The position numbers and the translations under genes are program-made. A stretch of DNA of 41,870 bases, taken from Amanita rubescens. Its lineage: Eukaryota > Basidiomycota > Agaricomycetes > Agaricales > Amanitaceae. Shown here piece by piece: positions 1 through 41,870 of the stretch. Every line of letters begins with the position of its first letter. The first letter of the stretch is position 1. The stretch covers positions 1-41,870 of the forward strand of contig WION01000460.1 in the NCBI GenBank assembly GCA_015039365.1, read 5' to 3'. The notes beneath the pieces were generated by a model that worked only from the letters and a program-made list of their open reading frames with translations, had not been told where the DNA came from and did no database searches.

Positions 1-429
1 ACTCAGCAAAGCGAGAATACGTACTTGTAAAGACTCCATTTAACAAGACCGACGTGATGAGTCCTTAAACGGGGTCTGATAAGGCAATACTCAGACGGTA
101 TATAACCCTGGCGTTGAATGTGAACGAAATCGTGATCAAAACTATAATTTCGGTTCCTAGGACGCGATACCAACACGGCTGAGATCGCGCGATGAGACTT
201 GAAGCTTGAAGTTGGCCGTTAAGTTCGTTCAACGTCCGAGTCACTTGAACCGTGTGAAACCGAAAAGTCGCTAGTCATTCGTTCAAGTTGGAACGGTGGC
301 ACAGTGCTGCTTCTACGGGAATGTGGTTATTCTCACCTCTCGCACCAGTATCAATTCTGTCAGTCAAAGCAAACTATAATTCAAATGTATCTCAATCTCT
401 TATTGTACACATGTAACTTTCGGAGAGAA

Positions 430-1033
430 CTACGCGGGAAGCAGCTTGAAGATGGGCTGGTTCTCCACAAGGTCTCTGCCAGGAGCAAGGCCAACCTAAA
501 TATTAAAGGTAAATTTCCGCTCCTTTGATATTCACAAAGGCACGTACAAAAGGTTCAGTAGATTTGCTCTGGAACCAGTACAAATCCTCGCCGGCGGGAT
601 AGATTCTATGCTACGTCAGTTCTCTTAATACCACAAAATGACTTCTTGCTTACTGATGGTTGCCTCCAATGGGGGCGAGCTGCCACTCATAAGGACCCGG
701 AGCCAATATGATATGCTGAGTATCATACTAAGAATGCGTCGACCACGAATGGAACATGAAACTTACACGTTTATGGGGTCCGGGGTGGACGTAAAGCCCG
801 CCGTGACCTCGGATGGTGACGGTAGTAGTCCTATTGGGGAGAAACAGGACCGGTGAATACAAAGAACTTCGGTATGATACATTGTCAGTGTCGGTGAAGG
901 TGACTTCGTAAAGTACATACGTTGATGGGAAGGTCGGCGGGAGTGGTCACGACGCGGTCTCCACCTTTGGGAAAAGGAATGGGAATTCCTTGGTTTGAAC
1001 ACTCTGGATCTTGTGAACTGTTGTAACTGACAT
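430..1033 (-). pseudogene. Decayed left copy of small beta-trefoil-like(?) protein gene
   Basis: This is a diverged inverted copy of the gene at 2826-3450. Reading the minus strand, the start context at 1033, an exon carrying the motif TIRGHGGLYVHPG, an exon carrying YEWQLAPIGG, an exon with YPAGEDLYWFQS and a last exon ending in IFKLLPA plus stop all match the right copy in order and spacing. The first exon carries a one-base frameshift before KGGDRVVTT, and the next acceptor (near 831) puts the following exon out of phase, so I read it as broken. A TATAAAAG element (about 1093-1100, minus) is conserved with the right copy. The function is not recognised. The shape is compatible with a cytosolic beta-trefoil such as an I66-type inhibitor, but that is a weak inference. 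Confidence 0.5.
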
Positions 1034-2758
1034 CGTAGACAAAGCAAGCTGTGGAGTTCAAATTGCTGAGGATACTGGCCATCCAGAGCTCGCTTTTATA
1101 ACTTTGAGTGTTACGTGAACCAGACGAATGTGTTTAGTACAATTGAAGCAAATGGACAGGTGATATGAAGTTATTTCTGCCAACACGTTCGTGAGTAGGA
1201 TTACCGCCAGATGAGAATGAACGTTCTGTTGAAAATTCTAGAACTGTTCGTTACATCCACCGTTTTTTGTGCGTCGCTTGGCTAGCTGCATTTGGCTCAT
1301 CAATGATACGAACTCGACGGTTTGACAGAATGCTGTCAGGTACGTACCCTAAAATTACGGGCAATTCCGCGCTCAAACTGCCATCCCTGCTAAATATTAC
1401 GCTGTGTGATCTCCAAATCACGCGAGGTGCTCGCACAGAATGCCAAGGTGAGCCAGGAAGGTAAGGAAGGATTCATGTTGTGTAACGACTGCTCTATTAA
1501 ATTCGGTATCATTTGATAACTGACGTGCAGAGCAATTGTCATCTTACTCGGTTCATGTTAGGGCACCTATTCTTAGGAGCAGGTATTAGCCGAGCTTCTG
1601 TGATCGGGGAATCCAGTGTGGAGTGCGCTAACTAATGCCGCAATGTTACATAAAGGCCGTCAAGAAGGCAAGGGACTGAGAAACCTGATAAATTATTTAT
1701 ACAAAAGCAGTTGGCCAGCCATAATCGCGTACCCATCTAGTCAACTCCAGACTGATACATTCCATGGAACTAAGGGGTTTGGACGGATATATGTCTAATA
1801 GTATCGCGCTTTGCTGTGGGCCAGGAGTGTCTGGCCTGTGCTCGTCTGTAGACCCCGTCTTTTCAGACTCTCGAAGGTTGTCTGGCACGCCCGGTGTTCC
1901 TGGGTTTATCTAAGTCTCCGGAGATAAGTTGGGGTTCTGTAGGCGTGTCAAGAATAACGCGAAGACCAACATATACTTGGTTCTCTTCGGTAGAACTCCC
2001 GCTCCGAGTGGTCAGGAGCGTGACTGGGGTGGGAGCGTCGGAAGAGCGGGTTACATAATGGCAGGCAGCAGCAAGCGGTTACTTGTCTACCAACACGGGT
2101 CATTGACTCGGATAACCGGCAACCGAAGGCAAGAAAAGGCCTTCAAACGCTTGCGCCCAGTAACATATGTCTGGAATCACACACTAGTGTCGGGGCACAG
2201 TCAGTGTTTTGTCAGGTTTGTTTGCTCCTTATATTATTCTAACGAGGTTGCTGCGGCATTAGGTCTGCGGCCAGTTAAGTTCAGCTCCCGAAACGTTCAC
2301 TAAAAATGGAACCTGTCAGTTCAGAACCGAGTAATAAAAATTACTTTCCGTCGTAATGTCGGTTTGACTAGAACCATCGGATGATAGTAATCGCAGGACG
2401 TAAATCGTATACTTGTGGGTTCACCTTGGCATCCTGTGTGAGGAACTCGTGTCATTTCGAGGTCTTACTGGGACAAGAACAACGTTCTGAGCGCAGAATT
2501 TTCTGATTTTACGGTACGTTCGAAAAGAAGTCTGCCAAAGGCCGAATGCGATATTATTGATATACCAAATGCAGGTGGCCAAACGACGCATAGAACACGA
2601 TGAACACAACTACATTTCCGGAATGAGGGTGCGTATTACCCATCCTGACGGCAATTCTACTCACGATCTCACATTTCGGCAGCATGACTTGTCGTCACCT
2701 GCCAAGTTGTTTGCAGTGTGCCCGGGCACGTTCGCCTGGTTCACGTAACACCAAAAGT

Positions 2759-2766
2759 TATAAAAG
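2759..2766 (+). promoter_or_regulatory. TATA box of the right-arm small protein gene
   Basis: TATAAAAG lies 60 bp upstream of the ATG at 2826. The same element, followed by the same GCGAGCTC, is conserved in the inverted copy at about 1093-1100 on the minus strand. Conservation between otherwise diverged copies supports a core promoter role. Confidence 0.5.
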
Positions 2767-2825
2767 CGAGCTCTCGATGGCTATTATCCTCAGTACTTTG
2801 AACTCCAGAGCTTACTTAGTCGACG

Positions 2826-3450
2826 ATGTCCGAGTCAGTGACGACAGTGCATTTCCGGATCCAAAGCCTTCAGACCCTGGAGTTCCTCCTCGAGTATCCC
2901 AGCGGTGGAATTCGCGTCAAGACCACTCTTGACCGCGCCATTCACGTACGCACATACCATATGATAATTAGCTTCCACTAACACTGACAACATATCGTAT
3001 TGAAGCCCTTTACAATCGTCCCTCCTCCTTCCCCTCGTCAGACTACTACCTGTGTCATCCGAGGCAGAGATGGGCTTTACGTCAGACCCGGGCCCGCAAA
3101 CCAGGTACGTTCCATGTTCCATTGTGGTCAGTGACTCTTTCTAAATATGATGCTAAGCATATCGTATGGAGCAAGGAGCATTATGAATGGCAGGTCGCTC
3201 CCATTGGAGGCAAAGGCTATCAGTAAGCTTGAACTAATTTTGAAGATCAAAAGACCTGATGTGGCGTAGAATCTATCCCGCGGGTAAAGATTTGTACTGG
3301 TATCAGAGCACCCACATTAAGCCTTATGTAAGTGCTTTTGTCGATCTCAAAGAAAGGGAATTTACGTTTTCTATTTAGGTCGGTCTTGTCCCTGGCAAAG
3401 ACCTTATTGAGGAAGAGCCTGTCTTCAGGCTGATTCCGCTTCACATGTAG
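2826..3450 (+). CDS. Small five-exon protein, beta-trefoil-like (uncertain), 125 aa
   Basis: Five exons splice cleanly: 2826-2945, 3042-3104, 3158-3222, 3270-3327 and 3379-3450. All have GT/AG borders and phases that agree, giving 378 nt (125 aa plus stop). The start was chosen because it lies 60 bp after a conserved TATAAAAG and because the reading frame from this ATG, not the one at 2777, is the one conserved in the inverted copy. Motifs in order are YPSGGIRVKTT, VIRGRDGLYVRPG, VWSKEHYEWQVAPIGG, YPAGKDLYWYQS and a C-terminal FRLIPL. There is no signal peptide or membrane segment. The repeated aromatic/glycine blocks and size recall fungal beta-trefoil protease inhibitors (I66) or ricin-B-like lectins, but I do not firmly recognise it. 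Confidence 0.55.
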
Positions 3451-3584
3451 TTCCCTCCCGATGATATACGAGTACAATAAGAGACCGATGTACAATTGAA
3501 TTGTGGTACAGAATTGAATGCTACTTTGTCACTTTGTCCTGTGGATGGCAGACGAGTCTCCTTGAAGGTAACTGCTGATGCGAG

Positions 3585-3606
3585 CGGACTTGAGCAATTC
3601 GATGAT
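3585..3606 (+). repeat. 22-bp direct repeat (second copy 5035-5056)
   Basis: CGGACTTGAGCAATTCGATG followed by AT occurs identically at 3585-3606 and 5035-5056. The flanks differ. No function is evident. Confidence 0.6.
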
Positions 3607-4189
3607 ATATAGGATGAAATTTTGAAAAATGACAGCACCTTCGTCAGCAGTTGGTCAGCAGTCCACGCTCCTCGTTTCCAACGTATGACCCGCATAACCC
3701 ATTATGGCTTGGTAGAGGGGCTGTGGTCGTCGCATTCGCCAACCGTAGGTCACACATCAGGCATGTTAACCCGGTGCTGTACGCATACTAGATCTCAGCC
3801 TGGGATTGGAATGTAAGACCGAAGATACGCACATTGATGGGCCGTGTGGTTGGTCTTGCCAAGATGGTAGCCGTAACGACAACATGCCACGCGTGATGTC
3901 GTGGACTTGACTTTGCGATACTTGGCCGCGCCAATGGGATTGGGACTAGAACAGAAGCTGAAGGAGTAGAGGCATTGAATAGATCGATGTGACCCAGTTC
4001 AGGAAAGCCGCAGTCATCGTCGCAATCGTATCCTAGTGGCCATGGTGATCCGAGGGACAGCTGACTCCTGGCATTTGGACATGGAAGTCATCCACTACTC
4101 TGCAAGTATAAAAAGTCCCTGACCGGCGCGTTGTCAGGAACCAGGGGCTGCGACATCAGCGTCGCTAGCGACAGCGATCAATTAGTCGA

Positions 4190-4199
4190 CCATATATAA
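4190..4199 (+). promoter_or_regulatory. TATA-like element upstream of the Kre9/Knh1-type gene
   Basis: ATATATAAG lies about 60 bp before the ATG at 4257, the same distance as in the gene at 2826. The stretch 3451-4189 otherwise holds nothing I can name. Confidence 0.4.
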
Positions 4200-4256
4200 G
4201 CAGTCCCTAGTACTCCCTTGATACGCTCATCCCTAAGGCCGCAGGCGTCCTTAAGT

Positions 4257-4870
4257 ATGAATCTTTTCACTCTCTTCTTCCTTTCACTCTTTTCTTTCGT
4301 CCTTTCTTTCCCTCTCTTTCGTCGCGATGTGTTTGTTCCACCAATTCTCTACCCAATAAAGACGACCGTATGGAGAGTTGGAGAAAAACACCATGTTATC
4401 TGGTACGTGTCGCCCTATCTGGATTCATCATTCCCGACTCCTCGTAATCGTCACAGGGACAACACCCATCCTCCTGCCCAAATAACCAATCCATTTGGTA
4501 AAATTTATCTGAGAAAGGGGGGCGAACGGGGCCTGACAGACGTAAGAAGTGAGTGGTCACTTACATACTGGGAACGCCTTCTAAGATGTTGCCTGATCTG
4601 TATCATCAGACCCTCTAATTGGTGGTTTCAATGTCTCGGCGATGGACCGAATCGAGATCACGGTGCCAGCTACCTACAGGGATGAGCCGTTGAAAACGGG
4701 GAGCGACTATCAAATCGTTTGTAAGTGGCACGACACGCAATCACATCCCCCCCCTCCTGACCCGAGCTCTTTCAGTGATGGGTAACTCTGGAAACTGGAG
4801 CCCAGAATTTACCATCATCGCACCTGGAGACGCAACTCAACAAGCCTTTAGCGTCAAGTCACGACTCTGA
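4257..4870 (+). CDS. Secreted Kre9/Knh1-like (Ser/Thr-rich GPI family N-domain) cell-surface protein
   Basis: This is a small secreted protein of the fungal Kre9/Knh1 N-terminal (Ig-like) family, found in cell-wall or extracellular proteins of basidiomycetes. A hydrophobic signal peptide (residues 1 to about 19) is followed by the family landmarks VPPILYP, TVWRVGEKHHVIWD, ITNPFGKIYLRKGG, the beta-strand block IEITVP and the closing block YQIVLMGNSGNWSPEFTI. Four exons are needed. Donors are GTACGT (4403), GTGAGT (about 4550) and GTAAGT (4731); acceptors are CACAG, ATCAG and TTCAG. Using GTGAGT rather than the nearer GTAAGA at the second donor is what keeps the third exon open. The product is about 150 aa and ends shortly after the Ig-like domain, so no Ser/Thr-rich tail or GPI site is visible. 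Confidence 0.75.
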
Positions 4871-5175
4871 GGAGTTTCTTTGTTACATTGCTTCGATTGT
4901 GCGGGTTGGACTGGATACGGACTTTTTTACAGCGGAGTGATGCTGGACGTCACTTCGTGGAGTAACCTAATGGGAAAGTGTTGACGCCCCCTGTGGTTGG
5001 CAAACAAAATGTGACGAGAATAAGGCTAGCAGTCCGGACTTGAGCAATTCGATGATGTCAGTAGTATTCGCGGGTGTGATGGATGAGCGCGTGGCAATTG
5101 TTTGTCCGTGTTTGCGCCTCGTGCCTCGTTCTAGCGCCCGTGGGCCGCTCACATGAGCGCAAACCGCTCATCACC

Positions 5176-6162
5176 ATGGGGTCCATATCAGCCAGACGAC
5201 TCGGAAAAGAACTATCAGAAATACGTCAAGAAGGCTGTCCTGTTGGTGAATTATGCCCTCATTCACGCCTCGCTATCCGTCATGATCCCTTGTCACTTGG
5301 CAGGCATCAAGCTCGTGAAAGCAGACGATTTTGAAACGTGGTGGTTTACAATTGAAGTGATGGGTGAATCCCTTTATAAAGTGAATGGATCTTATAGCAT
5401 TTCGTGATGCGGAACTGATGGAGGCGATGTCCACAACAGGGAGAGGTATACACGCTCCAATTTCGATTCGACCCTCAGTATCCGATATCGGCGCCAGCGG
5501 TTCAGTTCGTAGTCACTGATGGAAAACAATCACCTGTTCATCCTGTGCGCTCTTTCACCTTCTCTCCAAGTTGGGGCGCTAACTACGCAACGCTAGCACG
5601 TATACTCAAACGGACATGTACATCTCTCTCTCTCTACCCTGCTTAGCATCCTCTTATTCACGCGTCTCACCAGATATGCGCGTCAATCTTAGGAAACGAA
5701 TGGTCTCCGGTGCTAAGCGTCGTAGCGGTGTGCGTGACTCTCCAAAGCATGTTGGCATCGTGCAAGGTACGTCACCCTTATCTCTCTGGATACCAAATAT
5801 GATTGATTATCTTGTAGAAGAAAGAACGGTATGCTCCCATCACCCACCAACCCTCAAAGCTGATCTGACCCGACTTTTGCTCCCTCCTTACCTTAAAAGA
5901 CCGGTCGACAACGACCGATACGTACGATACGCACCTGAAAACCCAAAGAAGGTTAGTAGTCTCCTTTTAATGCGCGCTCTGTCTTCTCACGCTCACTTGG
6001 TTCTTGGTAGACCCGGTTCCACTACGACGGTACGTCGGTTTTCAACGATATCCAATCTTTAAACTCACCCTGTTGCTGATGATGAATCCCGTAGACGATA
6101 GGTAAGTTCTCGCTCATGCATATGATCCGCTAAAAGCTCATCATCGCCTCGACAGCGTATGA
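5176..6162 (+). CDS. UBE2W: Ubiquitin-conjugating enzyme E2, UBE2W type
   Basis: This E2 accepts ubiquitin from E1 on its active-site cysteine. The UBE2W class monoubiquitinates protein N-termini. Ten exons give 153 aa: 5176-5245, 5304-5380, 5440-5544, 5597-5617, 5674-5766, 5818-5828, 5900-5951, 6011-6029, 6095-6101 and 6156-6162. All borders are GT/AG and all phases agree. Family blocks are ADDFETWWFTIEVMGESLYK, the E2 beta-strand region with FDPQYPISAPAVQF, HVYSNGHICASIL with catalytic Cys about residue 93, LQSMLASCK, and the C-terminal YAPENPKK and RFHYDDDSV. HVYSNGH is a whole 21-nt exon, and exons 6, 8, 9 and 10 are 11, 19, 7 and 7 nt. The start ATG has a CACC context; an upstream in-frame ATG at 5083 exists but would add residues unlike the family. 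Confidence 0.88.
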
Positions 6163-6279
6163 AATTCCAAATCCACTTTTTTCACCCCAACTTATCTTTC
6201 AACTACCTGCAACTTTCCGGACTGTTCGAGAGATTCTGTAATTCGACTCAAATGTATAATGTGAACATTTTTTTTTCTT

Positions 6280-6480
6280 TCTTTTTGCAAACCTCGAACT
6301 TGGTACCCGCACGGCATGTATCGCTGCCTGATCGGAGCCTCTGGTAGTCGATCGTTCCGTGTGACTCGGAGACATTCGATTTGCGAATGAGAATGTTTAG
6401 ACACGCGAGCGACAGTGACAACGTCGCGTCGAGACAGCGGCACAGGGAGACGAGCCCGAACAAGCGCAACTTCATTGATT
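6280..6480 (-). pseudogene. Decayed duplicate of the last Rab-escort-protein exon
   Basis: The minus strand here matches pieces of the 6559-6959 exon in the same order: the ATLSLS region, the block before ILIR, the GTIDYQRL region (CGGAACGATCGACT in the parent) and the stretch containing AGCGATCCATGCC. There are several deletions and frame changes. It lies directly downstream of the intact gene in the same orientation, so it is a tandem 3'-exon duplication that has decayed. It sits in the convergent gap between the E2 gene and the Rab escort gene. Confidence 0.6.
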
Positions 6481-6558
6481 AACTCATATTCGCGGACCAC
6501 TACCCCAAATGATAAATAAGCTTTTTGATCCTTCTTTATCGTACATAGTCCACCACCT

Positions 6559-8386
6559 TCACCACCCATCCGTATCATCATCCTCCGTCTCACTCAAACT
6601 CACCTCAGACGGCCAAAAAGTCCAATTCTCAACAGGCTCTTGCGGTCTCATCGCCCGTACGGCCTCCCGGAACACCCGTTCGGCATGGATCGCTGCGAGA
6701 TCGGGAGCCTCGGGCAGTCGATCGTTCCGTAGCGGAGGTGTGACGAGACATTTGACCCGATCCGAAGTTGGGGTTGCGGTTGCCATTGTAGGAGGAGGCG
6801 GATCTCTCGAATGAGGATGTTCAAAGTAATAAGTTGCCAAGAGCGGTTCACGCCTGTCCTCAGACAACGACAAAGTCGCGTCAAGGTACGGCTTCAAAAT
6901 CTCTTTCGGATCCCTTGCTTCCGTTCCGAGTTCCATAGCAATGGCAATGTACAATATACCTTTTTTTTTATTTTTATCGCGTCAGTCAGTGAATCTCGCA
7001 TTGAGAGGAAATGAGAAAGACGTTACTTTTTCCTCTAGGCGCAGACATGGCACTCTCGCCCGTAACCAACACTGTAGCCGCTCTCGAGGTTGACCCTCCT
7101 GGAAGCGAAGAGGGAGGAAAGACGAGTATCCCCGTATCAATTGGTGGTGGTGGCGGCGGCGTTTGGTCGCCTCGGTTTTGGTCCTCACCGCTGCCCTCTT
7201 CCACAACAGAGTTCCCGCGAGGCGAGAACGAAATCGGAAAATCGATAATCGCAATACACCTCGCAATCGACAAAGCCCTCTCTTCCCCCTCCGTTCCGGC
7301 CGCGACCCAGTTCAGATCCCACTCAGGCGGGAGGTACCCCGTCATACCAGGCGAGGCAATCACCAACTTGCAGAATAACGGATCCGGGACGTCTTCCACG
7401 TCAACTTTGCTCCACGTACTGTTGTTCGGCTCGTCACCATCAGGAGCAGGAGGAGCACAGCCAGAGATGGACAAGATCCGTCTTCCGAGAATATAAATCG
7501 CCCCACTGACAGCTGCAGCGCGACAAAATCCTTGCGCGATCTCGCCCGTACCGCCATAATGGCCCACGAGGAACGGGGAAGGTCCGTATCGTCCTGCTGC
7601 ACGCATGTATTTGCGTAGACGAGTCAGCGCGGGTATCGTTGGTTCTATTGCTTGCATCAGTTACGAATCCAGACACAAAAGGGGAGAGAGAGAGAGAGAC
7701 CTATCGGAGAAGTACAATACGCCAACGCGTACCCGATAGCCTCAACCACATCCTCCCCAAGTCCAAACACCGTCTTCACAAACTCGAAAAACGACAAATC
7801 AGCTTGTTGTTTCTTCATCTCTGGTTTATCTTCAAACTCGCTCATAGCAAACGTGAGGAACCGCATGATTCGACGTTTATCGACTAGAGTGAGTTGTTTG
7901 TTTTTGAAAATGTCTTCTTTGGAACTGGGTACGCTTTTGACTGTGCCTCCACCGCTGGGGTGGTGGTGGGAGTAGATGCCTACTGAATCGACGAGTTTGA
8001 ATCCGCCGTATTTGGAGACGCCGGAGGAGATGAGGGAGGAGATGATAGGTCCGACGGAAGGGATAACGGAAGGACACAGTGAGAGGGAGTAGTAACGCGA
8101 ATGAGACAAGGAAGTGTTGCCATCACGAGTGATATGAGTGTATCGCGGTGAGGAGCTAGCGATCCACTGAACGAATTCGTCAAGTGATAAACTGGCTTCC
8201 TCTGCGCCGTAATACTTGTCAACATCAACATGGGCGACTTTGAACCCGGCTTTTGACAAGGCTCTGTACAAGTGAGCTCTGAGCTCTGTACGCACTTGCT
8301 GCAAGCACTCACGCGGCGAGAATGGACTGAGTGAGAGACGTCCCTAGCACGACCACGTCAAACGAGTTAGAGTCCGAGTCAGTCAT
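6559..8386 (-). CDS. MRS6: Rab escort protein (Rab geranylgeranyltransferase component A, Mrs6/REP)
   Basis: This protein presents newly made Rab GTPases to Rab geranylgeranyltransferase and delivers them to membranes; it belongs to the GDI/REP fold. Four exons on the minus strand (8386-8313, 8263-7701, 7650-7027, 6959-6559) give about 553 aa in a single frame. Features are the N-terminal nucleotide-fold strand DVVVLGTSLTQSILAAALSK, the continuing GDI signature VAHVDVDKYYG, the second signature region beginning KYGGFKLVD, the central block RAAGRYGPSPFLVGHYGGTGEIAQGFCR, and a C-terminal acidic tail. The intron 3 donor is GTAACG. The start was chosen at the ATG that puts a Ser/Asp-rich leader before DVVVLG. 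It lies 28 bp downstream of the METTL16-type stop on the same strand and converges with the E2 gene. Confidence 0.85.
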
Positions 8387-8414
8387 TAGTACAGGCTAGA
8401 AGTTCCCGCCTGCC

Positions 8415-10142
8415 CTAAATATTATTGCAAACTATACTAGTACGAGTCACATGGTTCACGAAACTCTCAAAAAGGCTTCGGTCTCGGCCGAGAATCCACT
8501 CAAATACCACTCCTCCTCCCGGAAAAGAAATACCGCATATCAACGAGTTTGAAGAGGGTGTTGGCGCTGCTGCTTCTTCTCCTCGGAGTAACCGTCGTCG
8601 CACTGCGCGTGACCATGTGTTTTGAGAAGCGTATATGGTCAGAGAGCCATCCGGCCGTTTGTCGACTGTCACACCAACAATGTGTGATATCGTCTCGGAT
8701 ATGGATTCAGAAGGTGTTTTGCAGCTGATCGTGTTCTGCAGTGGCATATAGGACCGTAGAGTCGGGTTGGAGACACCCACGATGGACTGATCAAGAGTTC
8801 AGTTGTGTGCAGTTAATTTAACCTCTTTATAACGTACATCGGGTAGATGTATGTCCCCAAACGACCATGCGATACCCCATCTCCGCGTTTCACCTTGAAC
8901 AAACTCGGTGATAGCATAGTTTGTCACCTTAACAGGTAATCAACGAGTTATTCACAGTCGGGGGTGGCGTTAGAGGCTCACCGAATTCTCTCGGAGAAGC
9001 TTGACTAATTCTACGGCAGAGGAGAGTTTACCCAGCATCGACGTGTACCATCTGGCAAAATATGCATGACGATAAAATCCTGGGCGAGCCTCAGTGGAAG
9101 GACACACCTACACCGCTCTTTATAGTCTAAACTTTCCCTCACTATCCGGCCTACGAAACCCAATTCACCACCGGGAGTGATCATCTCCACTTCCGCACCC
9201 GTACAAACCTATACACGTTAGCCCCAGTTTAAGCGCACCCCCAACACAACTCACAGCATTCGGCGGTAACTCTTTCGACGCAGCAGAACGCGCCATCTCA
9301 TCCGCACTTTCATAAAACGGTGGATTACACATCGTAAACTCGAATCTACTCCCCCAGTTAAACAAAAAAAAAAGAGAGAACCCAGTCACGAACGATAAGG
9401 CGGGATACGACTCCATAACCGATAAAATCCGATCTTCAGCGCTGGTTTTTACGAGGTGTATTTTCTCGCTTAGACCATTCGCGTCTACGTTGCGATTTGC
9501 GTACGAATAGGACGTTTCGTCGAGTTCTGTCGCGATAAACTTCCATCCAGCATCAACGCGACATCCGAGGAGAGGGTATATAGCCGACGCGCCCGTTCCT
9601 CTAGTACCGCCAATCAGTTTTTTTCTTCTTTTTTCCCCTTTCAAAGGGGGACGGGGACGTACATGTCGATACCGAGCGTATCACCACCACCAGGCCGATC
9701 AATGTATCTCTCATGAACTCGCACGACATCTTGTAGCCATAGAATATAGTTTAGTCTATCAAAACATTGTTAGAGTGAAGGATTTGAGCATGGCGCGGAC
9801 TTTACCTGTTGGGAATAGGTGGACAAAGCCGATCGTCTGGCAAGACCAAGCTCAATCCGAAATCGCGATGAAGGAGCGCCTCCGTTAACCGCCTAAGCCA
9901 CATCTCAGCTGCGACTAAGGAGAGAGGAAAAGACAACACGCGTCAACGTACCTTTGAGCATCGCTACTCTTAAAATCAATCGTACACCGTCCAGACGACC
10001 CAACGGTTTTCAAACTTTCCTCAATCTTCGATGAACTAGAGTGACAAAAAGATGCGTGATCTTACTGGGGTTTGAGTGGCGCATAGGATTTTGCGAGAGA
10101 GTTGAAATCGAGTGGTTGCGCGTAAGGATTTCGGGGGTGCAT
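8415..10142 (-). CDS. METTL16: METTL16-type RNA N6-adenosine methyltransferase
   Basis: METTL16 (DUF890) methylates adenosine in U6 snRNA and in structured RNAs using S-adenosylmethionine. Reading the minus strand from the ATG at 10142, the exons give [18 protein letters not shown], an [10 protein letters not shown] helix, the SAM-binding motif [15 protein letters not shown], the acidic strand [10 protein letters not shown], the catalytic NPPF (9315-9326), the family block [18 protein letters not shown], then [11 protein letters not shown] and [17 protein letters not shown], with the stop at 8415. About ten short introns are required. One uses the unusual donor GTTCGT just before the NPPF exon, inside a run of T. 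The C-terminal 120 residues are less conserved. It starts 57 bp from the tRNA-Ser gene on the same strand. Confidence 0.83.
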
Positions 10143-10198
10143 TATGCCAAGTTTGTGTGACGCGTGACGGAAGTGTCGGCAGAAGAAAGAAAAAAAAG

Positions 10199-10298
10199 CG
10201 ACGCCAGCAGGATTCGAACCTGCGCCCTCAAAGAGGAACAGATGATCGACCGTTCAAACAATTCGAATCTGTCGCCGTAACCACTTGGCTATAGCGCC
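10199..10298 (-). tRNA. tRNA-Ser(CGA) with an intron of about 18 nt
   Basis: On the minus strand the acceptor stem is GGCGCTA pairing with TGGCGTC (two G-U pairs), followed by discriminator G. The D arm is GCC...GGC, the anticodon stem is ACAGA/TCTGT with loop TTCGAA (anticodon CGA), the long variable arm is CCTC-TTT-GAGG, typical of Ser, and the T arm is GCAGG-TTCGAAT-CCTGC. An intron of about 18 nt starts after the base 3' of the anticodon, the standard site. A run of seven T follows the 3' end on this strand, which suits Pol III termination. Confidence 0.93.
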
Positions 10299-10473
10299 TT
10301 ACGACACGGAGGGACCGCTTAGATTACGGGTTCGATTTCACCTACAACACTGACCTCTTTCCAATCCCACCACCTTACTACCCCCTTGGAGCTGAGCGTC
10401 CCCGCCTTCAGACCCCCTGGCACACGTCCGTAAATGGAAATAAATCCAGAGCAAAACTATGACGTAGAAACAG

Positions 10474-11825
10474 TCATGAATATGGAGGCGGTGGCTCATC
10501 GGTCAACCCTTGTGCCCAATCCGATGATCGCTCCATTTGTAACTGTGAGATTCGTGCCCTAAGCCGACGTATCTGCCTGTGGATGTCCTCCATCTCCCGC
10601 CCTGATTCCTCTCTTTCTACTACTTCTCTAGACGATGACCTCCGGGCAGGCTCGCTCTGCATTGTTTGCCTTGACGCAAGATTCTGCATTTCTCGTTGCG
10701 CAGTCCGGAGACGCATATCGATCTCCATCTGACGCAATGCCCTGAGTTCGTCTCGGTCTCGGTCCTTCAACGTGTTGTCAGGTGCCTGCGGTAGCTCTCG
10801 CCGAACAGGCACCAAGGGTACGGAGCCGCTGGCCAAGTCATACGAAGTGACGATAGAAGCTTGCCCTGGTACTGAGTGAAGGTTGCTCATCGCGTCGTCG
10901 CGGTAGCCCTGGAGTGGTTGTTGATTGAACGAGGCAACGATGGGATCAATCGGCCGTTTCCTTTTTATTCTCGAACGTCGGAAGAGAATCAACATCGCAA
11001 CGAGCGCCAGGCCCCCAAGAACACAACCGACGATGATCCCCACATTGTTCAAGTTGTTGGATGATGAATTATGGGCTGCTGCAGATCCTGAGGTGCCAGT
11101 GACACTGCTGGTGGATAAAGGTGTTGAAGTCGTGGTACTGCCGGCGGATGAAGGCGAGGTAGTGTTATCGGCCCTAGGTTAATGTTAGAACCGCAGTGCG
11201 GATGGGGCGATCACGGAATAGACGTACGTGTATATGGCATAGTCAAAGTTGAGATAAACGTTGATCGGGTAGTCATTCGTCGAGATGACCAGTGTATGCT
11301 TGTCATTCCTAAGATTCTGGGAACTATATGCGGAAACGTTGTACTGATATCCAGGAGCGATCTCACTAGGCTGAGGGCTATAGTAGGTGTGTACGAGGAG
11401 GCCATCGAGGGTGAAATTGCAAGCTGTATTGGACGTAATGCCGCTTGGGAGATCATTTGCGTTTTGGAGAATGAAGAATATCCAGATGGCAACACCTGCA
11501 AAGTAGAGCAGTGATGAATAATCGGGCAAACATTGAAAGAGAATTTCTAACCTGTAAACGAGAATGTAATGTTCATGTTGTTTAGGCCTGGATTGTATGT
11601 TGCAGCTGACCATGTTCCGTCAAAGGCCAGGGACTTGTTCGGATTATACAAACAGCCAGAGCAGTTCACACCATTCCAAGCGCCATTGGGCTGGTAGACG
11701 GGTACCTGACCGGTTACACCGTCGCCATAAGTGTCATCGATGGTTCTGTTGACGAGAACTGCCTGAGTGATACAGACGAAGAGGAGAAGCGTGAGTAAGG
11801 CGAGGACGGTTCGTCTGATGGGCAT
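10474..11825 (-). CDS. Single-pass membrane protein with Ser/Thr stalk, coiled coil and PPxY tail
   Basis: Three minus-strand exons (11825-11552, 11495-11228, 11173-10474; 1,242 nt) give 413 aa. They encode a signal peptide with LLTLLLFVCITQA, an extracellular beta-sandwich region with TIDDTYGDG, a Cys-x2-Cys, several N-glycosylation sequons and TLVISTNDYP, a Ser/Thr-rich stalk, a transmembrane helix containing IIVGCVLGGLALVAMLILF, a basic stop-transfer segment RRSRIKRKR, a charged heptad-like coiled coil and the C-terminus DEPPPPYS. This architecture is common in Agaricomycetes and its ligand is unknown. The terminal PPPPYS is a PY motif, the usual docking site for WW domains of Nedd4/Rsp5 ubiquitin ligases, so turnover or sorting by such a ligase is inferred. 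A decayed tandem copy lies upstream at 12392-13600. Confidence 0.8.
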
Positions 11826-13211
11826 GTTGTAGTCAAAAGTTCTTCATGTACTATGAGCGCCCGTAGTAGGGGAGCTCCACGATTTTCGCAGCTGCGGCTC
11901 TTGTGCGTCAATGTACGTATACCTAACGTAACTTTTGAAACAAATCCAGAGCAAAAACTTGACCAGGTCGCCGTCAATCAAAATTGAAAATAATATAATT
12001 GCCAAAGATGAGAACGTAGCCATGACATCCAAACACTGGATCACCCTCCAATGTGCTTTATAAATTTAAGAAGTGCCAGTGTGTGAGCTACTGTGGCGTA
12101 TGCCGACACCGAATCAAGGAATTATAGAAATCCTCACGTAACCTGACGACGTGATTTAGTTATTATACTCTTCGACCCAGGTATGGGATTTCCCGAGCGG
12201 TGACCGGTGACGCCTCCGCAATTACTCTGGCATAGAATCGGAGGAGGCTCACAGAGCCAAAAAAAAGATCGGAAAAGCGGGGAAGTGAACGTCAAATACA
12301 TTTCATAATTGACCCAAAATACAAACACGAAAGGTGTTGTACATAGTGGTGCCGCGATATACGTACATTTGGTCAAAACATATCGTGACAATCAATCATA
12401 TGCAGGTGGCGGCTCACTGGTCCGATTCGACCGTTGTCCCCAATCCGTCGAGCGATCCACTTGCATATTTTCTATCTGATTGCTAAGTTGACGGATCTGT
12501 TTGCGTATGGTATCCAATTCGCGGTCTTCTAACATCACTTGATGACGAGCCAGCCCCCAGACTGCTGTAGATCGACTGCAGATCGTGCATCTCCAGTTGT
12601 GCGCTCTGGAGACCCTGATGGGCGTCCAGCTGGCGCAAAGGGCGGAGTTCATCTCGGCTCTTCGTGCTGGATGTAAGCTGGGATGGCTGGTATTCTCGCC
12701 GGAAAGGTACAAGCGTTGGGGATTGGCGGGCCAAGTCAGACGAAGGTGAACGGATATGGCTGGATTGATTGAATAATGTTCCAGACTCACGGAGATGTCA
12801 TCGCGGACTATGGGTGGTTGCCGTTGTATTGCCAAAGGACGATGAAGTTCCAGATGGTTGGGTACCAGTGACGCCAGCCAGTGATACTGTTGGTGGACGA
12901 AGATCCTGGCGTTGACGAGGTGGCGTTATCGGGTTCATCGGCCCTGGGTTATTATCAGAACCGCAGATAGGGTGATGACGGAATAAACGTACGTGTAAAT
13001 GGATAGTCAAAATTGAGATACACGGGTCGTCGTTCGTCGAGATGACCATTTCATGCTGGTTGTTGCTTAAACTGGTAACGTTGGGGTAAAATTGCAATTG
13101 TATAGACGTAATGCTGGTTCCGAGCGCGTTTGCGTTTGCGAGAATGAGAAATATCCAGATGGTGACACCTACTTTAAAGTAGAGCAGTGAATGAGTATTT
13201 GAATCGGGGAT

Positions 13212-13486
13212 GGCATTGAACGGGTTCGTCGTTAGTATGAGCAAGATATGTGTCACGTTCATAAACGGCAGTATGCTGATCCTTGCATCAGCCTGTGAAT
13301 GAGTTTTCGAGGAATTTAGAACAACTACAGGTATCCACGGCCATAGGACTCTGAAAGCACCGCATCCCGTCCGATCTGCGCAGTCAACCAGAGTGCCGCC
13401 TAGTTAGTACCACGGTGGGGGACCACGCGGGAATCCTGGGTGCTGTGGTTTTTTCCCGTCTAGGATCAGAAACCACGGGCATTGAA
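13212..13486. mobile_element. 5S rRNA-bearing insertion flanked by 9-bp direct repeats
   Basis: The 9-mer GGCATTGAA occurs at 13212-13220 and again at 13478-13486. The segment between (13221-13477) is absent from the paralogous intron at about 11496-11551, where the equivalent sequence runs straight through CATTGAAAG. It contains about 110 bp of 5' flank, the 118-nt 5S rRNA gene and about 27 bp of 3' flank. The repeats look like a target-site duplication. The presence of 5' flank argues against simple reverse transcription of the mature RNA. Confidence 0.55.
13333..13450 (+). rRNA. 5S ribosomal RNA
   Basis: The sequence begins ATCCACGGCCATAGGACTCT and ends GGGTGCTGTGGTT. It includes the conserved blocks GCATCCCGTCCGATCTG and CCACGGTGGGGGACCACGCG, has the usual basidiomycete length of 118 nt, and is followed by TTTTTT as a Pol III terminator. 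It is a single dispersed copy lying antisense to the surrounding pseudogene. The sequence appears intact, so it may be transcribed. Confidence 0.93.
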
Positions 13487-14577
13487 AGAAAATTTCTAAC
13501 CTGTAAACGAGGATTTAATGCTTATGTTGTTTAGGCCCGGATTGTATGTGCAGCCGACCATGTTCCGTCAAAGGCCAACTTGGACGAGCTGGTAGACGGG
13601 CCACGTGCCATTACATAATGTGAGTGCTGCACCGTGACACCGTCCGCTTACCATCGAACATTTGACAAGTTAACTTACCATCCTGACGTTCTCTACGTCC
13701 CCCAAGATCGAAGGCACAGCGTACCGTGAGCATAACAGTGGCCACCGAACGTTGTCGTGGTATTCCGAACCAGGCTAGTCTAGAATATTCGTCGTGACTC
13801 GAGGAACCAGAGCATCGCTTGCCTTGATTCACCCTCTTTTTTGCTTCTTTTCGCACAACACGTATTGGTCAACGAAACCGGTCGAGGACAGGGCTCAGGC
13901 GGGAAGCGGTCGTTGTGCTACTGCATGATTCTTATTCGTGCTCTCTCCTTGTCGCTCCGCCGCTTGAGCCCCCCCACCGTAGCTCGCATGTTCTTCTCCT
14001 TTCAGGATCGTGGCAGGTCCTCGAACGAGCGCAGCGTTCGACTTGAAGAGCACGGGTCATCTTCAAGCTACGTCGTCCGAATAGAGTAAAAGCAACTGCA
14101 AATCAGGGAGTACATAGTTCATTGGGCCTCTGGTAAGTAGTACCACTCAGACTCTGAGTCAGTCTTGTTACATTCCATTTCAACTATAAATTACACAGGT
14201 CGCAAATATCTTTGAACGCTAAACTTGGACATGGTTACTTGAGTGCGAAGCCCGGCCACTTTCAGGAAAGTAAGTTACTACTGGCATTTATCAAGTTTTG
14301 GGATATAATATTAGCACAATAAGTATAGAGAATTGTCAAGCTAATTATCCGACAAGGGGCAATCCTCACAACTACTATCCTCGAACGGAAATTTAAGTAG
14401 CCGAAGGTAAAAAAGGCGCAGCCAAAAGCCGCAAATCACCCCGTCTAAAGACAGAATTAGCATTCATTAATTCAAGATAAGGTCAAATTTAATAAGCTCT
14501 TACTGTGATTGTTTCGCAGCGAGTGGTCTGAGAAGCCAATCAGCTAACCTCCTCAAAAGCCGGGATTGTTTAGCTAC
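13487..14577. other. Mostly non-coding stretch
   Basis: Apart from the exon 1 relic at about 13500-13600 (described under the pseudogene), I see no gene with recognisable family blocks. The part 14180-14560 is AT-rich and lies downstream of the secreted repeat protein on the minus strand. Confidence 0.4.
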
Positions 14578-14877
14578 TTACCAGACACCGTTGACGACGG
14601 GAAGGTTACCCGCAGAGCCGACAGCTGGAAGGTTACCGACAGAGCCAACGGCGGGAAGGTTACCAACAGAGCCGACAGCTGGAAGGTTACCGACGGAGCC
14701 AACGGCGGGAAGGTTGCCGACAGAGCCGACGACGGGAAGGTTACCGGCATCGCCAAGACTCCCGGGGACACCGCCAATGTTACTGGTAAGGCCCCCGTTG
14801 CCTACAGAGTTGACAGGAGCGGCGGCGACAAAAATGGCAAAGGCGGCCACGGCAACAACAGCGAGTTTGGAGAACAT
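14578..14877 (-). CDS. Small secreted protein with 9-residue repeats
   Basis: The open frame of 99 codons encodes a signal peptide (MFSKLAVVAVAAFAIFVAAA, cleavage near the following PVNS) and then about six tandem units of consensus GNLPAVGSV, separated only by A/V and S/A changes. The units are 27-bp DNA repeats. It contains no cysteine, so it is not a hydrophobin despite the similar leader. The frame ends GVW-stop. A GTAAGT at the end could instead be a donor, but the nearest acceptor (TTCTCAG) gives TGA at once, so the product changes little. Function unknown; a wall-associated or effector-like role is only a guess. Confidence 0.65.
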   Translation of the reverse strand: MFSKLAVVAVAAFAIFVAAAPVNSVGNGGLTSNIGGVPGSLGDAGNLPVVGSVGNLPAVGSVGNLPAVGSVGNLPAVGSVGNLPAVGSAGNLPVVNGVW

Positions 14878-15829
14878 TTTGGTGGTTCAAGGAGTGAGGT
14901 ATTGGTAAAGGAGTGGCAGTGGTTTGCTTGGGGTGCAAGAGTAAGTGAAGCTGCGAGACTTCAAACGGTGATGATGTTTGACGAATACTGGGCTCCCTTT
15001 TATGGGGCAGACAACTGAACAGAGGCGACATATTACCATGCTAAAGCAACGTAAAGTTATGTCACTGGCTCCACCTTTTGTCCGAATTAGCGTGTGCCGC
15101 GCAGGCGAACAAAGTTCACTTACTTACTAGCTATCATTCATTAATCTCTGGTGACGACATGTTGGTGGGAAGCTTGGGTGACGGAATTCCAATCCGAAAT
15201 TGGGAAATTGCTGCATTGACTGAAAAGTATTGCACTTTGGGCTTCCAGCGATCGAGTCTCGTGTCTTGAAGGGAGGAGCTTTGAGCTCTGGAAGCAGGTT
15301 GTTCCCACATGCAGTGCCACCTTACCTCCTCGACGCTTCTGTCATCAGCCCAACAATTACCCTTTTTTTGAACTACCGCCACTCTTCTGCCTTCTTCGCC
15401 TGCGCATCTCCGTGTTAGTTTAGCGTAACGTTATGATCGAATAGGCCTAGTATATGTCGGCTCCATTCGGCTACTCCTGCACGATTAAAGGAGGCCCAGC
15501 ATTCGTTGAATTATTGAAGTTTCCGCCCGACTTCTACTCTTTCTGCTGTACATCAGTGACTAAGCGAATTGAGGTCGTTACCGATGCTACTCCGATCGCT
15601 TGCCAACGTTTCCATCACCTTGCCTACGTGCTACCGGCTGTGCAAACTCGCGCGCCTAGGATACGCTGACAAAGCATGACGTCAAGACAGGCATTCATCT
15701 TGCAAAACCTCCAAAAACCCACCCAAAAAACCCAAACCATCCTGCCACCCACTTGTGAAGAAAGGCGGTTTTCAACCTCCCTCCAGGCTGACGCAGGGCC
15801 AACGCACCGGAATGTTATACCTCCGAGAT
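14878..15829. other. No supportable gene
   Basis: I see only short frames without family resemblance, repeats or RNA structures here. The stretch presumably includes the promoter of the secreted repeat protein. Confidence 0.35.
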
Positions 15830-16790
15830 CGTGCGAGAGACCAAAGAGGCGTCGACGGACTTTTTTCGTCGAATGTCCATCTACGACAAAAAATGAAAAT
15901 GAGAATCAGGTCTAGTTCAAAAGAGGCAAAACGCACCTCGCTCATATGCCCGCGATCTTCTTCCTCAATACCAGGACTGTCTTCTTCCCCATTGAGAACA
16001 TGAAACCTGATCGCTCAACGTCTATCACTCGGCGAAAACGACAAATGGGGCAGATGATGTGTCCTCTCCTCCTCCTGCATCACCAACCCAAGACCAATCT
16101 TCTCCTTATTCTTGTATCTCGGGCCACCTGCAAGGGGTAAAGGGAAGTGTTAACTTTGCAACTGACTTCGAAGAGCGGTGCTACCCACTAGATATCCGTC
16201 TTATAGGAACTTCCCTGATTGCTTTTGTCAAGGGGTCAACGTACAACTCTTTGAAAGTCCTCTTGGCTTTCTCCTCGCCGTCAAGCCAAACCTGCTCTGT
16301 GCTCCCGCCTCTGACAGCTGATTTCCGAATTTCCGACGTAACACGTAACAAGTATATCAAGTATATCGTACTTTGTGAATACAACAATATGAGGCACTGT
16401 GTTTGTCGCTTGTTAGGGGAGCTTGGATGACAGATAATCGTGGAACTCACCACCGCGTCCACAGATTGAAGAATTCCTCCACTCCTCTTTCTGCGACGCG
16501 ATCGCCAGCGACGGGTACTGAGATACAAATCCTGAAAGTATGCTGTCTCGAGTTGGAACATAATGGTCGGGTGCCCAGTTACTCACTGGCAGATGGCATG
16601 AAGTTTGTCTTTGAGCTCCATCATTTGCTCGCGTCCTTCGATGAAACACTTCACTATGTCGAACTTGGCAACCTCGCCAGGCTCGAAGCCTTCCGAGTCG
16701 CGGGCAACGTGAGAGTTAAGGTGGTGATTAGCGTGGGAGGCAGGGTCAAGTACGCCAGGTGGGAATTCTCAACTCTTATCGTTATCCTTA
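15830..16790 (-). pseudogene. 5'-truncated P-loop GTPase relic (copy 1)
   Basis: The minus strand reads as the middle and end of a basidiomycete P-loop GTPase: the G3 region SEGFEPGE, then KFDIVKCFIEGREQ and ELKDKLHAI, an exon with ISVPVAGDRVAERGVEEF, a G4 motif FTKYD (about 16360), and a C-terminal part with EKAKRTFKEL and DPLTKAIREVPIRR. No Walker A (G1) exon is present: homology stops about 35 bp from the start of the divergent intact GTPase gene at 16824. The HAI-W position is changed and frames are not fully consistent. A second copy lies at 22390-23510. Confidence 0.6.
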
Positions 16791-16823
16791 TCGGAAGAAG
16801 TTGTTTTCGACCCCCACACGAGC

Positions 16824-19800
16824 ATGTCGCAGCTGCAACTTGCAAACGCTAATCTTGTAGGGACTCATGAGTCTCACAGATTTCTTCTCTAATACTCGAG
16901 CAGGCTATTGAGCGCTTTCGAATCTTGGTCATCGGTAACGCCAACGCCGGCAAGACAACCATTCTGAAGAAGGTGTGCCATGCCCAGGGTCGTGAACCGA
17001 TTTGTTTCAATAGAGATGGTGAACCGGTGTGTCACCTGCTTTTCTGAATGTCGCCAAGGCTTAGTATTCATTCGCCCTTGTTAGATTGCTGCAGAGTTGA
17101 AACCGGATGCCTCGGTGTGTTTCGGATGTATCTGTATCCCGGGCCTTCTTTTATGACAAATCAATGCAATTTCGCAGCGCGGAGAACATGATATAGAAGA
17201 CAGTTTTCAATATCCAACAGCTCACGGCTTCATTTTTCACGATTCCCGTGGGTTCGAGGCAGGTGCTACTGGCGAACTGGATAATGTTACAGATTTCATA
17301 AAGAAACGAGCTGAGAGAGAGGAATTGAAGGATCGGCTTCATGCAATTTGGTGCGCTAAGATCTGCAACATATTGTAATTTTCTGAATTTTCTCCTGCCG
17401 CTCAGGTATTGCATCCCGACTAGCAATGATAGACCGATGACGGAAGCGGGGAAGAAATTATTTGAGATTGACACCGGAAACGGTTGGCAAACGTCTGCAT
17501 CACCTACTAAACGCATTGCTTATTCTAATACAAGTTCCTGTCATTGCGATCTTCACGAAAATGGATGGTCTCGAAGACAGGGCGTTTAACCGGCTAGCAA
17601 TGGATGGTATTTTCGACGAAGAGAAGGCCACGGCCGAGGCAAAAGCTACATTCGAACGCAACTATCTGGAGCCACTTGAAGCGGTAAAGCACAAGCCGTG
17701 CCATACCATAAAACTACGCGGTATGTTGCTCACATCGACGGTAACAGCGACAAGCTCGACCATTCTCCACACAGACATGGACAAGGAAGGCACTATTTGC
17801 GACGAGCTGATCCTGAGGACATCACAGGCCCTCGACGGCGATGCTCTAAAGTTGTTCTGTCTCTCAATCCTTCGGAATGATATGGAATCTCGTATCAAAG
17901 ATGTTATCAACAAGTGGGCCATTGCCTCTTCCTCCCAGATAACCAGTAACTGATACGATACTACAGGATAATTATACCAAAGGCAAAAGGTGAGGAAAAC
18001 ATCGACTATGTCTTCGATCGGTAACTATCGTTCTCCCTTAGAGGCTCGTGAATCGGTCTCGTTTTCGAATGAACAAGCAAAATCGTTGTTCTGCGACGTG
18101 ATGTGTCGCTTTCCGCACATGCTGGTACGCATGCACACTCGTTATATTTAATTATTCACTCCCGTGCTTACAAATGTCAACAATCCCGCCACAGCCCGTA
18201 CGTAATAGTTATATCGCCTGCCCTTCCTCTGCTAATCATCCTTGGCAGAGTGTGAGCGTCCTTGCGTCAGTCGATGACATCTGGAAGCTATTAATCACCC
18301 AATTACCTTGCATCACTCTCAGTTTGTAAGTACCTCATTGCCCTGATTGTCATTGCTTGTCCTATTCGTCATGATACTCAAACGCAACATGAACTTCAGG
18401 AAGTAGGTCTTAGGCTACCGTGACGTTCCTGGGGGTAAGGTCATCACTGATACCCTCGTTCGCTCCTCCCCTCCATAGAAGGTATGTAACTGGTTATTTG
18501 GGAGGGAACTAGCTTGCTTTATCAACTTTTTTCATCTTCGCAGCTAGTGAGTTCTTCACTACGGTTGATACTCTGATGGTGCTTATGGAAATATTCCTTA
18601 TCGGTTGTCCACAGATTGTGAGTGCTGTGGATGTTCAATTTGGCTGTACATTGTTGATAATGTTGATGACAGCATGTGAGGTCTTGATCATTTTTTGAGT
18701 GGTGAATGTCTCATTCAATCTTATTGGATATAGAATGTGAGTCTCTCTGACAGTTGTGTGCTCTAGTTCTTGGCTATAGTGATTAATTAATAATTACTTG
18801 GTATCTATAGATGGCAAGTTATTCATGACACTAGTACTGCACTCACTGTGCCTGACCATATGATTCAACTAATCTTCAGGATGTGAGTATAGGCTACATC
18901 AATGACATAACCATCTGCACTCCCTAATGTTGTGCCCAACTTTTATTCAAACCATACAGGAAGTGGGTGTGCTTGTGTTGATACACTGGGGACATATAAT
19001 CTTACACTGCATCACCAGAATGTGAACTTTATTTGGACCTTTGATGGCATACATCATCTACTTACAATCATTCCTGGATTGGTGTATATCAGGCTGTGAG
19101 TTGGAATGTTCCTCAACCCAATCACAGTGGTGTACCAATGGCCTCATCATGGCATTGAACAGGTTGATGTAAGTTTTGGCTTGGTGCTCTCTCACTGAGT
19201 TACAAATGCTGTATTTGAAGGCTGTATGTACTATCCTACACCAACAATTTCAAACTTAACTAATAAATACTTTGTCTGATTTGCAGGCGGTATATGTCAT
19301 CTGCTCTTCATGACCACTTATTGATTGTTGCATTGGTCAATACTTGGCATTGCAGTGTGTAAGTTTGTTCCATCATCAGCATCACCAACTTCTGATATGT
19401 GGTGTAGGAGGTATGTGATTAGTTTGTCCTTTATTTTTGAATGACATTGGGGTGGATATCAGACTGTATATATAATTGTGGGTTTACTTTTACCAGCAAT
19501 TAGCAGATCATATTTGCATTTGCTTATAACTCACATATCTACTTTGCACCACTGGTGTGCTCTTCACAGGATGTGAATTTGCAATTTTTCTGTTGTGACC
19601 AGCCCCTCACAGCTTACCTCTGCTCTTCACAGCAAGTGAGTTTCTGACTTTTCTGTTGTGATCAGCCCCTCACAGCTCACCTCTGCTCTTCACAGCAAGT
19701 GAGTTGCTGACTTTTCTGTTGTGATCAGCCCCTCACAGCTCACCTCTGCTCTTCACAGTTTGTGAGTTTCTGACTTTTCTGTTGTGATCAGCCCCTCACA

Positions 19801-21907
19801 GCTCGCCTCTACTCTTCACAGATTGTGAGTTTCTGACTTTTCTGTTGTGATCAGCCCCTCATAGCTCACCTCTGCTCTTCACAGCGAGCGAGTTTCTGAC
19901 TTTTCTGTTGTGATCAGCCCCTCACAGCTCATCTCTGCTCTTCACAGGATGTAAGTTTCTGACTTTTCTGTTGTGATCAGCCCCTCACAGCTCACCTCTG
20001 CTCTTCACAGCAAGTGAGTTTCTGAATTTTATGTTGTGATCAGCCCCTCACAGCTCACCTCTGCTCTTCATAGAGAGTGAGTTTCTGACTTTTCTGTTGT
20101 GATCAGTTCCTCACAGCTCACCTCTGCTCTTCACAGCGAGTGAGTTTCTGACTTTTTTGTTGTGATCAGCCCCACAGCTCACCTCTACTCTTCAAAGGAT
20201 GTGAGTTTCTGACTTTTCTGTTGTGATCAGCCCCTCACAGTTCATCTCTACTCTTCACAGGATGTGAGTTTCTCACTTTCCTGTTGTCTCTCACGGCTCA
20301 CCTATGCTTTTCACAGATTGTGAGTTTCTGACTTTTCTGTTGTGATCAGCCCCTCACAACTCACCTCTGCTCTTCACAGTTTGTGAGTTTGTGACTTTCC
20401 TGTTGTGATCAGCCCCTCACAGCTCACCTCTGCTCTTCACAGTTTGTGAGTTTGTGACTTTTCTGTTGTGATCAGCTCACAGCTCACCTTTGCTCATCAC
20501 AGCTTGTGAGTTTCTGACTTTTCTGTTGTGATCAGTCCCTCACAGCTCACCTCTGCTCTTCACAGATTGTGAGTTTCTGACTTTTCTGTTGTGATCAGCA
20601 CCTCATGGCTCACCTATGATCTTCACAGATTGTGAGTTTCTCACTTTTCTGTTGTGATCAGCCCCTCATATCTCACCTCTGCTCTTCACAGCGAGTGAGT
20701 TGCTGGCTAAGTTTTCTGTTGTGATCAGCCCCTCACAGATCACCTCTGCTCTTCACAGCAAGTGAGTTTCTGAATTTTATGTTGTGATCAGCCCCTCACA
20801 GCTCACCTCTGCTCTTCATAGCGAGTGAGTTTCTGACTTTTCCGTTGTGATCAGTTCCTCACAGCTAACCTCTGCCCTTCACAGGATGTGAGTTTCTGAC
20901 TTTTATGTTGTGATCAGCCCCTCACAGCTCACCTCTGCTCTTCACAGCGAGTGAGTTTCTGACTTTTCTGTTGTGATCAGCCCCTCACAGCTCATCTCTG
21001 CTCTTAACAGGATGTGAGTTTCTGACTTTCCTGTTGTCCTCACAGCTTACCTCTGCTCTTCACAGGATGTGAGTTTCTGACTTTTCTGTTGTGATCAGCC
21101 CCTCACATTTCATCTCTGCTCTTCACAGGATGTGAGTTTCTGACTTTTCTGTTGTGATCAGTCCCTCATAGCTCACCTCTCCTCTTCATAGTATGTGAGT
21201 TTCTGACTTTTCTGTTGTGATCAGCCCTTCACAGCTCACCTCAGCAAGTGAGTTTCTCACTTTTCTGTTGTGATCAGCTCCTCACAGTTCACCTCTGCCC
21301 TTCAACACAGGATGTGAGTCACTGCACAAAATCAATATTTGATTGCTTTTTGATCTTTGCATCCTTCTTTTGAAATGCGTCCAGAATGTATGTGCCTATC
21401 TTATGTGTTACTTCCACTCTTTCATGCCATTTCATCTTCTACTCTCCAATATATGTCCAAACTGATTGCTTTGTGTGGTTTTATAGGACCATCAAAGTTT
21501 GGAGCAGTGCTCCGAGCTTATCTTGCCATTCATACCACTGCAGGTGTGGTACCTTTGTTACAATCTAGGCTAGTTGCCTTATCATCATTCAACTTCACTT
21601 AGGATTCTTATCAACTTCAAGCTATGTGGATTGGCCTCAGTATGTTTTAACATTCTCTGCCATCATTGATGTCTCACTGATCTAGCACTTCATAGTGGCT
21701 GCAGCTGTTGCAGATCTCTGCTTATTTGCCTCTCTCTCAATATCCCATGAGACCTTTCAGGAAACTTTTGACTTCTGTCTAAATGCAGCATCATATCTGA
21801 AACTCAAGTCTGCTGCAGAGCAACAGTCTTCTACTATCATTTATGCCAATGTAGTCCTGGACATCCTGAAGGAGAATAGGGACAATTACAAGTTGTCACT
21901 GCAGTGA
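16824..21907 (+). CDS. P-loop GTPase whose central segment is built from 50 one-codon micro-exons
   Basis: Predicted 62 exons, 1,326 nt, 441 aa. Ordinary exons are 16824-16856, 16904-17026, 17085-17114, 17178-17350, 17406-17482, 17535-17720, 17775-17913, 17967-17989 and 18042-18124. They give a G domain: Walker A GNANAGKT (residues 22-29), HDSRG (83-87, G3) and FTKMD (152-156, G4), followed by FCDVMCRFPHML. Then come 50 micro-exons (18195 to 21387; residues 290-340) and three ordinary exons (21487-21543, 21603-21639, 21696-21907) coding a helical C-terminus ending KLSLQ. Splice phases agree at every junction. The family (AIG1/septin-like GTPases of basidiomycetes) has no settled function. Alternative readings: the frame stops at 17953 if the GTGGGC donor at 17914 is ignored, or 18125-21486 is one unusually long phase-0 intron. 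The gene boundary and the G domain are secure; use of the micro-exons needs RNA. Confidence 0.7.
18125..21486 (+). other. Micro-exon block: 49 triplets and one hexamer between consensus splice sites
   Basis: First positions of the exons in the unique part: CCC 18195, AGT 18249, TTT 18323, GAA 18400, AAG 18479, CTA 18544, ATT 18615, CAT 18673, AAT 18734, ATG 18811, GAT 18880, GAA 18960, AAT 19019, GCT 19093, GTTGAT 19163, GCT 19221, GCG 19287, TGT 19356, GAG 19408, ACT 19463. In the satellite: GAT 19570, CAA 19633, CAA 19696, TTT 19759, ATT 19822, CGA 19885, GAT 19948, CAA 20011, AGA 20074, CGA 20137, GAT 20198, GAT 20261, ATT 20317, TTT 20380, TTT 20443, CTT 20503, ATT 20566, ATT 20629, CGA 20692, CAA 20759, CGA 20822, GAT 20885, CGA 20948, GAT 21011, GAT 21066, GAT 21129, TAT 21192, CAA 21245, GAT 21311. 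After it: AAT 21385. Introns are 49-104 nt; donors are GTRNGT-like, with GC donors after 18813 and 19887. No triplet is a stop. Confidence 0.65.
19573..21310 (+). repeat. 63-bp satellite in which each unit is one intron plus one codon
   Basis: About 28 tandem units run from GTGAGTTTCTGACTTTTCTG through TTGTGATCAGCCCCTCACAG and CTCACCTCTGCTCTTCACAG, and then three variable bases. The first ten are spaced exactly 63 bp. Later spacings include 61, 56, 60, 67, 55, 53 and 66. Donor and terminal acceptor are present in every unit, with small variants (GCGAGT at 19888, AAAG at 20197, CATAG in several, TCAG at 21244). CTCAC about 19 nt before the acceptor is a plausible branch region. Each unit is therefore a complete minimal spliceosomal intron. 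Confidence 0.9.
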
Positions 21908-21949
21908 AGCAGGGTTGACATGCATAATGTGATAATGATATATGATAAT

Positions 21950-22255
21950 GAAAAGAGCTTTGAATCTAGAGTGGGTTGCTTTGGCTTGAGGGTTTCCTGC
22001 CAAAAGATCATATGGTGATGTCAGAAAGGTAGGAACTTGGCTCATGAGAGACACAGTGGTCAACTGCTTCTCCAGCAAAGACAAGTATTGGAATAGATAG
22101 ACATCCCCATTCTCTGGGGTGATCTCTGACTGAAATAGAGTCGGACAGATGTGATAAAGATGAAGAAGAGGAATTTACTTCTTGTATGTCCTCTAGGATG
22201 GTCTCGTCTGAAGCCATCTCTGATAAAGTGACACGAGTGGGTCAAAGTTTCCTTT
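21950..22255 (-). pseudogene. Duplicated 5' end of LAA1/HEATR5
   Basis: This is a near copy of 32790-33100. It contains LAA1 exon 1 (MASDETILEDIQE), intron 1 with its GTAAAT donor, exon 2 (the YLSLLEKQLTTVSL block), intron 2 and the first part of exon 3. It keeps introns, so it was copied as DNA. It is in the same orientation as the parent, about 10.8 kb away. Homology stops abruptly just after a shared GGGTCAAAGTTTCCTTT on the upstream side and near AGAGCTTT on the other side. It cannot make a functional LAA1. Confidence 0.75.
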
Positions 22256-22389
22256 CGCGCGCCCACCTCCGAATTCGCGACCACCTTGACGTCCTTGTCC
22301 AACATGGAAGAAGGCGATGCCTGCCCAGATGCCCCTTTCGAAGTCCGCGAAGCAGAATCCCACCGCGGGACGCAGCTGAATCGTGCGAG

Positions 22390-23510
22390 AGACCAACACT
22401 TTTTTCGTCACTCATGTCCGTCTACGACAAGAAACGAAAATGAGAATCACGTCTAGCGTTCAAAAGAGGCAAAATGCACCTTGCTCATATGCCCGCGATC
22501 TTCTTCCTCGATACCAGGACTGTCTTCTTTCCCATTAAGAACATGAACCTGATCGCTCAACGCTCCATCACTTGGCGAAAGCGACAAATGGGGCGGACAA
22601 TGCGTCCTCTCCTCCTCCTGCACCACCAACTCAAGATCAACCCTCTCCTTATCCTTGTATCTCGGGCCACCTGTAAGGGTTAAAGGGAAGTGTAACTGAC
22701 TCCGAAGAGCGGTGCTACCCACTAGACACCCGTCTTATAGGAACTTCCCCGATTGCTTTTGTCAAGGGGTCAACATCAGGAAAAAGGGGAAAAAACTAAT
22801 TGCAACTAATTGGATCTGGGGAGCTGGAACACTAGTTATCTGATTGTCTGATCATCTGGCCAGTGCTGGAACACTAGCTGTCTAATTGTCTGATTGTCTA
22901 ACCAGGTCTAACCAGCACTGGCATACTAGTGGTCTAATTGTCTAATTGATTGACATTGTCTAATGCTGTCTGATGCCGTCTGACTGCCTGTTGTTAGACA
23001 ATGTCAGACAATTAGACAATTAGACAATCAGACAATTAGTGGTCCAGCATTGGCCAGATGATCAGACAATCAGACAACTAGTGCTCCAGCATCACAGATC
23101 CAATTAGTTACAATTAGTTTTTTCCCCTTTTTCCTGATGAATGCACAACTCTTTGAAAGTCCTCATGGCTTTCTCCTTGCCGTCAACCCAAACCTGCTCT
23201 GTGTCTGAGTATATCATACTTTGCGAATATAACAATATGCGTGTCGCTTGTTAGGGCAGCTTGGATGACAGTTAATCATGAAACTCACCACCGCGTCCAC
23301 GCACCAGATTGACGATTTCCTCCATTCCTCTTTCTGCGATGCGATCGCCAGCGACAGGTATTGAGATACAAATCCTGAAAGTATGTTGTCTCGAATTGGA
23401 ACATAATGGTCGGGTGCCCACTGAGCTACTCACCAGATGGCATGAAGTTCGCCCTTGAGCTCCATCATCATTTGCTCACATCCTTCGACCTCGCCAGGCT
23501 CGAGTCGGCA
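22390..23510 (-). pseudogene. 5'-truncated P-loop GTPase relic (copy 2), carrying a MITE
   Basis: This matches 15830-16690 in the same orientation: LEPGEVEG, GELHAIW, an exon with ISIPVAGDRIAERGMEE, EKAMRTFKEL interrupted by the 364-bp element at 22775-23138, then DPLTKAIGEVPIRR and an acidic tail. It lacks Walker A, the G4 exon and part of the G3 exon. Its 5' edge joins directly to metallophosphoesterase debris at about 23510. Confidence 0.6.
22775..23138. mobile_element. MITE with about 28-bp terminal inverted repeats
   Basis: The left end begins ATCAGGAAAAAGGGGAAAAA and continues CTAATTG; the right end is its reverse complement (23111-23138). The interior is a long imperfect palindrome full of GTCTAATTGTCTGATTGTCT-type subterminal repeats. 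The empty site is preserved in the duplicate at about 16237 (GTCAACGTACAACTC). There is no coding capacity, so it must be mobilised in trans. The target-site duplication is not clear. Confidence 0.8.
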
Positions 23511-23529
23511 GCCCGTCCGTCCAGCACAT

Positions 23530-24310
23530 ATATTCTTATATACCATTTGCGCCCGATCCCATTTACACCCCTGCCAGCGTGAATGTGCCCGAACACATGC
23601 AACTTTGGACGGACGTGCCATAATGCAAAGAGCAGTGCGTAGCATCCGTGCCTGTCCGCGTCGACCGTGTGTGATGAGGATGTCGGTTAGAGGCGGGATT
23701 TTGGACCAGGTCTCGTGTGCTTCGGGATGCCCCGGCGGTGAGCGTTGGGCGGACGCGAGGATACTGGAAAGGCCATGATCCGTGTTTTGGTGTGTATGGG
23801 CTGCCATAGATGCGCAACTTGCGTCCACTTATGGTGAGTTCGATGGACGAATTCTCAAGGTATGTCAAACTTGGCGGTATACGCGCAAGCGTGCGAGCGC
23901 GACGTCCGAGTCATGGTTGCCGGCGATGAAGAGTTTATGGGTGCGGATGGGAGTTGAGCCAGGCGAGGGCGTCATCGAGTTCGTAGTTTGTGCCAGACTG
24001 GGTGAGGTCACCCGCGTGGATGAGAATATCGCCTTCTGGGAGATGAGGTTGAGCGTGGTGGGTGTTGTGTGTGTGTCGATATGCAAACGAGGCGGATGGG
24101 GAGTTTTTCGGAAGTGCTAGAAGCGGCAGAGGGTGCCGGATGGAGCCAACGTACAAGGAAAATGAGGGGCGATGATATGAAGCGGGGCATCTTGACGATG
24201 GATGATATCGTCGAGGCTCATAGCGTTCCGTGTGTCGAGAATGAGCGGTCCGAGTACCTAGAGATCCCACAATTTGAGCCTTTTGTGGCTGGGCTAACAT
24301 GAAGATGACC
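23530..24310 (-). pseudogene. Decayed calcineurin-like metallophosphoesterase
   Basis: Landmarks of the MPPED-type metallophosphoesterase family are present in order: RLVCIS followed by THN, GDILIHAGDLTQSG, LFIAGNHDSD, YGSPYTPKHGSW, ITHG and LHVFGHIHAGRG. A base is missing in the first metal-binding motif (ISDTHN reads as IST in frame), two bases are missing before KLFIAGNHD, and further shifts occur before and after ITHG. These breaks remove a single continuous protein. It abuts the GTPase relic. Confidence 0.75.
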
Positions 24311-24413
24311 CACGCTGATGTAACCATATACCATCAAAATTCCAATCCACACTCGCGATCACGCACATCACACCCGATGATGGACCATTGACACTGCATA
24401 AAAGATCGAGAGA

Positions 24414-24992
24414 TTAAATAAAGTGAATATGCGGTGCCTGCACTACAATATTCATTGCCTTGAACTCCTCACTGACATCCTCGTCATCCCCATCCAGCAC
24501 TTTACCCTCTCTGTTTGGTATGTAAAATCTCTTTTCAAGTGGCTTGACCCGCTTAGCCCATTCCGGGGCCTCTTCAAAGACTTTCGGGCGTGCTGCGAGC
24601 TCAGTAAAATCGGTTACGATGGGAGGTGCGTCCCTGGGCAAGCCGTACGCAATGCGTCGGTTGAAAGCGTCGCACATCAACTGGGTAAGGACGGCAAGAA
24701 TGACGCGGCGGACGAGATCGGGATTGGCATCGTCCACGGGCTCAGGAATGGAGGAGATGGCCCAGTCAGGATGGCTACGACAGAAGTACTCGATCTCGTC
24801 TCGGAAGTTAATGTTCCAGCCAAGGACGAAGAACTCGTAGAGACGGTACAAGGAGGCTGAAGGGGTGTCGGGGCAGGCACGGCCGAGGAGACGGGAGAAG
24901 AAGGAAGGGGAGAAGTGTGGGCGTGCGCAACGGGTACGAACACGGGAGGGATCCGCGAGGATGTCTGAGACTGTGGGTGGAAGGGTGAGCAT
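24414..24992 (-). CDS. Conserved hypothetical protein, 192 aa
   Basis: The single open exon reads from an ATG at 24992 (MLTLPPTVSDILADPSRVRT) to the stop at 24414. Longer upstream readings lack family-like sequence. Blocks such as FSPSFFSRLLGRACPDTPS, LYEFFVLGWNINFRDE and the acidic tail DGDDEDVSEEF look conserved and non-repetitive. There is no signal peptide, membrane segment or known catalytic motif that I recognise. Function unknown; it may be the tail of a longer protein. Confidence 0.5.
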   Translation of the reverse strand: MLTLPPTVSDILADPSRVRTRCARPHFSPSFFSRLLGRACPDTPSASLYRLYEFFVLGWNINFRDEIEYFCRSHPDWAISSIPEPVDDANPDLVRRVILAVLTQLMCDAFNRRIAYGLPRDAPPIVTDFTELAARPKVFEEAPEWAKRVKPLEKRFYIPNREGKVLDGDDEDVSEEFKAMNIVVQAPHIHFI

Positions 24993-25202
24993 CACAGTGT
25001 TCGCGTTAGATATTCTTTTTATAGCATCACGTGACCCGGCGAATGCCCTTCCCTTTCCCTTTTTGAGCACCAGAACCGGAAGGCATTGAACGAGCTGGCC
25101 TGTATCAGGCATCAAGTAAACCACGAGGTCACACCAGAAAATCAGAATGGATCTAGAAACGATACAAACAGGTGAAGAGGTAGACGGATTCACGTTTCTA
25201 GT

Positions 25203-25690
25203 ATTTGTCGTGACTTGGGCAAGACATTGAGGCTCGCCGATCACTGGTTGAACAATCACACCACGTTGTTCATGGAGGTTCGTTGCCTTGTTTTCCTTCC
25301 CCTCGTGTACTGAAATATTTTCAGGAATGCATGATCCAGCGGTTATACGACGAAGCCGTGAATCAAAGGGAAATCGCCTTCACCGCCCCGGGGTTCACGG
25401 TGTACGCTGCGCCATGGGGGTATGCACTCGGCGCAAAGCTCGACCGTCTGTCGAAAGCTGGAGCGCGCCCGTACGACATGAGTGACGCTGTTGACTATAT
25501 CTCAATCGGCTGATTGGGGAGCGGGGTGGGCAGGCAGTGAGGCAGTCGGAGCTGAGGACGTGGGCAGGCGAGTTCAAGTTTGATGTCCCCTCGGATGATT
25601 TGATGAGTAGGTTGGGAAATGAGTATACAAGGCAGCATGGTGGGGCTGGGACTGGATGGGTACTTAGCTTCAATGTATTCCTATGCCGCG
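25203..25690 (+). pseudogene. Truncated, frameshifted hypothetical gene fragment
   Basis: An exon with ADHWLNNHTTLFME is followed by an intron (GTTCGT to TTTCAG) and an exon with MIQRLYDEAVNQREIAFTAP and AAPWGYALGAKLDRL. A two-base insertion at DYI-SIG breaks the frame; in the shifted frame it continues NRLIGERGG to a stop near 25690. No start exon is visible. The family is not recognised. Confidence 0.45.
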
Positions 25691-25825
25691 CAAGGCATTC
25701 ATAGCGACCTGCTGATCACCAGGTGGTTATGTTGTACATTGCATTTTGACACGTAATCATCATCAAAAAAAATGTCCATGCAATTACAAAATGCAAACTT
25801 GAAGATGTACACAGCGCTACAGACA

Positions 25826-28800
25826 TTAGAAGGAACGCAGTGATATTTGAGGCTTGGTCGAGGCCGAAGCAGCAGAGGAATTACTACCAATTGCTCGCCT
25901 GATTGATTGCTCCAATAAATCACGTTGTGATTGATCAAGTTTCGAAGCAGCTTCTTTGAATGCCGCAGGAGAAGATGTAGCATACGATAATAACTGTGTG
26001 GCCGTCTGCGACCTCACAGGGTCGGTTGCCGATGGTTGTTGATTCGACAATAGAAGCGACATCGTCGGCAGTAGGATGCAAAGTGCGCGTGTGCCTATAA
26101 ACACTTAGCAGGGTGCGAACAGCAGAGCAATTAACGTACGATGATTCTCGGGGATGGAGGAGAAAAATAAGTAGAATGCCTTCCAAACTTCGCCGACCGC
26201 GGCGGTACGTGCTTCGCTGATATTCCCGTCATTTACTAGAGACGCCGTCTTTGCAATGAATTCGACCAAACCCGGAAGCACTTGTTTTGTACATTCAACT
26301 AGGACAGGACTTCCCAAACTCGAGGCAGCAATGAGCGTTTTGCAGCAATGTGCTGCTGTTAGGGTTATCGCCTGTGCAATTGTCAATTATTCAGTTTTCA
26401 GTAGTCCAAATATACACACATCTTCGTCTTCTAGTAGCTTTTGCATAATGATGAAACAGCAGTACTCTACAACCGGCCGCCCTAACTTGATCCAGTTCGG
26501 AACAACAGTTAGAACAAGAACAGCTGCCAGCATGTTATTCTTGACTTTTTTATCGCAAACCAGACCTTGTCGTCCTCTGTACGAATATACTCGAAATCGG
26601 ATGGGAAGAATAAATCGAAAGTCTTACCTCATTTCGTCTATATTCAAGAGACACGCAGATAACAAAGCATGGACTAGCCGAGTATATAATGCCTTATCTT
26701 GCTGAGGAAATTCAAGAAGCGACTTGAGCGCAGGTAAAGTGGGTCCAACAAGATCTATTTCGGTCGATTCGTCCTTCAACAACTCTATTGTAGTCAGTGG
26801 ACAGGCCAAACAGTCGGTCTTGCTTTACTTACCTGTATATAGCATTATGGCCACCCCACGTACGTCTTCTCTTTGAGAAGACTCTAAGGTCGACATAACT
26901 TTCGTCATTGCCACGAATGCTGTATTCAACATCCGAACGCGGTCCAGTGTATCTCCCTCTGTCTTTATTAGGTATCACTACGCTTCGTTGCTGCAAATGC
27001 TACTCACGGATGATGGGCCCGCGCGACGACGACGACGAATGCTTGATCGTGTATGAACATATTCTTAAGCAGTGGGTCGCCGCAGAAGTAGGAGCAAGAT
27101 TAGGGCTGACAGCCATCAACGCATTACACAAGGAATATCAGTGTAACGTACCTTGAACTCTGCATTGTTGCCATACTTGCTAGCATTTCTATAAGGTCTA
27201 TATGCACGCTAGCCGGTTCTGTCATCGCCAACCGATAACATTGGCTTATAAGCTCATCGAAAATAGTTGGTTCAGCCAGTACGTTCCCCGAGTATTCTGG
27301 TCGAACTAGCGACTTGAGCGCACGCAGAGCAGAGATCAAGACTGATTGATGAGATGACGGGGCATGGCTCGATTCGGATGATGATGTCGAAAGTGCCTCG
27401 AATACCAAACCAAAAAGGACATAGAAGAAGGCGGTGGGTTCCTCTCTACCACGAGCCGGTTGCACCAGGGTCCCAGACCCATTTTGTTTCAGCTCTTGTC
27501 CGTCCATTGCGGCTAATACGTATGGGTCCTCGGCTTGCATCGCGTGAGCGACCGCAGACAGTATGATAGGCCACGCGTCCACATAATACTAGATATGTTA
27601 GCACTATGTTTGCAGTGACATTTCGAATGAATACACTTACGGGCATCAGTACCTCTTTTCCAAGGCTTGAATATGAAGCGTCGATGCCGACTGTGGACGA
27701 CTCCTGGGTGAATTCCGAGTCAACACGGATGCTTGCATAGTCGGACAAGGCCGCAATCCAGAGCGGAGCAAGCTTCGGTTTATGAGGCTTGATGACATTT
27801 TCCAAGTAAGATTGGGAGGCGCTGGCAACGTGCAACTGCGCCCATGCTGACAAAGTCGTTATTCTGAGCATAGCTGATGCATTCGGGCTCATTTCGCCCG
27901 CTTCTCCGAGAGAGACCGTGCCAGAATCTAAAAACGAATCTCAGCATTGATTAAAAGATCATATACAACATATACGTGACCTTTAGACTGTTCCAATGCT
28001 GTCGTTAGCAGTCTCAAGATGCGACCCATTCTACTGATATCCTTGACAACACCACATCCCACAAATGCAGCGCAGGCATATACAGCAGAGGCTAAGATTT
28101 CTGGCGTCGAGTCTGAAGAAAAGGCGGGTGTCAAGGCAGCCGTGATGGGAGCCTGGTGCTGTTCCAACAGAAGGGCATCCTCATACGCTGGGTCAGGGGA
28201 CGACGCAAAGACCTTAACAGTAGTATAAGAAACGTCATCAAATACCAGCAACGACAGATCACCTTGATAACATCTCTCAGCACCACCAGCCCTTCTAACC
28301 TTATTTCCGTCACATATGCCGTGGAAGCGGTAAAGGCCATCTTGATCAAGTCAGGTACTCGAGAAACAAGTAAGCTTGGTATTGGTAACCCGACATTCCT
28401 CGCATATACGGGATCAATATGCTCCCTTCTTCCGCTCTGCGCAACAAGCGTGCAAATCTGGTGAAGACATTGCAGGGCGAACAACTGGGTCCTCCACCTC
28501 GATGTAGTATGTCCCACTCCGTCAGCGGTGTTGGTACCAACACCACCCGCTCCTCCCACAGCTCTGGAATTCAAGGATTCTCCTTCGTCATCACGCATAT
28601 TCTGATTGGAAGCAGCTTCTGTGACCTGTTGGTTCGCGTTAGAGCGTGCCATGATTCTTTGACAGAGATCTATCCAGGCCGACGGATTATGCACGACCGT
28701 TTGCTGCAGCCAACTAGAAATGACGTTCCTGACTCCTTGCACAGACGCATCGTCATCCAACATGGCGAAAAGATCCTCGACGAGACGATCACCTCCCAAC

Positions 28801-31800
28801 TTGGACATTGCTAGTGCATCTTTTTGGACCAGCTGGTACAGCGCATTGATCGACGCGAGTTTGGGCGGACGACGAGAAGAGCTGAGATGCTGTCTGAATT
28901 GTTTCACGAGCCCAGGAATATCAACGTGTTCAGGAGCGAACATCAAAAAATGTTGAATGCACTTGATTGCTTCGACTTGAACACCCTCGTCATTCTCCAG
29001 GGAAAATTCTCTGATCAGATTAAGAACTAGCGTTCTAGTCCTCGGCGATTCGTGCATGTCTGGCCCTAAAACCGTCGTAACGGCGTCGATGATTTGACAC
29101 GCAACAGGATATGCCGGACAATCTCCGCTGAGATTGCCGTTGAGCAGTGTTCCACCCTCCCTTTCGTGCGAATCGAGGGTATAAACTTTGAGCAGCATTC
29201 CAAGCGTACTTGATACGAACGGCGCGTAACCCAAACTGGCGGCATTGATAACGGTAGCAAGTGACTTCAGAGCCCAGAAGTGTACAACCGGGTGCGGGTC
29301 GTTGCTCAGTGACATGAGAACATTGACTGTCGTTTTCAACAACGGACCAGCAGCAAGCCCACCGACGTAATTGTATATAGCACCAAATGCGAGCGCACAG
29401 CCTGCTCGCCCATTGGGATCTCGGTTGCTAACGACCTGGTCTACCAAATCTTTGATCTGAGTCGTGAGGAAACTGGTGTTTGAGAGGCTGGCAAGCCTTC
29501 CTATCGCCTCTGTGCTCGCAGCACGTAAGACGGGGTCACCATCGATAAGCGTAGACTGTGCATATATTGAGTACGGGCAAGCGGGAAAAAGGGGACATAC
29601 CATAAGGAACGGGGACAGCAGGTTAGTTATCTGTGTATTTCCTAAAACATCGCGAGTTTGCCTTGCATGCGTTGAGCTCATGGCGTTCCTCAAAGCAAGA
29701 ACTATCGCGATTGACGCGTTAACAGTAACAGCAACCTTCCGACCCAAATTCTTCTCAAGCTTCGAGGACCGAACAGCTTCAAGCAACGTATTGATCGTCC
29801 GGATAGAGACTGTCAGGTCCTGCAAGGGCAATAGTTGCGCAAATAATTCGACAGCAGCATCCACTACCGCTGTCGTAGGTGGCGGAGGTTCAACAAGTTG
29901 GAACAGTTTCCCGTCCAAACTCCTCGATTGCTGCTGACACAAGAAGAGTGGATCGTACTCGCAAGTGCCCAAGATAGGTTTCCGCAACTAATAAAATATT
30001 GTCACTAAGATGTCCCACCAATTCATCACCAAAAAACACGTACCAGCGCATTTATAGCAACCTCCACCACATCTCGGTTCAAAATGTCCCCTCCATCATC
30101 ACCATTCTCCTCTCCGCCGTTCGCAGAAGCCGGCGATCCCTCAGCCCTAGCCCCATCCAGCATTCCAAACCCGACCTCGACAATCTCACCTGGCTTACCA
30201 CCCGCAACCACTCCATACGCATATCCATCGGCGCTACACCAAAGATTCGAAAAGGCGCCGGTATTTGAAGTAATCGCGGCTTGCAACTGCGAACCTGCGT
30301 ACCCCTCCATGCTGCCAAACAGAGACGCAGTCGATTGCAACAACGCGTTCTGAATTGGATCCGCAATCCGATTCACGCCAAGCGCCGAGAAACACTGGAA
30401 TATCCGCTTCCTTAACAATGCCTCTCTAGCCCGCAGAGTCAAGGATCGACTGCCGGGGTATCCCAACTCTGCCCCAATGGAAGACGGTCCAGGTCCAGGT
30501 CCAGATGAAGACCCCGATGATGTACCCCCACTTACGATCTCCAGAGGATCTTCAACACCCAAACCCTGAAAATTATTCGCAAATTGAAGCGCGTTGCTCA
30601 ACACGGACGAGATCCTACGGGCCACATCGAGCGTAACAAGCGCAGACGCGTTGTGGCGAAGGAAACAAAGGACGGCGCCCAACGCGCTTTCTCGCACGTG
30701 CAATAAGAACGCCCATTCTGACGGAGATCGAGACGCTGAGCCGCTTAAGCTCGTAGAACTCGATCCAGCGTTTCCGAGACCGCTTCCACCCGCCAAATCG
30801 CGTCCTGTCGGTTTCGGCAGCGCGTTCCTCCAAAGGACGAGCAATTGCGCGAGCTGGGGTCGGACGAACCCAGGTCCTAAACAGAGTAGCGCGCTTATCG
30901 CGGTCCACGCTACCTCTACTTCGATCCATGCAACCTCTAAGGTGTGTTCGCCTGCGCGTTTGAGTAGTTGGACGGCGATGTCGAGGACTTTGGCCGAGAT
31001 GTCGTATGAGACGTAGAGGGGGCGAGAAGGGATGACTGATACGAGTGCTGCCAGGGCATGGGCGTGGCCGAGCGCTCGGATAGGTGGTGAAGAGGTGTGG
31101 TGTGATGAAGAGGGAGGGCTGACCAGGAGAGTGAGATCACGTTGCAACAGTTCGATAATGGTCAAAAGGGTTTTTGGGAGACGGAGAGGAGTCGAAGCGC
31201 AGAAACAACGCAGAGCCCATGATGCGGATATGCGCACGCTATGACTGGGGTGGGTGAGGAGGGTGAGGAGCGGCTCCGCTAAAGCTTCCTGTTGTATCGT
31301 TTACGTGAACACTGGATCGGGGGGGCTACTCAAAATCAAACTGACCTGAATAGTACCCGGGAGATTCCCAAGCTGACCCACCAACCCAGCTGCCTCCTTC
31401 AACACTACACATAACACAGTACTTCCCGGGACGTTAGCACCGGATCCCAGCATCGGCGGCCAGCGCTTGAGATACGACACCGACAACTCCTTGAGAGCCT
31501 GTATCTGGTCCTGTTCGCTCAACATCCTCACCCCAACCACATCGCGAAGGACGATAGACACGAGCTTACAAGCAAGCAGCCTTTCGTACCTCTTCGCAAG
31601 TACATTTATGCCCCCTGCACCGCCGCCAAAACCCGATCCAGACGTAGCACCGCTACCTCCAGCGGAAGAAACATAATGTGCCACAATCTCCGTCATAAAA
31701 TGCGCGACTAGCAACGCATAGTTCGCCTCTACCCATTCCGAGCCCAGTTTTTCCAGCACGGCAACATAAAAGTCGAATAAACCAATCTTTGTCTTTCTAC

Positions 31801-33061
31801 TTGCGTTGGTCTTGTTGAACTGTACGGAAAGATGCTTCAGCATCTCCTCCGCTGTCCAAAGTGGTTTGGCGATTTCCACCGCTGCAGCGGTATGCGCAGG
31901 GGTCCCTGGAGCGAGGGTTTCGTCGTTCTCCACTAGACTTCCATCTCCATCTTTTCCCTTTTTGCTAGATCCCGCAGACCCCGCCTTGGATGAGGCAGCG
32001 GTAGGTGGAGGAATCGCGATCCTTCTCTCCATCTGCGTCGACGCTAGTAGATGTCCAACTAACCCAGCATGCGCGCTCCTAGTCGACTGGTCTGCACCAT
32101 CCAGGCTCCGAACGCATAAAGTCAAGATGGACTCTACGTCTGTGTGAGATGGAGGCGTGTCCGGAGAGAACATGGCGATTAGGACCTGTGTTGCGGCTCG
32201 CTGAACGGGGAGGGATTTGTCTGTTAAGACGTATCGCGATTGCTTTAGAATGTCTTTGGAGGCATAATCGGTTACGGCGCGTTTGGCTGTTGAAAGTGCT
32301 TTGCGGAGGGTGAGTAGGGCGGAGTATCGGAGCAGAGGCGACTGAAAGGCCTTGTCAGCCAAAATAGTTATAGATCGTGTTAGGCGTACTTGCATTATTA
32401 GATGATTTGGCAGTTTTTAGAGTGATGACGACGATCTCGGCCATGAACGACATGAACTGTGAAAGAGAACGTTTACGACCAGTCTCATCCAGAAAATCTG
32501 GATACTACTCACCTGTGACCCAAATGTACCCATAATCTCTCCTATACACGTGAACGCAGCACTCAACGCGAAGCACTCAGCTTCCCATTCAACATCCTCA
32601 ACGTGGACCACTCACATCCTCTTTGCCTCTTTCTCTGGGGTCTTGAAATCGCCCACGATCTTCATGAACACTTGTAGAGTATCGAAAAGGGACCTCGTTT
32701 CACCTCGTGAATACATCGCAGTGAAACATCTCGCAACGAGGTTTCTAAGCGCTCGACCTGGAAGTGGGTACGGATCTGGTGCAACGACGACTTTGATTAG
32801 AGCTTTCTCTAGAGCGGATTGCTTTGGCTTGAGGGTTTCCTACCAAAATATCATACGGTGACTTCAGAAAGGTAGGAACTTGGCTCACGAGAGACACGGT
32901 GGTCAACTGCTTCTCCAGCAAAGACAAGTATTGGAATAGATAGACCTCCCCATTCTCTGGGGTGATCTCTGACTGAAAGAGAAGTCAGACAGATGTGATA
33001 AAGATGAAGAAGAAGAATTTACTTCTTGTATGTCTTCTAGGATGGCCTCGTCTGAAGCCAT
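25826..33061 (-). CDS. LAA1: HEAT-repeat protein LAA1/HEATR5
   Basis: LAA1/HEATR5 is a very large HEAT-repeat protein that works with the AP-1 clathrin adaptor in trans-Golgi/endosome traffic. About 18 minus-strand exons form one continuous frame of roughly 2,000 residues. Features include the N-terminal YLSLLEKQL, PLPGRALRNLVARCF, AAFTCIGEIMGTFGSQ, many HEAT helices such as LRKALSTAKRAV, VRISASWALRCF, the most conserved centre ASTEAIGRLASLSN, GRAGCALAFGAIYNYVGG and PVVHFWALKSLATVI, and a C-terminal SSPAAFKEAASKLDQSQRD. The exon 3-4 junction uses acceptor CGTTGAG, and the intron before FQSPLLRYS has a GC donor (GCAAGT, about 32397). The start ATG at 33061 is the one repeated in the duplicated fragment at 21950-22255. 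The gene contains no frameshift that I could find. Confidence 0.85.
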
Positions 33062-33417
33062 CTCTGCTGAAGGGACGCGATGGGTCAAAGTTTCCTTTCT
33101 TGGATCAATGCGTGACAGATGGTCACTCCGAGTCCATCAAAATTCCCATCACTACCGTTGTCCAAGCCTCGAGAGACGATTCAATCATTGAATCTGTGTT
33201 CGAACTCACCATACATCAGAGCCACGCTTCAGCACCCTAATTCTCGGCGTCACAAGCACCAAGGAGCTATCTTCCCTTGGGCAATGACTTGGTATGTAAT
33301 ATGGGCGCCGTCTGGTTCAAAAGACGCGGACGACCAAATGTAAGAACTTGCAGCTTGCGTGATGAAAGGAAGCTAGGAGGGGTTTCGAACCGCTCATTGT
33401 TCAAGATTCGTGGTTCT

Positions 33418-33790
33418 CTCAACTAGATTTTGGAGCCCAAAGAACAAGACAAAGGGCAGGAGAAGCCAGGCCGATGTGCCAGTGCGACTTAACTGCCACG
33501 ATTGTCTTAGTGAGGGGCCCGCCAGTCGAATCATCTGAAACGGTGAGTTCGACAGGCTCATTAAGCAGCACAGTGGTTGTCAGGCCGCAAGCTTCACGAA
33601 ACTTTACGCCTTGCTGTGCGCATTGAAAACCGTGGCACAATACTTGATCGTTACCGATATCTTGACCTGTTGTTGACGCCTCCAACCAGGATAAATAGAT
33701 AATTGAGGAGAAGACCCCAGAATTGGGTAGAGGCAGGCCGCCGAGCCTCACAGGTATTCAAATATTCAAGTACGACACAAAATCTATTTC
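33418..33790 (-). pseudogene. Decayed copy of the DUF4430-like secreted protein
   Basis: The minus strand shows FWGLLLNYLFILVGG, then in another frame QVLCHGFQCAQQGVKF, LLNEPVELTVSDDSTGGP and TIVAVKS, which align in order with FWGILLNYQFIPVGG, VLFAFDAFNKVNFLKL and the Ig-like tail of the gene at 33896. The signal-peptide exon is missing and frames are broken. It lies directly downstream of the intact gene, on the same strand. Confidence 0.6.
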
Positions 33791-33895
33791 TTCTGTCCGG
33801 TATAATCCAAGAATACCCGTAGAACCGATCACCAACAATGTCAAAAGAGTGGAAAAAAAGATATAAACCCAGCATCTGATCCTCGCCGACCTCTT

Positions 33896-34688
33896 TCAGT
33901 AAACTACTTCAATCGTCAACGCAGCTGAACGAACGGAATCCGACTTCTCTGCCTTCACCTTCTGCGTACCTGGACTTTTGAAGGTAACGGAAACGTGTCC
34001 GTTTGCGTCACTGGTCTGTCCATTAACCTCTGCTCCTGCAACGGGCGAGCCACTTTGACCGTTTGTAACGGTGAGTATCACTGGGTGACCAACGTGCACG
34101 TAGCCGGGGCCAGTAAGCTTGAGGAAGTTGACCTTGTTGAACGCGTCAAAAGCGAACAAGACGTCGTCCATGCGCTTGACCTCTTGTTGACACCCTCCGA
34201 CCGGGATAAATTGATAATTGAGGAGAATGCCCCAGAACTTGGTAGATGTCTGCGCCTGGTTCGCGATGGTGGTGACAAAGTAATCGTCGAACTCTGTAGA
34301 GAACGTGCTGCAAGTAGAGGTTGAGCGTCAGATTTTCGGGAAAGGGAATGCAGTGGCAGAGAGAGGGGCTGACTTACCCGTCCCACGAGAAGTGATGGAG
34401 TTTTGAAGCATCGTCGAGCGCACTCGTAACAGTGGGACCGGGAGTCGGATTAGCGTTATTATTGGTACCGTCACAAGGGTGGGTGCCTCCCGACGCAGTG
34501 GTCACCTTATGACCATGCGTAAAGATCGGTCCTTCGAAGATGGTGTAAGTTGCGGCTTCGATGCGCAAGTTGACAGTTGTTGGGACCGCCGAGTTATCAG
34601 CAGAGGCCTTGACGCTGAGGATGAGTGCCCCAAATAGGAAGAGCAAGCTGTGAGTGACAGTGCGTAGCGCGAAGCTGCGAGGTAACAT
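33896..34688 (-). CDS. Secreted DUF4430-like protein with Ig-like C-terminal domain
   Basis: Two exons (34688-34378, 34307-33896; GTAAGT to TTGCAG intron) give about 240 aa. The N-terminus has a signal peptide (SLLFLFGALILSVKA). The first domain reads VNLRIEA, GPIFT, ASGGTHPCDGTNNNANPTPG, then FWGILLNYQFIPVGGCQQEV, resembling the DUF4430/transcobalamin-like fold common in secreted fungal proteins. The second domain, VHVGHPVILTVTNGQSGSPV to TFKSPGTQKVKAEKSD, is a bacterial-type Ig-like (Big1) module. Binding partner unknown. Confidence 0.75.
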
Positions 34689-35650
34689 GATAGCCTTTCG
34701 AGTGAAAGAAAGCCTCTGTTATTGTACTAGCGGCGTTTCTTCGGTTACGTGCTGCAAAAAAAAATCAAGTACGTAAATCTGATGCCGGCAGACAGCCCGA
34801 GTTCCTTCCCCATTTAGGTTTTCAAATTTTTATCTGTCGAAATGGAAAGGCGTGGGCTTAGGGCTGCTTAGGGAAATCCCAATGGGCAAAGACATAGCAC
34901 CTTGACTCGGGACTCCTGGATTCCAGCACCTGGCAAACACTATAAATGACAAGCCCAATCACAACATGTCCCAGGACGAAACCGTACTTACAGCCAATTC
35001 CAAAACCGTAGTCGTTTTCGACTTCAGTATGTGGGGCCGAATAACGTGGGACGCCCAGCCATACTACTGATTTGGAAAGACTCGTGTTTTCACCTCCAAT
35101 TATGACCCTGAAGGGGCTTCAAATTTGTATGGTGACCGACTAAGTGGTATGATAAATTACATATGTAAGTATTGTTGTGTCACTGGCCTGAGAGTCTGTT
35201 TCGAGAAAATGGCCTGAAGACGGGGAGAGACAGGGCAGCTTCGTGGCATGTTGTCAGATGTTAGTATCCAAATCGCGTCTCCACCTGTTCCTCCGTACGG
35301 CGACAAGTCGATTGTTTTCGTTGTTTGATTTCTTGGTGAACAACGAGGTCAAGATGGGGAGCGTCAGCATCAACGATATACGACTGTAGCGTCCAGATAA
35401 GGTAGTACAGATCGTGAGTAAATATTAAATGATGGGAATATCAACGCTAGAAGGTGCGCTAATTCGCTTCCACACTGGGCCACAAATTGTCCACGCTAGT
35501 CCAACTTCCGCAGTGACTAGTCCATCGGATTCGCTACCTAACCAATCTTATAAGCAAGCCAACAAACGTATGTAAAAGACGAGGGTGGACTATGCTCTAG
35601 TTAGTGCCAGATCATCTTCATTGGGTGACGACTAATTTGATGACTTGAAG
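34689..35650. other. No supportable gene
   Basis: This includes the upstream region of the DUF4430-like gene. A short frame from about 34965 (MSQDETVLTANSKTVVVFDF) ends at a possible donor but I cannot extend it. No UBL domain that could belong to the DDI1 fragment is visible. Confidence 0.35.
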
Positions 35651-36218
35651 CGTGCCTGTCGAAGTTAACGGTCATCCCATAAAAGAGTTTGTGGATAGTG
35701 GCGCGCAACAGTCTATTATGAGCCTTCGATGTGCAGAGGCGTGTGGGTGAGTACAGTGTTCCTCCAGTTCTGCTCTCGCTGACTGGTTCTGACATTATGC
35801 GTCTGATCGATTCACGACTTTCAGGAATAGCGCGGGGAGTTGGGACTGCCAAAATTCTCGGAAGGGTGCACAGCGCTCAACTTAAACTGGCAGATCTCTT
35901 CTTCCCATGTTCATTCACAATCATGGAGGTACATGTAAGACTTTCAAAGTCTTATTACGCACGACTGACGTGACTTAGGGCCGAGACGTCGACCTGTTGC
36001 TAGGTCTCGACATGCTCAAAGCCCACCAAGCATGCATCGACTTGGAAAAGAATGTCCTCTGGATTCAAGGCCGTGAAGTCCGGTTCCTGAGCGAACACGA
36101 GCTACCGATGAAGCAAGGTAACGCCGAATATTCGTCTGCCTCAGTTTCTTATACCATAACTGAGGCTCATTCCTTAGATATTTGCCTCGATAAATTTTCG
36201 CTGCCAACAGTTACATGA
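35651..36218 (+). pseudogene. DDI1: DDI1 retropepsin-domain fragment
   Basis: DDI1 is a proteasome shuttle with a retroviral-type aspartyl protease fold. Present are [20 protein letters not shown] (catalytic DSGA), [50 protein letters not shown] and, after an intron, GRDVDLLLGLDMLK and VRFLSEHELP. The N-terminal ubiquitin-like domain and the strand before VPVEV are missing. The acceptor expected before MRLID has GA instead of AG, and the UBA end is absent. The protease core is well kept, so loss is recent or the piece is still transcribed. Confidence 0.65.
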
Positions 36219-37332
36219 TCAATCCAAAGGCATGTTTGCATAGAGCGATTCCCTCGCCATTTTCTTCCTGAGAATCTGGACTCCCGGTTCAGTGACAGAT
36301 TTGTCCCGAGCCCTTCGTACAATCGCCTTGTCCGTCTCTGTCATCTCTGCACGCAATTTCAACTGATTCTGCTTATCCGAACGGATGTGGAGGTTCATGT
36401 ACCTAATCGAAATACGTTCAACGACCACGCGGCAAAAGGAAATCGATGTTGCTTACTCCATGCATGAAGCGACCGTCATGGGTTTCTCAACGGTTGTGCC
36501 AGTGCGACCAGAAAGCATCAAAAACGGTTCTTTCTCTTTCGCCATCTTCATGGAATCGCCGTAGACGGGGAAAGGTATCGTGATCGAAAAGTCGCTGTTG
36601 TTGACGTTGAACTCCAGTAGTCCGAGGCGATTGTTACGGTGCCCGTTGCGATTGAGTTTCTCTCTCTCTCCTCGCCACATGCTGTCGCGCATCTCGGTGA
36701 GAGGGGCATTTCCCGATTGGCTTGGTATGTGGGAGTACAAGTGATTAATTTGGATCATCCCTTCCATCTTCTCGCCGTAGGGCTCGTCAGTGATAAAGAG
36801 TTTGACGAAAGAATGTACGTCGGAAGGTTCGATGGCGATGTCGACGCGGGTCATGAATGGGACTTTGAATCCGAGCTCACGATTCCTGTTAAGGTCCAGG
36901 TCGAGGGCAACACAGACCTGGAGCATAGTGACGAGCGTGACGTTGGAAGCCAAGGTTCTCACGAGTTCCTGGACCTTGGGACGCTCTGACGGAGTGCACC
37001 ATGCCTTGTGACGAGGCCTGAAGAGCGTGAGCTTTCGGAAGAGAATGCACTTCTGTTGACATACCAGTCCTTCTTTTGGCACTCCTTCGAACAATACCAC
37101 ACACTTTTGCACTGCAAACCATACAATTCAACCGGGAGAAAAATAGGAGGTCATCCTCACCCTTTTACATGTCGGCAAATTGTGGCGGACCGTGAAGCAG
37201 GTTGTTACGTTTGTTCGTTCACTGATAAGTCAAGCCTATCAGGTACCGTAGGTTCCTCAAGGGAGTTCCGGCACTTAAGAACAACTCTTGGCTGAGAGGA
37301 TGGGTCGTATGAATGACCTTCGTTGGATCCAT
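36219..37332 (-). CDS. MYND-type zinc-finger protein
   Basis: Splicing the minus strand gives ICRH, CKSVWYCSKECQKKDW, then (intron GTATGT to TTCAG of 48 nt) PRHKAWC, matching the second half of the MYND consensus (C-x2-C-x4-YC-x3-CQ-x3-W-x2-HK-x2-C). The remainder, including LQVCVALDLDLNRN, VPFMTRVDIAIEPSD and, after a further intron, LHIRSDKQNQLKLRAEM, resembles the body of basidiomycete MYND proteins of unknown function. The first zinc-binding cysteine pair was not found in frame and the start at 37332 is tentative, so the 5' end may be mis-modelled or damaged. Confidence 0.55.
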
Positions 37333-37769
37333 CGTGCCGATGCGAGTCAAGTGGTGGTCACGCAAGGTCGCCAATTTATCTCAATAGTTCTGTGGCTGTA
37401 CATGTCTCGGATGTTTCTTGTCCTGGTCTCAGCTACTAGTAACACACACTGGCACTTGCCATCCACAACCCCGACCTGTTCCGTTGTTTGCCGCGCGTTC
37501 CGTCCTCCGCCTGAAGGCTGAAGCTGAAGTATGACTGGTGCCTGCCTGCGTGTGTGACCTCAAGAATCTTAATCAGGTCGCGCGACACATACATCACTGA
37601 AGCCACTACGACCGCGCCGATGTTCCCAAATGTTTCCAACTGTAAGCCTGTACCTCCTAGCACCACCTGATCCTGCTATATTGATATATAATCCCTGTTA
37701 TACTACAATTTAATAATGGGGACTCACCCAACGTTGTCCCCCTCCCGCCGCTTATAGCCCCTTATAGCA

Positions 37770-37789
37770 ACGCGTGACGCGTCACGCGT
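37770..37789. promoter_or_regulatory. 20-bp perfect palindrome with three MluI-box-like sites
   Basis: ACGCGTGACGCGTCACGCGT is its own reverse complement and lies 43 bp before the receptor ATG at 37832. ACGCGT is the MCB core recognised by MBF-type factors, and the centre TGACGCGTCA resembles a bZIP site. The role is inferred from position only. Confidence 0.4.
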
Positions 37790-37831
37790 GTGGTCACCAG
37801 TTTAGCCTCGTGGCTTTCCTTGCCTCCCTCC

Positions 37832-40800
37832 ATGGCCGACCGACGTGAAGGCACTGCACGAACGATATTCAAGACGCTCCTAAAGCCCATTGATAAGTGG
37901 CGCAAATCAGCCAGCGCCTCGGCTAGCCCGTCGAGTTCAACTCGGGTTTCCATTTCCTATGCATCTGACGCTCACGATCCTGTCTCAAGAAGTGCAGGGC
38001 CGACGGGTTCAAGTAAGTATATTGGTCCCATCTTAGTTTTATCCGACTCAAACTCTTGCTAGGCGCCGATGCTACCTTGAATCAGGGTATGGATTTCTAC
38101 CTCACAGATCTAGCGGACTCAGCCCACTATCCAGGTCCTACCACCCCCTTCCAGTCAGTAAAACATCTTTCATCAAGCATTCCGGATCTGCGAGGTCCCG
38201 CTGTTCAAGGTGAGATTGCAATACGCCCGGTCGTCGCGTCTGAGAATTGACTTCGAGCACGGCCGTGAAATCCGACTCGTACTGAAGAACCAGCGTCGAT
38301 TAATTCTCAAATGCCGGTCTCGGATTGGAAGGCGACTACAAAACAGGGTCTTGGAGTAGCTTCGCGGTTCGCCCAAACGCTCCTCAAGAAGCTGCCGGAC
38401 TGTGTCAATACTAATCCAGTTAAGATGGCACTCTCCATTGTTAAGGCGGTCATCGAGATAAAAGAGGTGGGTCGTCATCCTTGTATCTCGACCACAGGTT
38501 GACTATTATCTCAGGCGGTCGGAGAAAACAAGGACGAGCTTGCACAACGTCTCGAAGACACAGCGAACAGACTCATGTCTGTGGAGGGGGCTTTAGCTAT
38601 TGGTATTCCGAAGGCTGCCGAACAGAAGATGGAGAAACTCAAACAGTACGTCGTCCTCCCTGCGTCAAATGGTATACCACAATGAACGCGTCGCCATCTA
38701 GGATCCTTCAGGAAGAAATGAAGAAGTTAGAAGACCTCACCCATAAGTCGCTGGCCATACGGACGCTAGACCATGAAGAATATCAGAAGATGATCGGCCA
38801 AATCTTTCAACGCGTAAATGGTGCTACGACATCCTTCCAGGTCCATACTCTTATATTCGTCTAAGCTTATGTATTTGCTCATTGTTTGTTCCCAGTTCGA
38901 AATGGCGAACAGCATCCAGGAAACGGCGAACATAATGCACGACGACATCAAGGCAAGTATCTCGGTTTCCTGGCTTGTGACCAACACTGATTGATTGAAC
39001 AGAAAGAGGCCCTAAAAAGCCTGCGTCCCTCCGAGAAGGCCGACCACAATACTATTCTCGAAGAGCAGGGCCTGAAGCGGGAAGTGTGCACGGACGGAAC
39101 GCGTGTCAAGATATTGGAAGATATTATCAAATGGGCTAATGATTGCTCATCAGACAGCCCGTGTGTCTTCTGGCTGACTGGTCAAGCTGGCTCCGGCAAA
39201 ACCACAATTGCGTATACCATAGCCAAACGATTCGAGAAGGATGGTGAAGCCAACGAGCTCACCGTCTTGGGCGGCAACTTTTTCTGCTCACGACAATACC
39301 AAGAAACACAAGCCCAAACCCGTATCATTCCCACCATCGCCTACCAGCTTGCTCGTAAATGCAAATCGTATGCAAACACTTTGCATGTTGCCGACAAATT
39401 CGACGCCGTCAATCACGACGTCTCCCGCCAGATAAAGAGTCTTCTTCTTGGACCTTGGCAACTGTCCGAAGCCACACGCCCCCTGAACTACCACCCTACC
39501 TCGTTATCATCGATGCTCTCGACGAGATCAAGGACAACGGAGGGTCAGCATTTCTGCGCGACCTGCTCACAGCAATCAACAAAGACGATATCAGAGGCTT
39601 AAAGTTTCTCGTGACGAGTCGATCGGATCCTAAAATTGTTACACTCTGCGAGTCCTTCGCGTCCGAGGCCGTTTGTCGTCTCCAAGACGTGCCGATCGAA
39701 GAGGCAAAGTCAGACATCAAGATGTACTTGAACATCAAGCTGCCGAAGCTTGCTGGCAGTCCAGAGCTGGCCAAGGTTGGACAACAGGCGGGTGGTCTGT
39801 TCATCTACGCTGCGACGGTGGTGAGGTATTTGACCCGGTGTAACTCGATCTCCCCTAAAGAGCAGACCGAGATGCTTAACAATCTCCTTTCCAAATCGGC
39901 TTCCGCAAGTGCTACATTCTTAATTGACATATTATACCGCCAAATTCTGCACGACGCGTTTTCGGAGTTCGAAGGAAATATCTTGACTCGCCGATTGCAT
40001 TCCTTTATACCTTCCTATGTACGGCTGAACGCACATCACCCTCTACCGTTGCTGCGCTCATCGCAGGCAATGATAATGAAGCCGCAAAGGCCGTTTTGGA
40101 TAATCTCCATTCTGTGCTATATACCCAGGACGATCGGGTTTTTTGGTACCATGCCTCGTTCCCCGACTTCATTTTTGATCCAGCCCGGTCAAACTTCTGC
40201 GTTGGTGAGAAGAACTTTCTGTTTTCGTGTAACGAACCAGCACACCACAATCTTCTTAGTGAATCGTGCTTCGGCGTCATGAAGTCCAGTTTGCGATTCA
40301 ACATGGGTGATATAACTTCATCCTTCCCGTTCGACCGTGACAACGCCGCTGCGCTGTCTAAGCAGGTTGACCAGAACATCACTGCTGTTCTTAGGTACTC
40401 ATCTCGCCACTGGACTTACCACTTGCCATTGCCCCAGCTCATCAATACCAATAATCTTCGTTGCTGCATTTCGGAGTTCCTCCAAATTCGTGTCCTGTTC
40501 TGGATCGAGGGTATGAATTTGCTTGGATTATGCAATCAGTGTACCCCAATGCTTCAGCATGCACGTCAGTGGGTATTGAAGGTATGGATTGCAAGGCTTG
40601 AGTTGTGCTGCAAGAACTAACAGTGTCGGTCAGTACGGGAACAGTTATTCGGAATTGGCAGGTGACCTTTGTGAAGCTGCCAATTTTGCTACCTATTTTG
40701 CTGGGAGCCCGGCTGCCGAATCGACACCGCATCTGTACATCTCGGCGTTGGCAACATGGTCGCGGGAAACTAGTCTCTCTCGGAAGTGGAAAAGCCAATT

Positions 40801-41870
40801 CACTCGCATCCCTGTCTTTACGCATACCAAAGGCAGTAGTATTGATTTGCCATTGATGACGATATCAGCTAGGGGAATAATCTTCGCTGTTGCATTTTCA
40901 GGGGACAGCACGCGGATTGTGTCTGGGTCGTCTGACAAGTCTGTGCAGGTGTGGGATGCGTCAACAGGTGTGGAGTTGAATAAGCTGAAGGGCCACACCG
41001 GGTGGGTCAATTCGGTCGCGTTCTCGAGCGATGGGACGCGGATTGTGTCTGGCTCGGATGTCAACTCTGTGCGGGTGTGGGATGCGTCGACAGGTGTGGA
41101 GCTGAAGGAGCTGAAGGGCCACACTGGGTCAGTCATTCGGTCGCGTTTTCGAGCGATGGACGCGGATTGTGTCTGGCTCGGATGACAAGTCTGTGCGGGT
41201 GTGGGATGCGTCGACAGGTGTGGAGTGAAGGAGCTGAAGGGCCACACCGGGAGTCATTCGGTCGCACTTTCGAGCGATGGGGTATGGATTGTGTCTGGCT
41301 CGTCTGACAATTGTGCGGGTGTGGGATGCGTCAGGTGTGGAGTTGAAGGAGCTGAAGGTCCAGACTGGTGGTCAATTCTGTGCGTTTTCGAGTGATGGGA
41401 CGGATTGTGTCTGGCTTGTATGACAACTCTGTGGGGTGTGGGATGCGTCGACAGGTGTGGAGCTGAAGGAGTGAAGGGCCACACCGGGTCATTCTGTCGC
41501 GTTTTCGAGCGATGGGACGCGGATTGTGTCTGGCTCATCTGACAACTCTGTGCGGGTGTGGGATGCGTCGACAGGTGTGGAGCTGAAGGGCCACACTGAG
41601 TGGGTCAATTCGGTCGCGTTTTCGAGCGATGGGACGCGGATTGTGAGCTCGGATGACAAGTCTGCAAGTGTAGGATGTGTTGATGAGTACTTTCCTTGGA
41701 ATCTGACAAACACAAATTGGATTATTTCTTCTCAGGGGCAAAACTACCTCATGTGGGTGCCACAAGAAGTTGGATTGCTTTCACCTTTCAATATTCTCAT
41801 CATTTCTCGTTCTGGATTTGCCACTGTTGACTTTTGTCAGGCCATGATAGGTCTTGGTTGGGTTCACTGT
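37832..41870 (+). CDS. NACHT-WD40 STAND receptor, frameshifted, 3' end outside the window
   Basis: NLR-like STAND proteins of Agaricomycetes sense non-self or stress. The N-terminus (MADRREGTARTIFKTLL) is followed by helical exons, a NACHT domain with Walker A GQAGSGKTT (about 39180-39207), Walker B LVIIDALDEI (about 39505), LVTSRSD, a winged-helix region with WYHASFPDF, and near-identical WD40 units (consensus VAFSSDGTRIVSGSSD, VRVWDASTGVELKELKGHTG) from about 40885. A C-terminal block with NTNWIISSQGQNYLMWVP runs off the edge. Breaks: one C is missing in a C run at about 39482 between Walker A and B, one base is missing near 39990, and many small deletions occur in the WD40 units. One intron has a GC donor (GCAAGT, about 38953). 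The gene is either a pseudogene or affected by assembly indels. Confidence 0.7.
40885..41650 (+). repeat. Tandem 126-bp WD40 repeats with shrinking units
   Basis: The anchor GTGGGATGCG occurs at 40951, 41077, 41201, 41321, 41438 and 41558, with a degenerate copy near 41670. Spacings are 126, 124, 120, 117, 120 and about 112. Only the first interval has the full 42-codon length. The units are otherwise nearly identical, so several losses shift the frame. Confidence 0.8.

Follow-up and report, generated by a model that had tools for sequence, protein, structure and literature searches.

A GTPase-like gene of Amanita rubescens, which lies in the 41,870-nt stretch of DNA analysed here (the window), is modelled as 62 exons over about 5.1 kb that encode 441 amino acids, with no stop once the exons are joined. 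Judging from the sequence, we consider it highly probable that 49 one-codon exons and one two-codon exon are joined in order by the ordinary spliceosome, giving a continuous segment of 51 residues (153 nt) between the G domain and the C-terminal part. One-codon-exon architecture recurs across the genome, beyond a single oddity, and runs of such exons would spell out a gene in a manner for which our search of the open-licence literature found no description.

All parts of the gene lie on the + strand. The modelled protein starts MSQLQLANANLAIERFRILVIGNANAGKTT, and its first 289 residues, ending FPHML, comprise the G domain and a helical part encoded by nine ordinary exons between 16824 and 18124 (16824-16856, 16904-17026, 17085-17114, 17178-17350, 17406-17482, 17535-17720, 17775-17913, 17967-17989 and 18042-18124). 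Micro-exons 1-21 (PSFEKLIHNMDENAVDAACETD; 18195..19572), read from the chain of sites and its translation, include 20 of 3 nt and one of 6 nt (19163-19168), and micro-exons 22-50 (QQFIRDQRRDDIFFLIIRQRDRDDDYQDN; 19633..21387) are 29 exons of 3 nt in a chain of length 29. A 63-bp tandem array, whose unit is a 60-nt intron plus one codon, occupies 19558..21304 (Tandem Repeats Finder: period 63, 28.1 copies, 86% matches). Three ordinary C-terminal exons with the stop codon (21487..21907: 21487-21543, 21603-21639 and 21696-21907) continue the frame of the micro-exons and align to the C-terminus of P0002, a protein from another organism; the last is encoded at ten genomic places. The micro-exons are in phase 0 throughout, because the preceding frame of 289 codons ends at 18124 and all of them are 3 or 6 nt long, and skipping any single one keeps the frame. 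The first 289 residues equal those of public protein P0001 at 289 of 289 positions. That public model goes straight from FPHML to micro-exon 17 (19287) and terminates within the intron that follows; the C-terminal third of the window protein is missing from it.

The motifs GNANAGKT and TKMD, which we take to be those of P-loop G-domain GTPases, are present. Pfam G-domain models matched P0001 and P0002 with E-values of 7e-5 to 0.1, all below the curated cut-offs. Among the 50 matches listed, a fold search returned G-alpha and immunity-related GTPases (E 3e-5 to 7e-4, query-length TM 0.28-0.41), and a sequence search of the PDB gave nothing below E 0.09. The tail is uninformative in a structure model of P0002, with pLDDT mostly under 50, and in a model of P0066 residues 280-298 of the array-like stretch form a loop between helices with pLDDT <50.

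An earlier note on this DNA had placed 50 micro-exon units between 18125 and 21486, and a direct count returned the same number, 49 of them single triplets and the other 6 nt long (GTTGAT), with the first at 18195-18197 and the last at 21385-21387. The intron lengths that it gave, 49-104 nt, are true of the 50 introns preceding micro-exons (the closing intron is 99 nt), and the phase is unbroken, as it had proposed, from the G domain through the micro-exons to the ordinary exons, with no stop triplet among the micro-exons. Its rule that all donors fit GTRNGT or GCRAGT failed: only 44 of 50 do, the others being GTGAGC, GTGAGG, GTGAAC, GTGAAT and, twice, GTATAT. The first introns are indeed unrelated, the first 21 having no mutual similarity at E<=0.01 in blastn-short. 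Intron lengths are not divisible by three in 23 of 50 cases, and only four introns would leave the frame open if retained.

The density of AG-NNN-donor sites was compared with that in shuffled and antisense sequence, and the pattern was absent from the shuffles. Between 18001 and 21600 there are 46 such sites on the + strand and one on the - strand, and 500 dinucleotide shuffles of this interval had a mean of 0.9 and a maximum of 5. The longest chain is 29 in the window versus at most 2 in the 500 shuffles, and the non-tandem part alone (18001-19560) holds 17 sites versus a shuffle maximum of 3. For exon lengths of 1, 2 and 4-12 nt, the + strand of 18001-21600 has 0 or 1 site each. On the - strand, lengths of 2, 7 and 9 nt give 19, 20 and 21 sites; these drop to 0, 1 and 0 in the non-tandem part and are therefore due to the repeat unit. 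About 16 stop triplets would be expected if positions were independent; of 304 triplets, one is a stop, at a site in L060 that can also be read as an overlapping AAA. We leave this scarcity out of the evidence because AG-TRA-GT also creates a rival donor.

Evidence that these codons belong to a protein comes from relatives. P0002 is a 449-residue frame on a contig of 1800 nt, which is too short for the introns, since the window gene spans about 5.1 kb. The gene model aligns with it over the whole length (268 of 452 columns identical, 59%), clearly over the first 21 micro-exon residues and weakly in the tandem part. Micro-exon residues identical to P0002 number 13 of 21 in the window group and 16 of 20 in a second gene group, a result equalled in none of 200,000 permutations. 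Among the 11 'jgi' proteins closest to the query whose sequences were inspected, nine extend beyond FPH-L, and in all nine the next residue is proline, the residue of micro-exon 1; proline comes next in none of the nine annotated genome proteins that extend beyond FPH-L. Searches with the P0002 tail matched only P0002 itself, and those with the P0066 tail found four Mycena proteins; one Mycena protein, P0121, has about six residues where P0066 has about 36. The earlier note also suggested that one locus might yield a very large set of isoforms, since an exon skip would leave the frame intact. Partial proteins of other organisms look like intron retention rather than exon skips, and a single-frame protein could in any event show no retained intron beyond the first. 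For example, P0017 ends PSVSVLA, and the window intron following micro-exon 2 would translate to VSVLAS, as if one intron had been retained following two correct splices. In A. muscaria (P0012-P0014) and Russula decolorans (P0011, P0016), the annotated models examined end a few residues past the point where the first such intron would start; thus, the same annotation gap is likely there.

The pattern recurs throughout the A. rubescens genome, with 2489 pairs of neighbouring 3-nt exons under a strict pattern and 4853 under a looser one, and reversed-pattern controls gave 0 and 2, respectively. Pairs at 2, 4, 5 and 6 nt number 6, 1, 0 and 9, with reversed controls of 5, 0, 0 and 8, so the 2-nt and 6-nt counts are near background. 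All but one of the six 2-nt pairs lie on contig C749. The 3-nt spacing is also kept where the introns belong to other families or have other lengths. Of nine array clusters checked, eight have a G domain upstream, and the remaining one has none within the 3 kb examined. A second subfamily has TGG TTT GAA near the start of the run at five loci. L055, a copy of the second group, contains exons of 2 and 4 nt as assembled, and its frame is broken. We set this frameshift aside as proof against coding; it looks like an assembly that merged reads of different units. Merged reads are suggested because the introns are identical from unit to unit, and each of the five 4-nt exons (GATT, GAAT, CTGA, GTTA, GATT) contains, as subsequences, at least two triplets found in the array itself, a property of 34 of the 256 possible 4-mers. 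The near-perfect intron identity of L055 calls for the same reservation about assembly.

Gene copies were compared in their introns, codons and splice sites. The second group is 83% identical to the window group and keeps 20 of 21 AG-codon-GT sites, with one lost. Between the two groups, 2 of 84 splice-site columns and 14 of 66 micro-exon columns are changed, both without gaps, and of 1381 intron columns 224 are substituted and 180 are gaps, in 33 indel runs. The proposal that almost all residues of the segment are encoded by separate exons is supported by this retention of sites, by the frame shared with P0002 and by the genome-wide prevalence of 3 nt. Among four window-type copies (the window and L049-L051, leaving out the partial L052), 3 of 153 micro-exon columns vary and none has a gap, and in the introns 32 of 3213 columns vary and 14 have gaps; the idea of hypermutable codons finds no support in these figures. 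Array length and codons vary strongly among near-identical gene copies, and much of the variation is therefore written in the DNA.

How might such a gene be expressed and changed? With only 3 nt between an acceptor and the next donor, neighbouring introns probably could not be recognised simultaneously and would be removed stepwise, an order taken from the spacing. Each splice would present NNN|GT as the next donor, a form of recursive splicing in which every step leaves a single codon behind. The array may grow and shrink as complete units, each an intron with its codon (63 bp in this gene), are exchanged, which would let the length and sequence of the segment change without loss of frame. 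The segment would then be a fast-varying, probably disordered loop, possibly the specificity region of an expanded family. A more far-reaching proposal, which we advance tentatively and with less than even confidence, is a codon-cassette system in mushrooms: a large GTPase-like family with movable units of a roughly 60-nt intron and one codon. These would be duplicated and shuffled, with introns homogenised and codons free to differ, and the spliceosome would step through them codon by codon. The product would be a frame-proof hypervariable loop written at the DNA level, perhaps varied again by splicing, for recognition of non-self or of partners.

Two alternatives deny that the codons are translated. 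The block could be one long intron (18125-21486) whose AG-codon-GT sites serve its removal as ratchet points or decoys and contribute no codon to the mRNA. The frame is also kept when all micro-exons are left out (product of 390 residues), and the public annotation (P0001, P0005) lacks the micro-exons as a run. Nonetheless, P0002 contains the residues encoded by micro-exons 1-21 in the same order, the micro-exon 1 residue follows in all nine of the extended single-frame relatives, and the genome-wide spacing is 3 nt, not 0, 2, 4 or 5, leaving a single long intron very unlikely. Still less credible is a decayed or non-coding tandem repeat whose splice-site resemblance was inherited from one intron-like unit. 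The later part is indeed a tandem repeat, and L055 has off-size exons as assembled; against this, the pattern is also present in the non-tandem part with its unrelated introns, sites are conserved across indels, 3 nt is kept by other intron families and lengths, and P0002 aligns end to end.

A further alternative concerns origin and leaves one-codon splicing intact. Mobile introns (introners) could have invaded a once-continuous exon at every codon boundary, making the codons old and the introns new, as might be suspected where array introns are nearly identical (distance 0.0017-0.079 at core sites) while codons differ (0.57-0.65). Yet the insertions would all have had to fall in phase 0, codon after codon, the introns before micro-exons 1-21 are mutually unrelated, and among the matches listed, of 335, the 60-nt unit occurs only on contigs with copies of the window gene. 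Two of four arrays also have an excess of identical neighbouring codons, as if intron and codon had been duplicated together. We regard such an invasion as improbable and favour the exchange of whole units in a gene spliced one codon at a time.

Splicing biology has long reckoned with limits on how small an exon can be and on how closely the factors at two adjacent splice sites can be packed. With thousands of neighbouring one-codon exons in one genome, ordered, stepwise splicing could be put to a direct test. Such exons also suggest a new route of protein evolution, in which a tandem DNA repeat encodes a non-repetitive protein and the unit of recombination is one codon, with no risk to the frame. 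Our search of open-licence PMC papers, preprints excluded, found no fungal, Amanita, one-codon or 3-nt exon arrays among the papers listed. The passages on six terms in a review (PMC13149111) hold nothing on fungi or tandem micro-exons, and those of a Rhizoctonia paper (PMC4014442) mention microexons once, as a read-mapping option.

The closest known systems each share some features with this gene. Schistosome MEG genes, which encode secreted worm proteins, have 10-20 small exons, mostly 15 bp (range 6-81 bp in the body of the paper and 3-81 bp in its abstract), between introns of 0.1-5 kb, and form isoforms by skipping central exons (PMC10526429). Like the window gene, they string together small exons whose lengths are mostly divisible by three and which automatic annotation overlooks (PMC10526429), whereas the window gene is fungal and GTPase-like, with 50 exons of 3-6 nt and introns of 49-104 nt. 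Aphid bicycle genes average about 17 exons, with nearly all internal exons in phase 2, and megacycle has >100 microexons (PMC9168663); these too are fast-evolving families with many small exons, but the window micro-exons are all in phase 0 and of one codon (once two). A single 3-nt micro-exon in Drosophila homothorax, among single cases of 1-9 bp (PMC7392893), likewise shows that a one-codon exon can be spliced, though there it is isolated and not one of dozens in a run. At the ratchet points of recursive splicing, acceptor adjoins donor and removal is stepwise (PMC6224609). The window gene has a similar adjacency, but instead of AG|GT juxtaposed there are 3 nt between at 49 of 50 sites and 6 nt at one, so one codon would be kept per step. 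Classical ratchet points leave no exon. The arrays resemble introner-like elements in their near-identical introns, which differ at 0.2-7.9% of core sites. Finally, the repeat domains of fungal NLRs, in large families of nucleotide-binding proteins, undergo concerted evolution, with homogenised repeats and few variable codons. Those repeats are wholly protein, whereas the 63-bp unit of the window gene is about 95% intron.

All 50 micro-exons that the earlier note had claimed, of which 49 measure 3 nt and the other 6 nt, are present at 18195-21387, separated by introns of 49-104 nt and joined without a stop. With nine upstream and three downstream exons they give a predicted gene (16824-21907) of 441 residues, bearing out the claimed continuous frame from the GTPase domain to the downstream exons. 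The further statement that all donors fit GTRNGT or GCRAGT was too strong, as 6 of the 50 depart from this consensus. Set against shuffled sequence, a comparison the note had proposed, the region 18001-21600 contains 46 AG-codon-donor sites versus at most 5 in 500 dinucleotide shuffles; for the non-tandem part (18001-19560) the figures are 17 and at most 3. The flanks of the gene (16001-16240 and 22541-22780) look alike by eye, which suggests a local duplication.

Protein models bear on how the block is read. The public A. rubescens model P0001 is identical to ours over residues 1-289, then skips to micro-exon 17 (19287) and reads into the next intron. A 'jgi' protein, P0002, is a 449-aa reading frame from a contig of 1800 nt; with its introns, the window gene occupies 16824-21907, more than a genomic contig this short could contain. 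The window model aligns with P0002 end to end, micro-exon block included (268 of 452 columns identical). In the first part of the micro-exon segment, PSFEKLIHNMDENAVDAACET matches PSFDKLINDMDKNAVNAMRES of P0002 at 13 of 21 residues and the second gene group matches it at 16 of 20, identities equalled in none of 200,000 permutations. Likeness is weak in the tandem part (micro-exons 22-50), where length and residue make-up are similar and identity is low. A second long case, P0066, from another subfamily (430 aa, contig 1669 nt), carries DLDPRPPDRLHRPRRDPRPLRRDPLLCFL where the micro-exon segment would sit. We infer that the contigs behind P0002 and P0066 are transcripts.

Nine of 11 'jgi' proteins read from among those nearest the query extend beyond FPH-L, the end of the last ordinary exon upstream of the block, and in all nine the next residue is proline, as encoded by micro-exon 1; among nine annotated genome proteins that extend beyond FPH-L, proline follows in none. 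Six of these nine annotated proteins (P0011-P0014, P0016 and P0023, from Russula decolorans, Amanita muscaria and Phlegmacium glaucopus) have VR directly after FPH-L, as a GTACGY donor would read, and end a few residues later; the same one-codon exons were probably overlooked in these annotations. P0017 ends in PSVSVLA, and the window intron after micro-exon 2 would translate as VSVLAS.

The C-terminal exon is encoded at ten genomic places, in a window group (contigs C353, C397, C768, C773 and C582) and a second group (C133, and twice each on C408 and C777) with gene bodies ~83% identical to the window's. AG-NNN-GT spacing, which the earlier note had proposed comparing between related strains, persists in diverged copies within this genome: between the window and the second-group locus L053, 20 of the 21 non-tandem AG-codon-GT sites are kept. 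All 33 indel runs in this stretch are intronic, and 20 have lengths not divisible by 3. Gaps aside, columns have changed at similar rates in micro-exon codons (14 of 66) and introns (224 of 1381): phase and splice sites of the predicted micro-exons are more strongly guarded than their residues. L053, L054 and L056 have 100% identical gene bodies; these could be contig duplicates or haplotypes.

Throughout the 75.7-Mb genome (Basidiomycota, Agaricales, Amanitaceae; the window is contig C397), adjoining exon pairs under a strict edge pattern come to 2489 at 3 nt and 6, 1, 0 and 9 at 2, 4, 5 and 6 nt, against 0 at 3 nt and 5, 0, 0 and 8 in reversed-pattern controls. A looser 3-nt pattern gave 4853 pairs versus 2 reversed. 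Among the matches listed (to contig C8), strict 3-nt pairs include introns of a different sequence family (GTGAGTGACATTGCAC...) and were grouped into nine clusters. A G-domain match lies upstream on the same strand for four of these nine, and one was found in four of the other five (~3 kb each compared), with no G domain in the ~3-kb stretch compared for cluster C3:127k. Five second-subfamily loci (L059-L062, L064) have TGG TTT GAA near the run start, and the best chain of L059 contains 76 one-codon exons. The codon alphabet of the 304 3-nt exons in the best chains of these loci, the window array, L053, L055 and L057 is narrow (third base A/T in 275, middle C in 23).

Comparison of units of exactly 63 bp in the window (20), L053 (32), L055 (45) and L057 (22) gave intron-core differences per site of 7.9%, 0.6%, 0.2% and 2.5%, and codon differences of 65%, 62%, 57% and 63%, respectively. 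The gene bodies of L053 and L055 share 98.0% identity and their downstream sequences 99.5% (768 of 1081 bases aligned); by eye, their array residues share no order. L053 (9 versus 3.6 permuted, P 0.007) and L055 (11 versus 6.1, P 0.026) contain more identical adjacent codons than expected, with no clear excess in the window array (4 versus 2.5, P 0.23) or L057 (5 versus 3.0, P 0.16). Whole units of intron and codon may have been duplicated and exchanged, homogenising the introns, with codons held apart through selection or through some process that leaves them untouched. Comparing recent window-type copies shows no clearly faster change in codons (3/153) than in introns (32/3213). An array intron of a second-group copy on C777 (~144.9-151.6 kb, between the L057 and L058 array stretches) holds a 6.6-kb insertion with repeated ends, by eye apparently an LTR retroelement. 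Arrays in L055 (C408:18300-26200) and contig C749 contain 2- and 4-nt exons among identical introns, probably different units merged in assembly.

Pfam G-domain matches were all under cut-off. A structure model of P0066 places part of the array stretch (residues 280-298) in a low-confidence loop between helices. The 50 Foldseek matches listed include G-alpha subunits and immunity-related GTPases, with E values from 3e-5 to 7e-4 and query-length TM scores of 0.28-0.41, too weak for assigning function. A recognition role would be a guess, prompted by how variable the arrays are, by the size of the family and by these matches. Elsewhere in the window lie a 27-bp tandem repeat of 5.7 copies (14593-14746) and one of ~117-237 bp period (40910-41664), whose translation we take, by eye, to resemble WD40 repeats and which is possibly part of an NLR-type gene.

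The gene architecture of predicted one-codon exons is real, conserved and genome-wide; their splicing in A. rubescens, in order or into isoforms, would be a prediction from it. The nearest kinds each miss on a defining feature. Ratchet splicing leaves no residue, whereas each micro-exon of the window gene would contribute one codon, or two in a single case. MEG genes have mostly 15-bp exons and long introns (PMC10526429), in contrast to the 3-6 nt exons and 49-104 nt introns of the window gene. The internal exons of bicycle genes are nearly all of phase 2 (PMC9168663), a defining feature that the phase-0 micro-exons of the window gene do not share. If the kind is instead taken as 'gene with many microexons', one-codon-exon arrays would be an extreme variant of it.
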